Assembly (NCBI GenBank): GCA_019119615.1
Contig: DWWQ01000011.1
Span: 1 to 64,000 of the forward strand
DNA length: 64,000 nt
Source: Candidatus Alistipes stercoravium
Lineage (GTDB): Bacteria > Bacteroidota > Bacteroidia > Bacteroidales > Rikenellaceae
Direction of reading: 5' to 3'
Shown: positions 1-64,000 of the stretch, one piece after another
Layout of the letters: each line of letters starts with the position of its first letter
Position numbering within the stretch: the stretch's first letter is position 1
Translations under genes and position numbers: made by a program
The notes under the pieces: model-generated
The model's database searches: none
What the model was told of the DNA's origin: nothing
What the model saw: the letters and a program-made list of their open reading frames with translations, nothing else

Positions 1-165
1 GGTGTTGGGCCCGAAGTGGACGAAAAGGTTCATCTCCATGCGCTGCCAGGCAACCTGCTCGGGCGTCGGCAGGACGCCGTAGGGTTCGGGCGCGGGAGTG
101 GAGGTGCAGGCCGCGAGCAGCAGAAGGCCGCCGAAGGCCGCAAGGCGGGAAAGGATCGGTTTCAT
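1..165 (-). CDS. Partial lipoprotein, N-terminus of GH29 alpha-L-fucosidase-like protein
   Basis: Reverse complement reads MKPILSRLAAFGGLLLLAACTSTPAPEPYGVLPTPEQVAWQRMEMNLFVHFGPNT: lipobox LLAAC plus the GH29 N-terminal 'W...HFGpNT' pattern; runs off the left edge. Confidence 0.65.
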   Translation of the reverse strand, partial: MKPILSRLAAFGGLLLLAACTSTPAPEPYGVLPTPEQVAWQRMEMNLFVHFGPNT

Positions 166-189
166 GGATGGAAAAGGTTTTTTCGGATT

Positions 190-3100
190 TCAATAGCGGA
201 ACTGCCGGGCCCGCTCGGCGGACATCACCTCCTCGGGCACCACGGCGAAGCGCAGCGTATGGTCGTCGTCGCTCCAGAGCGTGCGCGACGGTTCGGGACG
301 CGAACCCCAGCTGTCGTAGCCCCCGACGCCCGTCTGCCGCAGGTCGAGGCACACCTCGACGAAGTCGCGCGGTGAGATGTCGTCGATATGGTGCTGACGG
401 GGCAGGCGGTTGTGCGCTTCGGCCGGGTCGTGCTCCTCGTCGGGCGTGAAGTTGAGCCACTGGTAGTCGCACGCGACGGCCTCCTCGGAGTCGAAATCCT
501 CGACGGCGTTGCGCAAGACGTTGAATTCGAAGAGGCTGTCGGCCACGAACGTTACCCCGCCGAGAGAGAGCTCCGTGCAGTCGGTATGGTGCCCGCACTC
601 CTGGGGCCGGACATAGGGGAAGTACTCCGCGGAGGCCGTCGAGCGGTATTCGCCCGGGCGGCTGCCGGCACAGCGGTCCCAGTAGTTCTCCGCGGGACCC
701 CGGCCGAAGTAGCGGAAGGCCTCGGCCGCGGCGGGCAGGCGCATCCGCACGCCGACGCGGGGGATGTCGGTCGGCTTTTCGGAGGCGACGCCCCCGAGAC
801 GCAGCTCCACGGCCACGATGCCCGAAGGATAGACCGTGCAGGCCATCGTGCAGGGATTCCCCGACGGCAGCGCATAGTCCGCTTCGAGAAGCGTGCCGCC
901 CGCGGGACCTGCCGCAACGCGCGTCGCGGCGCGGAAGTCGCGGCTCGCCTGCTTCCAGCACTGCGCACGGTGGGGCATGCCGTTGCCGTAGTCGTTGTCG
1001 GTCGGGGCGCGCCAGAAATTGGGGCGGAAGCCGAAGCCGTCGGCGAAGAGCTCGCGGCCGCGGATCCGGCAGGAGGTTACGGCGCCCTGCCGCTTGTCGA
1101 AGCAAAGCTCCACGCGGGGCGAGAAGATCCGGATGAGCGTGTCGTTCTCCTCAACCTCGCAGTGTCCCTTCTCCGCATAGGCCGTCCGCGTCGGGGCCTG
1201 CAGGGCGAAATGTTCGGTGGCGACGACCGTCCCGGCCGCGCAGAGCGGATCGGCATCGCGTGTCGCCAGGTCGAAGTCGATCCAGCAGCGGCGCCCCTCC
1301 GGCAGGCGGGGCAGCGCCACGGTAAACTCCTCGCCGCACTGGGGCGCCGTGTCGAGGTGCAGCACGCCCCGGCGGAGCGTCCGCCCGTGGGTCGAGACCC
1401 GGTAGCGGAGCTCATAGCCTCCCAGATCGGTGAAGTAGTGGCGGTTGAAGATCGTAAAACGGCCCGTCGCGGGGTCGGCGGAGGTGATGGCTACGGGCTG
1501 GTGGACGTAGGCCACCTCGGCCAGCGCGGGGTGCGGCTGCCGGTCGGGATTCACGATGCCGTTGCAGAGGAAGTTGCCCTGGCTCGGCGTACGGTCGCCG
1601 TAGTCGCCGCCATAGGCCCAGAAGGGCTCGCCCGCGGCATTCCGCGCGGCAAGGCCCTGATCGACCCAGTCCCAGATGAAGCCGCCCTGCAGGTTCGGCC
1701 AGGCGTAGATCGCCTCCCACTGCAGGTCGAGCGACCCGGTCGAGTTGCCCATCGCGTGGGCGTACTCCGAGGGGCAGACCGGACGGTCCGCGCCCTGCTC
1801 ACCCATGCGGCGGAACCACGCCGCCGAGGGGTATTGCGGCACGATCATGTCGGTGTTCCACTCCCGCACGGCCCGCTCGTAGCAGATCGGGCGGTGCATG
1901 CCCGCCTGCTCACGCCGTTCCAGCTCCTCGTAGGCACGGTAGAAGTTGTAGCCGTTGCCCGCCTCGTTGCCGAGCGAGAGGATCGCCACGCAGGGGTAGT
2001 TGCGCGTACGCAGGTACATGTTCAGGATGCGGTCCAGGTGCGCGGGGTACCACGCGCGGCGGTTGCCCAGCGTGCGCGTGAGGTCGTAGCCCATGCCGTG
2101 CGACTCGATGTTGGCCTCCGAGTAGACGTAGAAGCCGAGGCTGTCGCACAACTCGTAGAAGAAGCGAGGCAGCGGGTAGTGACTCGTGCGGATGGCGTTG
2201 ATGTTGGCCCGGCGCATGAGCCGGAGATCCTCCAGAAGCAGCTCGCGCGTGAGGTAGTGGCCCGTCCAGGGGTTGTGCTCGTGGTAATTGACCCCCTTGA
2301 ACTTCACCGGCTGCCCGTTTACGAGCAAGACGCGGCAGGGACGATCCGCGGAGTCGGGCCGCTCGGCGTCGGTGATCTCGAAGCGGCGGAAGCCCACGTT
2401 GAAACGCGCATACTCCCCGTCCACGCAAAGCAGCAGCGTGTAGAGCGCGGGATGCTCCGCCGACCACGGCCGCACGTCGGGCACCCGTCCCGTGAAACGG
2501 CATGCCCCGGAGAGGGTGCCGTCGCCCGAGAGCACCGCACGCCCGTCGGCGTCGAGCAGCTCGTAGGCGCAGTCGATGCGGCAGGCGGAGTCGGCCGCCA
2601 GGCGCAGCTCGAACAGGCCGTCACGCAGCCCCTTGTCGAGCGTCGAGACTACCTCGAAGTCGAAGCCCGTCGGGCGCCGCTCGCTCGAAAGGTAGACGCT
2701 GCGCTCGATGCCGCTCATGCGCCAGAAGTCCTGGCATTCGAGCCACGATCCCGTGCTCCAGCGGTAGATCTTGACCACAAGGTCGTTGTCGCCCTCGCGC
2801 AGCAAGGGGGTGATGTCGTAGCGCACGGCATTCTTCGAATCCTCGAAGTAGCCCGCCTCGCGGCCGTTCACATAGACGTACGCGCCGGACTTCGCGCCAC
2901 CGAAGTTAAGATAGACCGTGCGGCCGCGCCACGCATCGGGGACGCGGAACGTGCGGAAATAAACCCCCACGGGCGTCGCCTCGGGCAGCTGCGGGGGCTG
3001 CGGATCGACCGGCGCGAACTCGTAGACCGTATTGACGTAGATGGGCGTGCCGTGGCCCTGCACCTCCCAGTTGCCCGGGACGCGGATCGTCCCCCAGGCG

Positions 3101-3372
3101 GCCGCCTCGGCGGCGGTTGTCGCGGCGATGCCGGCGGGCAGCTGCTCCGGCGTGTCGAAGTAGCGGAAGCGCCACTCGCCGTCGAGCGAGCGGTAGTTCG
3201 CGCTCCGTTCGAAGGGGAGGGTGAGCGCCTCGCTGCGCGTCGGGTGGAAGATGATCTCCGTGCGGCGGCTCTCGCCGTTCACGTTGAAAACGGCAGGATC
3301 CTGCCAGCAGGGGGTTTGCGCGGAGGCTGCCGTCGCGGCAAGCAGCAGCAGGGCGACAATCGGGTTTTTCAT
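190..3372 (-). CDS. Beta-galactosidase, glycoside hydrolase family 2
   Basis: Signal peptide MKNPIVALLLLAATAASAQ. GH2 motifs RTSHYPLPRFFYELCDSLGFYVYSEANIESHGMGY, LGNEAGNGYNF and WDWVDQGL. Start chosen at 3372, not the ORF-track start 3597. Confidence 0.95.
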   Translation of the reverse strand: MKNPIVALLLLAATAASAQTPCWQDPAVFNVNGESRRTEIIFHPTRSEALTLPFERSANYRSLDGEWRFRYFDTPEQLPAGIAATTAAEAAAWGTIRVPGNWEVQGHGTPIYVNTVYEFAPVDPQPPQLPEATPVGVYFRTFRVPDAWRGRTVYLNFGGAKSGAYVYVNGREAGYFEDSKNAVRYDITPLLREGDNDLVVKIYRWSTGSWLECQDFWRMSGIERSVYLSSERRPTGFDFEVVSTLDKGLRDGLFELRLAADSACRIDCAYELLDADGRAVLSGDGTLSGACRFTGRVPDVRPWSAEHPALYTLLLCVDGEYARFNVGFRRFEITDAERPDSADRPCRVLLVNGQPVKFKGVNYHEHNPWTGHYLTRELLLEDLRLMRRANINAIRTSHYPLPRFFYELCDSLGFYVYSEANIESHGMGYDLTRTLGNRRAWYPAHLDRILNMYLRTRNYPCVAILSLGNEAGNGYNFYRAYEELERREQAGMHRPICYERAVREWNTDMIVPQYPSAAWFRRMGEQGADRPVCPSEYAHAMGNSTGSLDLQWEAIYAWPNLQGGFIWDWVDQGLAARNAAGEPFWAYGGDYGDRTPSQGNFLCNGIVNPDRQPHPALAEVAYVHQPVAITSADPATGRFTIFNRHYFTDLGGYELRYRVSTHGRTLRRGVLHLDTAPQCGEEFTVALPRLPEGRRCWIDFDLATRDADPLCAAGTVVATEHFALQAPTRTAYAEKGHCEVEENDTLIRIFSPRVELCFDKRQGAVTSCRIRGRELFADGFGFRPNFWRAPTDNDYGNGMPHRAQCWKQASRDFRAATRVAAGPAGGTLLEADYALPSGNPCTMACTVYPSGIVAVELRLGGVASEKPTDIPRVGVRMRLPAAAEAFRYFGRGPAENYWDRCAGSRPGEYRSTASAEYFPYVRPQECGHHTDCTELSLGGVTFVADSLFEFNVLRNAVEDFDSEEAVACDYQWLNFTPDEEHDPAEAHNRLPRQHHIDDISPRDFVEVCLDLRQTGVGGYDSWGSRPEPSRTLWSDDDHTLRFAVVPEEVMSAERARQFRY

Positions 3373-3467
3373 GGGTGCAGTGCGGTTTGTCCTTCGGAAA
3401 GGCCGCGAAACGGCGGCGCGGGCCGAAGCCTCCGCCGCAAACGCGCGGATCCCGAAGCGATTTCGGA

Positions 3468-3475
3468 CAAATATA
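3468..3475 (-). promoter_or_regulatory. Bacteroidota -7 element (TATATTTG on minus strand) for the GH2 gene
   Basis: CAAATATA on plus strand about 95 bp upstream of the 3372 start; matches TAnnTTTG. Confidence 0.5.
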
Positions 3476-3612
3476 GCAAAAAAAAGGGAATTTCCACCCG
3501 TCCCGGCCCTCCGGAAGGAGCTCCGCCGGGGAAAGGGCGCAGGCCGCGGCGGAAAAAATTCCCGCATGAACGAATTTTTCCCGCCCAGCTTTTTCATTCT
3601 GAAGAATTTGGC

Positions 3613-3620
3613 TATCTTTG
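3613..3620 (+). promoter_or_regulatory. Bacteroidota -7 element TATCTTTG for rplY-pth
   Basis: TATCTTTG upstream of 3734. Confidence 0.55.
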
Positions 3621-3733
3621 CACCCGAAACAGGCGGAATTGGGATGCCCGCCCGCGGAAATTCCGGAAACGATCCTCCGCGGAGCAGGCGTTGAGAACCG
3701 CCGCAGGTAACACTTTAAAAACATTACAACACC

Positions 3734-4306
3734 ATGAAAACCATTTCGGTAAAGGCTGTGAAGCGCGCCGACTTCGGCAAGAAGGCAGCCAAGGCCGTAC
3801 GTCGCGAGGGTCTGGTACCCTGCGTACTGTGCGGCAACGGCGAGACGGTCTCCTTCTCGGTAGACCCCCGCGAGATCAAACCCCTGATCTACACCCCCAA
3901 CTCGTACATCGTAGAGTTCGACTTCGACGGCAAGAAGGAGCAGGCCGTACTGCGTGAGGCCCAGTTCCACCCCGTACGCGAGGAGATCCTCCACCTGGAT
4001 TTCTACCGCATCGCTGCCGGCAAGCCCGTATCGATCGCCATCCCCGTACGCCTGACCGGTAACGCCGAGGGTGTGAAGGTCGGCGGCAAGCTCGTCCTCT
4101 CGGCCCGCAAGCTCACCGTGAGCGCCACGGTGGAGAACCTTCCCGACGAGATCGTCGTGGACGTTACGCCGCTGGGCGTGGGCAAGACGATCTTCGTAGG
4201 CGACCTCCAGTTCGAGAACCTGCGCTTCGTAACCCCCGCAACGACCGCCGTATGCGCCGTCCGCGTAACCCGTGCTTCGCGCGGTGCCGCCGACGCTGCG
4301 AAATAG
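3734..4306 (+). CDS. rplY: 50S ribosomal protein L25/general stress protein Ctc
   Basis: 190 aa; GLVPCVLCGNGETVSFSVDPREIKPLIYTPNSYIVEFDFDGKKEQAVLREAQFHPVREEILHLDFYRI is typical of the L25/CTC family. Confidence 0.93.
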   Translation: MKTISVKAVKRADFGKKAAKAVRREGLVPCVLCGNGETVSFSVDPREIKPLIYTPNSYIVEFDFDGKKEQAVLREAQFHPVREEILHLDFYRIAAGKPVSIAIPVRLTGNAEGVKVGGKLVLSARKLTVSATVENLPDEIVVDVTPLGVGKTIFVGDLQFENLRFVTPATTAVCAVRVTRASRGAADAAK

Positions 4307-4319
4307 TCGCCCGTAGACG

Positions 4320-4883
4320 ATGAAATACCTCATTGTTGGGTTGGGTAACATCGGCATGGAGTATGCCGGAACCCGCCACAACATCGGATTCAAGGTGTTG
4401 GACGCCCTCGCAGAGGCGTCCAACGCTGTTTTTACCACCGTGCGCTACGGCGACATGACCGAGGTGCGGCACAAGGGCCGCACGCTGCTGCTGCTCAAGC
4501 CCTCGACCTACATGAACCTCTCGGGAAAGGCCGTACGCTACTGGATGGAGGCCGAGAAGATCGCTCCGGAAAACCTGCTGGTCATCTCCGACGACATCGC
4601 CCTGCCGTTCGGCACGCTGCGTCTCCGACCGAAAGGGAGCGCCGGAGGCCACAACGGCCTGAAGAACATCGCCGAACTGCTCGGCACGGAGGAGTTCGCC
4701 CGCATGCGCTTCGGCATCGGCGGCGACTTCCCCAGGGGCCACCAGGTGGACTACGTCCTCGGCGAGTGGACCGACGAGGAGCTCCGGGCGATGCCCGAGC
4801 GGCTCAAGCTCTTCGTCGAAGCCATCCGCTCGTTCGCAACCGTCGGATGCGCCCTGACGATGAACAACTACAACAAGAAATAA
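4320..4883 (+). CDS. pth: Peptidyl-tRNA hydrolase
   Basis: [67 protein letters not shown]. Confidence 0.96.
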
Positions 4884-4918
4884 TCCCGGAGCGGACCCGC
4901 CCCGCGGGAAAAACCGCC

Positions 4919-4953
4919 GAAAGGAACCGGAAACCCCGGTTCCTTTCTTTTTT
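4919..4953 (+). terminator. Rho-independent terminator after pth
   Basis: GAAAGGAACCGG-AAACC-CCGGTTCCTTTC followed by TTTTTT; perfect 12-bp stem. Confidence 0.85.
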
Positions 4954-5116
4954 CGGGACATTTCGCGGCAGCGGGACCCCGATCCGCACCGCCCGATTCG
5001 GCCATTCATAAGTCCGTTCCGGACACCCTTCAGACCCGTTCCGACCACCTCCGAAACCGGGCGGGAAACGCCGCATAACCGAACGCACAATTTATTGACG
5101 TACAAATTATTACACG

Positions 5117-5138
5117 CATTTTTCACCCCCGAAAAATG
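5117..5138. repeat. Inverted repeat CATTTTTC-ACCCCC-GAAAAATG upstream of the capsule promoter
   Basis: Perfect 8-bp arms abutting the -33-like TTTG at 5139-5142. Confidence 0.6.
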
Positions 5139-5162
5139 TTTGGCAGTTCCGGTTTTTTTACC

Positions 5163-5170
5163 TACTTTTG
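5163..5170 (+). promoter_or_regulatory. Candidate capsule-locus promoter -7 element TACTTTTG, with -33-like TTTG at 5139-5142
   Basis: TTTG-N20-TACTTTTG upstream of upxY with a leader of about 160 nt. Confidence 0.55.
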
Positions 5171-5183
5171 TTCAACGCCGCAG

Positions 5184-5200
5184 TTCCTGCCCGACAGGAA
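5184..5200 (+). promoter_or_regulatory. Hairpin at the 5' end of the capsule leader
   Basis: TTCCTG-CCCGA-CAGGAA, 14 nt downstream of the -7 element. Confidence 0.4.
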
Positions 5201-5331
5201 ACACGGCTTCCGTAAGAGGGATTCTTCCGCATGGAGGATGTGCAAACAGTTGATATCCGGCAAGTTATACGGGCATCGACGACCCCGGGGAATGTCCCTT
5301 CCACAAAAAATCCAGAAAAACATTCCGGCAT

Positions 5332-5874
5332 ATGGTCGATCCACAGGGAGCCTGGTACGTTCTCCGCGTTACCTACCAACGGGAACTCCCGACCAGGGAG
5401 GCACTCACGCGTCTCGGCATCGAGACCTTCGTCCCCGAACGGATCGTCCGGCGCCGCGACCGGCGGGGACGCTTCTGCACGGTCCGCGAGGCGGCCCTGC
5501 ACAACTACATCTTCGTCCGCACGACCAAACGGGTCATCGACGAACTGAAAACCTTCCGGCTGCCGATGCTCCGCTATGTGATGCATGTGGAGGAGGGACT
5601 CAACCGCCCGATGATCGTTCCCGAAGCCCAGATGCGCCACTTCATGGCCGTCGCCGGAAGCCTCCAGCCGCAGGTTCTCTACCTCTCGCCGTCGGAGCTG
5701 GACCTCGCGAAAGGCGACCGCGTACGCATCACGGGCGGCCTTTTCGCCGGGGTCGAAGGCATCCTGCTGCGGATCCGACAGGCCCGCGAACGCCGCGTCA
5801 TCGTCTCGATCGAAGGGGTCGCGGCCGTGGCCACGACATCGGTGCCCGCCTCGCAGATCGAGAAGATTCCCTGA
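5332..5874 (+). CDS. UpxY-family (NusG-like) transcription antiterminator
   Basis: WYVLRVTYQRELPTREALTRLGIETFVP; first gene of the capsule locus; C-terminal KGDRVRITGGLFAGVEGILLRIR is KOW-like. Confidence 0.85.
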   Translation: MVDPQGAWYVLRVTYQRELPTREALTRLGIETFVPERIVRRRDRRGRFCTVREAALHNYIFVRTTKRVIDELKTFRLPMLRYVMHVEEGLNRPMIVPEAQMRHFMAVAGSLQPQVLYLSPSELDLAKGDRVRITGGLFAGVEGILLRIRQARERRVIVSIEGVAAVATTSVPASQIEKIP

Positions 5875-5957
5875 TGCCGGAAACTCCTTTACCACTTCAC
5901 GACAGACACCCGTTCGACCCGAATCATGGGGAGAGAAAAAAGTATTCAAGGTCAGAT

Positions 5958-7130
5958 ATGGGATCGCATATTTTCGCTCAAACGACGCTGCTGCCGTTTC
6001 TCACGGCATTGCTGTGCGTCGGCATCGCCCATCCTACGATGGTCCGCATCGCCCACCTGAAAGACATCGTCGATGTTCCCGACGCCCGCAAGCTGCAGCG
6101 GACCCCCATCCCGATCATGGGAGGGATCTGCGTCTTTCTGGGGGGCATTACGGGAATCGGCATTTCGAGCTTCTTCGAGGCCAACGCCGACCTGTTCGTC
6201 GTCGTCATGGCCATGACCGTCATGCTCTATACGGGGACCATCGACGACATCCTGGGGCTCTCGCCCCGCATCCGCCTGGTGATCGAGATCCTCACGGTAC
6301 TCTGCCTGATCGGCATCGGAGGCTACGTCCTCAATGATTTCCACGGTCTGTGGGGGCTGGGGATCATCCCGATGTGGGCCGCCGTGCCGCTGACGGTCTT
6401 CGCCGCTGTGGGAATCATCAACGCCATCAACCTCATCGACGGCGTGGACGGCCTCTCGTCGGGATTCTGCATCATGGCCTGCGTCATGTTCGGATGGCTC
6501 TTCTACCTCGCGGGCGACACCTCGATGACGATCCTCGCCGCCGTGTCGGCCGGGGCGCTCGTCCCCTTCTTCCTGCACAACGTCTACGGCAAAACCTCGA
6601 AGATGTTCATCGGCGACGGCGGGACCCTCGTGCTGGGAACCGTCATCTCGATCTTCGTGATCCGGATCCTCCAGAACGGCATGCCCTGCGAACACTATGT
6701 CGGCCGGAACATGGGGCTCATCCCCTTCACGCTGGCCGTCCTCGCCTTCCCGGTCTTCGACACGCTGCGCGTCATGTGCGCCCGCATCCTGCGCGGCGTC
6801 TCCCCCTTCCTCCCCGACAAGACCCACCTGCACCACCTCTTCATCTCGCTGGGCTTCTCGCATGCCGGGACCACCGTGGTCATCCTGACCCTCAACCTGC
6901 TCGTCGTCCTGGCCTGGTGGGCGGCCTACGCCGCCGGGGCCTCCATCGACCTGCAGCTCTACCTGGTACTCCTCCTCGGGGTGCTCATCACCACGGGGAT
7001 CTACTACCCGCTGCGGCGGCTGAACCCCTCGGGACACGCCTTCCGCAGGCTGCGCCGCCTGGGCCGCCTCTCGCACATCGAACGCACGGGACCCGTGCTG
7101 TGGCTGCAGCGGTTGATAGACCGAATGTAG
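5958..7130 (+). CDS. MraY/WecA-like undecaprenyl-phosphate sugar-1-phosphate transferase
   Basis: VPDARKLQRTPIPIMGGICVFLG, GTIDDILGLSPRIRL, NLIDGVDGLSSG, FIGDGGTLVLG, DKTHLHHLFI. Start set at 5958, not the ORF-track 5136. Confidence 0.93.
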   Translation: MGSHIFAQTTLLPFLTALLCVGIAHPTMVRIAHLKDIVDVPDARKLQRTPIPIMGGICVFLGGITGIGISSFFEANADLFVVVMAMTVMLYTGTIDDILGLSPRIRLVIEILTVLCLIGIGGYVLNDFHGLWGLGIIPMWAAVPLTVFAAVGIINAINLIDGVDGLSSGFCIMACVMFGWLFYLAGDTSMTILAAVSAGALVPFFLHNVYGKTSKMFIGDGGTLVLGTVISIFVIRILQNGMPCEHYVGRNMGLIPFTLAVLAFPVFDTLRVMCARILRGVSPFLPDKTHLHHLFISLGFSHAGTTVVILTLNLLVVLAWWAAYAAGASIDLQLYLVLLLGVLITTGIYYPLRRLNPSGHAFRRLRRLGRLSHIERTGPVLWLQRLIDRM

Positions 7131-7157
7131 CGCCTCCCCAAAAACACCCAACCAAAC

Positions 7158-9590
7158 ATGATGCGACGAATTTTCGGATTTTCGGCGCTGCTGCTTCTCC
7201 TCGCCGCAGGCAGCGCCTCCGCACAATCCCCGATGAGCGACGAGGCCGTGGTCCGGTATGCCCTTTCGGCCCGGCAGGCGGGCAAGAGCGACCAGCAGAT
7301 CGGCCGCGAGCTGCTGGCCCGGGGCGTAACGCCCGAACAGGCGGAGCGTCTGAAAAAGAGATACGAAGCCAGCCAGGGCAGCGAGAGCGCCGTAGCGGAC
7401 CAGAGTCTCGCGGGACAGCGCCGCGAGCGGCGGCAATCGGCGCAGGAGCGGCTGACGGCCGGGAGCCTCGATGTCGTGAGCGCCACGGTCAGCGACCCCA
7501 CGGAGGGCGCCACGGACCCCCGCACGGTCTTCGGCCGCAGCATCTTCCGCGAACCGGCCCTGACGTTCGAGCCCAATGAAAACCAGGCCACGCCCGAAAA
7601 CTACCGGCTGGGGCCCGGCGACGAGGTGATCATCGACATCTGGGGCGAGAACGAGCGGAGCCTCCGCGAGGAGATCTCCCCCGAAGGCAACATCATGGTC
7701 GAACAGGTCGGCCCGGTCTACCTGAACGGGCTGACGATCCGCGAGGCGAACGAGCGGCTCCGCAACGCCTTCAGCCAGATTTACGCCGGCGTATCGGGTG
7801 CGGAGCCCTCGTCGGAGGTGCGCGTAACGCTGGGGCGGCTGCGCACGATCCAGGTCAATGTCCTGGGCGAGGTGGCCACGCCGGGCACCTACCGTCTCTC
7901 CTCCCTGGCCACGGTATTCCACGCCCTCTACCGGGCCGGGGGCATCACTCCGATCGGCAGCCTGCGCGACATCCGCGTCATGCGGGGCGGCCGCGAAGTG
8001 GCCCGCGTGGACATCTACGACCTGCTCATGAACGGGAGGCAGGGCGGCGACATCCGCCTCGAGGAGGGTGATGTGATCGTCGTTCCGCCCTACGGCCTGC
8101 TGGTCGGGGTCTCGGGAAATGTCAAACGCCCGATGTACTACGAGATGAAGCCCGGCGAGAGCCTGCAAAAACTGATGGAGTATGCCGGAGGCTTCACGGG
8201 CGACGCCTACCGGGACGAGGTCCGCGTCATCCGCGAATCGGGCCCCGAATACCAGATATACAGCGTCCGGAAGCCGGACTTCACCCGCTGGGCGCTCGAG
8301 GACGGAGACGCCGTAACGGTCGGTTCCGTGCTGGACCGCTTCGCCAACCGCGTGGAGGTGCGCGGAGCCGTCTTCCGCGAAGGGATGTACGAGCTGGGCG
8401 GCGGGACGAACACCGTGCGGGGTCTGATCGAACGGGCCGGGGGGCTGCAGGGAGACGCTTTCCCGGGACGCGCCCTGCTGCTGCGCGAACGCGGGGACCT
8501 CTCGCTCGAAATGGTGGCCCTGGACCTTGCCGGGGTGATGTCGGGCGAGGCGCCCGACGTCGGGCTGCAGCGCAACGACGTGCTCATCATTCCGAGCATC
8601 CATGAGCTCGAGGAGCGCGGAACGCTCACGATCGGCGGCGAGGTGGCCCGGCCGGGGACGTATCCCTACGCCGCGAACATGACGGTCGAGGACCTTGTCG
8701 TCGAGGCCGGAGGACTTCTGGACGGCGCATCGACGGCCCGCATCGACATCTCGCGCCGCATCAAGGACCCCGGGAGCCTGACCCCCGCGAGCGAACTGGG
8801 GCGCACCTACACCTTCGCACTCAAGGAGGGACTCATCGTGGACGGGGATCCCGGCTTCGAACTGATGCCCTACGACATCGTGGAGGTGCGCCGCAGCCCG
8901 GCCTACCGGCCGCAGCAGCAGGTCGCGATCGACGGCGAGGCGCTCTTCCCGGGCAACTATACGCTCATCCGCAAGAACGAGCGCCTTTCGGACCTCGTCG
9001 CCGAGGCCGGGGGCCTCACGCCGGATGCCTACGCCCACGGCGCGCGGCTGATCCGCCGCATGAACGACGAGGAGCGCGCCGTACGCGAGGCGACGCTCCG
9101 CGTGGCGCTCCAGAACCGGCAGGGCGGCGACTCGCTCGCCGTGGAGAAGCTCCAGCTGGACGATTCCTACACCGTCGGCATCGAACTCGACCGGGCGCTC
9201 GACGCCCCGGGATCGGACTACGACATGGTGCTCCGCGAAGGCGACCGGCTCATCATCCCGCAGTATGTCTCCACGGTGAGCATCTCGGGCGAGGTGATGT
9301 ACCCCAATACGGTACTCTACATCCAGGGAAAGGAGCTGAAATACTATGTAAGCCAGGCCGGCGGCTACGGATTCCGCGCCAAGCGATGCCGCGCCTACAT
9401 CGTCTACATGAACGGCACGGTGGCCCGCGTCCGCGCCCTGCGCAAGGCGCGCATCGAACCGGGCTGTCAGATCATCATCCCCTCGAAGCGCGAACGCAAG
9501 GGATTGAGCCTCCCGGCCGTCATGAGCCTCGCCACCTCGGCCGCCTCGATCGGAACGATGGCCGCAACCATTGCCAACCTCTCGAAATAG
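7158..9590 (+). CDS. Polysaccharide export protein (Wza-like, multiple SLBB domains)
   Basis: Signal peptide; YRLGPGDEVIIDIWGENERSLREEISPEGNIMVEQVGPVYLNGLTIREA; repeated SLBB-like units such as VEVRGAVFREGMYELGGG and LTIGGEVARPGTYPYAANMTVEDLVVEAGGL. Confidence 0.92.
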   Translation: MMRRIFGFSALLLLLAAGSASAQSPMSDEAVVRYALSARQAGKSDQQIGRELLARGVTPEQAERLKKRYEASQGSESAVADQSLAGQRRERRQSAQERLTAGSLDVVSATVSDPTEGATDPRTVFGRSIFREPALTFEPNENQATPENYRLGPGDEVIIDIWGENERSLREEISPEGNIMVEQVGPVYLNGLTIREANERLRNAFSQIYAGVSGAEPSSEVRVTLGRLRTIQVNVLGEVATPGTYRLSSLATVFHALYRAGGITPIGSLRDIRVMRGGREVARVDIYDLLMNGRQGGDIRLEEGDVIVVPPYGLLVGVSGNVKRPMYYEMKPGESLQKLMEYAGGFTGDAYRDEVRVIRESGPEYQIYSVRKPDFTRWALEDGDAVTVGSVLDRFANRVEVRGAVFREGMYELGGGTNTVRGLIERAGGLQGDAFPGRALLLRERGDLSLEMVALDLAGVMSGEAPDVGLQRNDVLIIPSIHELEERGTLTIGGEVARPGTYPYAANMTVEDLVVEAGGLLDGASTARIDISRRIKDPGSLTPASELGRTYTFALKEGLIVDGDPGFELMPYDIVEVRRSPAYRPQQQVAIDGEALFPGNYTLIRKNERLSDLVAEAGGLTPDAYAHGARLIRRMNDEERAVREATLRVALQNRQGGDSLAVEKLQLDDSYTVGIELDRALDAPGSDYDMVLREGDRLIIPQYVSTVSISGEVMYPNTVLYIQGKELKYYVSQAGGYGFRAKRCRAYIVYMNGTVARVRALRKARIEPGCQIIIPSKRERKGLSLPAVMSLATSAASIGTMAATIANLSK

Positions 9591-9596
9591 CCCCGC

Positions 9597-10706
9597 ATGG
9601 AGACCAACACGCCACGCCGCACCGCGGAAGCCGCGGATGCGGGAATCGATCTGCCGGAGCTGCTGCGCAAGCTCTGGGACGGGCGGCGCCTGATCCTCAA
9701 GGGATGCCTCATCGGCGCCCTTGCGGGGCTGGTCATCGCCTTCAGCATCCCCCGGGAGTACACCACGACGGTCAAGCTGGCGCCCGAAATCCAGGCCGGC
9801 CGGCCGAATCTCGGCGGATTGAGCTCCCTGGCCTCGATGGCCGGGATCCAGATGGGGAGCATGAACACTGCGGATGCGGTCTCTCCGGAACTCTATCCGG
9901 ACATCGTGCAGTCGGTACCTTTCCTGACTGCCCTGTTCGACGTACGCCTCACGGATGCCGCCGGGGAGAAGAGCTGGACCGTCGGGGAGTACGTCTCCGA
10001 GGAGCTGCGCGTTCCCTGGTGGGACCGTCTCCTCGGGCTTCCCTTCCGGCTGCTCGACGGGATCCGGAACCTCTTCGCAACGGAGGAACCGCATCCCGCG
10101 GGCTCCGGAACGGATCCCTTCCGTCTGACGCGCGCGGAGGCCGAAGCGGTCCGCACGCTCCGGGAGCGTATCGCCGTGGGCGTGGACCGCAAGACGCTGG
10201 TCGTCTCGCTGTGGGTAACCATGCAGGACCCGCTCGTCTCGGCGACGCTGACCGACACGGTGATGCGCAACCTGCAGGAGTTCATCACGCAGTACCGCAC
10301 CGACAAGGCGCGCAACGACCTGGCCTTCACCCAGCGCCTCTTCGACGAGGCCCGCGACAACTACTACGAGGCCCAGCAGCGCTACGCCCGATACATGGAC
10401 CAGAACCAGGGCATCGTCCGCCGCAGCTACCTCACCGAGCAGGAGCGGCTGCAGAACGAGATGAACCTGGCCTTCAACCTCTACAACCAGACGGCCCAGC
10501 AGCTCCAGCTGGCCCGGGCCAAGGTCCAGGAGTCCACACCCGTCTACGCCGTCGTGCAGCCGGCCACCGTACCGCTCAAACCCTCGAAGCCTTCGAAAAT
10601 AATCCTCCTCGCGGGTTGCATATTTCTCGCAGGTGTCGTATCTTCGGGGTGGATTTTCGTCAGGGAAAAGTGGCCCGGGCGACGGCACGACAGATCAAAC
10701 ACCTAA
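9597..10706 (+). CDS. Wzz-type chain-length determinant
   Basis: N-terminal [18 protein letters not shown], coiled-coil region, C-terminal TM with PLKPSKPSK motif; no kinase domain. Confidence 0.9.
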
Positions 10707-10719
10707 CACCCATCGCGAC

Positions 10720-11622
10720 ATGAAAGGCATCGTACTGGCCGGAGGCAGCGGCACACGGCTCTATCCCATCACCAAGGGGGTCAGCAAGCAGCTCATACCG
10801 ATTTACGACAAGCCGATGGTCTATTACCCCATCTCGGTGCTGATGCTGGCGGGGATCCGCGAGATCCTCATCATCTCGACGCCCGAGGACCTGGGCGGGT
10901 TCCGCCGCCTGCTGGGCGACGGCTCCGACTTCGGCGTGCGCTTCGAGTATGCCGAGCAGCCCTCGCCCGACGGACTGGCGCAGGCCTTCCTGATCGGCGA
11001 GCGCTTCATCGGCGGCGACGCCGTCTGCCTGGTCCTCGGCGACAACATCTTCCACGGCGCCGGATTCTCCGGCATGCTCCGCGAAGCGGTGCATGCGGCC
11101 GAGCAGGAGCGGCGAGCCACGATCTTCGGATACTGGGTCAGCGACCCGGAACGCTACGGCGTCGCGGAGTTCGACCGCGCGGGCAACTGCCTCTCGATCG
11201 AGGAGAAACCCGCACATCCCAAATCCAACTACGCCGTCGTGGGGCTCTACTTCTACCCCAACAAGGTGGTGGAGGTGGCCCGCGGCATCCGCCCCTCGGC
11301 GCGCGGCGAGCTGGAGATCACCTCGGTGAACCAACGCTTCCTCGACGACGGCGAGCTGCGCGTGCAGACCCTCGGCCGGGGCTTCGCCTGGCTCGACACG
11401 GGCACGCACGACTCGTTGAGCGAAGCCTCGACCTTCATCGAGGTCATCGAGAAGCGCCAGGGGCTCAAGATCGCCTGCCTGGAGGGCATCGCCTACCGGC
11501 AGGGATGGATCGACGCGGAGAAGATCCGCCAGCTGGCGCAACCCATGCTCAAGAACCAGTACGGACAGTACCTGATGCAGGTCGTCGAGGAGCTGGAACG
11601 TACCGGAGAGCCCAACCTTTGA
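10720..11622 (+). CDS. rfbA: Glucose-1-phosphate thymidylyltransferase
   Basis: [46 protein letters not shown]. Confidence 0.97.
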
Positions 11623-11635
11623 CACCCGCAACGGC

Positions 11636-12211
11636 ATGAAAGTTCTGAAAACACCCCTCGAAGGCGTGGTAATCATCGAACCGCGCCTGTTCGAAGACTC
11701 CCGCGGCTACTTCTTCGAGTCCTTCTCGCAGCGCGACTTCGACGCACAGGTCGCTCCCGTGCGCTTCGTCCAGGACAACGAGAGCCGCTCGTGCTACGGC
11801 GTCGTGCGCGGCCTGCACTTCCAGCGGCCCCCCTTCGCGCAGGCGAAGCTCGTGCGCTGCGTCCGCGGCGCGGTGCTCGACGTCGCGGTGGACATCCGCC
11901 GCGGCTCGCCCACCTTCGGGCAGCATGTCGCCGTGGAGCTCACGGAAGAGAACCACCGCCAGCTCTTCATCCCGCGGGGCTTTGCCCACGGATTCTCGGT
12001 GTTGAGCGACGTGGCCCTCTTCCAGTACAAGTGCGACAACCCCTATGCCCCGCAGTCGGAGGGGGCCATTGCCTGGGACGACCTCGCCCTCGGCATCGAC
12101 TGGCGTATCCCCGCCCCGCGGATCCTCCTCTCGGCCAAGGATGCGGCGCACCCGCGCCTTGCGGAGGCCGACCTGCCGTTCGAATACAACGCACAGCATA
12201 GCCATGACTGA
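11636..12211 (+). CDS. rfbC: dTDP-4-dehydrorhamnose 3,5-epimerase
   Basis: GVVIIEPRLFEDSRGYFFESFS, VRGLHFQRPPFAQAKLVRCVRGAVLDVAVDIRRGSPTFG. Confidence 0.97.
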   Translation: MKVLKTPLEGVVIIEPRLFEDSRGYFFESFSQRDFDAQVAPVRFVQDNESRSCYGVVRGLHFQRPPFAQAKLVRCVRGAVLDVAVDIRRGSPTFGQHVAVELTEENHRQLFIPRGFAHGFSVLSDVALFQYKCDNPYAPQSEGAIAWDDLALGIDWRIPAPRILLSAKDAAHPRLAEADLPFEYNAQHSHD

Positions 12212-13097
12212 AAAACGCATTCTCGTTACGGGCTGCAACGGCCAGCTGGGGCGCGAAATGCAGCGCCTCGGAGCCCTCTCGCCCCACAGCTACCTCTTCA
12301 CGGACCTCGACCGGCTCGACATCACGGACCGGGAGGCCGTCCGCAGCTTCGTCCTCGGCGAACGGGTCGAGGTGATCGTGAACTGCGCGGCCTACACCAA
12401 CGTGGACCGTGCCGAAGAGGAGGAGGCCGCCGCCGATCTTGTGAACGCCACGGCGGCGGGCAATCTGGCCGAGGCGGCCCGTGAGGCGGGCGCCACGCTC
12501 TTCCACATCTCGACCGACTACGTCTTCGGCGGCGGGGGCAACACGCCCCTCACCGAGGAGATGCCGACGCACCCGCTGGGCGCCTACGGACGCACGAAGC
12601 TCCGCGGCGAGGAGGCCATCGCCGCCTCGGGGTGCCGGGCCCTCGTCATCCGCACGGCCTGGCTCTATTCGGAATGGGGCCGCAACTTCCTGAAAACGAT
12701 GCTCCGCCTGACGGCCGAGCGGGAGACGCTGCAGGTGGTCTTCGACCAGGTCGGCACGCCGACCTACGCCGGGGACCTCGCGCTGACGATCTTCTCGATC
12801 ATCGAGAAGGAGCTCTACGCGGGCCGCGAAGGGACCTACCACTTCTCGAACGAGGGGGTCTGTTCGTGGTACGACTTCGCCGTCGAGATCGCCCGGGCCG
12901 TGGGGCACGACCGCTGCCGGATCCGCCCCTGCCACAGCGACGAGTTCCCCTCGAAGGTGCGACGCCCGGCCTACTCCGTGCTGGACAAGACGAAGATCAA
13001 GCGCACGTTCGGCGTGGAGATCCCCCACTGGCGGGAATCGATGCAGTACTGCCTGGCCCGGATCCTGAAAGCACAGCAACAACAGCAAGCGCAATGA
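12204..13097 (+). CDS. rfbD: dTDP-4-dehydrorhamnose reductase
   Basis: RILVTGCNGQLGREMQ, STDYVFGG, YGRTKLRGEE; start overlaps the rfbC stop. Confidence 0.96.
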   Translation: MTEKRILVTGCNGQLGREMQRLGALSPHSYLFTDLDRLDITDREAVRSFVLGERVEVIVNCAAYTNVDRAEEEEAAADLVNATAAGNLAEAAREAGATLFHISTDYVFGGGGNTPLTEEMPTHPLGAYGRTKLRGEEAIAASGCRALVIRTAWLYSEWGRNFLKTMLRLTAERETLQVVFDQVGTPTYAGDLALTIFSIIEKELYAGREGTYHFSNEGVCSWYDFAVEIARAVGHDRCRIRPCHSDEFPSKVRRPAYSVLDKTKIKRTFGVEIPHWRESMQYCLARILKAQQQQQAQ

Positions 13098-14227
13098 AAT
13101 CGATACTGATCACCGGCGGCGCCGGATTCATCGGCTCGCACGTCGTACGGCTCTTCGTTACGAAGTACCCCGACTGCCGCATCATCAACCTCGACAAGCT
13201 GACCTATGCCGGCAACCTGGAGAACCTGCGCGATGTCGAGCAGCGTCCCAACTACACCTTCGTGCGGGGCGACATCTGCGACTTCGAGACCGTCGTGTCG
13301 CTGATGCGGCGGCACGAGGTCGATGGCATCATCCACCTGGCGGCCGAGAGCCATGTGGACCGTTCGATCCGCGACCCCTTCACCTTCGCCCGCACGAACG
13401 TCCTGGGGACCCTCACGCTGCTCGAGGCGGCGCGCCGCTGCTGGGAGGAGCGTCCCGAGGGCTATGCGGACAAGCTCTTCTACCACATCTCCACGGACGA
13501 GGTCTACGGCGCGTTGGAGATCACCCGCCCCGAGGGCGTCGAGTCGCCCTTCACGACGGCGGCATCCTCCGCGGAGCACCACCTGGCCTACGGCGAGGAG
13601 TTCTTCGAGGAGACCACCCGCTATGCGCCGCACAGCCCCTACTCGGCCTCGAAAGCCTCGAGCGACCACTTCGTGCGCGCCTACCACGACACCTACGGTA
13701 TGCCGACACTCGTAACGAACTGCTCGAACAACTACGGTCCCTACCAGTTTCCCGAGAAGCTCATACCGCTGTTCATCAACAACATCCGCCACCGCCGGCC
13801 GCTGCCCGTCTACGGCCGCGGCGAGAACGTCCGCGACTGGCTCTACGTCGAGGACCACGCCCGGGCGATCGACCGGATCTTCCACTGCGGCCGCGTGGCC
13901 GAGACCTACAACATCGGCGGCTTCAACGAGTGGAAGAACATCGACCTGATCCGGGTGCTCATCCGCACGACGGACCGCCTGCTGGGACGCCGCGAGGAGG
14001 AGGACATGGATCTGATCACCTTCGTCGAGGACCGCAAGGGCCACGACCTGCGCTACGCGATCGACTCGCGCAAGCTGCAGCGCGAACTGGGCTGGGAGCC
14101 CTCGCTGCAGTTCGAGGAGGGCATCGAGCGGACCGTCCGCTGGTACCTGGACAACCAGGCGTGGATGGACCGCGTTACCTCGGGCGCCTACCGGACCTAT
14201 TACGAGGAGATGTACGGCCCCAGATAG
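13094..14227 (+). CDS. rfbB: dTDP-glucose 4,6-dehydratase
   Basis: ILITGGAGFIGSHVVRLF, HLAAESHVDRSI, YSASKASSDHFVRAYH; start at 13094. Confidence 0.97.
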   Translation: MKSILITGGAGFIGSHVVRLFVTKYPDCRIINLDKLTYAGNLENLRDVEQRPNYTFVRGDICDFETVVSLMRRHEVDGIIHLAAESHVDRSIRDPFTFARTNVLGTLTLLEAARRCWEERPEGYADKLFYHISTDEVYGALEITRPEGVESPFTTAASSAEHHLAYGEEFFEETTRYAPHSPYSASKASSDHFVRAYHDTYGMPTLVTNCSNNYGPYQFPEKLIPLFINNIRHRRPLPVYGRGENVRDWLYVEDHARAIDRIFHCGRVAETYNIGGFNEWKNIDLIRVLIRTTDRLLGRREEEDMDLITFVEDRKGHDLRYAIDSRKLQRELGWEPSLQFEEGIERTVRWYLDNQAWMDRVTSGAYRTYYEEMYGPR

Positions 14228-14274
14228 GATAATCTTCAAACATACCTGCGACATCCTCCGCTGCGGAATCACGG

Positions 14275-15825
14275 ATGAAAGCACAATCCCGGACTGCGAA
14301 AAGCATCAAAAACAGTTCGGTCGGGCTGATATTCTATTTTATCAGCCTGGCCCTGCAGTTCTTCTCGCGCAAAATTTTTCTCGACCGCCTCGGCGCCGAC
14401 GTGCTGGGTCTGAACACCACGGCGACGAACCTCCTGCAGTTTCTCAACCTCGCGGAGCTGGGCGTCGGCGCCGCGATCGCCTGCACGCTCTACCGGCCCC
14501 TGCTCGACGGGGACCGCAGGGCCGTCGGCGAGATCGTCTCCCTGCAGGGATGGATGTACCGCCGCATCGCCTGGTGCGTGCTGGGCGGCGGAGCGCTGCT
14601 CATGGGCTTTTTCCCGTGGATCTTCGCCAAGATGACGCTCCCGCTGTGGTATGCCTACGCCTCGTTCGGCGTACTGCTCGCGAGCGCCCTGCTGAGCTAC
14701 TTCGTCAATTACCGGCAGGTGCTCCTCTCGGCCGACCAGAAGGAGTACCGCATCCAGTACAGCTACCGGAGCGCGATGCTGGTGAAGGTCCTCTGCCAGA
14801 TCCTCGCCATCCGCTACCTCGACAACGGGTATGTCTGGTGGCTCGTGCTCGAGGCGTTGTTCGCCGCAATAGCCGCCGCGGCCCTCAACTTCACGATCCG
14901 CCGCACCTACCCCGACCTGCGCACGGACCTCTCGCAGGGCCGGCGCCTGAGCCGCAAATACCCCGAGGTCATCACCAAGGTCCGGCAGCTCTTCTTCCAC
15001 AAGATCGGAGGATTCGCCCTGACGCAGACCGCCCCGGTAATCATCTACGCCTACGCCTCGCTGAGCCTGGTGGCCCTCTACGGAAACTACCAGCTCGTCA
15101 TCACCGGAATCACCGCCCTCATGGGCGCCCTGTTCAACAGCATGAACGCCGGCGTGGGCAACCTCGTGGCCGAAGGCAACCGGGAACGGATCCTGAAGGT
15201 CTTCGAGGAGCTCTTCGCCTCCCGGTTCCTGCTCTGCTGCACGGCCTGCTTCGGCGTCTATACGCTGACTCCGGCCTTCATCTCGCTCTGGGTGGGACCC
15301 GAATACCTGCTCGATGACCTGACGCTGGCGCTGCTGACGGCCATCCTCTACATCAACCTCTCGCGCCTGACGGTCGATTCCTACCTCTACGCCTACGGCC
15401 TCTTCTCCGACATCGGAGCCCCGATCGCCGAGGCGGCGATGAACATCGGACTGTCGGTCCTGCTGGGCTACTTCCGGGGATTGCACGGCATTCTGGCGGG
15501 CATGCTCTGCAGTCTGGTGGCCGTGATCTTCCTCTGGAAGCCCTGGTACCTCTTCCGCCGGGGGCTGCGGATGAGCCCGACGTGGTACGCCGCCCTCTAC
15601 GCCCGCCATCTGGCGGCCCTCCTGCCCGTCGCCGTCGCCGCCGCCGCGACCCTCCGCCTCATTCCGTTCGACCCGTTCGCGGGCATCGGGGAGTGGGCCG
15701 CATACGGGGTGCTGGCCGTCGGCGGATTCTTCCTGCTCCTCTACGGGATGCTCTGCCTCCTGGTGCGGGGGATGCGGGACTTCACCCATCGTCTCATCGC
15801 CCTGATCCAACGGAACCATGCCTGA
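14275..15825 (+). CDS. Wzx-type polysaccharide flippase
   Basis: Polytopic membrane protein, SSVGLIFYFISLALQFFSRKIFLDRLGADVLGLNTTATNLLQFLNLAELGVGAAIACTLYRPL. Confidence 0.85.
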   Translation: MKAQSRTAKSIKNSSVGLIFYFISLALQFFSRKIFLDRLGADVLGLNTTATNLLQFLNLAELGVGAAIACTLYRPLLDGDRRAVGEIVSLQGWMYRRIAWCVLGGGALLMGFFPWIFAKMTLPLWYAYASFGVLLASALLSYFVNYRQVLLSADQKEYRIQYSYRSAMLVKVLCQILAIRYLDNGYVWWLVLEALFAAIAAAALNFTIRRTYPDLRTDLSQGRRLSRKYPEVITKVRQLFFHKIGGFALTQTAPVIIYAYASLSLVALYGNYQLVITGITALMGALFNSMNAGVGNLVAEGNRERILKVFEELFASRFLLCCTACFGVYTLTPAFISLWVGPEYLLDDLTLALLTAILYINLSRLTVDSYLYAYGLFSDIGAPIAEAAMNIGLSVLLGYFRGLHGILAGMLCSLVAVIFLWKPWYLFRRGLRMSPTWYAALYARHLAALLPVAVAAAATLRLIPFDPFAGIGEWAAYGVLAVGGFFLLLYGMLCLLVRGMRDFTHRLIALIQRNHA

Positions 15826-16792
15826 ACTCTCCGTCTGCGTGCCGGTCTACCGGGCCGAACGCTACATTGCCGCCTGCGCCCGCTCGCTGTTCGAACAGAC
15901 GATCGACGACATCGAATACATCTTCGTCGATGACGGGTCCCCGGACCGCAGCATCGCCCGCCTGCTGGAGGTGGCCGAGGCGTACCCCCGCCGGCTTCCG
16001 CAGATCCGCATCATCACCCATCCCGCCAACCGGGGCTCCGCCGCCGCGCGCAACACCTGTCTGGAGGCGGCGACGGGCACCTTCGTCGGCTGGTGCGACA
16101 GCGACGACCGCGTCGAGCCCGACATGTACCGACGCCTCGTGGAGCGGGCCCGCGAAACGGGGGCCGATCTGGTCTGGTGCAACGTCGCCGGCGATGCGGT
16201 CTCCGGCCGGGAGTTCGTTCCCGACAGCGAGGTCTGCCTTCCGGGCGAGGAGTACCTGAAGCTCTTCCTGCAGAAACGGTTTCTCGGGCTGATGACCAAC
16301 AAGCTGATCCGGCGCGACCTCTACCTGCGCCACTGCATCCGCTTTCCCGAGGGGTACGACATGATGGAGGACACGACGGTGCTGGTCCGGGCGCTCCGCT
16401 ACGCGAACCGCATCGACAACGTGCCGCAGCGCCTCTATCACTACATCCGGCGCGAGGGCAGCATCACCTCGCGCCTCGACAGCCGCGGGATCATCCGCAA
16501 CGTCTCCGACGTCGCCCGCTTCTGCACGGAGCAGTGGGCCGGGGATGCCGACGTCATCCGCTGCGTACACTGGTACGAGCAGCGCCACAAATACCACCTC
16601 GTCTCGCGCGGCGGCATCACTCCCGAAGCGTTCCGGGAGCTCTGGCGCGACGCCTCCGACACGCGGGAGACACTCGCCAACCCCACGATCCCCGCATACG
16701 GGCGGCTGGTCTGCCTGGCCCTGAACCACGGCATCACGCTGCCGCTCCGCATCAAGCAGCGCCTCGCGGAGATGCGGCGCCGCGACGGCTGA
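15818..16792 (+). CDS. Glycosyltransferase family 2
   Basis: LSVCVPVYRAERYIAACARSLFEQTIDDIEYIFVDDGSPDRS, GWCDSDDRVEPDMY. Confidence 0.93.
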   Translation: MPELSVCVPVYRAERYIAACARSLFEQTIDDIEYIFVDDGSPDRSIARLLEVAEAYPRRLPQIRIITHPANRGSAAARNTCLEAATGTFVGWCDSDDRVEPDMYRRLVERARETGADLVWCNVAGDAVSGREFVPDSEVCLPGEEYLKLFLQKRFLGLMTNKLIRRDLYLRHCIRFPEGYDMMEDTTVLVRALRYANRIDNVPQRLYHYIRREGSITSRLDSRGIIRNVSDVARFCTEQWAGDADVIRCVHWYEQRHKYHLVSRGGITPEAFRELWRDASDTRETLANPTIPAYGRLVCLALNHGITLPLRIKQRLAEMRRRDG

Positions 16793-16892
16793 CCGCCGCA
16801 GACCCCGGAAGGGCTGCAGGGCCTCGGAAAGTCTGCGGGGCAAAAGCCCCCGGACCCGAAAATCCGCAGAGCCCGCAAACACCGAACAAGAG

Positions 16893-17960
16893 ATGAATTC
16901 CGTAACCTTTCTGATGCCGGCCCCGGGCCCGCGGCCCGTCGGCGGCTACAAGGTGGTCTGCGAATACGCCAACCGCCTGGCGGCCACGCACCACGCCGTG
17001 CATATCGTCTACCCGGCCGCAGCGTGCCCCGAGCGGCTGACGTGGCGCGGGAAGCTCCGCGCCGCCGCCCGCTACCTCTACTACCGGCTTACGGGACGCT
17101 ACTCCGTGAAGGGGTGGTTCCCGCTGCACAAGGGCGTCCGCGAACACTTCGTCCGCACACTGGCCCCGCACCGGCTGCCCCGCACGACGTGCTACGTCGC
17201 CACGGCCATACAGACCGCCCGGGCCCTCAAGGCGTACCGCGCACCCGGCATCCGGAAGTTCTACCTCATCCAGCACTTCGAAAACTGGGAGTTCTCCGAC
17301 GCCGAGGTGCTGGAGAGCTACCGCTACGGCTATCGGAACATCGCGATCGCCTCGTGGCTGCAACGCCTCGTCGAGGCGGCCGGGGCGCCGTGCGAACTGA
17401 TCCACAACGGTTTCGACTTCGGCTTTTTCCGCATGAGCGTCGATTACACCCGCAAGGAGCGCTGCCGCGTGGCGATGCTCTACCACACAAGCGAGTGGAA
17501 GGGCTGCCGCTACGGATTCGAAGCCCTGCGGATCGTCAAGGAGCGCTGCCCGGAGCTGAAAGCCTCGATCTTCGGCGTGCCGCCGGCGCCGGCACTGCCC
17601 GACTGGATGGAGTACTTCCGCCAGCCCGACCGCGAGACCTTCAACCGGATCTACAACGAGGCGGCGATCTACCTGGGGCCGAGCCTCACCGAAGGGTGGG
17701 GCCTCACCGTCGGCGAAGCGATGATCTGCGGGGCCGCGGTGGTCTGCACCGACAACCGGGGTTACCGCGAGATGGCCATCGACGGCCGCACGGCCCTCGT
17801 GGCTCCCGTGGGGGATGCCGCGGCGCTGGCCGAACGGATCCTCCGCCTGATCGGAGACGACGATGAGCGCATCCGCATCGCCCGCGCGGGGCACCGCTAC
17901 ATCCGGCGCTTCACCTGGGAGGCCGCCTATGCGAAATTCGAACGGCTGATCGACGCCTGA
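16893..17960 (+). CDS. Glycosyltransferase, GT4-like
   Basis: LPSLTEGWGLTVGEAMICGAAVVCTDNRGYREMA-type C-terminal GT4 motif. Confidence 0.88.
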   Translation: MNSVTFLMPAPGPRPVGGYKVVCEYANRLAATHHAVHIVYPAAACPERLTWRGKLRAAARYLYYRLTGRYSVKGWFPLHKGVREHFVRTLAPHRLPRTTCYVATAIQTARALKAYRAPGIRKFYLIQHFENWEFSDAEVLESYRYGYRNIAIASWLQRLVEAAGAPCELIHNGFDFGFFRMSVDYTRKERCRVAMLYHTSEWKGCRYGFEALRIVKERCPELKASIFGVPPAPALPDWMEYFRQPDRETFNRIYNEAAIYLGPSLTEGWGLTVGEAMICGAAVVCTDNRGYREMAIDGRTALVAPVGDAAALAERILRLIGDDDERIRIARAGHRYIRRFTWEAAYAKFERLIDA

Positions 17961-18107
17961 CCCGGCGGCCGGCCCACCCCCCCGACAGGCCGCCCGCCGA
18001 AGCAGGCCCCCGCCGGCCCGACCTCTGCCGCACCCGCTCCGGGGCCGCCCCGCCGCAAGTTGCATCCGGCCCGATCCCGCAGCCCCCCCCAACAACTCCG
18101 CCCGAAG

Positions 18108-19163
18108 ATGATCCTTCCGATCCTGCTCTGTTTCCTGCTGGCCGTGGGATGCTCCTACGTCCGCTTCCCCTCGCCGGCCGCCCGACAGCGCACCTACCTG
18201 CTGCTGGGGGCCGGACTGATCCTGCTGGCCGTCTTCAAGCAGGGCGAGGGGCTTCCCGACTACCAGGGTTTCGTCGAGAACATCGAAGGCAATGCGGAGA
18301 CGACCCTCGAGATCAAGGAGCCCGCCTTCTTCGCCATCCGGTGGATTGCCGACCGCTTCCCCGGGCAGCGGATCCTCGTCGCCCTGCTCCTCTACGCCCT
18401 GCTGGGCATCACGACCAAGCTCGCGGCCATCCGGCAGCTCACCGACCTGTGGTTCCTGGCGCTGGCCGTCTACATCAGCAACTTCTACATGCTCCACGAC
18501 CTGATCCAGGTCCGGGCCGGCGTCGCCTCGGGGCTCCTCCTGCTCTGCATCCGGCCGCTCCAGGAACGCGACCTGCGCCGCTTCCTGCCGACGGCCCTCG
18601 CCGCCCTGCTGTTCCACTACTCGGCCGTCGTGATCCTCCCGCTGTGGCTGCTCAACCCCCGGACCTTCCGCAAATGGTTCTGGGCGGCGCTCATCCCCGC
18701 AGCCGGCCTGCTCCACTTTGCGGGACTCGACCTGCTGGCACTCGCCACGCACCTCCCGATCCCCGGCATCCAGGTCAAGATCGAGGTCTACCGGCAGATC
18801 ACCGAGCTGGGCCTCAACGGCTGGGACGCCTTCGACCCCTTCGCCGCAACCTTCCTCGCAAGGGTCGGCATGCTCTACCTGCTGATCCTCTGCCTCGAAC
18901 CCCTGCAGCGGCACAACGTCTACACCCGCCTGCTGCTGAAGATCTACGCCGTGGCCCTCGCCTCGTTCCTGCTGCTGGGCAACGTCCCCGTCGTCGCCGC
19001 GCGGACACGGGAGCTGCTCTCGATCGTCGAGATCGTCCTGCTCCCCTCGCTGACCTACCTGGGACGCCCCCGCTGGCTCACCCGCGCGATACCCGCGGCC
19101 TACAGCCTGCTGATCCTGCTGCTGCTCGTCTTCGGCAACCACCTGCTGGACCGCGAACTTTAA
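18108..19163 (+). CDS. EpsG/Wzy-like O-antigen polymerase
   Basis: Polytopic; YLLLGAGLILLAVFKQGEGLPDYQGFVE and YISNFYMLHDLIQVRAGVASGLLL resemble EpsG-type polymerases. Confidence 0.75.
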   Translation: MILPILLCFLLAVGCSYVRFPSPAARQRTYLLLGAGLILLAVFKQGEGLPDYQGFVENIEGNAETTLEIKEPAFFAIRWIADRFPGQRILVALLLYALLGITTKLAAIRQLTDLWFLALAVYISNFYMLHDLIQVRAGVASGLLLLCIRPLQERDLRRFLPTALAALLFHYSAVVILPLWLLNPRTFRKWFWAALIPAAGLLHFAGLDLLALATHLPIPGIQVKIEVYRQITELGLNGWDAFDPFAATFLARVGMLYLLILCLEPLQRHNVYTRLLLKIYAVALASFLLLGNVPVVAARTRELLSIVEIVLLPSLTYLGRPRWLTRAIPAAYSLLILLLLVFGNHLLDREL

Positions 19164-19172
19164 ACTCCGCCT

Positions 19173-20054
19173 ATGCAATCACCGGCCCCCATCGCCATCC
19201 TCCTCTCCACCTACAACGGAGAGCGTTACCTCGCCGCACAACTCGACTCGCTGCTCGCCCAGAGCTGCCGCGGGTGGTGCCTCTTCATCCGCGACGACGG
19301 CTCGAAAGACGCGACCTGCGCCATCATCGACGCCTACGCCCGCCGCCACCCCGCAAGGATCCGACGCCTCGACGACCGCGCGGGCAACCTCGGGTCGGGC
19401 CGCTCGTTCATGGCCCTGCTCGCCGCCGTCGAGGCCGACTACTACCTCTTCTGCGACCAGGACGACGTCTGGCTGCCGGAGAAGGTCGAACGGCTCTACC
19501 GGAAGATGCGGCAATGCGAGCAGGCACAGGGCGACCTTCCGCTGGGCGTCTTCAGCGACCTGCGGGTCGTCGATGCCCGGCTGCGGACGATCGCCCCCTC
19601 GCTGTGGGCCTATTCGGGCATCGACCCCCGCAACTGCCGGGACCCCTACCGGATGATCCTCTACGGCTGTCCCCTCTTCGGCTGCGCGACGCTCTTCAAC
19701 CGCGCGGCCCGCGAACGCCTGCTGCCCTACCCGGGATGGAAATACCACGACCTGTGGACGGCGCTGGTCCTCGCGGGGGTCGGACGGCTCGACTACCTCC
19801 CCGAGCCAACCATCCTCTACCGCCAGCACGGCGCCAACGTCACGGGGGCCCACGGGGCCATCGACCGGCAGCACTACCTCCGGCGCCTCGCGCGCCTCGG
19901 GGAGACGCTTGCGGACCAGCGGGCCAAGCTGCGCGCCTTCCGGCAACTGCCCTATGCGGTCAGCATCCCGAAGATCGTCGGGATGAAGCTCCTCAAATGC
20001 CTGAAAACCCTGCTCAAAGACCCCGACCATGGAAAACCGGACGGTTCTCATTGA
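19173..20054 (+). CDS. Glycosyltransferase family 2 (rhamnosyltransferase-like)
   Basis: IAILLSTYNGERYLAAQLDSLLAQSCRGWCLFIRDDGSKD, YYLFCDQDDVWLPEKV. Confidence 0.93.
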   Translation: MQSPAPIAILLSTYNGERYLAAQLDSLLAQSCRGWCLFIRDDGSKDATCAIIDAYARRHPARIRRLDDRAGNLGSGRSFMALLAAVEADYYLFCDQDDVWLPEKVERLYRKMRQCEQAQGDLPLGVFSDLRVVDARLRTIAPSLWAYSGIDPRNCRDPYRMILYGCPLFGCATLFNRAARERLLPYPGWKYHDLWTALVLAGVGRLDYLPEPTILYRQHGANVTGAHGAIDRQHYLRRLARLGETLADQRAKLRAFRQLPYAVSIPKIVGMKLLKCLKTLLKDPDHGKPDGSH

Positions 20055-20694
20055 CATCTGCGGCACGCTGTTCGACTCGAACACGACGCTCGACTTCCTC
20101 GACTTCCTCCTGTGCTCGCGCTCCTACCGCCTCCTGCGGCGGATGGCGCGGAGTCTGCCGTGGCGCGCATTCAACCGCGGCTTCCGCCGCCTCACGGGCC
20201 GCGACCCGACGCGGGAGATGCTTCTGCGCCACCTGCGGGGCTACACGCGGCAGGAGCTGGCGACGGCCGCCGAAGCCTTCTACGAAACGTGCCTCGCCGC
20301 CCGGATCCGCCCGCGCCTGCAGGAGATCGTCGCCGAGGTGAAGGCCGCGGGCTACGAACCCTGCCTGGCCTCCGCCACCCTCGACTGCATCGCCCGCACC
20401 GTGGCCCGGCGCTGGGGGATCGGCCGCTGCTGCGCCTCCGAGCTGGACTACGACGGCGACCGCTGCACGGGGCGCCTGCGGCGGGACCTGCTGGGCCGCA
20501 AACTCGAATACCTCAAGGAGGCGGGGATCCACCCGCCCTTCGCCATGACCATCACCGACGACCGCTCGGACATGCCGCTGCTTCGCCTTTCGGAGCGCGT
20601 GCTCGTCGTCGCCCGCCGCAAGCGGGCCGCCCGGTGGCGCCGGACGCTGCGAAAAAACCGAATCACCCGTTACCAAATCCTATGCTGCAACTGA
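20029..20694 (+). CDS. HAD-superfamily (IB-like) phosphatase
   Basis: TVLIDICGTLFDSNTTLDFLDF, SATLDCIARTVA, ITDDRSDMPLL. Confidence 0.82.
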   Translation: MENRTVLIDICGTLFDSNTTLDFLDFLLCSRSYRLLRRMARSLPWRAFNRGFRRLTGRDPTREMLLRHLRGYTRQELATAAEAFYETCLAARIRPRLQEIVAEVKAAGYEPCLASATLDCIARTVARRWGIGRCCASELDYDGDRCTGRLRRDLLGRKLEYLKEAGIHPPFAMTITDDRSDMPLLRLSERVLVVARRKRAARWRRTLRKNRITRYQILCCN

Positions 20695-21509
20695 CCATGT
20701 CCCGACTTTTCTTCTACGTTCCCTTCCTCTACCTCTACCACACCCGCCAGCGGAGCCTCCGCAAGCTCCTCTCCTGGGCGCTGGTCTACCTGATACCCGC
20801 CTGCATGCTGGCCCTGATGCAGGGAGGCTTCTCGCTGCGAACGCTGGCTGCCGTCGTGCTGGGTGCCGTCCTGATCTACGACTTCTACGAAACGGGCTAC
20901 ATCCAGAACGACACCGAGACAATCAAGCGGGAGAAGGCCCCTTCGATGCGCCTGCAGCCCGATGAGCTCGCCTACTACGAACGAAACACGGAACTCATCT
21001 ACGGCTGGCGGCTGCTGCTCGGAGCGCCGCTTGCCGTCGGACTGATCCTGCTCGTGCCGCGCCCGTGCCCCTTCGTTGTCGCGGCACTATCCATTCTGGT
21101 CGTCTACCAGTTCTACAACTCGGTCCGCAGCCGCTGGAACCTCTACCTCTACGTCCTGCTCATCACGCTCCGCTACTGCACCCCGCAGCTGCTCTTCATC
21201 GAACAGCTCGACCCCGCGCTGCTCGCCGCCTCGTTCTTCGCCTACCCGCTGGCCAACATCCTCGAACGGGCGTCGTTCCCCAAATTCCGTATCGGCTTCA
21301 TGCAGCGTCTGATCGGCGGCAAGGAGGGGATCCCCGCCTTCCGCATCCGCTACTACGCGGTGCTGCTCGTCATCACGGCCGCGATCGCCCTCTTCGACGA
21401 CGGGTTCGACCTCCGCATCTGCCTGCTGTTCGCCTACTACCTGGTGGTGCGCATCCTCTTCCGGCTGCTCAACGCCCCGGGCAAAGGCATGTTCATCTAC
21501 TACAAATAA
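20682..21509 (+). CDS. Polytopic membrane protein, possibly divergent UbiA-family prenyltransferase
   Basis: Multiple TM segments; YETGYIQNDTETIKREKAPSMRL resembles the UbiA ND-x(n)-D/E...P..R signature; start overlaps the HAD gene (alternative start 20697). Confidence 0.55.
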   Translation: MLQLTMSRLFFYVPFLYLYHTRQRSLRKLLSWALVYLIPACMLALMQGGFSLRTLAAVVLGAVLIYDFYETGYIQNDTETIKREKAPSMRLQPDELAYYERNTELIYGWRLLLGAPLAVGLILLVPRPCPFVVAALSILVVYQFYNSVRSRWNLYLYVLLITLRYCTPQLLFIEQLDPALLAASFFAYPLANILERASFPKFRIGFMQRLIGGKEGIPAFRIRYYAVLLVITAAIALFDDGFDLRICLLFAYYLVVRILFRLLNAPGKGMFIYYK

Positions 21510-21520
21510 ACCGCGCCGCC

Positions 21521-22336
21521 ATGGATTTCTCCGTCCTGATCTCCATCTACCGCGGAGAGTCGCCCGCCTACTTCCGCGAGGCCCTCGACAGCCTCTTCGC
21601 CCAGACGCTCCAGCCCGCGGAGATCGTGCTGGTCCGCGACGGCCCCCTCACGCCGGAGCTGGATGCCGTCATCGCGGAGTACACCGCGCGCCACCCGCTC
21701 TTCCGGATCGTCCGCAACGAGACGAACCTCGGCCTCGGGCCCGCGCTGGCCCGGGGCGTGCGGGCCTGCTCGCACGAATACATCGTCCGCATGGACACCG
21801 ACGACATCATCCCCCCGGAACGCTTCGCCAAGCAGATCGCCCGTCTGGAGGAGGGCTACGACGTGGTGAGCTGCTGGTCGCAGACCTTCGAGGGGGATCC
21901 CGCCCGCGTCATCGCCGTAAAGCGCCGCCCCGAGCACCACGAGGAGATCCTCCGTCTGGCCCACCGCCGCTCGCCCGTATGCCACGCCGGATCGGCCTTC
22001 CGCCGCAGCGCCGTGCTCGGCGCGGGCAACTACGAAGACCACCCCTACTACGAGGATTACGATCTCTGGGTGCGGATGCTGCTCCGCGGCTGCCGCTTCT
22101 ACAACATCCAGGAGGTGCTCTACTATGTGCGGACCTCGCGCGCGATGATCGCCCGCCGCGGCGGCTGGAAGTACATGGTCCGCGAGATCGGCTGCTTCCG
22201 CCGCTTCTACCGGCTGGGATTCTACTCGCTGGGCGACCTGCTGCGCAACATCGCCACGCACTCCGCGGTCCGCATCCTGCCCGTCGGCGTACGCGCCTGG
22301 GCCCTGAAAAAGATCTGGAACACCAAACAACAATAG
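21521..22336 (+). CDS. Glycosyltransferase family 2
   Basis: FSVLISIYRGESPAYFREALDSLFAQTLQPAEIVLVRDGPL, VRMDTDDIIPPERF. Confidence 0.93.
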   Translation: MDFSVLISIYRGESPAYFREALDSLFAQTLQPAEIVLVRDGPLTPELDAVIAEYTARHPLFRIVRNETNLGLGPALARGVRACSHEYIVRMDTDDIIPPERFAKQIARLEEGYDVVSCWSQTFEGDPARVIAVKRRPEHHEEILRLAHRRSPVCHAGSAFRRSAVLGAGNYEDHPYYEDYDLWVRMLLRGCRFYNIQEVLYYVRTSRAMIARRGGWKYMVREIGCFRRFYRLGFYSLGDLLRNIATHSAVRILPVGVRAWALKKIWNTKQQ

Positions 22337-22338
22337 CC

Positions 22339-22917
22339 ATGTCTGAAAAACAGTTGAGCCCGACCTTCCGCCTGCTGCGGGCCGTGGGCATGAACTACTC
22401 CGAGGAGGAGTACGGCGACGTCAGCCTCGCGCGGGCCGCGGGACGCTTCTTCGGCAACCTCTACCACGCGCTGTTAGTGAGTATGATGGACTGGTGGATT
22501 CTCGAACCGGTCAATCCGCGCCTGCTGCGGCCGCGCCTGCTGCGGGGCCTCGGCTGCCGCGTCGGCAAGGGGGTCTTCGTCGGCGACCATGTGCGCATCG
22601 ACCTCAACCATGCCGACCGGATCCGGATCGAAGACCACGTCCACATCGCCGCGGGCTGCCGCCTGCTCTGCCACCAGCGCGACCTGCGGGATTATTACGT
22701 CGGCGGCGACTACGCCCGCCTGGGATACCGCTACGGGGAGATCCGCCTCTGCCGCGGCTGCCTGATCGGCATGGAAAGCTTCGTGCTGCCGGGGGTAACC
22801 GTCGGCGAGGGGGCCATCGTCGGCGCCGGGTCGCTCGTAACGAAGGATATTCCCGCCTGGACCATTGCGACGGGCCGCCCGGCGGCCGTCGTGAAACATA
22901 TTCCCGAAAAACCTTAA
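22339..22917 (+). CDS. Left-handed beta-helix acyltransferase
   Basis: VFVGDHVRIDLNHADRIRIEDHVHIAAGCRLLCH, FVLPGVTVGEGAIVGAGSLVTKDIPAWTIATGRPA. Confidence 0.88.
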   Translation: MSEKQLSPTFRLLRAVGMNYSEEEYGDVSLARAAGRFFGNLYHALLVSMMDWWILEPVNPRLLRPRLLRGLGCRVGKGVFVGDHVRIDLNHADRIRIEDHVHIAAGCRLLCHQRDLRDYYVGGDYARLGYRYGEIRLCRGCLIGMESFVLPGVTVGEGAIVGAGSLVTKDIPAWTIATGRPAAVVKHIPEKP

Positions 22918-22929
22918 CCCCCGCAAGCC

Positions 22930-23778
22930 ATGAACATCCTGACGTTCGACGTCGAGGAGTGGTTTCACCTGCTCGACAACGACTCCACGCGCTCCGCGGC
23001 CGAATGGGTCCGCTACCCGGTGCGCATCTACGAAAACATGGAGCGCATCTTCCGGATCCTCGACGACACGCACACCCGCGCGACCTTCTTCGTCATCGGC
23101 TGGATCGCCCGCACCTACCCCGATCTGGTGCGCCGCATCGCCGAGCGCTACGAGGTCGGGAGCCACACGATGAACCACCAGCTTGTCTGGCAGCAGGACC
23201 GCGCGGCCTTCCGCGAGGATGTCGCCTCCTCGGTCCGGCTGCTGGAGGATATCACCGGCAGGCGCGTGCGCTGCTTCCGCGCCCCGGGATTCTCGATCCG
23301 CACGAGCGAGGCCTGGGCCTTCGAGGTGATCCGCGAATGCGGCATCGAGATCGACTGCTCGGTCTTCCCGGCACGCCACGCGCACGGAGGCATCCCCTCC
23401 TACGGGCGGGCGCAGCCGAGCCTCATCCGCCATGCAGGGGTCGAGATCAAGGAGTTCCCGATCAGCACGAAGGAGATCGGTTCGCACCACATCGTCTTCT
23501 CGGGCGGAGGCTACTTCCGGCTCTTCCCCTACGGGCTGATCCGCCGCTGGGCGCGCGAGCAGCCCGACTACCTGATCTCCTACATCCACCCGCGCGACCT
23601 GGATGCCGGGCAGCCGATGGTTCCCGGGCTGCCCCTGTCGCGCAGGTTCAAGTCCTACGTCGGGCTGAAGGGCGCCGAGCGGAAACTGCGGCGGCTGCTC
23701 ACCGACTTCCGCTTCGTGGATCTGGAGGAGGCGGACCGGCAGACCGACTGGCGGCGGGTTCCCACGATCCAACTGTAA
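22930..23778 (+). CDS. Polysaccharide deacetylase family protein
   Basis: MNILTFDVEEWFHL, RATFFVIGWIARTYPDLVRRIAERYEVGSHTMNHQ, FRAPGFSIR. Confidence 0.92.
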   Translation: MNILTFDVEEWFHLLDNDSTRSAAEWVRYPVRIYENMERIFRILDDTHTRATFFVIGWIARTYPDLVRRIAERYEVGSHTMNHQLVWQQDRAAFREDVASSVRLLEDITGRRVRCFRAPGFSIRTSEAWAFEVIRECGIEIDCSVFPARHAHGGIPSYGRAQPSLIRHAGVEIKEFPISTKEIGSHHIVFSGGGYFRLFPYGLIRRWAREQPDYLISYIHPRDLDAGQPMVPGLPLSRRFKSYVGLKGAERKLRRLLTDFRFVDLEEADRQTDWRRVPTIQL

Positions 23779-23818
23779 AAAGAGAGCTCCGACCCTTGCG
23801 GGTCGGAGCTCTCTTTTT
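23777..23818. terminator. Bidirectional Rho-independent terminator closing the capsule locus
   Basis: AAAAAGAGAGCTCCGACCC-TTGC-GGGTCGGAGCTCTCTTTTT, perfect 19-bp stem between convergent genes. Confidence 0.95.
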
Positions 23819-23833
23819 ACGGCCGGCGGCGGC

Positions 23834-24379
23834 TTACCGCGAGGCGACAAGCGACGAGGGCGTTACGCCCATCGAGTCGCGGGCCCAGTCGCCGCGGGCA
23901 CGCAGCACCTGTTCGACGATGTCGCGCACGGCGCCCTCGCCGCCCCGGAACTCCGAGACGTAGCGCGACGCCTCGATCACCTCCGACGCGGCATCGGCCG
24001 GACAGACCGGAATCCCCACCTCGCGCATGCACTCCAGGTCGGGAATGTCGTCGCCCATGTAGATCGCGCAGGCGGGGTCGATCCCCTCGCGGTCGAAGTA
24101 TTCGCGCAAGGTCCGGATCTTGTCCATGCAATCGAGGTAGTAATCCTTGACACCCAACATTTTGAGACGGTGTTCGAGCGTGCGCCCGCGCCCGCCCGAG
24201 ATGATGCAGACCTTGTAGCCCAGCTTGATGGCGTAGGCCAGGGCGTAGCCGTCCTTGGCATTGTAGCGGCGGATGAAATCCCCGTCGATCGTCGGGATGA
24301 TACCCCCGTCGGTCATCACGCCGTCCACGTCGAACACGAACGCGTTGCAACGTGCTATATCTTCCTTGAAGTTTCCCAT
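23834..24379 (-). CDS. kdsC: 3-deoxy-D-manno-octulosonate 8-phosphate phosphatase (KdsC-like HAD)
   Basis: FVFDVDGVMTDGGIIPTIDGDFIRRYNAKDGYALAYAIKLGYKVCIISGGRG, YMGDDIPDLECM. Confidence 0.9.
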   Translation of the reverse strand: MGNFKEDIARCNAFVFDVDGVMTDGGIIPTIDGDFIRRYNAKDGYALAYAIKLGYKVCIISGGRGRTLEHRLKMLGVKDYYLDCMDKIRTLREYFDREGIDPACAIYMGDDIPDLECMREVGIPVCPADAASEVIEASRYVSEFRGGEGAVRDIVEQVLRARGDWARDSMGVTPSSLVASR

Positions 24380-25134
24380 ATGTGATTGCTTATCAACTTG
24401 TAAATCTCCTGTAAGGACGGTTGCTCCCCGAGCAGGGCGAGGTGGCGCTGCTGCGTGGCAAGGTCGCCGCGCACGGCGGGACCGGTCTGCACATCGGCGG
24501 GCGATGCCGCATCGCACGCCTTGCGGGCCGTCTCCATGACCAGCGGCTTGAGCACCCCGAAGTCGAGGCCCGCGTCGCGGGCCAGCCGCTCGCCGAGGGC
24601 GTACATGTGGTTGGCGAAGTTGCAGGCGAAGACCGCCGCAAGGTGGATCCGCGCCCGTCGGGCCGAGTCGCTGCGCAGCACCCGCCGCGAGAGGCAGCGG
24701 GCGCAGGCCTCCAGCTCGTCGCACAGCGCGGGTGTCGAGGCCTCGATGAAGATCGGGATCTCCGCGAAATCGACCCGGCGACCCCGCGTGAAGGTCTGCA
24801 TCGGGTAGAAGACCGCGCGGCGGGCATAGCGCTCGGGCAGCGCCTCGAGGGGCACGCAGCCGGCCGTATGGACCACGGCGGCGTCGGCCGGCAGGGGAAG
24901 CTGCGCGGCGACCTCCGCGACGGCGCGATCGCTGACGGCGATCAGGTACAGCTCCGCGCGGGCCAGCCGCGCGGCATCGCCGCACCATGCGGTGCCGGCG
25001 AGCGCCGCGACCTCGCGGCCCCGCGCCTCGTTGCGGGCGAAGAGCTGCACGAGCTGCAGCTCCGGTGCGGCGGCCACGGCCACGGCGAGCGATTCGGCCA
25101 GGTTGCCGCTGCCTATGATGACAATCTCTTTCAT
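24355..25134 (-). CDS. Rossmann-like/DUF2520 domain protein
   Basis: MKEIVIIGSGNLAESLAVAVA; VFYPMQTFTRGRRVDFAEIPIFIEA; AAVFACNFANHMYALGERL. Confidence 0.85.
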   Translation of the reverse strand: MKEIVIIGSGNLAESLAVAVAAAPELQLVQLFARNEARGREVAALAGTAWCGDAARLARAELYLIAVSDRAVAEVAAQLPLPADAAVVHTAGCVPLEALPERYARRAVFYPMQTFTRGRRVDFAEIPIFIEASTPALCDELEACARCLSRRVLRSDSARRARIHLAAVFACNFANHMYALGERLARDAGLDFGVLKPLVMETARKACDAASPADVQTGPAVRGDLATQQRHLALLGEQPSLQEIYKLISNHIWETSRKI

Positions 25135-26465
25135 GCGTCTGTTTTTTCGGAAGGGGAGGACTCCAGCAGGCTGACCAGCGGCACATTGTCCGCGGAATCG
25201 CGGGCCGCGCGCTTCAGTCCCTCGAGCTCGCGGGCGATATGGGCCAGCTCGGGCGTGGCATCCAGGTCGAAGGAGGTCTGCCCGCTGCGCTCGACGGCCT
25301 CCAGCACGCTGTACAGGGTCATCGAGGCGATGTCGTAGGCGGGCGTGTAGCTCACCTCGCGCTCGCCGTCGCCGCTGCGCACGGCAATGAGCTGTCCGGC
25401 CTGCACGAGCTGGTAGAGGATGTCGTTCACGATACGCGTCGGGAGGTCGATCCGGCGGCGAATCTCCTCGGCGGGGATTGCCCCTCCGCGGTCGCGGAAG
25501 TGGCGCACGACGATGAGCAGGATCGTGAGCAGGATCTTGCGCCGCTGGTCGTAGCTCACGCGCAGCGACTCGCGCTCCTCGTCGAAGCGTTCGACGTTCT
25601 GGTAGGCAAACGAGAGCTCGCCGCCGAAGAGAAGGATCTCCCACGAGGTCTGCATCCAGATGAGGAACAGGGGCAGGGCGGCGAAGCTGCCGTAGATGGC
25701 GTTGTAGGAGGTCATCCAGCGCTGCAGGTAGACATAACCCCACTGGAAGAGCAGGAAGATCGTCCCGGCGACGATGCCCGCCATCAGGGCGCTGCCCGGG
25801 CGCACCCGGGCGTTGGGGATGACCATGTAGAGCAGGGCGAACATGGCCCATACGAGCACCATCGAGGCGAGCCGCGAGAGCAGGGCGAAGTACCAGCTGC
25901 CGTCGAAGCCCAGCAGCCGTTCGGCATAGTCGGTCGCCGCCGAGGCGACGATCCACAGCAGCGGAACGATCAGCACCACGGCGATGTAGTCGGTCCACTG
26001 GCGGGTGATGCTGCGCTCGACCTTGACCTCCCAGATGTTGTTGAAGGCGTTCTCGATCGACCCGAAGACGCGGATCACGGCCCAGAAGAGCATGACGAGC
26101 GCCACGGCGGCCACCACGCCGCCCTGCGTGCGCCCGAGGGCGTTTTCGGCGAAGTCGATCAGGTAGCGCACCACCTCGGGATTCTGCGGGAAGAGTTCGT
26201 AGAGGCGCGCGGTGAGCCCCTCGGCCAGCCCGAAGCCCTTGACCACGGCGAAGACCACGGCGGCGATGGGCACGAGCGACATGAGCGTGTAGAAGGTCAG
26301 CGCGGCGCTGCGCACCAGCGTGCCGTGCTCCTTGAGGCCGCGGGCCGTATAGAAGAGCAGTTTGTACTGCTGCACGAGCCACCGTACCAGCGGACTGCGC
26401 CAGGTGTCGGCCGGGAGCCGGAAGATCGTGTCGGTGAAATAGGTCGGGATGTCGCGCAGCTTCAT
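25131..26465 (-). CDS. YihY/BrkB-family inner membrane protein
   Basis: AALTFYTLMSLVPIAAVVFAVVKGF; FGSIENAFNNIWEV; LFLLFQWGYVYLQRWMTSYNAIYGSFAALPLFLIWMQTSWEILLFGGELSFAYQN. Confidence 0.93.
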   Translation of the reverse strand: MKLRDIPTYFTDTIFRLPADTWRSPLVRWLVQQYKLLFYTARGLKEHGTLVRSAALTFYTLMSLVPIAAVVFAVVKGFGLAEGLTARLYELFPQNPEVVRYLIDFAENALGRTQGGVVAAVALVMLFWAVIRVFGSIENAFNNIWEVKVERSITRQWTDYIAVVLIVPLLWIVASAATDYAERLLGFDGSWYFALLSRLASMVLVWAMFALLYMVIPNARVRPGSALMAGIVAGTIFLLFQWGYVYLQRWMTSYNAIYGSFAALPLFLIWMQTSWEILLFGGELSFAYQNVERFDEERESLRVSYDQRRKILLTILLIVVRHFRDRGGAIPAEEIRRRIDLPTRIVNDILYQLVQAGQLIAVRSGDGEREVSYTPAYDIASMTLYSVLEAVERSGQTSFDLDATPELAHIARELEGLKRAARDSADNVPLVSLLESSPSEKTDA

Positions 26466-26487
26466 GGTCGGAAGGGGACTATGGATA

Positions 26488-26495
26488 CAAAGGTA
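26488..26495 (-). promoter_or_regulatory. -7 element TACCTTTG for the leftward yihY-DUF2520-kdsC operon
   Basis: CAAAGGTA on plus strand just upstream of 26465. Confidence 0.5.
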
Positions 26496-26496
26496 G

Positions 26497-27651
26497 CTAT
26501 TTTAGGCGGATCGCCCAAAAATCGTTCCCCGTTTTCGTGAAGGCCACGCGCAGATCTGCTCCGGCGTGAAGCCCCAGGCGGCGCATGATCTCCTCGGCCG
26601 CGAAGGGGAAGTCGCGCTTGAGCACCTCGGCGCCGAGCCCCTTCCAGGCGCGCTTGAGACGCCGCGGGTCGTAGGGTTCGATGCGCTCGATTTCGCAGAC
26701 ACGCCCCAGCACCCCTTCGGGACGCTCCGCGGCGAATCCGTAGGAGTTCTCGCTCCAGCAGTCGGCGCGTCCGGCCAGGTGGCATCTGACGAGCCGCGCC
26801 TTCTGCAGCGCCACGTCGGGGATCACCAGCCAGCGGTAGCGCTCCGGGTCGAACGCCGGAGGCGGCGTCAGCACCTCCGCCTCCCCGGCGCCCTCCGCCG
26901 TAAAGGATCCCATTCCGAGGGCCGTGGCCGTCCGTGCAGGACCCCGGCCGTCGGCATAGACGAGCACCTCCTTGCACTCGCCGTCGAGCGAGAGGACCTC
27001 CACGCGGCTTTGCGGGAAGAGGCGCAGGGCCTCCGCCACGTCGAACAGCGGCGAGTTCTTGAGGCAGAGACGCGGCGCGGCGCGCACGATGAGCGGGCGC
27101 AGGGCGAGGATGTCGGGCGAGCAGGCCTCCAGCCGCAGCTGCTTGAGCCCCTTGTCCGAGCGGCGGTCGGGATCGGCGTAGATCCAGTCGAAGTGCAGCC
27201 CTTCGCGGGCGAGGTACTCCTCGGCGCGCAGCGCAAGGAGCTCGACGTTGCGTACGCCGAGGCGCGCGAGGTTTTCGGCCGTGATGCGCGCCAGCAGGGG
27301 GTCGCTCTCGAGGGCCACGACGCGGCGGAAGCGGCGGCTCAAATAGAGTGTATCGACCCCGAGGCCGCACGTCAGGTCCAGCACCGCATCGCCCTCGATG
27401 CACTTGTGCGCGGCGCACGCTTCGCTCGACGCCTGCTCGAAGGCCCGCGGGGGCAGGATGCACTGCGCCGCGGCGAAGCTCGGGAGCTTGTGCCGCGCGC
27501 GGGCGAGGTACTTGACCTGCGTGGCCACCAGCCGCGCATGGGGGATGCGGGTGTCGAGGGCCACCTCCAGCGGGTCGCGGCCCGCAGCGGCGGCGACCGC
27601 CCCGCGAAGTTCGGGCGTTTGCAGCAGGGTATATTCTTCGGGCGTTATCAT
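26497..27651 (-). CDS. Class I SAM-dependent methyltransferase (THUMP-like C-terminus)
   Basis: VLDLTCGLGVDTLYLSRRFRRVVALESDPLLARITAENLARLGV; WIYADPDRR. Confidence 0.82.
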   Translation of the reverse strand: MITPEEYTLLQTPELRGAVAAAAGRDPLEVALDTRIPHARLVATQVKYLARARHKLPSFAAAQCILPPRAFEQASSEACAAHKCIEGDAVLDLTCGLGVDTLYLSRRFRRVVALESDPLLARITAENLARLGVRNVELLALRAEEYLAREGLHFDWIYADPDRRSDKGLKQLRLEACSPDILALRPLIVRAAPRLCLKNSPLFDVAEALRLFPQSRVEVLSLDGECKEVLVYADGRGPARTATALGMGSFTAEGAGEAEVLTPPPAFDPERYRWLVIPDVALQKARLVRCHLAGRADCWSENSYGFAAERPEGVLGRVCEIERIEPYDPRRLKRAWKGLGAEVLKRDFPFAAEEIMRRLGLHAGADLRVAFTKTGNDFWAIRLK

Positions 27652-29129
27652 CGGGATAAAAATAGCCTTTTTTTCGGTTCGTAGCTCCACGCAAGGAGCG
27701 TCAGCAACGCATAGGCCGCATAGAGGGCCGCCGTCCATCCCTCCCCGAGCGTCGTCTCGACGGTGCCCTGGGGCATCGCGGCGACCCAACGGGCCAGGGC
27801 GTTGATCCCCTCGGCCGCGGCACCGACCGGCAAGGCTACCACGGGCGCCAGCCATGCCGCCGGGAGAAGCAGCCACAGCGCCCCGCCGAAGACGACGACC
27901 GTCGCCAGCAGGATCGCCACGGGATTCACCAACACGCCGACGAGCGGCACCAGCGAGAAGGTATGGGCCACGAGAGGCGCCGTGGCCAGCGTCGCCGCAA
28001 GGCCGATCAGGTAGGCCTCCCCGACCCAGCGCACAATGCGGCTGCGGCCGCGCAGCCGCCGGCAGAGGGGCACGCCCCACACGAGGATCCCCGCCACGGC
28101 GAGGAACGAGAGGCTGAAGCTGATGTCGCCGATCCAGGCGGGATTCCAGAGGAGCATGCCGAAGGCCGCCGCGGCCAGGGCATTCAGGGCGACATACTCC
28201 GAGGCCGAGGCGAGGGCCGTCTGCAGCAGCGTGCACATGACGGCGGCCCGCACGGCACTGGGCGGGAAACCCGCCGCGGCGACGAAACACCACACGGCCG
28301 CAACGACCGCGACGTTGCGCAGCAGATGGCCCCGGCGCAGCAGGGGCAGCCACCCCAGCAGCAGGTTCACCAGCGCGAAGACGATGCCCGTGTGGAGGCC
28401 CGAGACGGCCAGCAGGTGCGAAAAGCCGCTGCGCGAATAGGCCTCGCGCAGCTCCGGCGTGATGCCGCTGCGGTCGCCGGCCGTCATGGCGCGCACCACG
28501 GCCGAGGCGTCGTCGGAAAGGGGCAGGCGTCCGAGCGACGCGACGGCCCGGAGATGGATGCCGGGAGCCTGCGGCGGCAGCTCCTCAAGCAGGGTCGAGG
28601 GACCCGCCCACATCGTTCCGGCGTAGCCGCGGCGGTGCATCAGGCGGCGGTAGCTCTCCGCACCGCCCCGGAAGTCACGGAGCGTGGCGCGGCACACGAG
28701 GCGCTCGCCGCCGGAGAGATGCAGCGCCGAATCGGCATAGAGCCGCACGCGTTCGTGCACGGCGTGCCACCGTCCCGAATCGGGGTCGCGCCACAGCCGC
28801 ACCCGGGCATCGGCCATCGCATAGCGACCCCGGTCGGCGGGCGCCTCCTCCACGACGATCTCCCAGAGGGTCGCCACACCGCGCGGCACCGCAACGGGAC
28901 GTTCGTGCAGCTGCGCCGTGCCGAAACCCGCCGCGCAGAGCATTCCCATGAGCGCCGGGGCGGCCCGCAGTAGCAGGGCCACGACGCCGCACAGCACGAA
29001 AGCCCCTGCGGTAAACCACAGGGGCAACGTGAAACGTTCGGCCAGGAGGATGCCGGCGGCGAAGGGCACCAGGACCTTCAGCATCGGCATGCACTCGAGG
29101 CGCCGGAGCAGCTGCTCGATCGAAAACAT
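27648..29129 (-). CDS. comEC: ComEC/Rec2-family competence protein
   Basis: AMTAGDRSGITPELREAYSRSGFSHLLAVSGLHTGIVFALVNLLLGWLP; GFPPSAVRAAVMCTLLQTAL. About 490 aa, so it lacks the beta-lactamase-like C-terminal domain of longer homologues. Confidence 0.9.
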   Translation of the reverse strand: MFSIEQLLRRLECMPMLKVLVPFAAGILLAERFTLPLWFTAGAFVLCGVVALLLRAAPALMGMLCAAGFGTAQLHERPVAVPRGVATLWEIVVEEAPADRGRYAMADARVRLWRDPDSGRWHAVHERVRLYADSALHLSGGERLVCRATLRDFRGGAESYRRLMHRRGYAGTMWAGPSTLLEELPPQAPGIHLRAVASLGRLPLSDDASAVVRAMTAGDRSGITPELREAYSRSGFSHLLAVSGLHTGIVFALVNLLLGWLPLLRRGHLLRNVAVVAAVWCFVAAAGFPPSAVRAAVMCTLLQTALASASEYVALNALAAAAFGMLLWNPAWIGDISFSLSFLAVAGILVWGVPLCRRLRGRSRIVRWVGEAYLIGLAATLATAPLVAHTFSLVPLVGVLVNPVAILLATVVVFGGALWLLLPAAWLAPVVALPVGAAAEGINALARWVAAMPQGTVETTLGEGWTAALYAAYALLTLLAWSYEPKKRLFLSR

Positions 29130-29157
29130 GGCGGCGGACGCAGGTCGGTTCTACGGA

Positions 29158-29165
29158 CAAAGATA
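29158..29165 (-). promoter_or_regulatory. -7 element TATCTTTG for comEC
   Basis: CAAAGATA on plus strand, 29 bp upstream of 29129. Confidence 0.55.
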
Positions 29166-29191
29166 CGAATTTCGTCCGAAAACAGGGCTGC

Positions 29192-29593
29192 CTACCGCAC
29201 GAAGAGTTCCCAGCCGCGCTCGACCTCCTCGCGGTCGGCCTTCACGCCGTTCTCCACGCGCGAAATCGAGGCCGCGACGGGGACCATCGTCCGCCGGTCG
29301 CGCGTGTCGAGGCGCTCGTCGGGATCGAGGCCCGTATCGCCGGCCACGGCGCGGATGTAGGCGTCGGTGCGGTTCTCCGAGGGCGGGGCCCAGCGCGAGA
29401 TCATGCCCCGCAGCGTGTCGAGGCCGTAGCGGCGACGGTAGGTGTCCAGCAGCACGAAGATGGCGCGGTAGCCCCAGGCCAGCGATTCGAACTGCCGGAA
29501 CTCCGGGTCGCGCGACGGGCGCACCTCGCCCAGGTAGCGCACCCGCGAGAGGCGGATGTTGCCCGGGTTGCAGTTCTCCAGGCCGCGGCTCAT
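29192..29593 (-). CDS. Phage-type peptidoglycan hydrolase / 'structural protein P5'-like lysin
   Basis: SRGLENCNPGNIRLSRVRYLGEVRPSRDPEFRQFESLAWGYRAIFVLLDTYRRRYGLDTLRGMISRWAPPSENRTDAYI: pattern seen in Bacteroidota prophage lysins. Confidence 0.75.
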   Translation of the reverse strand: MSRGLENCNPGNIRLSRVRYLGEVRPSRDPEFRQFESLAWGYRAIFVLLDTYRRRYGLDTLRGMISRWAPPSENRTDAYIRAVAGDTGLDPDERLDTRDRRTMVPVAASISRVENGVKADREEVERGWELFVR

Positions 29594-30012
29594 GGCTCCA
29601 CCTCCCTTCGGATCCGGCGGTGGACGTAGCGTCGCAGCCAGCGGAAGAGCGGGGCGTCCGAGAGCTGCGCGGCGTTCTCGAGGAACGACCACAGCTCGAC
29701 GCCGCAGGTGAAGCCCGTGAACAGGCGGGCGATGTGCAGGTCCATGAAGTCGAGCACGCAGCAGTCGATGAGCCACGCCATGGCGATCGCCGTTACGGTG
29801 AGCGCCAGCTTGAGGACCGTGCGCCACGCCTCGTGGCTCTCGAAGTACCATTTGCGCCCCTCGCGGTGCGCCAGGGCCCGGTCGGCCGCCACGCCCGAGA
29901 GGAAATCGATGGCGATGAAGGCCACGGCCGTGGCCACCAGGGGCCCGATCGGCGCAAAGAGCGCCAGCAGCCCCAGCGCCGTGCCGCTAAAGAGTCTGTA
30001 CAAAACCTCCAT
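29590..30012 (-). CDS. Phage holin-like membrane protein
   Basis: TM-rich N-terminus (GTALGLLALFAPIGPLVATAVAFIAIDFLSGVAADR), overlaps the lysin start by 4 bp. Confidence 0.72.
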   Translation of the reverse strand: MEVLYRLFSGTALGLLALFAPIGPLVATAVAFIAIDFLSGVAADRALAHREGRKWYFESHEAWRTVLKLALTVTAIAMAWLIDCCVLDFMDLHIARLFTGFTCGVELWSFLENAAQLSDAPLFRWLRRYVHRRIRREVEP

Positions 30013-30460
30013 CGGTCGAGCAGCGTTTGAGGATGTTTTTTTGGGGATCGTATTCGGGGAACTCCGCGCGGTGTACGTCGAGGTAGTCCGTGGCCCGGCG
30101 CAGGAGCGTCCGGATCTCGGTGCGGAGGGCCCGGCAGAGGCAGCGCAGGGCCTCCCCGTCGGCCGGTTCGCTCCACGACGAGCGGGGTGCCGTCGTGCCG
30201 CAGGCTCCCGTGAGGATATCCAGCCGGGGCTGGAGCAGCAGACGCACGCAGAGCGCCGCGGGAGCCGCGAGGTACGCCTCGCGGAACTCCCCGTAGGCAC
30301 CCCCGAGCAGCTCGTCGTAGAGCTCCTGCCCGAGGACCGGAACGAGGTAGCGGTGCTCCGCGGCGGCGATGTCGGCCTCCGCGATGATCCCGGGAGGCAG
30401 CGTTTCGCCCTCCCGGAAGGCGAGGCGCAGGGCCTCGGCGGGGGTTATCAGGGTGTTCAT
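29987..30460 (-). CDS. Phage head-tail connector/DUF6712-like protein
   Basis: MNTLITPAEALRLAFREGETLPPGIIAEADIAAAEHRYLVPVLGQELYDELL; position between portal and lysis genes. Confidence 0.5.
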   Translation of the reverse strand: MNTLITPAEALRLAFREGETLPPGIIAEADIAAAEHRYLVPVLGQELYDELLGGAYGEFREAYLAAPAALCVRLLLQPRLDILTGACGTTAPRSSWSEPADGEALRCLCRALRTEIRTLLRRATDYLDVHRAEFPEYDPQKNILKRCSTDGGFVQTL

Positions 30461-30481
30461 ATTCGGAAGAGGGTTTCTTGG

Positions 30482-30503
30482 AAAAAAGCGTCGGCCGACG
30501 CTT
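30482..30503 (-). terminator. Candidate leftward Rho-independent terminator inside the phage-like cassette
   Basis: On minus strand AAGCGTC-GGCC-GACGCTT followed by T's (18-bp perfect palindrome 30486-30503). Confidence 0.55.
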
Positions 30504-30595
30504 CGGACGTGTTGCCAACGACCCCGGAGGGGTGGATCCGCCGTGCCGGCGACGGAGGGTCAGACCCCACCGCGAAGGGCGCATCCGGGACGACG

Positions 30596-31822
30596 TCAGC
30601 CGATGCTTGTGATGTTGTATTTCGAGATCTCCGAGAGGAAGGCCTGCTGCCGCGGGTCCTCGGGATCGTAATCGAGGCCGTCGGCCTTGCGGGCCTCCCA
30701 GACCTTCATGTAGATGGGTTTCGAACGCGTCGGCGGGCGGTTGATGATCTCCAGCGACGAGGTGTCGAAGCCCAGCAGCTCGGAGATCACCCGGCGAATG
30801 GGCTCCGTGAGCTCGGCCTGCTCGGCGAGGATCACCGTATTGAGCGCTACCTCGTATTCGTGGAGGATGCGCTCGGCGCTGAATCCCGAGCTGTAGTCCA
30901 GGCCGCTCAAGGTCCGGAACCACGAGTGCGCCACGACGATGTCCGCGGTGGCCTGCTCGTGCAGCGACTTCCAGTCGCCCTCGTTCTGCGAGGCGATGGG
31001 GATGAAGCGCGAATTGTCGTCGTCGCCCCCTTCGCGGATCACGAACATCACCTGCCCGGGGTTTCCGGCGAACTTCCGCTCGGCCAGCCGCACGATGCGT
31101 TCGGCGTCGGCCTCGTTGCCCGCCGAGGAGTCGAGCATCATGACGCCCGACAACTGGAACGAGTTGTCCAGGCGCGAGATGTTCCACCGGTCGGTCTTGT
31201 AGGCGATGGCCGAGACGTTCAGTCCGGCGATGTAGGGCGGCACGCCATAGTGCTCGAAGGCGGGTTCGTAGTCCTTGTAGTGGATCATCGTGCGGAGCGT
31301 GCCGTCGGCCTGCTCCTCGAAGAGCGGGTAGAGGGGCAGCGTGCGGGCCTCCTCGGCGCGGAAGGCGCTCCAGTCGTGGTGCAGCAGGATGTGCCGCGAG
31401 TCGCGGGCCACGCGGCAGCGCGTGGCGTCCTGATGGTAGAACGAGAGGAAGGTATGCCCGGGGTCGGTAACCACCTCGAGGAAGGCGTTGCCGAAGAGGG
31501 CCTTGTCGAAGGCCAGCTTGTTGAGCAGCTGCCGGAGGCTCTCGCCCTCGCCGTTCACGCGGCGGATGAAGGCCGCGAGCTGCGGCTCGTGCTCCCCGTC
31601 GCAGGTGAAGCCCTTGCCGGAGATGTAGTCGGCCTTGTCGTTGATGATCCGGCGGTGGGTTGTCGAGCGGCGCGCCATCAGGGCCAGGGCCATCGGGAAG
31701 AGGTTGTCGTCGCCCCACCGCCAGAAGGCGTCGCTCTCGACGCGCGTCGTCCCGAACGAGATGTAGGGATCCGTACGGTTGGCGACGCCGATCGCCGGTC
31801 TGAATTTTTTCGCTTTGTCCAT
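30596..31822 (-). CDS. Phage portal protein
   Basis: WRWGDDNLFPMALALMARRSTTHRRIINDKADYISGKGF...GNAFLEVV...EYEVALNTVILAEQAELTEPIRRVI: portal-like N-terminus and layout. Confidence 0.78.
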   Translation of the reverse strand: MDKAKKFRPAIGVANRTDPYISFGTTRVESDAFWRWGDDNLFPMALALMARRSTTHRRIINDKADYISGKGFTCDGEHEPQLAAFIRRVNGEGESLRQLLNKLAFDKALFGNAFLEVVTDPGHTFLSFYHQDATRCRVARDSRHILLHHDWSAFRAEEARTLPLYPLFEEQADGTLRTMIHYKDYEPAFEHYGVPPYIAGLNVSAIAYKTDRWNISRLDNSFQLSGVMMLDSSAGNEADAERIVRLAERKFAGNPGQVMFVIREGGDDDNSRFIPIASQNEGDWKSLHEQATADIVVAHSWFRTLSGLDYSSGFSAERILHEYEVALNTVILAEQAELTEPIRRVISELLGFDTSSLEIINRPPTRSKPIYMKVWEARKADGLDYDPEDPRQQAFLSEISKYNITSIG

Positions 31823-31883
31823 ATCGCAGGTTCGCTTGCCGGGGGCCGCCCGCAACGCATGTGCGGGCGGTCCCGAAGGCGGT

Positions 31884-32861
31884 TTACTGTTTGTAGAAGT
31901 AGGTGATGAGGCTCTCGTCGAGGATGCCGCAGCCGGCCATGAAGACCGCACGCTGGCGGTTCTCCATCTCGTCGGGGTTGTACCACATGCGCACCTCGTT
32001 GCCGGGCATGTCGGCCGTATTGACCGCCAGTACGAGGTTGCGACGGTCCGTGAGCATGCAGAACGACTTGTGGAACGAGGTTCCGGTCAGGTAGCTGCCC
32101 AGGCGCACGTCGATGATCGGGATGCCGTGGTAGGCGAGCGTCTTGCGGCCGTTCACCGCATCGACATAGGCCGCGTCGGCGCCCTTCGCGTCGAGGTACT
32201 TTTCGTAGAGATGGCAGATGTCCGAGGTTACGAAGTAGGCGAGCTGGCCGTCGGCCTTGAGGTCCTGCGTGCGGGTCGAGGCCTGGGTCCACAGTCCGTC
32301 GAAGAGCTCGACGACCTTCTCGGGCGAGGTCAGGTCGGCATCCGCGTAGGTCTCGTTGTAGATCTCCTCGGAGGATACCTTGGCGTTGATGAGCTTCAGG
32401 AAGCCGTCGAAGGTGTTGTAGCCCGTGCCGGCGGAGGTGTCGCCCACCCACATCGTCGCGCGCAGGTTCTCGGCCAGCGCCTGGCGGAAGAGGGCCGTCT
32501 CGGCCTTCTCGAGGTCGGTGCCCGAGAGGTCGTCCATGTGGACGTTGGTGATCGCCGAGATCTTCTCGTAGACCATCGAGAAGTAGTCGGCCGCCGAGAA
32601 GCCCATCTCGGCCTTCACGCGCTTGAGGTCGATCTCGCGCTCGATCTTCGTGGCCGCGTCGCCGCCCGACCAGCCGGCCGCGGAGTACTTCTGGAGGATG
32701 TTGCGCTGGCCGTCCCACAGCTGGACGTGCGTGGGCGTCGGCATGTTGTAGAGGACGCGCACGCCCAGATCCTGGGCCGACACGCCGGTCAGCATCGGAC
32801 GGAAGAAGACGTTCTCGAGATCCGCGCCGGTGTACTGCTTGGCATTTTCAAGGTAAATCAT
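31884..32861 (-). CDS. Putative major capsid protein
   Basis: 325 aa soluble protein between portal and ClpP-like protease; MIYLENAKQYTGADLENVFFRPMLTGVSAQDLGVRVLYNMPTPTHVQLWDGQRNIL; assignment partly by context. Confidence 0.6.
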   Translation of the reverse strand: MIYLENAKQYTGADLENVFFRPMLTGVSAQDLGVRVLYNMPTPTHVQLWDGQRNILQKYSAAGWSGGDAATKIEREIDLKRVKAEMGFSAADYFSMVYEKISAITNVHMDDLSGTDLEKAETALFRQALAENLRATMWVGDTSAGTGYNTFDGFLKLINAKVSSEEIYNETYADADLTSPEKVVELFDGLWTQASTRTQDLKADGQLAYFVTSDICHLYEKYLDAKGADAAYVDAVNGRKTLAYHGIPIIDVRLGSYLTGTSFHKSFCMLTDRRNLVLAVNTADMPGNEVRMWYNPDEMENRQRAVFMAGCGILDESLITYFYKQ

Positions 32862-32937
32862 GGTTGTGAAAGTTTTTTGAGAGATTTGTGGATTTTGTCG
32901 GTTTCGCCGTCCGGGAAGCTCCCGGGCGGCTTTTTTA

Positions 32938-33810
32938 TCAGCTGTGGAAGCACTTGGCGTCCTCGGCGTAGGCCCGTTCGTTGGCCGAGCGCATCGCCTC
33001 GCCGTAGGAGGGATCCTCGCAGGGCTCCGTGCGCGTAGGCGCCACACGCTCCCGGGCCGCCTCGGCCGCCGATATCGAGCGGCGGCGCAGTTCGGCCTCG
33101 TCGGAGGCGAAGTGCAGGACGTTGCGATCCTCGGGGAGCTCCTCCTCGGCGCGCAGCCCGAGCCCTTCAAGCAGGCGGTTCCAGCCGCGCGAGAGGTTCT
33201 TCGCCAGTCCCGGGGCCGGGCTCTCCGCCGCCTCGATCACGCGGTCGGCCAGTCCGGCGATCACGGCCTCCGCGGGCGAGAGCCAGCGGCCGTTGCCGTG
33301 GTTTTCGGCCATCAGGCGCTCGAACTCCTCGACGGGGCGTCCCGAGCGGGCGGCGTAGACTCCGGCGATGCGGGCGTCGGTCTGACGGAGCAGTTCGAGG
33401 CGCTCCTCGAGCTCCGCGGCGTTGCCCTCGGTCGAGCACATCGCCCGGTGGATCAGGTAGAGGGCGTTGGCCGAGATTTCGCGGCATCCCGCCGAGGCCG
33501 CCTGGGCGATGATCGTCGCCGCCGAGGCCGTGTAGCCGTAGCAGCGGGTCGTGATGCGGGCCCCGAGCGAGCGCAGGGCGTCGTGGATGAGCAACGCGTC
33601 GTTCACGTCGCCGCCCGTCGAGCGGATCTCGACCACCACCTCCGGGGCCTCGATCTCCGAGATGCGGCGCACCGCGTCGCGGAACTTCTCGTAGGTCGCC
33701 ACCCGGGCATCCGGCTCCTCGAACTGCCACTCCTCGGGAACGCCGATCGTCCCTTCGATCTCGATCGTGCAGCTGCCGGCCTTGTCTTTGATTTGGATTT
33801 CCGATTTCAT
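32938..33810 (-). CDS. ClpP-like (S14) head maturation protease
   Basis: VVEIRSTGGDVNDALLIHDALRSLGARITTRCYGYTASAATIIAQAA and NALYLIHRAMCSTEGNAAELEERLELL: ClpP serine and histidine regions. Confidence 0.85.
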   Translation of the reverse strand: MKSEIQIKDKAGSCTIEIEGTIGVPEEWQFEEPDARVATYEKFRDAVRRISEIEAPEVVVEIRSTGGDVNDALLIHDALRSLGARITTRCYGYTASAATIIAQAASAGCREISANALYLIHRAMCSTEGNAAELEERLELLRQTDARIAGVYAARSGRPVEEFERLMAENHGNGRWLSPAEAVIAGLADRVIEAAESPAPGLAKNLSRGWNRLLEGLGLRAEEELPEDRNVLHFASDEAELRRRSISAAEAARERVAPTRTEPCEDPSYGEAMRSANERAYAEDAKCFHS

Positions 33811-33813
33811 GAT

Positions 33814-34074
33814 TCAGTGTTTGAAAGTGTTGTAAAAAACGGTCCGTACCTTTTCGTAGGAACAGCAGAAGATATCCGACACGACGTGCATCGCCTCGCA
33901 GCGCCGCATGCCCTCCCGTTCGAGGCGGTGCACCTCCTCCCGGATCGCCAGCTGTTCGCAGCCGCGGCGCGAGAGAACCCCCAGCTCCAGGAGGCGCTCC
34001 ACGGCCTGGGCGGCCGTCAGTCCCTCGATCTCGCGGCGGGCGGTCTCGGCCAGTATCGTATCGATGCGTGTCAT
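33814..34074 (-). CDS. Small 86-aa protein of the phage-like cassette
   Basis: MTRIDTILAETARREIEGLTAAQAVERLLELGVLSRRGCEQLAIREEVHRLEREGMRRCEAMHVVSDIFCCSYEKVRTVFYNTFKH; overlaps the upstream tail-like ORF by 4 bp. Confidence 0.6.
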   Translation of the reverse strand: MTRIDTILAETARREIEGLTAAQAVERLLELGVLSRRGCEQLAIREEVHRLEREGMRRCEAMHVVSDIFCCSYEKVRTVFYNTFKH

Positions 34075-36434
34075 AGGGCGTCCTCCTCCAGCCGGTCGAA
34101 TTCACAGCGCGCCAGCCCCTGCGCCGGGTCGTACTTGCCCACGCTCCGCAGCAGGGCCCTCACCACACCGCGGCCCGTGTCGATGCGGAAGACCGAGCGG
34201 ATGTCGGGACCTCCGGTGCCGGGTGCGAAAAGCGCGGCATACTCTCCGGGGGCGATGCGCAGCGTGAGGGTGATGCGCTCGCGGAGCGCCTCGCGCCGCG
34301 TCTGGCGGTCGTAGTAGCGGTGAAGCCCCTGTGCGCCGTCGCGGTCCTCGAAGCAGAGCGTGAAGGGCTCCGCCGCGTCGTCGCCCGCGAAGTGGAAGGC
34401 CACGAGCGGATAGGAGGCCTCGTCCGAGGGGTATCCCCACCGCTCGCCATCGGGCAGGGGGTGCATCCCGACGTAGCGGACGATGCGCGGCGAGAAGTTC
34501 GTGCCGTCCTCCTCCAGGTCGTCGCGGTCGCCGACCTCGGGCAGCAGCGCCGAAGGGGCATTGAGGTAGTGGCCCACGGAGTCGATCGTCGGGTAGAAGA
34601 GCGGGTTGCGGATCGTCTGCTCGCCCTGCAGGGCCGCCGTCGAGGTGCAGTCGGCGCTCCAGGCCCCGAAGGTGCCGCCGTTCTCCGCGTCGTAACGGTT
34701 CACGGCGCCGTCGCCCTCCCGGTAGCACCACGTCCGCCGTTCGTGGATGTCGAAGGCATGGTCGCGGCGCTCGACGCCCTGCGAGAAGTCCGTGCGGGCG
34801 CTCCAGTCCGCCTCGGAGCCCGCACCGAAGAGGTCGTCGGACGGCTCGATCCAGATCCGTTTGGCCGCCTCCTCGGTGTAGAAGCGCAGGTTGAACATCT
34901 GCGCGAGGGCCTCGAGCAGCTCGACCTGCCGGATGCGGTGCTGCGCGACGTCGGTAAAACGGATCTGTTCGCCGAAACCCGGCCCGGAGAGAAAGCGCGG
35001 CGTGAGCGAACAGCTCTTGTCCAGTTCGAGGCGCATCCCCTCCTCGGCCCCGGCGAAGTAGATCTGGTCGAAATACTTGGGCGACGAGGGGCCGAGGCGT
35101 TCGGAGGCCGTGCGCATCCGCAGCTCGACGGTCGTCTCGCCCGTCTCGCCGATGTAGCCGGCGTAGAGGGCCCAGTCGCCCGTGTAGCTTGTCCAGGACG
35201 ACCCTTCGAGGATCTCCAGCACGGGGTCGGAGAAGCTCCCCGAGGACGGCGTGGAGACCAGCGTCGAGCGCACCGCGAACTGTGCCCAGTCGGAGAGCAG
35301 GCCGTTCTGGCGGTAACGCAGACGGTAGCTGGCGCCGTCGCGGTGGTCGAAGACGACGATCCGGTAGGAGAAGTTCGCGCGGAGCGAGCCGCGCAGATCC
35401 TCGTAGCGGTTGGCCAGCGTGAAGGAGAACTCCGAGCCGGGCCCGAAGTAGATCGTGTCGAAGCCGGTCAGGCGCGTCCGCGAGAGGATCCGGTGGGCGG
35501 TGGTGTACTTGAGGTAGTATTCGAAGCCGACGCTCGTCTCGACGAGGGGCGTGAAGCAGATCCGCTTGCCGTCGAGGGCGAAGCAGCCGCCGTTGTTGTA
35601 GAGCCCCTCGACCGGTGCGCCGTCCGCATCGACGCTCTGCGGCGTGGCCGTCTCGACGATGTTGCCCACGGAGTTGAGCACACTCAACGGATTGGCAATC
35701 ACCTTGCCGACCTCGTTGGCCGTCGCCGAGGCGGTGGAGAGCCTCCGGGCGAGGAAGCCCATGCGGGCCTCGGCCGCCGCGGTGTCCCGCGAGGAGTAGG
35801 CGCCGCTCATGTAGAGCGAGCGGAAGAAGTCCGAAGCGAGGAAGCGGCTCTCGATGCGGTAGCCGGCCTCGGCGAAGATCCGCTCGACGAGCGTCGCGAC
35901 ATGCAGGAAGGGGTGGTAGTCGTCCGTCGAGAGGAGCCGCTCGTTGGGCAGCAGGTCGGTCGGGCTGGCCGACCGGGGGTATTCGTCGCGGTGGACGGGG
36001 AAGAAGCGCACGGGGGTCGCGGCCGTCCAGCTGCTGCAGATCTCCGTGGGCGTGAGCAGCGCCGTGTAGTCGATGCCCAGCGTGTTGAACATCCTCAGCG
36101 AAGCGTTCGCCGCCCAGCCGGCCCCGCCGTATCCGATCTCCAGCTCGTAGCCCTCGTCCGAAGCCGCCAGCAGGCGGACCCGGCCGCGGAAGAGCTCGGC
36201 GCCGCCCTCCGTGAGGCAGGCCTCGTGCGCCGCGTCGTTGAATTTCGCGAGGGTGTGCAGCTCGCGGGCAAAGCCCGTCGCCTCGTCGTTGCGGGGCGTC
36301 GCGGGGATCGTGATCTTCCACTTGCGTCCGTCGCGGCAGGCCTCGATGTCGGCCGTCTGCGCCGCATCCCAGGCCGGAAGGAGCAGCCGCTCCGTACCCA
36401 GATCACAGGATTTGTTGTCGATCGTCAGTTCCAT
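34071..36434 (-). CDS. Large tail/baseplate-like protein (787 aa)
   Basis: MELTIDNKSCDLGTERLLLPAWDAAQTADIEACRDGRKWKITIPATPRNDEATGFARELHTLAKFNDAAHEACLTEGGAELFRGRVRLLA; context with portal, capsid and lysis genes. Confidence 0.55.
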   Translation of the reverse strand: MELTIDNKSCDLGTERLLLPAWDAAQTADIEACRDGRKWKITIPATPRNDEATGFARELHTLAKFNDAAHEACLTEGGAELFRGRVRLLAASDEGYELEIGYGGAGWAANASLRMFNTLGIDYTALLTPTEICSSWTAATPVRFFPVHRDEYPRSASPTDLLPNERLLSTDDYHPFLHVATLVERIFAEAGYRIESRFLASDFFRSLYMSGAYSSRDTAAAEARMGFLARRLSTASATANEVGKVIANPLSVLNSVGNIVETATPQSVDADGAPVEGLYNNGGCFALDGKRICFTPLVETSVGFEYYLKYTTAHRILSRTRLTGFDTIYFGPGSEFSFTLANRYEDLRGSLRANFSYRIVVFDHRDGASYRLRYRQNGLLSDWAQFAVRSTLVSTPSSGSFSDPVLEILEGSSWTSYTGDWALYAGYIGETGETTVELRMRTASERLGPSSPKYFDQIYFAGAEEGMRLELDKSCSLTPRFLSGPGFGEQIRFTDVAQHRIRQVELLEALAQMFNLRFYTEEAAKRIWIEPSDDLFGAGSEADWSARTDFSQGVERRDHAFDIHERRTWCYREGDGAVNRYDAENGGTFGAWSADCTSTAALQGEQTIRNPLFYPTIDSVGHYLNAPSALLPEVGDRDDLEEDGTNFSPRIVRYVGMHPLPDGERWGYPSDEASYPLVAFHFAGDDAAEPFTLCFEDRDGAQGLHRYYDRQTRREALRERITLTLRIAPGEYAALFAPGTGGPDIRSVFRIDTGRGVVRALLRSVGKYDPAQGLARCEFDRLEEDAL

Positions 36435-37408
36435 GTCATGGCGGTGTTTTGTCGGTCGCGGATATCGATTTCGAGGCAGCAGAGGTTCCCCAGGCGGCGG
36501 ACGACCGCCTCGTCGGTCGCCACGTCGATCGGCGTACAGCTATCCTCGCCGACGACCCACACCTCGGGCGACTCGACCAGCTCGGCCAGTGCCGTGAGCA
36601 CAGCCTCGGTCTCGTAGGCCGAGACGAGCGTGCGCGTCGCCTCACGGCGGCGGGGCACCGCAACCAGCCCCTCGGGTCCCTCGGCGCGGAGCTTCTCGAC
36701 CTGCACGGTCGTCGTCCGCACGACGGGGAAGCTGTACTGCTCGACCGAGCCGGCGCTGCTGCGCCACGCCACGCGCACGGCCTGCTCGGCGGCCGGCACG
36801 ACGGTGTATTCGACCGTGGCGATCCCGTCGATCTCGACCGTCAGCGTGTCGGCCCCGGGGAAGTCGCGCGTGTCGAGGACGAAGAGCACTGGACCCTTCA
36901 GAAAGGCGGAGTAGCTCTGAGCCGTCATCGTGTCGGCCGAGCGGGCCGTAACGGTGGCCTTGACCGTTCCGGAGTCCGGGGCGAGGAGCGTCAGTTCGTC
37001 GCGCGCTCCCTCGGGGATGAGACGTTGGAGGGGGAGGGTTGTCAGCAGAGCCGGGGCGGCCACCTGCGTGCGGCCGGCCAGGAAGGTACGCTCGGGAGCC
37101 GTCGCCGCAGCCCCGTCGGGGAGGGTTCCCGAGGGTCCGACGGCCACCGTGGCCGTAACCGTGCGGCCCGTGGCGGCGTAGAATCCCGTGTCGCTCACCA
37201 CGGGCAGGAAATGCAGTGCGCGGCGCAGGAAGGGGGCGGCATCGAAACGGGCCGCGGCACTGGCGACGAAGCGCAGCGTGCCGTAAAGCGTCGAGCCGCT
37301 CCGGTCGGCGATGCGGATGTCGAGGTCTTCGGCCGCGGAGTGCTCCACGGCGTAGAGCACCTCGGCGCCGAGCGGCGCATACTGGGACGGAATCTGTGAG
37401 AAGGTCAT
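36425..37408 (-). CDS. Tail/appendage-like protein (327 aa)
   Basis: MTFSQIPSQYAPLGAEVLYAVEHSAAEDLDIRIADRSGSTLYGTLRFVASAAARFDAAPFLRRALHF; first gene of the cassette, overlaps the next by 10 bp. Confidence 0.5.
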   Translation of the reverse strand: MTFSQIPSQYAPLGAEVLYAVEHSAAEDLDIRIADRSGSTLYGTLRFVASAAARFDAAPFLRRALHFLPVVSDTGFYAATGRTVTATVAVGPSGTLPDGAAATAPERTFLAGRTQVAAPALLTTLPLQRLIPEGARDELTLLAPDSGTVKATVTARSADTMTAQSYSAFLKGPVLFVLDTRDFPGADTLTVEIDGIATVEYTVVPAAEQAVRVAWRSSAGSVEQYSFPVVRTTTVQVEKLRAEGPEGLVAVPRRREATRTLVSAYETEAVLTALAELVESPEVWVVGEDSCTPIDVATDEAVVRRLGNLCCLEIDIRDRQNTAMTWN

Positions 37409-37605
37409 GGGATAAGGGGTTTTTGGAGAATCCGGGGTTGCGACGGACACCGCCCGGCGCCGGGGGCCGCCGCCCGCCTGCGGGATGGATGAAAAGGGGC
37501 GCAGAAGACCCGGGGGTGAAAGGAATACGACGGCAGAGCTGCGAGCTGCGGACAAAGCCGCGGGGCGGGGAATCCCCCGACGGCGGGCCGGGGTGTTGAA
37601 AAGTC

Positions 37606-37691
37606 CGTGGATAAACCGTGGATAAAATGTGAATGGATGTGGATAAGTCTACACAACCCGCTGGTACCGAATGGTCTCCGATTGTTGATAA
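37606..37691. promoter_or_regulatory. Cluster of four DnaA-box-like sites
   Basis: CGTGGATAA at 37606-37614 and 37617-37625, TGTGGATAA (exact reverse complement of TTATCCACA) at 37638-37646, TGTTGATAA at 37683-37691; all in the same orientation. Confidence 0.65.
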
Positions 37692-37730
37692 GCGCCCCCG
37701 GCGGGGCTGTGCGGGTGTGGATTCCGGAGG

Positions 37731-37762
37731 CAAATATACGACACGGCGACCCCCCTTGTCAA
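37731..37762 (-). promoter_or_regulatory. Leftward promoter of the phage-like cassette: TTGACA-N18-TATATTTG
   Basis: Minus strand TTGACA (37757-37762) and TATATTTG (37731-37738), 18-nt spacer. Confidence 0.6.
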
Positions 37763-37772
37763 GAGGCCGGCG

Positions 37773-37792
37773 CATTTTTTCCACGAAAAATG
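37773..37792. repeat. Inverted repeat CATTTTT-TCCACG-AAAAATG
   Basis: 7-bp arms; resembles the IR at 5117-5138. Confidence 0.5.
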
Positions 37793-37825
37793 GAAAAGCG
37801 CGCCCGGGAATTCGCCGAAAGGGGT

Positions 37826-37833
37826 TATCTTTG
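37826..37833 (+). promoter_or_regulatory. -7 element TATCTTTG for the GH27 gene
   Basis: TATCTTTG, 21 bp upstream of ATG 37855. Confidence 0.6.
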
Positions 37834-37854
37834 TTACCGGAAAACGAAAACCCA

Positions 37855-39090
37855 ATGAAATCCGTCATGAAACATCTGATTCTCCTCTGCGTCGCCCTCG
37901 TCGGCGCCGCGACCGCCTCGGCCCAGAAGTGGGAGGGGCTGGCCGACACGCCCCCGATGGGGTGGAACTCCTGGAACAAGTTCGGCTGCAACATCGACGA
38001 GCGGATGATCCGCGAGATGGCCGACGCGCTGGTCGATACGGGCCTCGCGGAGGCGGGCTACGTCTACATCAACCTCGACGACTGCTGGCACGCCCCGGAG
38101 CGCGACGCCGACGGATTCCCGCAGTGCGACACGACGCGTTTCCCGAGCGGCATGAAGGCCCTTGCGGACTACGTCCATGCAAAAGGGCTCAAACTGGGCA
38201 TCTACTCCGACGCCGGATGGACGACCTGCGCCGGACGTTTCGGCAGCCTCGGCCACGAGTACCAGGATGCCCTGCAGTACGCCCGCTGGGGCATCGACTA
38301 CCTGAAATACGACTGGTGCAACACGGCGGATATCAATCCCAAGGGGGCCTATACGCTCATGCGCGAGGCGCTGCGCGCCGCCGGGCGCCCGATCCTCTTT
38401 TCGATCTGCGAGTGGGGTTCGAACAAGCCCTGGGAGTGGGCTCCCGAAATCGGCCACATGTGGCGCACGACGGGCGACATCGGCCTCTCGTTCTCCGACC
38501 CGGAGGTCTTCGAGGGTCCGTGGAAACCCCGCACGGTGCTGCAGAACGTCGATACGAACGCCCCGCTGCGCCGCTACGCCGGCCCGGGCCACTGGAACGA
38601 CCCCGACATGCTCGAGGTGGGCAACGGCATGACGGTCAATCAGGACCGCGCGCACTTCACGCTCTGGTGCATGATGGCCGCGCCGCTGATCCTGGGCAAC
38701 GACCTGCGCACGATGACCGACGAGACGGCGGCGATCCTCACCGACCGCGAGGTGATCGCCATCGACCAGGATCCGCTGGGCGTGCAGGGGCTGCGCTACG
38801 CCACCGACAACGGCATCGAGATCTGGTTCAAGCCCCTCGCCGACGGCGACTGGGCCTTCTGCCTCTTCAACCGCACGCACGAGGAGCGCACCTACGAGAT
38901 CGACTGGCAGCTCTACTGCTTCACCGACACGGAGGTCTCGCAGCGCTCCACGGACTTCGACCGCATCGTCTACGAGGGCCGCGACCTGTGGAACGGCGGC
39001 AAGAGCTTCCGCACGGACCGTCCGCGCAGCGTGGTCATCCCGGCCGAGGATGTCGTCCTCTACCGTCTGAAACCCGTCGCCGGGCGCTGA
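37855..39090 (+). CDS. Alpha-galactosidase, glycoside hydrolase family 27
   Basis: Signal peptide; PPMGWNSWNKFGCNIDERMIREMADALVDTGLAEAGYVYINLDDCWH; LKYDWCN; WNDPDMLEVGN. Confidence 0.96.
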   Translation: MKSVMKHLILLCVALVGAATASAQKWEGLADTPPMGWNSWNKFGCNIDERMIREMADALVDTGLAEAGYVYINLDDCWHAPERDADGFPQCDTTRFPSGMKALADYVHAKGLKLGIYSDAGWTTCAGRFGSLGHEYQDALQYARWGIDYLKYDWCNTADINPKGAYTLMREALRAAGRPILFSICEWGSNKPWEWAPEIGHMWRTTGDIGLSFSDPEVFEGPWKPRTVLQNVDTNAPLRRYAGPGHWNDPDMLEVGNGMTVNQDRAHFTLWCMMAAPLILGNDLRTMTDETAAILTDREVIAIDQDPLGVQGLRYATDNGIEIWFKPLADGDWAFCLFNRTHEERTYEIDWQLYCFTDTEVSQRSTDFDRIVYEGRDLWNGGKSFRTDRPRSVVIPAEDVVLYRLKPVAGR

Positions 39091-39373
39091 TTCCGGCGGA
39101 AGGGGAAGGGCGCAAAACGCCGATCCGGCAAGGACCCGCCACCGAACGGCCGGCATACAGCGCCGATCCGGCAAGGACGCCTGCCGGGCGCCGTATCCGC
39201 CCCGCCGGATATTCCGAAATACACCCCGGAGCCCGCAGGCCCCGGGGTTTCTGCGTCCGGGAGAGGGGGATTCCGCCCCGTCCGGAAAGCGGGGAATCGC
39301 CCGGCGGAGGCGAAAAAACGGAAAATTTTACGGCAATATGGATTTTCGGGTGCCGTTTTTCGAGAATTAAACG

Positions 39374-39381
39374 TATCTTTG
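39374..39381 (+). promoter_or_regulatory. -7 element TATCTTTG for the MqnA-like gene
   Basis: TATCTTTG, 31 bp upstream of 39413. Confidence 0.55.
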
Positions 39382-39412
39382 TGGTCGGAACCAACAGTCT
39401 TACCCCATATGG

Positions 39413-39973
39413 ATGATGGTCATAGTACCCCGTATAGCCGCCGTGTCGTGCCTCAGCACGACGCCATTCATCTATGGTATCCGGCACGAAGGTAACCTTC
39501 GCGCCGAGTTGCTGTTGTCCGATCCCGACACCGTCATCCAGGATTTTCTCGAACGCAGGGCCGACATCGCCCTGATCCCCTTCACGGCCATGCCGCTGCT
39601 CGCCGACGCGCGCACCGTCACGGAATATTGCGTCGGAGGCGTCGCGGCCGAGCGCGAGGCGCTGCTTGCGAGCGACGACCCGCTGGTCGGCATCTGGAAG
39701 GAGCAGTGCGGCGAGCTGCCCTTCGCCTTTGCGGTGTGGGTGGCCCACGCCGACACGGACGCCGACACGATCGAGGCGCTGCAGTACGCGCTGACCTACG
39801 GGCTCGAACGCGGTTACGAGGCGATGATGGAGGCGGCTCCGGAGCTCGACCCGCTGCGGGCCTGCGAGGTAATGTCGGGCTTCGACTACATCTTCGACAA
39901 CGAAAAGAACCAGGCGCTCCAGCAGTTCTGGGACTCCGGCATCAAGGTCGCTCCCCGGGCGAATCCCGGCTGA
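39413..39973 (+). CDS. MqnA-like menaquinone biosynthesis family protein, shortened
   Basis: VPRIAAVSCLSTTPFIYG...DIALIPFTAMPLL and ELPFAFAVWVAHADTDADTIEALQYALTYGLERG match the two ends of MqnA, but the middle section appears absent (186 aa). Confidence 0.7.
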   Translation: MMVIVPRIAAVSCLSTTPFIYGIRHEGNLRAELLLSDPDTVIQDFLERRADIALIPFTAMPLLADARTVTEYCVGGVAAEREALLASDDPLVGIWKEQCGELPFAFAVWVAHADTDADTIEALQYALTYGLERGYEAMMEAAPELDPLRACEVMSGFDYIFDNEKNQALQQFWDSGIKVAPRANPG

Positions 39974-40040
39974 AGAGGTTAGCGGGCCCGGCCCGCCTCT
40001 CTCATGCTCACGGATTCGAGAACCTTACAGAGAGCGATTT

Positions 40041-41024
40041 ATGATTACGATTTACCTCAAACAGTACAACAAGATCATCCGCAATGCCGACACCCGGCTC
40101 TTCGACGAGCTGGGCTACGACGACATTCTGTGGATCGACATGCTCTCGCCGACGATCAAGGAGCAGAAAGCCGTCGAGAACTTCATGGAGATCAGCCTCC
40201 AGACCCGCCAGCAGGTCGAGGAGATCGAATCGACCTCGAAATACTCCGAGAACGAGAACGCGATCATCTCCAACTCGAACTTCTTCATCCCCACGGGCGA
40301 CTCGTTCATCGTCGAGCCCGTGTCGTTCATCATCTCCAACGAGGGCGTGCTGGTCTCGGTGCGCAACGCCGAGTTCCGGACCTTCCGCGAGACGGAGAAA
40401 CGCCTGCAGATGAACTACCGCAGCTACTCGACAGGCTACCACCTGTTCATCTCGCTGCTCGAGGTGCGCATCGACTTCGACGCCGACCTCGTGGAGCTCA
40501 TCGCCAAGCAGGTCGGGGCCCTCTCGAAGGACATCAACTCGGAGGATTCGATCGACAAGGAGGTGCTGCACCGCATCAGCGCCCTGCAGGAGAGCACGAT
40601 GTCGCTGCGCGAGAACATCTTCGACCGCCAGCGCGTCCTCTCGGGCATCCTGCGCTCGGAACGCTTCCCGAACGATATCTACCCGCGCCTGCAGCTGATG
40701 ATCAAGGACGTCAATTCGCTCATCAACCACGCCGACTTCAGCTTCCAGCGACTCGACTACATCCAGGACGCCGCGCTGGGTCTGATCAACATCGAGCAGA
40801 ACGGCATCGTCAAGATCTTCTCGGTGGCGGCCGTGATCTTCATGCCCGCGACGCTCATCGCCTCGATCTACGGCATGAACTTCAAGGCGATGCCCGAGCT
40901 GGACTGGCACCTCACGCTCTCGAACGGGATGGTCATCCCGCTGGGCTACCTCTTCGCCATCGCGCTGATGATCATCTGCTCGGTGCTCACGATCTGGTTC
41001 TTCCGCTACAAGAAGTGGCTCTGA
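40041..41024 (+). CDS. CorA-family divalent cation transporter
   Basis: C-terminal IYGMNF (variant of GMN motif) between two TM helices; DILWIDMLSPTIKEQKAVENFM. Confidence 0.92.
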   Translation: MITIYLKQYNKIIRNADTRLFDELGYDDILWIDMLSPTIKEQKAVENFMEISLQTRQQVEEIESTSKYSENENAIISNSNFFIPTGDSFIVEPVSFIISNEGVLVSVRNAEFRTFRETEKRLQMNYRSYSTGYHLFISLLEVRIDFDADLVELIAKQVGALSKDINSEDSIDKEVLHRISALQESTMSLRENIFDRQRVLSGILRSERFPNDIYPRLQLMIKDVNSLINHADFSFQRLDYIQDAALGLINIEQNGIVKIFSVAAVIFMPATLIASIYGMNFKAMPELDWHLTLSNGMVIPLGYLFAIALMIICSVLTIWFFRYKKWL

Positions 41025-41066
41025 CCGGTGAAGGGTTGTCCGTCCGGCAGCGGTTCCCCCCCCCGA

Positions 41067-41101
41067 AAGCCCCCGAATTTCCCCGCGGGGGCTTCTTTCT
41101 T
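41067..41101 (+). terminator. Candidate terminator after corA
   Basis: AAGCCCCC...GGGGGCTTCTTTCTTT. Confidence 0.6.
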
Positions 41102-41145
41102 TGAAAGAAGGGCCGCCCGACAGGGCATTTTTCCGGCGAAATTTG

Positions 41146-41153
41146 TATCTTTG
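41146..41153 (+). promoter_or_regulatory. -7 element TATCTTTG for the flippase-holB-folK operon
   Basis: TATCTTTG, 19 bp upstream of ATG 41173. Confidence 0.6.
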
Positions 41154-41172
41154 CTGCCTGTAAACCTGCACC

Positions 41173-42642
41173 ATGCTCGAAAAACTGGCCAAACAGACCG
41201 CCATCTACGGCATCAGCACCATCGTCGTGCGCTTCCTGAGCTACCTGCTCACGCCCTACTATACCCGGATCTTCGGGCAGGAGACCTACGGAATCGTTAC
41301 CGACGTCTACGCGCTGATCCCGCTGGCGCTGACGCTGCTGACCATGGGCATGGAGTCGAGCTACTTCCGCTTCTCGGCCAAGGCCGAGGAGGCCGGAGGC
41401 GACGTGCGGGGCGCCAAGCGGCGGCTCTTCGCCACGACGTGGGGCACCACGTCGCTCGCCGCCGCGCTCTTCTTCGCCGCAATCCTCCTCTTCCGCGACA
41501 CGGTGGCCCGCGCCATGGGCGAGACCTACGTCGCCCACCCCGAATACATCGTCTGGGTGGGGCTCATCATCCTCTTCGACGTCTCGGCCTGCATTCCCTT
41601 CTCGCGGCTGCGCGAACAGGGCCGCTCGATGACCTTCGTGGGGCTCAAGGCCCTCAACGTCGTGCTGAACGTCGTGCTGGCCGTGGCCTTCGGCGCCGCG
41701 GGGCTCTTCCGCACGGAGTTCGGCGTGGGCTGGGTCTTCGTGGCCAACCTCGCCGCAAGCGTCGTAACGTGGGCGGCGATCCTCGCAACCACCGACCGCA
41801 CGCTGCCGCGCATCGACGGCCGCCTGCTGCGTGCCGTCTTCGCCTACTCGCTGCCGCTGCTCGTCGGCGGCCTGGCCGGCACGGCCAACGAGTTCATCGA
41901 CCGCCAGCTCATCAAGTACCTCGTGCCCGCGGGGGCCATGGCCCAGCTGGGCGTCTACGGCGCCATCACGAAGATCGCCGTGGTGATGATGCTCTTCTAC
42001 CAGATGTACCGCCTGGCGGCCGAGCCCTTCTTCCTCTCGAACTTCCGCAAGGAGGAGTTCGTGGCGATGAACGCCGCGGCGCTGAAATACTACGTCATGG
42101 CCTCGATGCTCATCTTCCTGGGCATCGCGCTCTTCCGCGACCTGTTCGCCCTGATCGTCGGGCGCGACTTCCGCGAGGGTATCTTCATCCTCCCGGTGGT
42201 GCTCGGGGCCAATGTCCTCACGGGCGTCTGGCTCAACCTCTCGTTCTGGTACAAGCGCGAGGAGCGCACCTCGCTGGCGATCGTCGTAACGGGCACGGGC
42301 CTCGTGGCCATCCTGCTCTTCGGCTTCGCGCTCATCCCCCGCTGGGGCTACTACGGCGCGGCGTGGGCCCGCCTGGCCAGCGAGACGGCGATGGTCGCCG
42401 TGAGCTGGTGGCTCAACCGCCGCTTCTTCCCCACGCCCTACGACTGGCGCCGCATGGGCGAATACGTCGCCGTGGCGCTGGCCGTCTTCGCCGCCTCGGA
42501 GGCCGTGGCCTCCCGCGCGGACAATATGTTCATCGGCTATACGTTCAACATAATAGCACTTGCGGCCTACGTCGCCTACCTGGTCCGACGCGAAAGGATC
42601 GACCTGCGGGCGATGATGCGGGCCGTGCTGAAACGTTCATAA
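41173..42642 (+). CDS. MATE/MOP-superfamily polysaccharide flippase-like protein
   Basis: LAKQTAIYGISTIVVRFLSYLLTPYYTRIFGQETYGIVTDVYALIPLALTLLTMGMESSYFRFSAK. Confidence 0.88.
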   Translation: MLEKLAKQTAIYGISTIVVRFLSYLLTPYYTRIFGQETYGIVTDVYALIPLALTLLTMGMESSYFRFSAKAEEAGGDVRGAKRRLFATTWGTTSLAAALFFAAILLFRDTVARAMGETYVAHPEYIVWVGLIILFDVSACIPFSRLREQGRSMTFVGLKALNVVLNVVLAVAFGAAGLFRTEFGVGWVFVANLAASVVTWAAILATTDRTLPRIDGRLLRAVFAYSLPLLVGGLAGTANEFIDRQLIKYLVPAGAMAQLGVYGAITKIAVVMMLFYQMYRLAAEPFFLSNFRKEEFVAMNAAALKYYVMASMLIFLGIALFRDLFALIVGRDFREGIFILPVVLGANVLTGVWLNLSFWYKREERTSLAIVVTGTGLVAILLFGFALIPRWGYYGAAWARLASETAMVAVSWWLNRRFFPTPYDWRRMGEYVAVALAVFAASEAVASRADNMFIGYTFNIIALAAYVAYLVRRERIDLRAMMRAVLKRS

Positions 42643-42664
42643 CCCCCAACCGAAAGAAGAGACC

Positions 42665-43810
42665 ATGCGTTTTGCCGACATAACGGGACAGGAGGAGCTC
42701 AAGCGTCATCTGGCGCGGACCGTCGATACGGGCCGCGTGAGCCACGCGCAGCTCTTCACGGGCGCCGCGGGCTACGGGGCGCTGCCGCTGGCCGTGGCCT
42801 ATGTGCAGTACCTCTGCTGCCGCCACCACCGCAACGGGGATTCGTGCGGCGAATGCCCCGACTGCCGGCAGATCGCGGCCCTCGCGCACCCCGACCTGCA
42901 TCTGGTCTTCCCGGTGAACAAACAGGGCAAGAAGTCGGGCGAGGCGGTGCGCAGCGACGAGTTCCTGCCGCTCTTCCGCGAACTCTTCGCCGAGCGCGGC
43001 GGCTGCTTCACGCCGCAGGAGTGGTACGACCGCCTCGACCTGGGCAAGACGCTCAAGGGCATGATCTCGGCGCGCGAGGCCGACGAGATCATCCGCAAGC
43101 TCTCGTTCAAGAGCTTCGAGGCCGAGTACAAGACGGTGCTCGTCTGGCTGCCCGAGACGATGAACGAGGAGGCGGCGAACAAGATCCTCAAGATCCTCGA
43201 GGAGCCGTGGGAGCGCACGCTCTTCCTGCTGGTTTCGGAGCATCCCGAGCGGCTGCTGCCGACGATCCTCTCGCGCACGCAGGAGGTCGCCGTGCCGCGC
43301 ATCGCGACGGAGGTGCTGGAGGCCGAGGCACGCGGCCGCGGCATCGCGGACCCGCTGCAGGCGCGCACGCTGGCCCGGCTGGCGGGCGGCGACCGCATCG
43401 AACTCGAACACCTGCTCTCGGGCGAGCAGGATGCCGCACGCAAGGAGTATTTCGAGCTCTTCTGCGCGCTCATGCGCCTGAGCTACAACGACAGGCACCT
43501 CGAGCTCATCGCCTGGGCCGAGGAGGCGGCGCAGCTCACGCGCGAGCAGCAGCGGGGCTTCCTGCGCGATGCGGCGCGTCTTTTGCGGGAGAGCTACATG
43601 CTGCACGCCGGGATCCGCGAGATCTGCTACCTGTGGGGCGAGGAGCTGGCCTTCTGCACGCGTTTCGCCCCCTTCGTGGGATCGCGCAACATCGAGCCGC
43701 TGATCGACCAGATCGAGAGCGCCGCGGCCCAGATCGCGCAGAACGGCAACCCGACAATCGTATTCACCCACTTCGCGCTCTCGGTGAGCAAGATGATCAA
43801 ACATTTGTAG
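42665..43810 (+). CDS. holB: DNA polymerase III delta' subunit
   Basis: FADITGQEELKRHLARTVDTGRVSHAQLFTGAAGYGALPLAVAYVQYLCC; zinc-binding CGECPDC; ANKILKILEEPWERTLFLL. Confidence 0.9.
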   Translation: MRFADITGQEELKRHLARTVDTGRVSHAQLFTGAAGYGALPLAVAYVQYLCCRHHRNGDSCGECPDCRQIAALAHPDLHLVFPVNKQGKKSGEAVRSDEFLPLFRELFAERGGCFTPQEWYDRLDLGKTLKGMISAREADEIIRKLSFKSFEAEYKTVLVWLPETMNEEAANKILKILEEPWERTLFLLVSEHPERLLPTILSRTQEVAVPRIATEVLEAEARGRGIADPLQARTLARLAGGDRIELEHLLSGEQDAARKEYFELFCALMRLSYNDRHLELIAWAEEAAQLTREQQRGFLRDAARLLRESYMLHAGIREICYLWGEELAFCTRFAPFVGSRNIEPLIDQIESAAAQIAQNGNPTIVFTHFALSVSKMIKHL

Positions 43811-43814
43811 AGAG

Positions 43815-44318
43815 ATGGCACGCGTAACACTTCTGATGGGAGGCAACAAGGGGGATGTCAAACGGACCCTGCAGACGGCACAACAGCTCGTCAATGCCCG
43901 CGTGGGCGCCGTACTGCGCTGCTCGCACCGCTACGAAAGCGAGGCCTGGGGCTTCCATGCCCCGGAACGGTTTTCGAACCAGGCCGTGGAGATCACCACC
44001 GACCTCACGCCGCACGAGGTGCTCGATGCCGTGCAGTGCATCGAGGCGGACCTGGGGCGCAACCGCGCCGCCGAGGCCGTCGAGAAGGCCGCGACGGGTG
44101 CCGCCTACGTCTCGCGGCCGATCGACATCGACATCATCTTCTACGACGACGCGGTCCTCTCGGACGAGCAGCTGACGATCCCCCACCCGCGGCTTGCCGA
44201 ACGGGAGTTCGCCCTCGTCCCCCTGTGTGAAATCATGCGCATGCGCCGCCACCCCGTTACGGGCACGACCGTCGGGGAGATGCTCGAGGCGCTGCGCCAA
44301 AAACAGCAGCAGGCATGA
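43815..44318 (+). CDS. folK: 2-amino-4-hydroxy-6-hydroxymethyldihydropteridine diphosphokinase
   Basis: LLMGGNKGDVKRTLQTAQQLV; SRPIDIDIIFYDDAVLSDEQLTIPHPRLAEREFALVPL. Confidence 0.93.
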   Translation: MARVTLLMGGNKGDVKRTLQTAQQLVNARVGAVLRCSHRYESEAWGFHAPERFSNQAVEITTDLTPHEVLDAVQCIEADLGRNRAAEAVEKAATGAAYVSRPIDIDIIFYDDAVLSDEQLTIPHPRLAEREFALVPLCEIMRMRRHPVTGTTVGEMLEALRQKQQQA

Positions 44319-45298
44319 AACCGATCCGCCTCCTTACGCTCGCGGCGGCGTGCGCCGCGCTGGCGGGGTGTCTGAAGGACACCTCGCACGGCACGACGAC
44401 CTACATCCTCAAACCGCTGCAGCAGAACCTCTCGACCGACCCCAACGAGCCGCTCGAGGGGGTCCTGACCCACGCCTTCGACGCCGACACGACCCGCTAC
44501 ACGGTCGCCTCGTACGACGACGCGCTGCAGGGCATCGCCACCTCGAAGGAGAACCCTTCGCAGCAGCTGCAGGCCGTGGCCTCCTCGACGGCCTTCGACA
44601 AGGAGGGCACGACGGGCTGGGTGCAGATGGAACTGCCCCTCTCGGAGCGGAAGATGATCCTCGCGGTCGATACCGCGCACCGCGTCTACGCCTACACGGA
44701 GCAGGAGCTCGAGAAGACGCTCCCGACGCTCTACGTTACACTGATCTTCAAGACCTGGAAGGAGGGCTTCTCCTACCAGGACGGCAACTGGAGCTTCTAC
44801 AACGAGTTCTACGCGCCGCCGCAGCGCCTCGACACCTCGATCCGGCCGCTGCTGCAGACGGCCGAGGACGCCGCCGCGGAGCCCTACGGCGACCTGGGCA
44901 ACCTGAAGGCCTATGCCTATGCCGTCGATACGACCGCCTGGCGCATCGCCTCCTACGACGACGCGCAGCTGGGCCGCATCACCTTGAAGAGCGACGACTC
45001 GTTCACGCGCAGCGAGCCCTCGTTCCAGGCCTATGCCGACGCGGAGTCGGGGCTCTTCACCATGCAGGTGAGCGTACCGACGCTGATGGTCGTCGTCGTG
45101 GACCGCGCCAACCGCCTCTACGCCTACTCGCAGCAGACGGTCGATCTCGAGGGGGCCGGCCCCACCTTCGAGGTGCTCTTCCGGCCGTGGCGCAACGTCT
45201 GGATCGACGTCAATGACGGCTGGCGCATCGTGAACGAGGCGCTCGACCCCGCGAAGAACCCCACCACCACGCAGAACCAAACCGCCGCCGGACAATGA
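44315..45298 (+). CDS. Lipoprotein of unknown function with internal duplication
   Basis: Lipobox AALAGC; two similar ~120-aa units each with (I/V)ASYDDA and W...(Y/V)xDGN/GW. Confidence 0.6.
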   Translation: MKPIRLLTLAAACAALAGCLKDTSHGTTTYILKPLQQNLSTDPNEPLEGVLTHAFDADTTRYTVASYDDALQGIATSKENPSQQLQAVASSTAFDKEGTTGWVQMELPLSERKMILAVDTAHRVYAYTEQELEKTLPTLYVTLIFKTWKEGFSYQDGNWSFYNEFYAPPQRLDTSIRPLLQTAEDAAAEPYGDLGNLKAYAYAVDTTAWRIASYDDAQLGRITLKSDDSFTRSEPSFQAYADAESGLFTMQVSVPTLMVVVVDRANRLYAYSQQTVDLEGAGPTFEVLFRPWRNVWIDVNDGWRIVNEALDPAKNPTTTQNQTAAGQ

Positions 45299-47334
45299 CA
45301 CTACGCAGAACCCATATCCTGAACCTGTTGCGCGGCGGCGTCGCGCTGCTCTTCGTGTCGGCCTTCCTGAGCCGCTGCGCCAGCATGATGACCCCCACGG
45401 GCGGACCGCGCGACTCGCTGCCCCCGGTGATCGTCGAGATGCTCCCGGACAACTTCACGACGAACCTCCCGACGGTGAACACCGGGAAGATCTACATCGA
45501 GTTCGACGAGTTCATCCAGATCAAGGACCAGCAGAAGGAGTTTTTCACCTCGCCGGCGATGAAGAAAAAGCCGACGATCACGCAGCGCGGCCGGGGCATC
45601 GTCATCCAGATCCGCGACACGCTGCAGCCCAACACGACCTATGCGCTCAACTTCGGCAGCGCGATCCGCGACAACAACGAGGGCAACCCGCTCTACTCGA
45701 TGCGCTACGTCTTCTCGACGGGCCCCGAGATCGACTCGATGCTCCTCTCGGGCTATACGGCCGACGGCTACAAGGCCGACTCCGTGTCGAAGAGCTTCAT
45801 CTGGTTCTACCCGGCCGATTCGGTCGAATACACCCCGGACTACGACTCGACGATCTTCAAGCATACGCCCGCGGTGATCGCCCGCGCCGAGACCAACGGC
45901 ATCTTCATCGCGCAGAACCTCAAGCCGATACCCTACCGGGTCTACGCCATCGAGGACCGCAACGACAACCAGATGTACGAACCGGGCACCGACCAGGTGG
46001 GCTTCCTCGAGGGGACCTACAACCCGGCCGAGCTGCCCGATTTCGCCATCTGGTACGACTCGCTGCGCCGCTATGTGAGCGCGGAGCCGCAGCTCTACCT
46101 GCGTATGTTCACCGACAAGGCCTTCCGGCGGCAGCTGCTTTCGCAGAGCGAGCGGCCGCTGCAGCACAAGGCGATGCTCTACTTCGGGGCACCGCACCCG
46201 CAGATCACCTCGCTGCGTTTCGACAGCATTCCCGCGGATCGGGTAATCATCGACCCCCAGACCGAGGGCCGCGACACGCTGGCACTGTGGTTCAACGTCC
46301 CCTCGGCGTCGCTGCCCGACACGATCAAGGGGCAGATCACCTACTTCAAGCACGACTCGGTGAACCGCCTGCAGGAGGTTACCGAGAATCTGAAACTCGC
46401 CTGGCGCCTGATCGAGACGAAGGACCAGGAGCGCGAGCGTGAGCGACTCGAACGCGAACGGCGCAAGGCCGAGGCGGCGGGCGAGGAGTGGAAGGAGCCC
46501 GAGAAGGAGAACCCCTTCGCCTACAAGATGCCCCTCTCGGGGGAGGTGAATCCCGAGAAGGACCTGACGATCGACTTCGACTACCCGCTTGCGACGCTCG
46601 ACTCGGCGGCGCTCCTGATGACCTTCAAGACGCCGGACGACCGTATCGAGGACCTTCCCGTTACGATCCGCCGCGACACGGCGCAACTGCGCCGCTGGTA
46701 CATCCGTTTGGAGTGGAAGCTCGGCGGCGAATATACGCTGACGATCCCCCAGGGGGCGATCACCGACATCGCGGGCTTCTCGAACGACTCGATCGTCGGG
46801 AAGTACACGGTCTTCGACCCCGAGCAGTTCGCCACGGTGAAGATCCATGTCGCGGGGCGCAACGACGGTTCGAAATACATCATCCAGCTGCTCGACGCGA
46901 ACAACGCCCTGCAGCAGGAGAAGCGCGACATCACCTCGGGCGACGTGCAGTTCAACTACGTTCCGGCGGGCGAGATCAAGTTCCGCGTCATCGAGGACCG
47001 CAACGGCAACGGACGCTGGGACACGGGCAACCTGGTGGAACGGCGGCAGCCCGAGCGGGCGGAGATCTACAAGGATCCCGCGGGCGAGGAGACCTTCGCG
47101 ACGAAGACCAACTGGGAGATCGAGTTCACGATGGACATGAACCGGATCTTCGCACCCGTAACGATGAAGTCGCTCGTGCGGCTGCTCGACGAGCGCGAGA
47201 CGCAGCGGCAGCAGCGCGAGGCCGAGAAACGCGCCAAGGAGCTGCTCAAGGGCGACTCCCGGCGCCAGGGGCAGCAGCAGACCACGAACGCCAACTTCGG
47301 TTCGGCGGGCAACATGTTCAGCACATTCAGATAA
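45295..47334 (+). CDS. Ig-like (Big_5-type) domain lipoprotein
   Basis: MTPTGGPRDSLPPVIVEMLPDNFTTNLPTVNTGKIYIEFDEFIQIKDQQKEFFTSPAMKKKPTITQRGRGIVIQIRDTLQPNTTYALNFGSAIRDNNEGN. Confidence 0.85.
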   Translation: MTLRRTHILNLLRGGVALLFVSAFLSRCASMMTPTGGPRDSLPPVIVEMLPDNFTTNLPTVNTGKIYIEFDEFIQIKDQQKEFFTSPAMKKKPTITQRGRGIVIQIRDTLQPNTTYALNFGSAIRDNNEGNPLYSMRYVFSTGPEIDSMLLSGYTADGYKADSVSKSFIWFYPADSVEYTPDYDSTIFKHTPAVIARAETNGIFIAQNLKPIPYRVYAIEDRNDNQMYEPGTDQVGFLEGTYNPAELPDFAIWYDSLRRYVSAEPQLYLRMFTDKAFRRQLLSQSERPLQHKAMLYFGAPHPQITSLRFDSIPADRVIIDPQTEGRDTLALWFNVPSASLPDTIKGQITYFKHDSVNRLQEVTENLKLAWRLIETKDQERERERLERERRKAEAAGEEWKEPEKENPFAYKMPLSGEVNPEKDLTIDFDYPLATLDSAALLMTFKTPDDRIEDLPVTIRRDTAQLRRWYIRLEWKLGGEYTLTIPQGAITDIAGFSNDSIVGKYTVFDPEQFATVKIHVAGRNDGSKYIIQLLDANNALQQEKRDITSGDVQFNYVPAGEIKFRVIEDRNGNGRWDTGNLVERRQPERAEIYKDPAGEETFATKTNWEIEFTMDMNRIFAPVTMKSLVRLLDERETQRQQREAEKRAKELLKGDSRRQGQQQTTNANFGSAGNMFSTFR

Positions 47335-47335
47335 G

Positions 47336-48148
47336 ATGACGACCATGCGACGACACACCCTGTATATCCTCCTCACGCTGGCGGCCCTTATGACAGGTGC
47401 CGCGGCCTCGGCGCAGCATACGCTGGGCTTCACCGCGGGTTACGGCATGTCCACGGGACGGTTCCAGCCCCAGCAGGAGATGCGGGCCCTGTGGGGCAAG
47501 TACGGCGGGGGTCTCTCGTGGCGCTACTACGGCAAGCAGCGCATCGTGGGAGGCTTCGGCATCGACCTGGAGTTTCTTCAGACGGGCTTCTCGTTCGCCA
47601 CGAACTCCTCGCAGGTCGAGGAGAAGAAGGACTACCTCTACTACACGCGGCACATCAACACGATCATGATGCCCGTGGTCTGGCAGCCGCACTTCTACAT
47701 GATCCGCAACCACGTCCGGGTCTATCTCGAGGCTGCGGCGACCTTCTCCTACAACCTCTCCTCGACCTACGAGAACCGGCAGGCCGAGCAGCGCGGCGCC
47801 GCGGACTGGCGGGGCGACTACACCTTCAAGACCCCGCGCGACAACCGCTGGGGATACGGGCTTGCGGGCGGCGGCGGCATCGCCCTGCTGATCGACCGCT
47901 TCGAGCTGAACTTCCGCGTGCGCTACTACTTCGGCTATGCCGACATCCTGCGCAACCGCAACCGCTATGCCGACAACGGCATCGACGGATCGGAGAATCC
48001 CTTTGCGCAGACGCCGATGCGTTCGCCGCTGGACAACCTGATGATCTCGGTGGGCGTGAACTTCCGCTTCAACAAGGAGGGCTTCGAGACCTGGAAGCCG
48101 CGTCCGAAGCGCGCCAAGGCCCCCGAGGCATTCACCTACGGAAAATAA
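47336..48148 (+). CDS. PorT-like outer-membrane beta-barrel protein
   Basis: Signal peptide; alternating beta-strand pattern; HTLGFTAGYGMSTGRFQPQQEM. Confidence 0.75.
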   Translation: MTTMRRHTLYILLTLAALMTGAAASAQHTLGFTAGYGMSTGRFQPQQEMRALWGKYGGGLSWRYYGKQRIVGGFGIDLEFLQTGFSFATNSSQVEEKKDYLYYTRHINTIMMPVVWQPHFYMIRNHVRVYLEAAATFSYNLSSTYENRQAEQRGAADWRGDYTFKTPRDNRWGYGLAGGGGIALLIDRFELNFRVRYYFGYADILRNRNRYADNGIDGSENPFAQTPMRSPLDNLMISVGVNFRFNKEGFETWKPRPKRAKAPEAFTYGK

Positions 48149-48160
48149 ACACCTCAAGAT

Positions 48161-48502
48161 ATGGAAACCACACGACAGCAGAAAATCGCCAAACAGATCC
48201 AGCGCGACATCGCCGAGATCTTCCAGAAGGAGGGTGCGGGCATCGTCCGCGGGCGGCTCGTAACGGTTACGGCCGTGCGCGTCTCGCCCGACTTCGGCTA
48301 CGCCAAAATCTACGTCAGCATCTTCCCCTTCGAGCGGAGCGCGGAGACGATGCACGCCATCGAGGAGCAGAACCGGTTCATCCGCCACGCCCTGGGGCAG
48401 CGGATCCGCAACCAGCTGAAGAACATCCCCGAGCTGCAGTTCTTCCTCGACGACTCGCTCGAGTACATCGAACATATCGAAAAGGCCCTCAAGGAGGAGT
48501 AA
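48161..48502 (+). CDS. rbfA: Ribosome-binding factor A
   Basis: METTRQQKIAKQIQRDIAEIFQKE...VTVTAVRVSPDFGYAKIYVSIFP...RFIRHALGQRIRNQLKNIPELQFFLDDSLEYIEHIE. Confidence 0.95.
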   Translation: METTRQQKIAKQIQRDIAEIFQKEGAGIVRGRLVTVTAVRVSPDFGYAKIYVSIFPFERSAETMHAIEEQNRFIRHALGQRIRNQLKNIPELQFFLDDSLEYIEHIEKALKEE

Positions 48503-48521
48503 CCCGCAAAACCGATCCGCC

Positions 48522-49727
48522 GTGCTTGCCCGCCTCTTCGCCCGCCGCTACTTCTTCTCGCCCCACTCCCGATCGGTCGTCAATCTGATCTCGGGGGTGA
48601 GCGTTGCGGCCGTGGCGATGCCAGTAGCGGCGATGATCATCCTGCTGTCGGTCTTCAACGGCTTCGAGTCGCTCGTGCGGTCGATGTATTCGCTCTTCGA
48701 CGCCGACCTGACGATCACCCCGCGCACGGGCAGGACCTTCGAGGCGGCGTCGCTCGACACGGCCGCCCTGCGCCGCCTGCCGGGGGTCGAGGGGCTCGCC
48801 TTCCAGCTCGAACAGAGCGTGCTGCTAGAGGCGGGCGATCGGCAGGCGACGACGACCCTGCGGGGCGTGGACGAAGGCTATGCGACGCTCTTCCCGCTCG
48901 ACGGGGCAATCGCCGCGGGAAGCGGCTCGGTGGGCGCGGGGGATACCGGACGGCTCGTCATGGGGCAGTCGATGGCCTGGGCGCTGGGGATCCACGCGCT
49001 TGCCGGGGCCGACGTGGCGGTCTACGCCGTACGGCGGGGCTCGTTCTCGACGCTCCTGCCGCTGGAGAACTACACGCGCCGCACGCTGCCGGTCGGGGGA
49101 ATCTTCTCGCTCGACCTCGAAAGCGAGCAGAACTGCGTCCTGGCGCCGCTCGACATGGCACAGCGGCTCTTCAACTACCCGGAGCGTGTCTCCGCGGCGG
49201 CGCTGCGCACGGCTGCGGATGCCGACGCCGCACGGCTGCGCGCGGCGGTTGCCGCGACGGCCGGCGACGCGTTCGAGGTGCGCACGCGCGACGAGCTGCG
49301 CGCCTCGTTCTACCGCATCATGACCTACGAGAAGTGGGGCATCTTCCTCATCGCGCTGCTGGTGCTCGTCGTGGCGTCGTTCTCGGTGGTCGGAGCCCTG
49401 GCGATGCTCATCGTCGAGAAGCGCGGCGAGATCGCAACGCTCCGCGCCCTGGGGGCCGACACGCGCCTCGTGCGGCGGATCTTCCGCACGGAGGGGTTGC
49501 TCATCTGCACGGCCGGGGCCCTGGCGGGCGTCGTGCTGGGCGTCGGCGCCTGCCTTGTGCAGCAGCACTTCGGCCTGATCGAGATCCCGGCCGAGAGTTT
49601 TCTGACGAAAAGCTATCCCGTGGAGTTCCGCCCCGGGGATCTCGCGGCGGTTCTCGCGGCCTTCGCCGCCGTGGCGTTGCTGCTTACCGGCCTCACGGTG
49701 CGCGGGATGATCAAACGATACGACTGA
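48522..49727 (+). CDS. ABC transporter permease (LolC/FtsX-type)
   Basis: ARRYFFSPHSRSVVNLISGVSVAAVAMPVAAMIILLSVFNGFESLVRSMYSLFDADLTITPRTG; FtsX-like C-terminal TM helices. Confidence 0.88.
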   Translation: MLARLFARRYFFSPHSRSVVNLISGVSVAAVAMPVAAMIILLSVFNGFESLVRSMYSLFDADLTITPRTGRTFEAASLDTAALRRLPGVEGLAFQLEQSVLLEAGDRQATTTLRGVDEGYATLFPLDGAIAAGSGSVGAGDTGRLVMGQSMAWALGIHALAGADVAVYAVRRGSFSTLLPLENYTRRTLPVGGIFSLDLESEQNCVLAPLDMAQRLFNYPERVSAAALRTAADADAARLRAAVAATAGDAFEVRTRDELRASFYRIMTYEKWGIFLIALLVLVVASFSVVGALAMLIVEKRGEIATLRALGADTRLVRRIFRTEGLLICTAGALAGVVLGVGACLVQQHFGLIEIPAESFLTKSYPVEFRPGDLAAVLAAFAAVALLLTGLTVRGMIKRYD

Positions 49728-49732
49728 ACGAC

Positions 49733-50563
49733 ATGAAACGAACCCTCCGTACGGCGCTCTGTGCGACCCTGATGCTGCTCGGCGCAGCCTGCTCGCGCCA
49801 CACGATCATCCCCGACGATGAGCTGGCGATGATCTTCCGCGACGCCTACCTGGCCAACGCCTACATCTCCGACCAGCGGGTTACGACCGACTCGCTGCGC
49901 ATCTACGAGCCGATCTTCGCCCGCTACGGCTACACGACCGACGACGTGCACTACACGATCGGCAACTTCTCGAAACGCAAGAGCGCCCGCCTGAGCGACG
50001 TCGTCGAGCGGGCCATCGACCTGCTCGAAGCCGAGGGCAAGATCTACAACCGCCAGGTGGAGATTCTCGACACGATCGACAACGTCGCCCGCCGCACCTG
50101 CACACGCACCGTCCTCGCGGACTCGATGCTGCGCATCCGGTCGCTGCGCGACACGGCGCGGCTGCACCGCACGCTCGACGTGCAGCCGGGCGAATACCGC
50201 GTAACGATGCGCTATACGATCGACTCGCTCGACCGCAACCAGCGGGGGCTGAAGGCCACGACATGGCTCGAACGCAAGGACAGCACCCGCATGAGCTACT
50301 ATACGACGTCGCTGCGGCGCGACCGCGAGGAGGAGACCTTCACGCGGCTCTTCACCGTCGATACGACGCACCGGCGGCTGCACCTCAACCTGCTGGACTT
50401 CTACGCCCGCCCGGAGCGTCTCTCGATGTTCGTCGAGGAGCTGCGCGTCGAGTACACGCCGCCGACCGGGGAGGCGGTCGAGGAGCTCTACGACCGCCAG
50501 CTCGATATCCGCATCTTCGCCGATGACTTCTTCCGCACAACCCAGCCGGCGGATAGCCTCTAA
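49733..50563 (+). CDS. DUF4296-like lipoprotein
   Basis: Lipobox GAACS; IIPDDELAMIFRDAYLANAYISDQR...LRIYEPIFARYGYTTDDVHYTIGNFSKR. Confidence 0.78.
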   Translation: MKRTLRTALCATLMLLGAACSRHTIIPDDELAMIFRDAYLANAYISDQRVTTDSLRIYEPIFARYGYTTDDVHYTIGNFSKRKSARLSDVVERAIDLLEAEGKIYNRQVEILDTIDNVARRTCTRTVLADSMLRIRSLRDTARLHRTLDVQPGEYRVTMRYTIDSLDRNQRGLKATTWLERKDSTRMSYYTTSLRRDREEETFTRLFTVDTTHRRLHLNLLDFYARPERLSMFVEELRVEYTPPTGEAVEELYDRQLDIRIFADDFFRTTQPADSL

Positions 50564-50876
50564 CCTGCTGTGGAGCCCCGCCACGGGGCTCGTCCGCCAT
50601 CCGCTCGCGGAGCTCTCGGCCGCGGGGCGCCTGCTCACGGTCGTCAGCTGCCCGGAACCCGACCGCCTGGCCGCGACGGAGTTTTACGCCGGACTGCTCG
50701 TTGCGGGCTTCCCCGCGGAGTACCGCGCGGCCTTCGAACGGCTGCGCCGCGACGGCCGCCCCCTGCCGGAGCTGCTTCCCGACATCGTACGCCCCGACGG
50801 CATCCTCGTGCTCCTCGCGGGTCTGGACTATGCGACGCTGCGGCTCACGCCGCAGGCGACCATCCGCAAAATCTGA
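50523..50876 (+). CDS. Hypothetical protein
   Basis: 117-aa ORF overlapping the 3' end of the preceding gene by 41 bp. Confidence 0.5.
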   Translation: MTSSAQPSRRIASNLLWSPATGLVRHPLAELSAAGRLLTVVSCPEPDRLAATEFYAGLLVAGFPAEYRAAFERLRRDGRPLPELLPDIVRPDGILVLLAGLDYATLRLTPQATIRKI

Positions 50877-50903
50877 TTCCGGAATAAAAACAGGAAAAAC
50901 GCG

Positions 50904-51800
50904 TCAGAGGGGCAAGTGCTCCTCGACGGTTTCGCGCAGGCGCGTGCGGTCGAGGTGGGTATAGATCTCGGTCGTGAGGATGCTCTCGTGGCCGAGCAGC
51001 TCCTGCACCTGGCGGATGCTCGCGCCTCCTTCGAGCAGGTGCGTGGCGAACGAGTGGCGGAGGGTGTGGGGCGAAATGCGCTTGGTGATGCCCGCGCGGC
51101 GCGCCGCCTCGCGCAGGATCGTGAAGACCATCACGCGGGTGAGCTTCCCGCCGCGGTTGTTCAGGAAGAGCACCTCCTCGCCGGCCCGCGCGGCACGCCG
51201 CACCTCCAGGTAGCGGTGGATGCGTTCGCGCGCCACGCCGCTGACGGGCACGAGGCGCTGCTTGTCGCCCTTGCCGATCACGCGCACATAGCCCTCGCCG
51301 AAGAAGAGGTCCTGCAGCCGCAGCGACGTGAGCTCCGAGACGCGCAGCCCGCACGAGTAGAGCACCTCGAGCATGGCGCTGTCGCGCAGCGCCTTGGCCG
51401 TCGTGCCGTCCACGGCGGCGATGATGCGGTCGATCTCCGCGGTCGTGAGCACGTCAGGAAGCTGCCGCGCGGCCTTGGGCGCCAGGATGAACTCCGCGGG
51501 CGAGGACTCCACGCGGTCGTTGAGCATCAGGAAGTTGTAGAAACTTCGGACGCCGCACAGCGCCCGGGCCTGCGACGACTTCTCGCGCCCGCGGTCGTAG
51601 AGCCACGCCATGTAGCGCTGGATCATCGCCTCGCCGACGCGGGCGGGCGGGACGTCGTACTGCCGCAGGATGAAGTGCGCGAACTGCCGCAGATCGCGCA
51701 TGTAGGCCTGCACGGTGTTCTCCGCAAGCCGCTTTTCGAGCTTCATGTAGGTGCGGTAGCGCCGTGCCGTCTCCTCCCATTTTTTCGTATTTTCCGCCAT
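50904..51800 (-). CDS. xerD: Tyrosine recombinase XerC/XerD
   Basis: [65 protein letters not shown]. Confidence 0.93.
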
Positions 51801-51830
51801 CTTCCCTCTGCCGAATTCGAAGAATATCGC

Positions 51831-51838
51831 TAACTTTG
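51831..51838 (+). promoter_or_regulatory. -7 element TAACTTTG for prmA-recO
   Basis: TAACTTTG between divergent xerD and prmA. Confidence 0.5.
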
Positions 51839-51870
51839 TCCTTGCGAAGATACGAAAATTTTACATAATT

Positions 51871-52701
51871 ATGGACTACATTGCCCTTCACGTCCCCACG
51901 CAGGACGAAACGCAGAGCGAGATCCTCACGGCCGAGCTGGCCGACTACCCCTTCGAGAGCTTCGAGAGCGAGGGCGGCCTGCTGAAGGCCTACATCCGCA
52001 AGGAGGCGCTCGCCGACTGCAAGGCCGAGGTCGATGCGCTGCTCGAACGCTACGGCCTGCGGGGCCGTTACATCGCCATCGAGACGCAGAACTGGAACGC
52101 CCTCTGGGAGCAGAACTTCCCGTGGGTCGATGTCGAGGGGCGGCTGCGCATCCGCGCGCCCTTCCACGAGGCAGCGCCCGCGGGCGAGGCCGAGGTGGTG
52201 CTCATGCCCAAGATGTCGTTCGGCACGGGGCACCACGCCACGACGTGGCTCATGGCGCGGGCTCTGCTTGACCTGGAGCTGGAGGGCCGCATGGGGCTCG
52301 ACATAGGCAGCGGCACGGGGGTGCTGGCGATCATCGCGGCACAGCGCGGCGCGGCGCATGTCGATGCCGTGGACATCGACGACTGGGCCGATGCCAACTG
52401 CCGCGAGAACATCGCAGCCAACGGCGTTGCGGATCGCATCACGCCGATGCTGGGCGACGTGAGCCGCATCGCGGGCCACGCCTACGACTTCATCGTGGCG
52501 AACATCAACCGCAACATCCTCACGGCCGACATGGGGGCCTATGCCGCGGCGCTGCGCCCGGGGGGCGACCTGCTCATGAGCGGCTTCTTCGAGGAGGATG
52601 TCGCGGCGATCCGCGCCGCGGCCGAAGGGCTCGGGCTGCGGCACGCGGCCACGGCCTCGCGCGAAGGGTGGGCCCTCGTGCATGTCCGCCGCGAGGCCTG
52701 A
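51871..52701 (+). CDS. prmA: Ribosomal protein L11 methyltransferase
   Basis: MPKMSFGTGHHATTWLMARALLDLELEGRMGLDIGSGTGVLAIIAAQRGA; ANINRNIL. Confidence 0.93.
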   Translation: MDYIALHVPTQDETQSEILTAELADYPFESFESEGGLLKAYIRKEALADCKAEVDALLERYGLRGRYIAIETQNWNALWEQNFPWVDVEGRLRIRAPFHEAAPAGEAEVVLMPKMSFGTGHHATTWLMARALLDLELEGRMGLDIGSGTGVLAIIAAQRGAAHVDAVDIDDWADANCRENIAANGVADRITPMLGDVSRIAGHAYDFIVANINRNILTADMGAYAAALRPGGDLLMSGFFEEDVAAIRAAAEGLGLRHAATASREGWALVHVRREA

Positions 52702-52712
52702 ACCCGCCGCCG

Positions 52713-53438
52713 ATGAAGAGCTACAAGGGGCGCGGCATCGTGCTGCACACGCTCAAATACGGCGACTCGTCGATGGTCGTCTACCTGCTCACGGATGTCG
52801 GGGGGCGCCGCAGCTACATGGTCCAGGGGGTGAGAAGCCGCAACGGCCGGGGCTCGAAGCTGGCGCTTTTCCAGCCGATGTTTCCCGTGGAGTTCGAGGG
52901 GCTGGAGTCCCCGCGGCAGGAGATGCACCGTTTCAAGGAGGTGCGCGCCGGCTTCGCGCTGCGCGAGGTGCCGTTCGACGTCCGCAAATCGACCATGGCG
53001 CTCTTCATGGCCGAGGCACTCTACCGCCTGGTCCGCGAATGCGAGCCCAACGCGACGCTCTTCGACTTCGTCTGGAACTCGGTCGGGGCGCTCGACGCCA
53101 TCGAGCGGGGCGTGGCGAACTTCCACCTGTGGTTTCTGGTCCACCTCTGCCGGCTGCTGGGCTTCCAGCCGGGCAACGCCTACACCCCGGAGTCGTGGTT
53201 CGACATCCGCGAGGGCGAGTACGTTCCGGCACGGCCGCCGCACACGCTTTTCCTGACGCGGGAGTGCGCACGGCTGCTCGACGAACTGCTGCACAGCGAC
53301 GTGCGCCGTCTCGAACAGATCGCCCTTTCGCATACCGAACGCACGGAGTTCCTCAACGCCATGCTCGTCTACCTGGGCTACCACCTCGACGCCGTCAGCG
53401 CCGTGCAGTCGGTACGCATACTAAAAGAGGTCTTCTGA
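52713..53438 (+). CDS. recO: DNA repair protein RecO
   Basis: MKSYKGRGIVLHTLKYGDSSMVVYLLTDVGGRRSYMVQGVRSRNGRGSKLALFQPMFPVEFE. Confidence 0.92.
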   Translation: MKSYKGRGIVLHTLKYGDSSMVVYLLTDVGGRRSYMVQGVRSRNGRGSKLALFQPMFPVEFEGLESPRQEMHRFKEVRAGFALREVPFDVRKSTMALFMAEALYRLVRECEPNATLFDFVWNSVGALDAIERGVANFHLWFLVHLCRLLGFQPGNAYTPESWFDIREGEYVPARPPHTLFLTRECARLLDELLHSDVRRLEQIALSHTERTEFLNAMLVYLGYHLDAVSAVQSVRILKEVF

Positions 53439-53468
53439 CGTTATAAGGATATAGAAAAGGAGGTCATT

Positions 53469-53921
53469 ATGAAACGTATGTTGCTTGCGGTCCTTGCGCT
53501 CGCTGCAGCGCTGACCGCCTGGGGCCAGGAGTTTTCCATTCCGCGCCGTGAGGATCCCCGCAAGGCGATGCTCCCGAAGTTCGAATATCCCGATTCGATG
53601 ACGCAGATGTATTTCTGGCAGCCCGATATCTCGGTTCTCTATCCGCTTCCGACCGACCTGCCGCAGAAGAACTTCAAAAAGCGGGATGCAGAGCGTACCC
53701 CCGAAATACTCGTACCGATGAAACCCGCAACGCAGCGGACCCGTGTCAGCGGGAGCAACGTCCTGCAGATCGGGCCCTTCGTTACGCTTTCGAACGGCCA
53801 GGCGTGGAACTGGCACCCCTCGCCGGAGTTCTTCCTGGGACCCGAGAGGCGCCCTGTCTGGGGGTCGTTCATCGGCTCGTATCTCGACGCGCGGACCCTT
53901 TCGTTCCCGATGCCGCGCTGA
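53469..53921 (+). CDS. Secreted hypothetical protein
   Basis: Signal peptide MKRMLLAVLALAAALTAWGQ; strong AAGGAGGT upstream. Confidence 0.6.
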   Translation: MKRMLLAVLALAAALTAWGQEFSIPRREDPRKAMLPKFEYPDSMTQMYFWQPDISVLYPLPTDLPQKNFKKRDAERTPEILVPMKPATQRTRVSGSNVLQIGPFVTLSNGQAWNWHPSPEFFLGPERRPVWGSFIGSYLDARTLSFPMPR

Positions 53922-53956
53922 CAGCCGCAGCGGGCAGAAGGCTCCGGCAGCCACTG

Positions 53957-53990
53957 AAAAAAGCCCTTCCGTCATGGAAGGGCTTTTTTT
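53957..53990. terminator. Bidirectional Rho-independent terminator
   Basis: AAAAAAGCCCTTCC-GTCAT-GGAAGGGCTTTTTTT between convergent genes. Confidence 0.92.
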
Positions 53991-54008
53991 CGTGCCGAAG
54001 GGTGTCCG

Positions 54009-54596
54009 CTACCGTTTTTCGCGGTGGATGCTGCCGAGGATCCGTGCGGGAACCCCGCCGACGATCACCTCCGCCGGGACATCCTTCGTAACGACAGCCC
54101 CGGCCGCCACGACGGCGTTGTCGCCGATCCGCACGCCGCGGAGGATCGTAGCGTGCGAGCCGACCCAGACGTTGCGCCCCAGCGTGATGGGTGCCGGGCG
54201 GGTCGTCGCACGCTCCTCGGGTTCGAGGCCGTGGTCGAGCGTCGCGAAGACCACGTCGTGGCCGATCTGGCAGCCGTCGCCGAGCGTTACGCCCCCGTGG
54301 TCCTGAAAATGGCAGCAGGCGTTGATGAAGACCCCGCGGCCCAGGTGGATGTTCTGCCCGTAGTCGGTGTAGAAGGGCGGGAAGAGACGCACCGAAGGAT
54401 CGACCTCGCGGCCGAAGAGCTCCGAGAGCAGGGCCCGCAGCTCCTCGGGGGTGTGGTAGGCGCCGTTGATCTCGAAGGTGATGCGGCGCGCCCGCTCGCT
54501 CATCTCGTGCATGTAGCCGCGGACCTCCTCCGCGGCGAGCGGCTCGCGCCGCCGGACCAGCTCCAGAAACTCCTCGCGTGTCATGGTCTTTGTCAT
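54009..54596 (-). CDS. Maltose/galactoside O-acetyltransferase-like (LbH) protein
   Basis: VFINACCHFQDHGGVTLGDGCQIGHDVVFATLDHGLEPEERATTRPAPITLGRNVWVGSHATILRGVRIGDNAVVAAGAVVTKDVPAEVIVGGVPARIL. Confidence 0.9.
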   Translation of the reverse strand: MTKTMTREEFLELVRRREPLAAEEVRGYMHEMSERARRITFEINGAYHTPEELRALLSELFGREVDPSVRLFPPFYTDYGQNIHLGRGVFINACCHFQDHGGVTLGDGCQIGHDVVFATLDHGLEPEERATTRPAPITLGRNVWVGSHATILRGVRIGDNAVVAAGAVVTKDVPAEVIVGGVPARILGSIHREKR

Positions 54597-54599
54597 GTA

Positions 54600-55142
54600 T
54601 CAACAGTTGCGACCCGCTTCGCAGGCCTCCTGCAGCGCGGCGTGGCCCTCGATCTCGCCGACGTTCCATACCCCGGGGCAGAGGATGCTCCGGCGCAGGT
54701 GCGCCTCCTCGAGGCAGTCGAAAAATCCCTGGAACGTATCCACCGTGCGCAGCATGAGCTGGCGGTCCGGCTCGGCGGCCGTGAGCAGCAGGTAGAACTC
54801 CTTGCCGGAGATCTCCGTATAGCGGGCGCACGAGCGGTCGATGAGCGTCTTCATCTGGGCCGACATCGTATAGAAATAGACCGGCGAGGCCATCACGATG
54901 ACGTCGGCGCAGACCATCTTTTCGATGATCCGTGCGGCATCGTCCTGCTGGGGGCAGGGGCGTCCCTCACGGCTGCAAAGGCCGCAGCCCGTGCAGTAGT
55001 GGATCGTGCAGTCGCGCAGGAAGATCTTTTCGACCTGGTGGCCCGCCTCCGCGGCGCCGCGCAGGAATTCGTCGCAGAGCCGGTCGGAGTTGCCCCCGCG
55101 ACGCGGACTGGACGAGAGAATCAGCACTCGTTTTGCCATCAT
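54600..55142 (-). CDS. NADPH-dependent FMN reductase/flavodoxin-fold oxidoreductase
   Basis: RVLILSSSPRRGGNSDRLCDEFLRGA; CTGCGLCSREGRPCPQQDDA; DVIVMASPVYFYTMSAQMKTLIDR. Confidence 0.9.
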   Translation of the reverse strand: MMAKRVLILSSSPRRGGNSDRLCDEFLRGAAEAGHQVEKIFLRDCTIHYCTGCGLCSREGRPCPQQDDAARIIEKMVCADVIVMASPVYFYTMSAQMKTLIDRSCARYTEISGKEFYLLLTAAEPDRQLMLRTVDTFQGFFDCLEEAHLRRSILCPGVWNVGEIEGHAALQEACEAGRNC

Positions 55143-55162
55143 GTTCGTGTGTTTCGTTGCGG

Positions 55163-55170
55163 CAAAGATA
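55163..55170 (-). promoter_or_regulatory. -7 element TATCTTTG for the FMN reductase gene
   Basis: CAAAGATA on plus strand upstream of 55142. Confidence 0.5.
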
Positions 55171-55384
55171 GCGCAAAAGCTCTTTCGGCCTCCTATCCCG
55201 ATTCCGGTTTCCGCTACCCCGATTCCGGATTCGGGCGCCGGGCCGCACCCGCCCGGCGCCCGCAGACGGCGGCATAGGCCCGGATACCGGTCCGGGAGCT
55301 CTCCGACATGCGTTTTTAGGTATTTTCGCGTATTGACGCACCTTGATGAAATAGCGACATTTGCAGCAGAAAAAACCGACTTCC

Positions 55385-56635
55385 ATGAGACCTGCACCGC
55401 ATCTGCTGCCCCTTGTCCTGCTTCTCCTCATCCCGTTCGGAGTGCGAGCCGCCGAGCCGCCCGCCACGGAAAGCCCTACGGCGGAAGCCGCCCCGGCCGC
55501 CATGACGGCACCCGCAACGGCTCCGGTCGCGGAGCTTGCGGAACTCCGGCCCGCAGAGGCCGCCGAATCCCCCGAATCCCCCGGAACTCCCGAAACTCCC
55601 GAAACCTCCGAAACCTCCGGAGCCGCCGGAGCCCCCGGAACCCCCGGAACCCCCGGAACCCCCGGAACGGAGGATGCGGCGAAGGACTCCGCCGCGAAAA
55701 GGTGGCTTTCCCGCCTGCCGAAGGTCTCGGGCTATGTGCAGCTGGGCTACGAATTCGGCGACGGGCTGTCGAGCTTCTTCATCAAGCGCGTGCGCCTCGA
55801 CCTGGCGGGAGCGATCGCCCCGAAACTGGGCTACCGCATCCAGCTCGAGTTCGCCTCGCCGAAGATCGTCGATGCCTACCTGGAGTACAAGCCCCTGAAA
55901 CAGCTGAACCTCAAGGTCGGCGAATACAAGATCCCCTTCTCGATCGAGAATACGGTCTATCCGCCGCTGAAGTTCGAGCTGATCGAATACCCGCTGGCCC
56001 TGCAGCGCCTGATGGGCTTCGACGACGTCTGCGGCCTCGCGGCCACGGGCCGCGACATGGGCGCCACGCTCTACGGCGACCTGATCGAGCGCGACGGCCG
56101 GGCGCTTTTAAGCTACGACCTCGGAGTCTTCAACGGCGAGGGAATCAACGCCCGCGACCGCAACCTTTCGAAGGACCTCGCGGCCCGGCTGACGCTCCGC
56201 CCGTTGCGGGGGCTGCAGATCGCCGCCTCGTACTATTGGGGCGAATACGGCACGGAGTACCTGCGGCGCGTACGCTACGGCGCGGGCATCTGCTACGACC
56301 GGGGTCGGATTATCCTGCGCAGCGAGTGGATCGGCGGCGAGACGGGCCTCCCGGCACCCGAAGAAGTGCGGCACGGAGGCCTGCTCGAAAGCCGCGGCTG
56401 GTACGCCCTGGGCGGCTGGCGCGCCACGCCGACGCTGACCCCCCTCGTACGCTACGACACCTTCCTCGAGAACGCCTCCTCGGACGCCACACGCCAAACG
56501 AACTGGACGGCCGGCCTGCTGTGGCAGCCCGTGCGCTTCCTGCGCTGCCAGCTCAACTACACCTGCGAGCAGTACGCCGCCCGCGACACGGACCCGCGCA
56601 ACGTCGTCTCGCTGATGTTCACCGGAATTTTCTAA
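55385..56635 (+). CDS. Phosphate-selective porin (OprO/OprP)-like protein with repeat linker
   Basis: Signal peptide; KVSGYVQLGYEFGDGLSSFFIKRVRLDLAGAIAPKLGYRIQLEFASPKIVDAYLEYKPLKQLNLKVGEYKIPFSIENT. Confidence 0.85.
   Translation: MRPAPHLLPLVLLLLIPFGVRAAEPPATESPTAEAAPAAMTAPATAPVAELAELRPAEAAESPESPGTPETPETSETSGAAGAPGTPGTPGTPGTEDAAKDSAAKRWLSRLPKVSGYVQLGYEFGDGLSSFFIKRVRLDLAGAIAPKLGYRIQLEFASPKIVDAYLEYKPLKQLNLKVGEYKIPFSIENTVYPPLKFELIEYPLALQRLMGFDDVCGLAATGRDMGATLYGDLIERDGRALLSYDLGVFNGEGINARDRNLSKDLAARLTLRPLRGLQIAASYYWGEYGTEYLRRVRYGAGICYDRGRIILRSEWIGGETGLPAPEEVRHGGLLESRGWYALGGWRATPTLTPLVRYDTFLENASSDATRQTNWTAGLLWQPVRFLRCQLNYTCEQYAARDTDPRNVVSLMFTGIF
55563..55668 (+). repeat. Degenerate 9-bp tandem repeat (CCCGGAACC-like)
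   Basis: Encodes PESPESPGTPETPETSETSGAAGAPGTPGTPGTPGT; last units near-identical. Confidence 0.85.
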
Positions 56636-56660
56636 ACCCTTGAAATATTTCTGAAAAACG

Positions 56661-57941
56661 ATGAAAAACTGGATCGAACAACTCCGCACCGAGGATTGGG
56701 TCGTAGTCTGGGTCTCCCTGCCGCTGCTGCTCGCCGCCGCCCTCGCGCCCCACTGCCTGCCCTACGTTCCCTCGACGCTCGTCGGCACGACGGCCTGGTA
56801 CAACATCGTACTGCTCTTCGCCCTCGTGCTGGTGGTTCTCTACGTCGGGAGCCTCCTGCTACGCCGCCCCACACGGGGCATGATCCCCTCGCTGGCGGTA
56901 GTATTCGCCGTCTCGCTGCTGGCGCAGCTCGTAGCCAAGATCCCCGTCGTGGCCCACTACGGCTTCGAGTCGGTCTTCTTCTCGGTGCTCTTCGGACTGC
57001 TCATCCGCAACCTCTGGCGGGTTCCCGCGTGGATGAAGCCCGCCATCCAGGGGGAGTTCTTCATCAAGATCGGCGTCGTCTGCCTCGGCGCGACGATCCT
57101 CATCGGCGACGTCATGAAGTCTGGCATCTTCGGCCTCGTCCAGGCGTGCCTCGTGGTGGCCGTCGTCTGGTTCTTCGCCTTCCGCACGGCACGCCGCGCA
57201 GGGGTCGATGAACGCTCGGCGATGATCCTCTCAAGCGGCGTCTCGATCTGCGGCGTCTCGGCCTGCATCACCGCGGCGCGCGTGGCGGGCGGCGACGACC
57301 GCAAGCTCTCTTACATCGTCTCGCTGGTGCTCATCGTCGTCGTGCCGATGATCTACCTCATGCCGTGGCTGGCCCACCTGATCCTCCCGCACCTGTTTGC
57401 TCCGGAGGTGGCCCGCGAGGTCGCCGGGGCGTGGATCGGCGGCACGATCGACACGACATCGGGCGTCGTGGCCTCGAGCGAGATGGTCGGCGCGGAGGCC
57501 AGCAGCCACGCCGTCATCATCAAGGCGGCGCAGAACGTGCTGATCGGCGTCGTGGCCTTCTTCATCGCCCTCTACCTCTCGACGCGGGGCGAGCGGGGCG
57601 GACAGGCCCCCTCGCTGGGCATCGTCTGGGAGAAGTTCCCGAAGTTCATCCTCGGCTTCGTGGCCGCCTCGCTGGTCTTCAGCCTGCTGCAGTCGGGCGG
57701 GGTCTTCGTCCCCACGGCCGCGGGCAAGCTCGCCGAGACGGGCGCCGCGAAGACCCTCTCGACGCTCTTCTTCTCGCTGGCCTTCGTCTGCATCGGCCTC
57801 GACACACGTCTGAAGGAGATCATTTCGCGCGAGAACCGCAACATTCTGCGCTCGTTCCTCACGGCCCAGGCCTTCAACATCGTCGCGACGTTCCTGATCG
57901 CCTCGCTGCTCTTCGGCGTGCTGAAGCCGATGTGGTCGTAA
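56661..57941 (+). CDS. YeiH-family (UPF0324) putative sulfate exporter
   Basis: ATILIGDVMKSGIFGLVQACLVV; MILSSGVSICGVSACITAARVAGGDDRKLSYIVSLVLIVVVPMIYLMPWLAHL; GTIDTTSGVVASSEMVG. Confidence 0.9.
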   Translation: MKNWIEQLRTEDWVVVWVSLPLLLAAALAPHCLPYVPSTLVGTTAWYNIVLLFALVLVVLYVGSLLLRRPTRGMIPSLAVVFAVSLLAQLVAKIPVVAHYGFESVFFSVLFGLLIRNLWRVPAWMKPAIQGEFFIKIGVVCLGATILIGDVMKSGIFGLVQACLVVAVVWFFAFRTARRAGVDERSAMILSSGVSICGVSACITAARVAGGDDRKLSYIVSLVLIVVVPMIYLMPWLAHLILPHLFAPEVAREVAGAWIGGTIDTTSGVVASSEMVGAEASSHAVIIKAAQNVLIGVVAFFIALYLSTRGERGGQAPSLGIVWEKFPKFILGFVAASLVFSLLQSGGVFVPTAAGKLAETGAAKTLSTLFFSLAFVCIGLDTRLKEIISRENRNILRSFLTAQAFNIVATFLIASLLFGVLKPMWS

Positions 57942-58059
57942 CGGAATTCCGGAGGGGGCGGTGAAAAAACCGCCCCTCCGGATACGAAACACCCCGGGCG
58001 CCGCATTTGGTACAAGAACCTAATACTCCGCCCATGCGAACCTGATTTATGCAGCGGCG

Positions 58060-59776
58060 ATGCTGTCGTGCCTCGCCGTCCGTCCGGCTTTTGGCCGGAA
58101 TGCCGAACCCACCGTTCCCCCCTCGGACCCGAAAGCGTTCACGCTGACGTGCGACGATTTCGAAGATCCCCGCACGCTCCCCAACCTCGAAACGCTCTGC
58201 CGTGTCTGGGGCTATGCCAAGTACCACCATCCCGTCTTCTGCGACACGCTGCGCCGCGTCGATATCGACAGCGCCCTCTTTGCCCTGCTGCCGCGGGTCG
58301 TGCACGCCGACCGGGAGACCCGCAACCGGCACCTGCTCGACTGGGTCCGCTCGCTGGGAGATTATACCCCTAACCGGGTCGAGTACGAACAGGCGCTGGC
58401 TTCGTATGACCTGGTCGAGACGGCCGACCTCGGATGGACGGCCGATACCGTGTTGCTGGGCGGGGAACTCTCGAAGTTGCTGCAGGAGCTGCGTTATGCC
58501 GAGCGCGGCGAGAACTTCTACCTCCGCATGGGAACAATGGAAAACGGAGCGGGTTATCACTACCTTTCGTTGCGCAACGAGAGGTCCTATCCGACCCAGC
58601 AGATGGATAGCGGGCACAACCTGCTGACGCTCTTCCGTCTGTGGAACGTCATCGAATATTATGCTCCGAACCGTTCGCTGACGCTGCACCCCTGGGAGGA
58701 GGTGCTCACGAGCTACATTCCGCGCATGGGGGTCGAGACGGATCCCGTCCGCTTCTCCCGGCTCTATTTCCGGCTGATTCGCGAACTCAACGACGGCCAT
58801 GCCTACGCGCCGATCGAGATGCTCTTCGGACAGCGGATGCTGCCCGTGTGGCCGCTCCAGGCCGAAGGGCGCCTCTTCGTCGGCTACTCCGGCGACAGTG
58901 CCCTCGAACGGGGCGACGAGGTGGTGGCCATCGACGGGGAGCCTATCTCCAAACGGCTGGAGTTGCTGCGGGAATATGCCTCGCGGTCGAACGAGGCGAG
59001 CCTGCGCCAGGCCCTCCGTTATTATGGGCTCTGCACGCGCCGTGATACCGCCGAGGTGGTCCGCCGTCGCGCCGGGGCCTGCGACACGCTCCGCGTGGCA
59101 ACGGTGCCCTATGGCAGCGTCTCCCCCCCTTTACGACCCGGCACAACTCGTGCAGCCGCCCTTCCGCCTGCTGGCCGATTCGGTGGGTTACATCTACGCC
59201 GGGACCTTCTCACGCGAGCACCTCGCCGAGGTCGGGCAGACGCTACCCCGCACGCGGGCGCTCATCATCGACCTGCGCACCTACCCGCTGAATGTAGACG
59301 GCGCGCTGATAGCGCTGGCCGGCCAGTCGCTGCGTACCGAGTCGGTCGTTGTTAGGCAGGCGCTCTATCAGACGCTGGCCCTGCCCGGTCTCTTTTTCCG
59401 GCAGGAGCAGTGGCTGTTCGAGGACTTCGGAGAGGTTGCCGCACGATGTACCGAACCCTACAAAGGACGGGTGATCTTACTGGTGAACGAGATGACGCAG
59501 AGCAACCCCGAGTTCCAGGCCATGGCGCTGCAGCGATGCCCGCAGACGCTGACCATCGGTTCGCCGACCTCGGGTGCCACCGGCTCCATTGTCTGGATTC
59601 CGTTGCCCGGTCAGATAACCAGTTTCTCCGGTGTCGGCGTCCTCTATCCGGACGGAACCCAGACCCAGACCGTAGGAGTGCGCCTCGATGCCGAGCTCTA
59701 CCCGACGGTCGAGGGGCTTCAGGAGGGACGCGACGAGATTCTCGAACGGGCACTGAAGCTCGCCGCCGGGGATTGA
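58060..59776 (+). pseudogene. S41-family peptidase, frameshifted
   Basis: ORF 58060-59355 and ORF 58799-59776 join in different frames at a C7 tract (59123-59129); LVNEMTQSNPEFQAMALQ...TIGSPTSGATGSIVWIPLPG is S41-like; original start also appears out of frame. Confidence 0.75.
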
Positions 59777-59800
59777 CCCGCGCCGCGATTGCACACCATG

Positions 59801-59834
59801 AAAAAGGCCGATCCCCTACGGATCAGCCTTTTTT
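59801..59834. terminator. Bidirectional terminator overlapping the ygiQ 3' end
   Basis: AAAAAGGCCGATCC-CCTAC-GGATCAGCCTTTTTT, one mismatch. Confidence 0.85.
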
Positions 59835-61691
59835 CGTGCCGGGGCCCTTCCCGAAACCCTTTCCGGGAGCTTTTCCGAAGCTCCGCGCCGGGCCTTTCCC
59901 GGAACTTTTCCCGGACTTTTTGGGACTGACCGCCTGCCCGCTTTCTGTTCCGGACCTTCTCCGATCCGCCAATCCGCTCCGGCCGGATGCCTGCCGACCG
60001 AAGAAGTAGCTCTTCTGCCGCCGCTTCTCCTCCTGCGTGCGGGCCACATAGACCTTCTCGTGCGTATAGGGGTTCTCGCCCGTGCAGAACATCACCGACG
60101 AGAGGGTCATCGGCGTGGGCGTGAGGTCCTGCACCTGTTCGAGGTTGAAATGGAGCTTTCCGAGCACCTTTTCGGCCAGCGCGCGCATGTCCTGCTCCGT
60201 GCATCCGGGGTGCGACGAGATGAAGTAGGGAATCAGCTGGTAGGGCAGCCCCTCGCGGTCGCAGATGCGGTGGAAGTCGGTGTTCAGCCGCTCGAAGAGG
60301 GCGAACGGCGGCTTGCGCATCAGCCGCAACACCCCGTCTTCGGTGTGCTCCGGGGCGACCTTCAGCCGCCCCGAAGTGTGGTGCTTCAGAACGGTTTCGA
60401 GATAGGGCTTGTCGTCGAACAGGTCGTAGCGGATGCCGCTGCCGATAAAGGCCTTCCGGATCCCCTTGACAGCGCGGATCTTCGCATAGAGGGCCAGCAG
60501 CGGGCCGTGGTCGTTGTCCAGGTTGGGGCACATCCGCGGGTGGAGGCACGACGGGCGGCGGCACTTCGCGCAGAGCGTGCGGTCGCGGCCCCCCATGCGG
60601 TACATGTTGGCCGACGGGGCCCCGACATCCGAGAGGTAGCCCTTGAATCCGGGCATCTTCACCACACGCTCGACCTCGGCGAGGATCGACCGCTCGCTGC
60701 GTGCATGGACGAACTTGCCCTGATGGGCCGAGATCGTGCAGAAGGAGCAGCCGCCGAAGCAGCCGCGGTGGATATTCACCGAAAACTTGATCATCTCCCA
60801 GGCCGGGATCTCCCCCTTGCCGCGGTAGCGCGGGTGGGGCGCCCGCTCGTAGGGAAGGTCGAACGAGTGGTCGAGCTCCTCGGTCGTGAGCGCCGCATTC
60901 GGGGGCGTTACGACGACGTAGCGGTCGCCCACGGCCTCAACCAGCGTCGCCTCGGGCTCCATCAGGTTGCTCTGCGTCTCGATGACGGTGAAGTTGTCGC
61001 CGAAGGCCCGCTTGTCGCGCAGGCACTCCTCGTATCCGTGCAGGCGGATCGTCCGCGCGGGGTCAAGGCGCGCGACATACTCCCCGTCGGCGAGGAAGGC
61101 CACCTGGCGGATGCGGCGCAGCAGCTTGGCGTTGTAACCGTTGCGGAGCGTGCGGGCCACCTGCTGGATGACCCGCTCGCCCATGCCGTAGATGAGCAGG
61201 TCGGCGCCCGACTCGACGAGCACCGAGGGTTTGAGCGAGTCGCTCCAGTAGTCGTAGTGGGTCAGCCGCCGCAGCGAGGCCTCGATGCCGCCGATGACCA
61301 CCGGGACGTGGGGAAAGAGCCGCTTGAGGATCCGCGCATAGACCGTCACGGCGTAGTCGGGGCGGAATCCCGCCTTGCCGCCTGGCGTGTAGGCGTCGTC
61401 GTGGCGCAGCCGGATGTTGGCCGTATAGTGATTGACCATCGAATCCATGGCGCCGGCCGTGATACCGAAGAAGAGACGCGGGGCGCCCAGCTTGGTGAAG
61501 TCGCGCAGGTCGTCGCGCCAGTTGGGCTGGGGGACGATCGCCACGCGGTAGCCCTCGGCTTCGAGCAGCCGCCCGACGACCGCGGCGCCGAAGGCCGGAT
61601 GGTCGATATAGGCGTCGCCCGTGAAGAGGATGACGTCGAGTTGCTCCCAGCCGCGTTCGCGGACCTCCTTGAGGGTGGTAGGCAGAAACAT
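59823..61691 (-). CDS. YgiQ-family radical SAM protein
   Basis: DVILFTGDAYIDHPAFGAAVVGRLLEAEGYRVAIVPQPNW; radical-SAM motif GCFGGCSFCTISAHQGKFVHARSERSI; start 61691. Confidence 0.95.
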   Translation of the reverse strand: MFLPTTLKEVRERGWEQLDVILFTGDAYIDHPAFGAAVVGRLLEAEGYRVAIVPQPNWRDDLRDFTKLGAPRLFFGITAGAMDSMVNHYTANIRLRHDDAYTPGGKAGFRPDYAVTVYARILKRLFPHVPVVIGGIEASLRRLTHYDYWSDSLKPSVLVESGADLLIYGMGERVIQQVARTLRNGYNAKLLRRIRQVAFLADGEYVARLDPARTIRLHGYEECLRDKRAFGDNFTVIETQSNLMEPEATLVEAVGDRYVVVTPPNAALTTEELDHSFDLPYERAPHPRYRGKGEIPAWEMIKFSVNIHRGCFGGCSFCTISAHQGKFVHARSERSILAEVERVVKMPGFKGYLSDVGAPSANMYRMGGRDRTLCAKCRRPSCLHPRMCPNLDNDHGPLLALYAKIRAVKGIRKAFIGSGIRYDLFDDKPYLETVLKHHTSGRLKVAPEHTEDGVLRLMRKPPFALFERLNTDFHRICDREGLPYQLIPYFISSHPGCTEQDMRALAEKVLGKLHFNLEQVQDLTPTPMTLSSVMFCTGENPYTHEKVYVARTQEEKRRQKSYFFGRQASGRSGLADRRRSGTESGQAVSPKKSGKSSGKGPARSFGKAPGKGFGKGPGTKKG

Positions 61692-61702
61692 GGCGTGCGG
61701 TG

Positions 61703-62965
61703 CTATTCGTTCGTATTGCGGGTATTCTGCGGCACGCGGCCGCCGGCGGGAAGTGCGGCCACGGCGTCGCGCAGCCGTTCGAGGGCGCGGCGGATCACCG
61801 CGCGCGGGGCCCCGACGTTGAGGCGCATGAAGCCCTCGCCCTCCTTGCCGAACATCGCGCCGTCGTTCAGCGCCAGGCCGGCCCGCTCGACGAAAAGCCG
61901 CACGAGCTCCTCGTGCCCGAGGCCGAGGGCGCGGCAGTCGAGCCACACGAGGTACGAGGCCCGGGGCCGCAGGGGACGTATGGCGGGCAGTTCGCGGGCG
62001 CAGAAGCCGATCACCTCCTCGACGTTGCCCTCGATGTAGCGGATGAGCTCGCGGCGCCACGCCTCGCCGTGGCGGAAGGCCGCGATGGTGGCGATCGGCG
62101 CAAAGAGGTTCGGGGCGTCGAGTTCGTTGGCCTCGAGCCATGCGAAGAAGCGGCGGCGCAGCGCCTCGTCGGGGACGATGGCGTAGGAGCTGACCACGCC
62201 GGCGATGTTGAAGGTCTTGGTCGGGGCGCCGAAGGTGATGCTGCAGCGTGCCGCGGCCTCCGAGACGGAGGCGAAGGGGATGTGGCGCGCGCCCCAGAGC
62301 GCCAGGTCGCAGTGGATCTCGTCGGCGAGGACCACCATGCCGCGGGCCGCGCAGAAGTCGGCCAGGCGGACGAGCGTCGCGCGGTCCCAGACGATGCCGC
62401 CGGGGTTGTGGGGGTTCGAGAGGATGAGCATCCGGCACTTCGCATCGACGACGCGTTCGAGATTCTCGAAATCCATCTCGTAGGAGCCGTCCGGCCGCTC
62501 GCGCAGCGGGTTGCAAACCACCTCACGGCCGTTGCCCTCAGGCACCAGGCGGAAGGGGTGGTAGACCGGCGGCTGGATGACGACCCGCTCGTCGGGGGCG
62601 AGCAGGCGGTTTACGGCCATACCGATCCCCTTGACGATGCCGGGGATGTAGGCGATCCACTCGGGGCGGACCTCCCAGCCGTGGTGCGTGCGGATCCAGT
62701 CGATGATTGCGGGGCGGTAGTCCGCCGGCTCGAGCGTATAGCCCAGCACGGGGTGCTCGAGCCGCCAGCGGAGCGCTTCGAGGATGAAGTCGGGGGTTTC
62801 GAAATCCATGTCGGCGACCCACAGGGGTTCAAGGTCCCCGCGGCCGTAAGCCTCCGCGAGGCCGTCGTACTTGACGCAGCCGGTGCCGCGCCGCTCGATC
62901 CGACGGTCGAAGTCATAGCGGGACGCGGCGGCGTCCTGCGGCGGGGTGCTGAAGGATTTTTCCAT
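61703..62965 (-). CDS. MalY/PatB-type PLP-dependent aminotransferase/C-S lyase
   Basis: WVADMDFETPDFILEALRWRLEHPVLGY; LSNPHNPGGIVW; DEIHCDL; APTKTFNIAG. Confidence 0.93.
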   Translation of the reverse strand: MEKSFSTPPQDAAASRYDFDRRIERRGTGCVKYDGLAEAYGRGDLEPLWVADMDFETPDFILEALRWRLEHPVLGYTLEPADYRPAIIDWIRTHHGWEVRPEWIAYIPGIVKGIGMAVNRLLAPDERVVIQPPVYHPFRLVPEGNGREVVCNPLRERPDGSYEMDFENLERVVDAKCRMLILSNPHNPGGIVWDRATLVRLADFCAARGMVVLADEIHCDLALWGARHIPFASVSEAAARCSITFGAPTKTFNIAGVVSSYAIVPDEALRRRFFAWLEANELDAPNLFAPIATIAAFRHGEAWRRELIRYIEGNVEEVIGFCARELPAIRPLRPRASYLVWLDCRALGLGHEELVRLFVERAGLALNDGAMFGKEGEGFMRLNVGAPRAVIRRALERLRDAVAALPAGGRVPQNTRNTNE

Positions 62966-63003
62966 GGCGGTATGCGGTTTCGGAACCGGGCGCGGGCCCG
63001 GCA

Positions 63004-64000
63004 TCAGGGTTCTTCGCGGACGGTATAGGTCTCCCACTTGGCGAGCAGGGCGCGGAAATCCTCCGGGAGCTCGCTGTCGAAGCACATCTCGCGGGGTGTC
63101 GCGGGGTGTTCGAAGCCCAGCAGCCGCGCGTGCAGCGCGTGGCGGGGCATCACCGCAAAGCAGTTCTCGATGAACTGCCGGTACTTGGCGAAGGTCGTGC
63201 CCTTGAGGATGCGGTCGCCGCCGTAGCGCTCGTCGTTGAAGAGCGGGTGGCCGATCCAGGCCATGTGGACGCGGATCTGGTGCGTGCGACCCGTTTCGAG
63301 GCGGCACTCCACGAGGGTAACGTAGCCGAAGCGGCGCAGCACCTTCCAGTGCGTTACGGCGTGCTTGCCGTCCGAGCCGTCAGCGAAGACGTACATCTTC
63401 TGCCGCTCGCGGGGGCTGCGGCCGATATTGCCCGTGATGGTCCCCTCGTCCTCGTCGAAGTTGCCCCACACGAGGGCCACATAGCGGCGCTGGATCGTAT
63501 GGTCGAAGAACTGCTTCGCCAGACGCGCATGCGCCTGCTCGTTCTTCGCCACGACGAGCAGCCCCGAGGTGTTCTTGTCGATGCGGTGGACCAGCCCGGC
63601 GCGCGTCTGCTCTTCGGCCGGGATGCCCTGCTCGTTGAGGTGGTACATCAGGGCATTGACCAGCGTGCCGCTCCAGTTGCCCACCCCGGGGTGGACGACC
63701 ATTCCGGCGGGTTTGTTCACGATCAGCAGGTCGTCGTCCTCATAGGGGATCTCGAGCGGGATGTTCTCCGCCACGAGCTCCGTCTCGCGCCGCGGGTAGG
63801 GCAGCACGATCTGGATGCGGTCCAGGGGCTTGACCTTGTAGCTCGACTTCGCGGGGCGTCCGTTCACGAGGATGTTGCCGCTGTCGGCCGCCGCCTGGAT
63901 GCGGTTGCGCGAGCAGTGCTCCATGCGCACGGTGAGGAACTTGTCCAGCCGCAGGGGCGTCTGCCCCTTGTCGGCCGTTACGGCAAAGTGTTCGTAGAGC
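63004..64000 (-). CDS. RluA-family pseudouridine synthase, 5' end beyond window
   Basis: S4 region LRLDKFLTVRMEHCSRNRIQAAADSGNILVNG; GLVHRIDKNTSGLLVVAKN; ETGRTHQIRVHMAWIGHPLFND. Minus-strand frame stays open to 64000. Confidence 0.94.
   Translation of the reverse strand, partial: LYEHFAVTADKGQTPLRLDKFLTVRMEHCSRNRIQAAADSGNILVNGRPAKSSYKVKPLDRIQIVLPYPRRETELVAENIPLEIPYEDDDLLIVNKPAGMVVHPGVGNWSGTLVNALMYHLNEQGIPAEEQTRAGLVHRIDKNTSGLLVVAKNEQAHARLAKQFFDHTIQRRYVALVWGNFDEDEGTITGNIGRSPRERQKMYVFADGSDGKHAVTHWKVLRRFGYVTLVECRLETGRTHQIRVHMAWIGHPLFNDERYGGDRILKGTTFAKYRQFIENCFAVMPRHALHARLLGFEHPATPREMCFDSELPEDFRALLAKWETYTVREEP

Follow-up and report, generated by a model that had tools for sequence, protein, structure and literature searches.

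What is a compact set of phage-like genes, with no packaging or integration gene beside it, doing in the chromosome of a gut commensal? The question is raised by a cassette at positions 29192-37408, on the minus strand, of the window, the 64,000-nucleotide stretch of contig DWWQ01000011.1 from Candidatus Alistipes stercoravium analysed here. We find that the cassette probably forms one half, with the structural and lysis genes, of a two-locus element resembling a gene transfer agent (GTA), with a minimal tail, independently domesticated from a tailed phage before the radiation of the Rikenellaceae. Judged from their genes alone, the two loci look like a built-in machine that packs and releases the bacterium's own DNA. 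To our knowledge, few GTA lineages have been described.

Gene content and predicted functions

The cassette consists of nine intact, tightly packed ORFs of 327, 787, 86, 290, 325, 408, 157, 140 and 133 aa, as an earlier note on this DNA had described. They are transcribed in the order g1, g2, g3, ClpP protease, capsid, portal, DUF6712 protein, holin and endolysin, with overlaps of 10 bp (g1/g2), 4 bp (g2/g3), 26 bp (g7/g8) and 4 bp (g8/g9). GC content equals that of the flanks, which are comEC downstream and GH27/corA on the other side. Terminase, integrase, repressor and tape-measure ORFs are absent from the cassette and from its immediate neighbourhood; on this point, as on comEC and GH27 as flanking genes, the first reading holds.

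Profile searches support the head and lysis genes. The ClpP-like head-maturation protease (290 aa; 32938..33810, minus strand, as for all genes of the cassette) matches phrog_94 (1e-39) and Pfam CLP_protease (9e-26), and its residues S96, H121 and D189 are invariant. The putative major capsid protein (325 aa; 31884..32861) matches phrog_1623 at 2e-8; the same profile is matched by 32 of 38 homologues, at best with 2e-15, and phrog_212 (major head protein) by 6 of the 38. A search of the capsid profile against PDB sequences gave no HK97-fold match and nothing meaningful, and the identity rests on phage-family profiles. The portal protein (408 aa; 30596..31822) matches phrog_11226 (6e-23), Pfam Phage_portal (6e-10) and the PBSX-type portal TIGR01540 (1.7e-15, yet below the cut-off of that profile). 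The DUF6712 protein (g7, 157 aa; 29987..30460), recognised by Pfam DUF6712 at 1.5e-5, may be a head-tail connector, to judge from its position. It is followed by a holin (140 aa; 29590..30012; Pfam Phage_holin_4_1, 4e-11) and a P5-like endolysin (133 aa; 29192..29593; phrog_873, 3e-44). The calls of protease, capsid, portal, holin and lysin made from the letters are therefore backed by phrog and Pfam profiles.

For g1 (327 aa; 36425..37408) and g2 (787 aa; 34071..36434), AlphaFold models were built on 67-sequence alignments and reached pLDDT values of 95 and 91.7, respectively. The g1 model has a tail-tube/neck-like domain, together with Ig-like domains, and Foldseek matches it to the monocin tail tube, the SaPI1 neck and the 80alpha baseplate (prob 1.00 over ~130 aa). 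The g2 model resembles tail hub or tip proteins (Mu gp44, monocin tip, Milano baseplate), and in BFVD it matches proteins of uncultured Caudovirales across most of its length (E 5e-40). Weaker PDB matches link g2 to jelly-roll proteins, which might reflect an inserted binding domain. Both proteins evolve fast, with 21-60% identity, and the models agree with their description as tail-like. The remaining gene, g3 (86 aa; 33814..34074), is hypothetical, and its homologue in a relative prophage sits between the tape measure and ClpP. Together, profiles and models predict that the cassette encodes a head, a connector, a tube-like protein, a tail tip and lysis functions.

Distribution, chromosomal site and selection

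The capsid gene is present in 115 of 120 same-genus species genomes, nearly always as a single, stop-free copy, and all 80 genomes from other families lack it. The portal is found in 243 of 268 Rikenellaceae species genomes (106 of the 110 of high quality) and in 17 of 22 genera, with essentially one per genome. In an even sample of the order, matches came from five Rikenellaceae genomes and from 4 of 388 non-Rikenellaceae genomes, the latter at 32-39% identity. Named matches belong to Alistipes, Tidjanibacter and other Rikenellaceae.

Gene order is identical in the roughly 80 genus loci that were fetched, which for an ordered gene set is far beyond chance. The chromosomal site, between corA and comEC, is common to much of Alistipes: corA lies within the locus in 41 of 79 genus loci, comEC lies directly downstream (within 3 kb) in 24 of the 79, and the shared site spans species whose comEC identity is as low as 28%. 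In the window, comEC (27648..29129, minus strand), a host gene outside the phage set, begins 62 bp past the lysin stop on the same strand (27648-29192). A similarly tight gap of 15-64 bp is seen in many of the 24 loci with adjacent comEC, which is a possible read-through partner of the cassette. The GH27 gene between cassette and corA (37633-39090) was found in some species only, and so appears to be a variable insertion beside the conserved site.

Selection was estimated as dN/dS by the Nei-Gojobori method in species pairs with dS of ~0.15-0.5, more distant pairs being saturated and left out. Values are 0.01-0.13 for the portal, 0.05-0.2 for ClpP, mostly 0.07-0.27 for the capsid and 0.24-0.43 for g1. 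The cassette genes are kept intact by purifying selection; the relaxed selection that the earlier note had named as evidence against an intact device is not seen.

An unlinked terminase locus

If the cassette belongs to a particle whose packaging genes lie elsewhere, as had been proposed, a large terminase (TerL) should be found in the genome. The general profile phrog_2 gave weak partial ATPase matches with similar scores in all families, along with sporadic strong ones; since it was uninformative, the TerL of a relative phage was used as the probe instead. The PF05876 TerL family has no match in the window's own genome. With the TerL of the relative prophage as first query, an orphan TerL, 55-61% identical, was found in nearly all genus genomes searched and in none of 48 genomes of other families. 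The window's own genome has an intact copy at contig C52:84081-85478, and this protein, as second query, has matches in 243 of 268 family genomes, including 106 of the 110 of high quality. Walker A, Walker B and nuclease motifs are invariant across 20 orphan TerLs and the phage TerL.

TerL is unlinked to the cassette, lying 2.6 Mb away in one genome (G202) and ~2.0 Mb away in another (G247). In 20 of 20 genus loci its neighbours are a same-strand 95-aa gene (p95) and a divergent 223-aa HTH-S24 repressor of CI/LexA type (phrog_4, 5e-37), and the repressor and/or p95 also adjoin TerL in most other genera checked. No small terminase was recognised beside TerL. In two other genera the motor is linked to head genes: L193 reads repressor, 78 aa, 88 aa, TerL, 91 aa, ClpP and capsid start, and in L194 TerL lies beside ClpP. 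The 88-aa gene ahead of TerL in L193 may encode a small terminase. This arrangement is probably the ancestral linked state; the loci are short, and ordinary prophages would also fit.

Head, portal, packaging motor and lysis are all encoded, as in a GTA, with the motor at the second locus. This strongly supports a domesticated particle with its packaging genes elsewhere. The tailocin-like device that had also been considered is not favoured, as the cassette has neither sheath nor tape measure, and the head genes (capsid, portal, protease) and TerL have all been retained.

Pairwise distances of the cassette genes, TerL, the repressor and corA correlate (r 0.64-0.94, Mantel p 0.001), so both loci descend with the host. 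In the portal tree, the cassette portals form one clade excluding true phages (support 0.76). These are chromosomally fixed, vertically inherited structural genes of phage origin, kept intact by selection, as in GTAs. The phage-like gene content and its separation from the terminase would also suit a phage satellite or a still-mobile prophage that moves itself through a helper or the orphan TerL. However, the site is shared, there is no integrase at the locus, nearly all species have a single copy, and distances track the host; a satellite of the capsid-forming PICI type would have its own integrase and mobility, which the cassette does not. No self-mobilising or replication genes were found at either locus, and we consider such an element highly improbable. 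We reject a recently deleted prophage, the other origin first suggested, because inheritance is vertical across the family, selection is purifying and much of the genus shares the site.

Some genomes lack part or all of the system. Two high-quality Alistipes genomes, G110 (L155) and G258 (L156), keep the repressor-p95-TerL block and have no portal match, possibly through recent cassette loss or an assembly gap, which indicates that the system is dispensable and counts against the GTA reading. In the sampled genomes of genera g82, g85, g87 and g88, neither portal nor TerL is among the matches listed, which suggests joint loss or absence across whole lineages.

A complete relative prophage and the reduction of the tail

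One Alistipes genome (G006) has, in addition to its own cassette, a complete prophage that belongs to the same phage family (L111/L109; G006:C31, ~18-52 kb). A full prophage in relatives had been expected to speak against domestication; one does exist, and it stands alongside the cassette of the same genome. Its genes are ordered integrase-like, TerS, TerL, 220 aa, 138 aa, 183 aa, g1, g2, an 893-aa tape measure, g3, ClpP, capsid, 171 aa, portal, DUF6712 and holin. The genes shared with the cassette stand in the same order, and g1, g2, g3, ClpP, capsid, portal and g7 are homologous. Unlike the cassette, the prophage has an integrase-like gene, TerS, a linked TerL, the tape measure and further structural genes. 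The protease-capsid-portal order, which the earlier note had set apart from that of HK97-like phages, is real but not aberrant: its presence in a complete phage makes it native to the phage family, with no sign of rearrangement.

By eye, one ORF of this prophage (L111 10401-11681) reads as a reverse transcriptase; small lectin-like genes lie close by, which recalls a diversity-generating retroelement. An ORF in an IMG/VR relative of the phage family (L029 7632-8618) resembles a reverse transcriptase in the same way and adjoins a possible variable-protein gene.

The cassette has no tape measure at the position, between g2 and g3, where the prophage has one, and no cassette has a full-length one. 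Elsewhere, the tape measure is absent from the window's own genome and from 38 of 41 genus genomes, with two weak partial matches. The 220-aa gene that follows TerL in the phage is absent in 40 of the 41 and present only in the prophage. Many Alistipes have a gene of ~130-170 aa between capsid and portal, which the window's clade has lost. Other Rikenellaceae genera retain the 220-aa gene, and at least one the 138-aa gene; at the tape-measure position they have a protein of 74-244 aa whose conserved C-terminus shows weak similarity (E 0.03-0.14) to the end of the prophage tape measure. This pattern suggests stepwise shortening of the tail.

The loss of the tape measure, of the 220-aa gene and, in the window's clade, of the gene between capsid and portal could also be taken as the decay of an old prophage into a functionless remnant, as could a stop in the portal frame in G043:C26 (L074) and truncated g2 and ClpP in G100:C11 (L054). 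Damaged cassettes are rare, however, the frames are open in ~80 loci over family-level divergence, and dN/dS in close pairs is 0.01-0.3 for most genes. The data on selection and conservation refute decay.

A reduced tail, together with the retention of the lysis genes and of hub and g1, the latter two evolving fast, is what one might expect of a domesticated particle with a PBSX-like role in killing or kin lysis. Such a particle may package DNA and would benefit the cell through producer lysis or through killing of competitors via the hub, with no productive gene transfer. Against this, TerL, portal and capsid protease are needless for killing, yet they are among the best conserved genes, and we regard this explanation as rather unlikely. 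We give a slightly smaller chance to a capsid domesticated for another host function, either as a storage compartment for protein or DNA or to interfere with infection by related phages through defective capsid or portal components. Interference would have a target, as related complete prophages occur in the same genus; however, the lysis genes, the tail hub and TerL have been kept and are inherited together, and PADLOC gave no match to known defence systems.

Regulatory sequences

A conserved promoter-like element, TTGACAAGGGGG...TATATTTG, lies upstream of g1 on the same strand in 55 of 71 loci (37731..37762 in the window, minus strand). In the leader that follows it, DnaA-box-like 9-mers lie on the same strand, with 107 forward and 8 reverse sites over 70 loci against ~4.6 forward sites expected from shuffles; the species are non-independent, so the comparison does not amount to a formal test. 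The window has four such sites, at 37683-37691, 37638-37646, 37617-37625 and 37606-37614 (span 37606..37691, minus strand). Some cassettes of other genera, located elsewhere in the chromosome, are preceded by similar sites, which therefore appear to move together with the cassette. A replication origin at the cassette was considered from these sites, but coarse skew sampling in one complete genome did not indicate one.

At the TerL locus, the intergenic region contains an inverted repeat, TTCAA-N3-TTGAA, exact or near-exact, beside a promoter-like -7 element. As an operator shared with the cassette it was rejected: the exact repeat lies upstream of the cassette in only 1 of 70 loci, which argues against a shared regulon through this motif. 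No shared operator linking the cassette and TerL loci was found, which counts against the two-locus element.

Proposed mode of action

For the GTA-like element, we propose that upon induction TerL would be derepressed and the cassette switched on. The capsid would assemble and ClpP would mature the head. TerL would then pack DNA, probably host DNA in a headful-like mode, because no small terminase was recognised. A minimal tube-plus-hub tail would be added, holin and lysin would burst the cell, and the released particles may deliver DNA to relatives, or kill, through that tail. For delivery, tube-like and hub proteins are encoded and the tape measure is absent; as no small terminase, tape measure or tail-completion gene for the cassette was found in Alistipes, a delivery-competent tail is uncertain.

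A wider claim, which we hold to be evenly poised, is that this is the first GTA lineage of the Bacteroidota, near-universal in the Rikenellaceae. It would be a minimal-tail viriform whose motor has left the structural genes and is now controlled by a CI/LexA-type repressor. In part of Alistipes its structural operon points towards comEC, and particle making and DNA uptake could then be co-expressed. If true, the evolution of a GTA through loss of tail genes, splitting-off of the motor and takeover by a host regulator could be traced over more than 200 species, with the genera that have TerL beside ClpP and the complete relative phage as comparators. Gene flow among gut commensals, in a dominant gut family, would then also seem to have a route not recognised so far.

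Comparison with known systems

PBSX of Bacillus subtilis is a domesticated element that packages host DNA and kills instead of transducing. By profile, the cassette portal is distantly related to the PBSX type; PBSX itself occupies a single large locus and has a full contractile tail, whereas the Rikenellaceae system has two loci and a predicted minimal tail. The literature searched, which covered few subscription papers, describes no GTA or domesticated prophage in Alistipes, Rikenellaceae or Bacteroidota, and novelty is thus provisional.

The closest likeness in setting is FpGTA of Faecalibacterium (PMC12946183), also phage-derived, in a gut commensal, near-universal in its genus and split into two operons, with head and lysis functions and probably a short tail or none. 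The division differs: in FpGTA, TerS and TerL stay with portal and capsid, and lysis and baseplate genes form operon II, whereas the Rikenellaceae have head, tail and lysis together and TerL apart with the repressor. Particles and packaged DNA have been demonstrated for FpGTA; the Rikenellaceae system is known from gene content. That faecal VLP study reported GTA-like packaging for other families but not for Rikenellaceae (PMC12946183), which counts against a GTA.

The RcGTA-type GTAs of Alphaproteobacteria (PMC7947584; PMC10883770) share vertical inheritance, several loci, an intact TerL and the absence of self-mobilising genes. They differ in host phylum and apparently in gene order, and the cassette has a ClpP-type head protease and no full tape measure. 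No RcGTA structure is among the best 50 Foldseek matches of g1 or g2, and we infer that domestication was independent of RcGTA.

Several catalogued 'viral' contigs carry cassette genes. L021-L027 in IMG/VR contain the Rikenellaceae cassette and, in the portal tree, are placed within the cassette clade, so they, like other such contigs, are probably bacterial chromosome. Finally, MT838736, deposited as 'Bacteriophage sp.' from human faeces in Mexico, is a fragment of this cassette, and a VLP study of Mexican children (PMC8361208) is its possible source.

Follow-up and report, generated by a model that had tools for sequence, protein, structure and literature searches.

This locus raises the question of why a row of DnaA-box-like sites should stand between a leftward phage-like gene cassette and a run of host genes. 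The original prediction had offered three roles for it: a chromosomal oriC, a DnaA titration site or a DnaA-controlled operator of the virus-like cassette. Known DnaA regulons contain mainly genes of replication, repair and nucleotide metabolism. The site was analysed here in a stretch of 64,000 nucleotides (the window) and in related genomes, which are designated by G numbers.

The box array and its promoter

When the sequence was re-read at 37606-37691, the four co-oriented 9-mers of the original prediction were all found, on the minus strand and reading TTATCNAC(A/G), and its third site did match the E. coli consensus exactly. The count of four was incomplete, as a fifth box extends the row (Table 1). 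Going leftward, boxes 1 and 2 are separated by 36 bp, boxes 2 and 3 by 12 bp, boxes 3 and 4 by 2 bp and boxes 4 and 5 by 3 bp. By the E. coli rule of double boxes 2-3 bp apart, the window contains two overlapping pairs (boxes 3/4 and 4/5). The motif TTATCCACR was observed at 15 sites in the 2.12-Mb, 64-contig draft genome, three of which are found inside 41 bp of the array, and no second TTATCCAC-N2-30-TTATCCAC pair occurs elsewhere in the window's own genome. When one mismatch was tolerated, six box matches were obtained over the whole window, where 2.8 are expected. Because six of 100 shuffles also reach six matches, the box density over the window as a whole is unremarkable and the clustering is the striking feature.

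A promoter scan of the spacer returned only one strong sigma-70-like match (TTGACA-18-TATATT at 37762-37733 on the minus strand, 11/12), which extends to the Bacteroidetes form TATATTTG. Counted from the -7 element, the array occupies +39 to +136. Since the first box lies 39 nt after the promoter, the boxes are presumed to be located within the transcribed leader of the cassette. A separate promoter-like element, TATCTTTG, was noticed at about 37826 on the plus strand and may serve the GH27 alpha-galactosidase gene.

Table 1. Features of the box array, its promoter and the cassette (positions in the window)
Feature	Position	Strand	Remarks
Promoter TTGACAAGGGGGGTCGCCGTGTCGTATATTTG, Bacteroidetes -33/-7 form	37731..37762	-	points left to the capsid cassette; conserved upstream of the cassette in relatives
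5' leader of the cassette operon	37409..37725	-	transcript start near 37725 inferred from the promoter; first cassette ATG at 37408
DnaA box 1 (anchor) TTATCAACA	37683..37691	-	counterpart at about +37 in most leaders
DnaA box 2 TTATCCACA	37638..37646	-	exact E. coli consensus; register about +82
DnaA box 3 TTATCCACG	37617..37625	-	2 bp from box 4
DnaA box 4 TTATCCACG	37606..37614	-	head-to-tail pairs with boxes 3 and 5
DnaA box 5 TTTTCAACA	37594..37602	-	extends the row; absent from the original prediction
First cassette gene (327 aa), no family match	36428..37408	-	conserved with the cassette
Cassette gene (787 aa), no family match	34074..36434	-	tail-like by guess only
Small cassette gene (86 aa), no family match	33817..34074	-
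ClpP-related head-maturation protease	32941..33810	-	PF00574, phrog_94, NF045542 (below its cut-off)
Likely major capsid protein	31887..33170	-	weak matches to phrog_1623 and phrog_212; between portal and protease
Phage portal protein	30599..31951	-	phrog_11226, phrog_12, TIGR01540 (below cut-off)
DUF6712 protein	29990..30460	-	PF20459
Membrane-rich gene, like endolysin/tape-measure profiles; last of the cassette	29195..29851	-	phrog_873, phrog_2276

The cassette and its distribution in the genus

The phage-like genes span 29.2-37.4 kb, while HAD-like, DUF2520 and comEC host genes are located to the left of about 29.2 kb, with comEC the first of them beyond the end of the cassette. The leftward block of 23.8-37.4 kb is thus phage-like only in part. 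The true start of the likely capsid gene is probably inside the open reading frame given in Table 1. No terminase was recognised among the cassette proteins with Pfam, PHROGs or NCBIfam. To the right of the array, a GH27 alpha-galactosidase gene (37855-39087, plus strand) is followed by mqnA, corA, a flippase gene, holB and folK. Among the relatives examined, only G137 (the closest relative of the window genome) and G054 share this position of the alpha-galactosidase gene between the cassette and mqnA.

A strong homologue of the portal was found in 98 of 101 genomes of the genus, including all 39 of good quality, and it was nearly always present as a single copy, with identities across the genus of 62-97%. 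Both matched genomes of the sister genus also have the portal (67-70% identity), and the other genomes sampled from the order gave only two distant cases. Most of twenty corA regions from the same genus keep the order of cassette, spacer and mqnA/corA, and in several of them comEC could be identified on the other side of the cassette. The presence of the portal in nearly all genomes of the genus and in the sister genus indicates that the cassette is old and mostly vertically inherited, and is not a recent prophage. Phage-derived head genes that are core and vertically inherited, here with the same gene order, are a mark of gene transfer agents (GTAs), and the cassette is perhaps a domesticated, GTA-like gene set.

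Genuine phage carriers of the cassette were sought in a phage collection, which yielded just two human fecal scaffolds, MT838736.1 and MT838805.1. Both are filed as 'Bacteriophage sp.' and bear host genes, with pieces of the cassette joined to mqnA-like or comEC sequence, and they may represent either host DNA that had been packaged or contaminating bacterial sequence. At the corA loci of eight relatives (G011, G014, G017, G021, G022, G025, G051 and G055), many contigs were observed to begin about 1.1-1.4 kb upstream of corA, and in the genomes sharing this break the cassette sits on another contig. These contig starts are a common assembly break, which may reflect a repeat at a rearrangement point.

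Probable location of the chromosomal origin

A cluster of close-packed, co-oriented DnaA boxes would be in keeping with a replication origin, either the chromosomal oriC or a phage-type origin of the cassette. GC skew, which was followed in three genomes (G048, G054 and G208), places the switch elsewhere, at mrp-nadA and about 110-170 kb from the array. Along 400 kb of one G048 contig, the skew does not change at the homologous site and its minimum, at about 30 kb, coincides with five TTATCGACA that are found in both orientations in the interval from mrp to an RNase-P-like sequence. In G208 (3.38 Mb, one contig), the switch from negative to positive skew falls at mrp (1,153-1,154 kb), and the array is 109 kb away. 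For G054, a change of sign was seen between about 362 and 400 kb, a stretch that includes mrp (391-392 kb); the array of this genome is at 514 kb.

Furthermore, boxes and 60-bp stretches of 83-92% AT were found together in the spacer downstream of mrp in fifteen genomes, one of which is that of the window, where this origin-like mrp-nadA spacer is located at C23:25896-26480. A nadA-like gene, recognised by eye, follows it in the window's genome, G137, G208 and G054. The array region, by comparison, reaches at most 62% AT in 60 bp and has no AT-rich unwinding element. The mrp-nadA spacer is therefore the likely chromosomal oriC of the genus. An oriC beside dnaA was also considered and rejected, as none of twelve genomes has more than two boxes, and these scattered, at distances of up to about 1.5 kb from dnaA.

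For the window's own strain, the rejection of the array as oriC rests on conservation, as the array (C63) and mrp (C23) are on separate contigs, the skew signs in the window track local gene direction and a 64-contig draft permits no genome-wide curve. All boxes of the array point the same way, and none of the cassette genes was recognised as a replication gene. An origin of either type at the array is extremely improbable, and the oriC option of the original prediction was abandoned.

Identity of the sites

A k-mer enrichment search without a preset motif, for which the mrp-nadA spacers were located through the mrp protein, returned TTATC[AG]ACA in both these spacers and the cassette leaders. 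In 1.459 Mb sampled from three genomes, four close double boxes were observed, all in a cassette leader or in oriC. The mrp-nadA oriC of G054 contains two of them, which overlap, and the G048 and G208 cassette leaders contain one apiece. The genome's own DnaA has the usual domain-IV signature, here GGRNHATVLH, and TTATC(A/G/C)ACA is the candidate DnaA-box consensus of the genus.

Alternatively, the sites might bind another protein or work in the leader RNA, with their likeness to DnaA boxes being only apparent. Such a reading would accommodate position 6, where most leader boxes have A or G in place of the C of E. coli, as well as the presumed transcription of the boxes and the hairpins seen in some leaders. 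We consider it improbable because the oriC cluster located by skew consists of the same A/G/C variants. A structured leader RNA was also rejected, as no consensus fold was obtained with RNAalifold for 28 leaders and there is no Rfam match in the window.

Conservation of the array among relatives

Boxes matching TTWTC[ACG]AC[AG] were counted in 45 cassette leaders, for which the choice among several promoters was made partly by box count; 105 sense and 8 antisense boxes were found, with 1.4 expected in shuffles. At least one box is present in 41 of the 45 leaders, and a strict 2-3-bp double box in 15. A recount was restricted to leaders with a promoter beginning TTGACAAGGG, after removal of similar leaders, and gave 68 sense and 6 antisense boxes (1.1 expected) with boxes in 26 of 28 leaders; these leaders come from related genomes and the counts are non-independent, a kinship which the removal of similar leaders reduces and does not abolish. 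The register of the boxes after the -7 element was observed to be fixed in most leaders, at about +37, +82, +92, +103 and +114.

Where the cassette has moved, as for example in G002, G041, G051 and G017, the promoter and the boxes are found upstream of it at the new locus, and the old spacer upstream of mqnA contains no such array in G002, G015 and G050. The conservation in relatives that the original prediction had named as a check was observed, and the boxes mostly travel with the cassette. The relocated leaders have fewer boxes (a mean of 1.1 versus 2.6), which are weak or missing in several, and the cassette leader of G139 has none. A wider regulon on the same promoter was considered and rejected, as eight loci with this promoter before other genes have one box in total.

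The cassette leaders of the two sister-genus genomes have a similar promoter and no DnaA boxes, so the array would have arisen, or been kept, only in the genus of the window. We noticed that the sister-genus cassettes begin with an additional small gene (about 138 aa), and that the same small gene occurs directly after the boxes in some genomes of the window's genus (G002, G211 and G026).

Proposed regulation of the cassette

We regard it as fairly probable that the sites form an array of boxes to which DnaA binds cooperatively, located in the leader of a capsid operon that is of phage origin and has been inherited vertically, and that DnaA there represses or times transcription. Among the options of the original prediction, a DnaA operator is the best supported because the boxes of the leader stand in fixed register to a conserved promoter, have one orientation and mostly follow the cassette. 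A DnaA-regulated promoter is also recognised by boxes that lie just downstream of it and are conserved in relatives, as they are here. DnaA of E. coli binds almost exclusively to pairs of boxes 2-3 bp apart and, when bound in transcribed DNA, has been described as a roadblock to the elongating polymerase (PMC11317965). The E. coli oriC contains two arrays of four weak sites with 2-bp separations (PMC6727663).

By this model, RNA polymerase would begin transcription to the left, about 7 nt beyond TATATTTG. DnaA, which is probably in its ATP form, would take the anchor box and then occupy the close-packed boxes in head-to-tail fashion, giving an oligomer over about +39 to +136 that would impede the polymerase (roadblock repression). 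Expression of the cassette would then depend on the amount of DnaA or on its ATP state and would in this way track the replication cycle.

Some observations count against an operator. The sister genus has the cassette and a similar promoter without the array, several relocated arrays are weak or missing, and the strict double box is restricted to a third of the leaders. In addition, an operator role would not by itself account for the conserved nearness of the array to oriC (55-171 kb). This nearness, which amounts to 1.9-8.6% of the genome between the array and the mrp-oriC in ten relatives, would be expected of the main rival, an element like datA of E. coli or the DBCs of B. subtilis that titrates DnaA or promotes ATP hydrolysis near oriC and thereby times initiation. 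The cassette would in that case be a mere neighbour, although transcription through the array may modulate it. Clusters of this type have been described for B. subtilis and Streptomyces (PMC10950094), and the weaker arrays at relocated cassettes also favour a timing element. We nevertheless find it unlikely, as the boxes are one-way and in fixed register to the cassette promoter, several relocated cassettes have kept them and the closeness to oriC is partly inherited synteny. The operator and the datA-like role could coexist.

A further step from the operator would be a replication-coupled, GTA-like particle system, in which a core capsid operon has an orisome-like DnaA array in its leader and particles would be produced in step with the DnaA-ATP cycle. 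This is a tentative proposal, possible if somewhat doubtful.

Comparison with known systems

The double boxes of the array resemble those of E. coli nrdA, mioC, uvrB, dnaA and the asnC terminator, which are also 2-3 bp apart (PMC11317965). DnaA at the E. coli roadblock sites is bound in the transcribed region (PMC11317965), and the array likewise lies in a presumed leader. The targets of E. coli DnaA are replication, repair and nucleotide genes, whereas the target here would be a phage-derived capsid operon, with up to five boxes. An anchor with close-packed, co-oriented boxes is also reminiscent of the E. coli oriC half-array, where four weak sites 2 bp apart lie beside a strong R box (PMC6727663). 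Unlike that half-array, the array described here is without an AT-rich unwinding element, runs one way, lies off the skew switch and is found downstream of a promoter. It shares with datA and with the clusters of B. subtilis and Streptomyces (PMC10950094) the property of being a non-origin DnaA-box cluster, here 55-171 kb from the origin in ten relatives, and differs from datA in being locked in register to the promoter of a phage-like cassette.

The cassette itself is similar to the gene transfer agents RcGTA and CcGTA in that phage-derived head genes form a core, vertically inherited chromosomal cassette. It differs from them in having only about eight genes, with no terminase recognised among them. 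Known GTA regulators such as GafA differ from the DnaA array.

Taken together, the analysis suggests that the replication machinery may control a phage-derived capsid cluster that is kept by almost every species of the genus. The genus gains a located candidate oriC (mrp-nadA) and a candidate DnaA-box consensus of its own, TTATC(A/G/C)ACA, and the purpose and timing of conserved phage-head cassettes become testable in cultured species. If the proposed regulation is true, gut Bacteroidales would couple a virus-derived function to their replication clock through a genus-wide DnaA array on the leader of a capsid operon.
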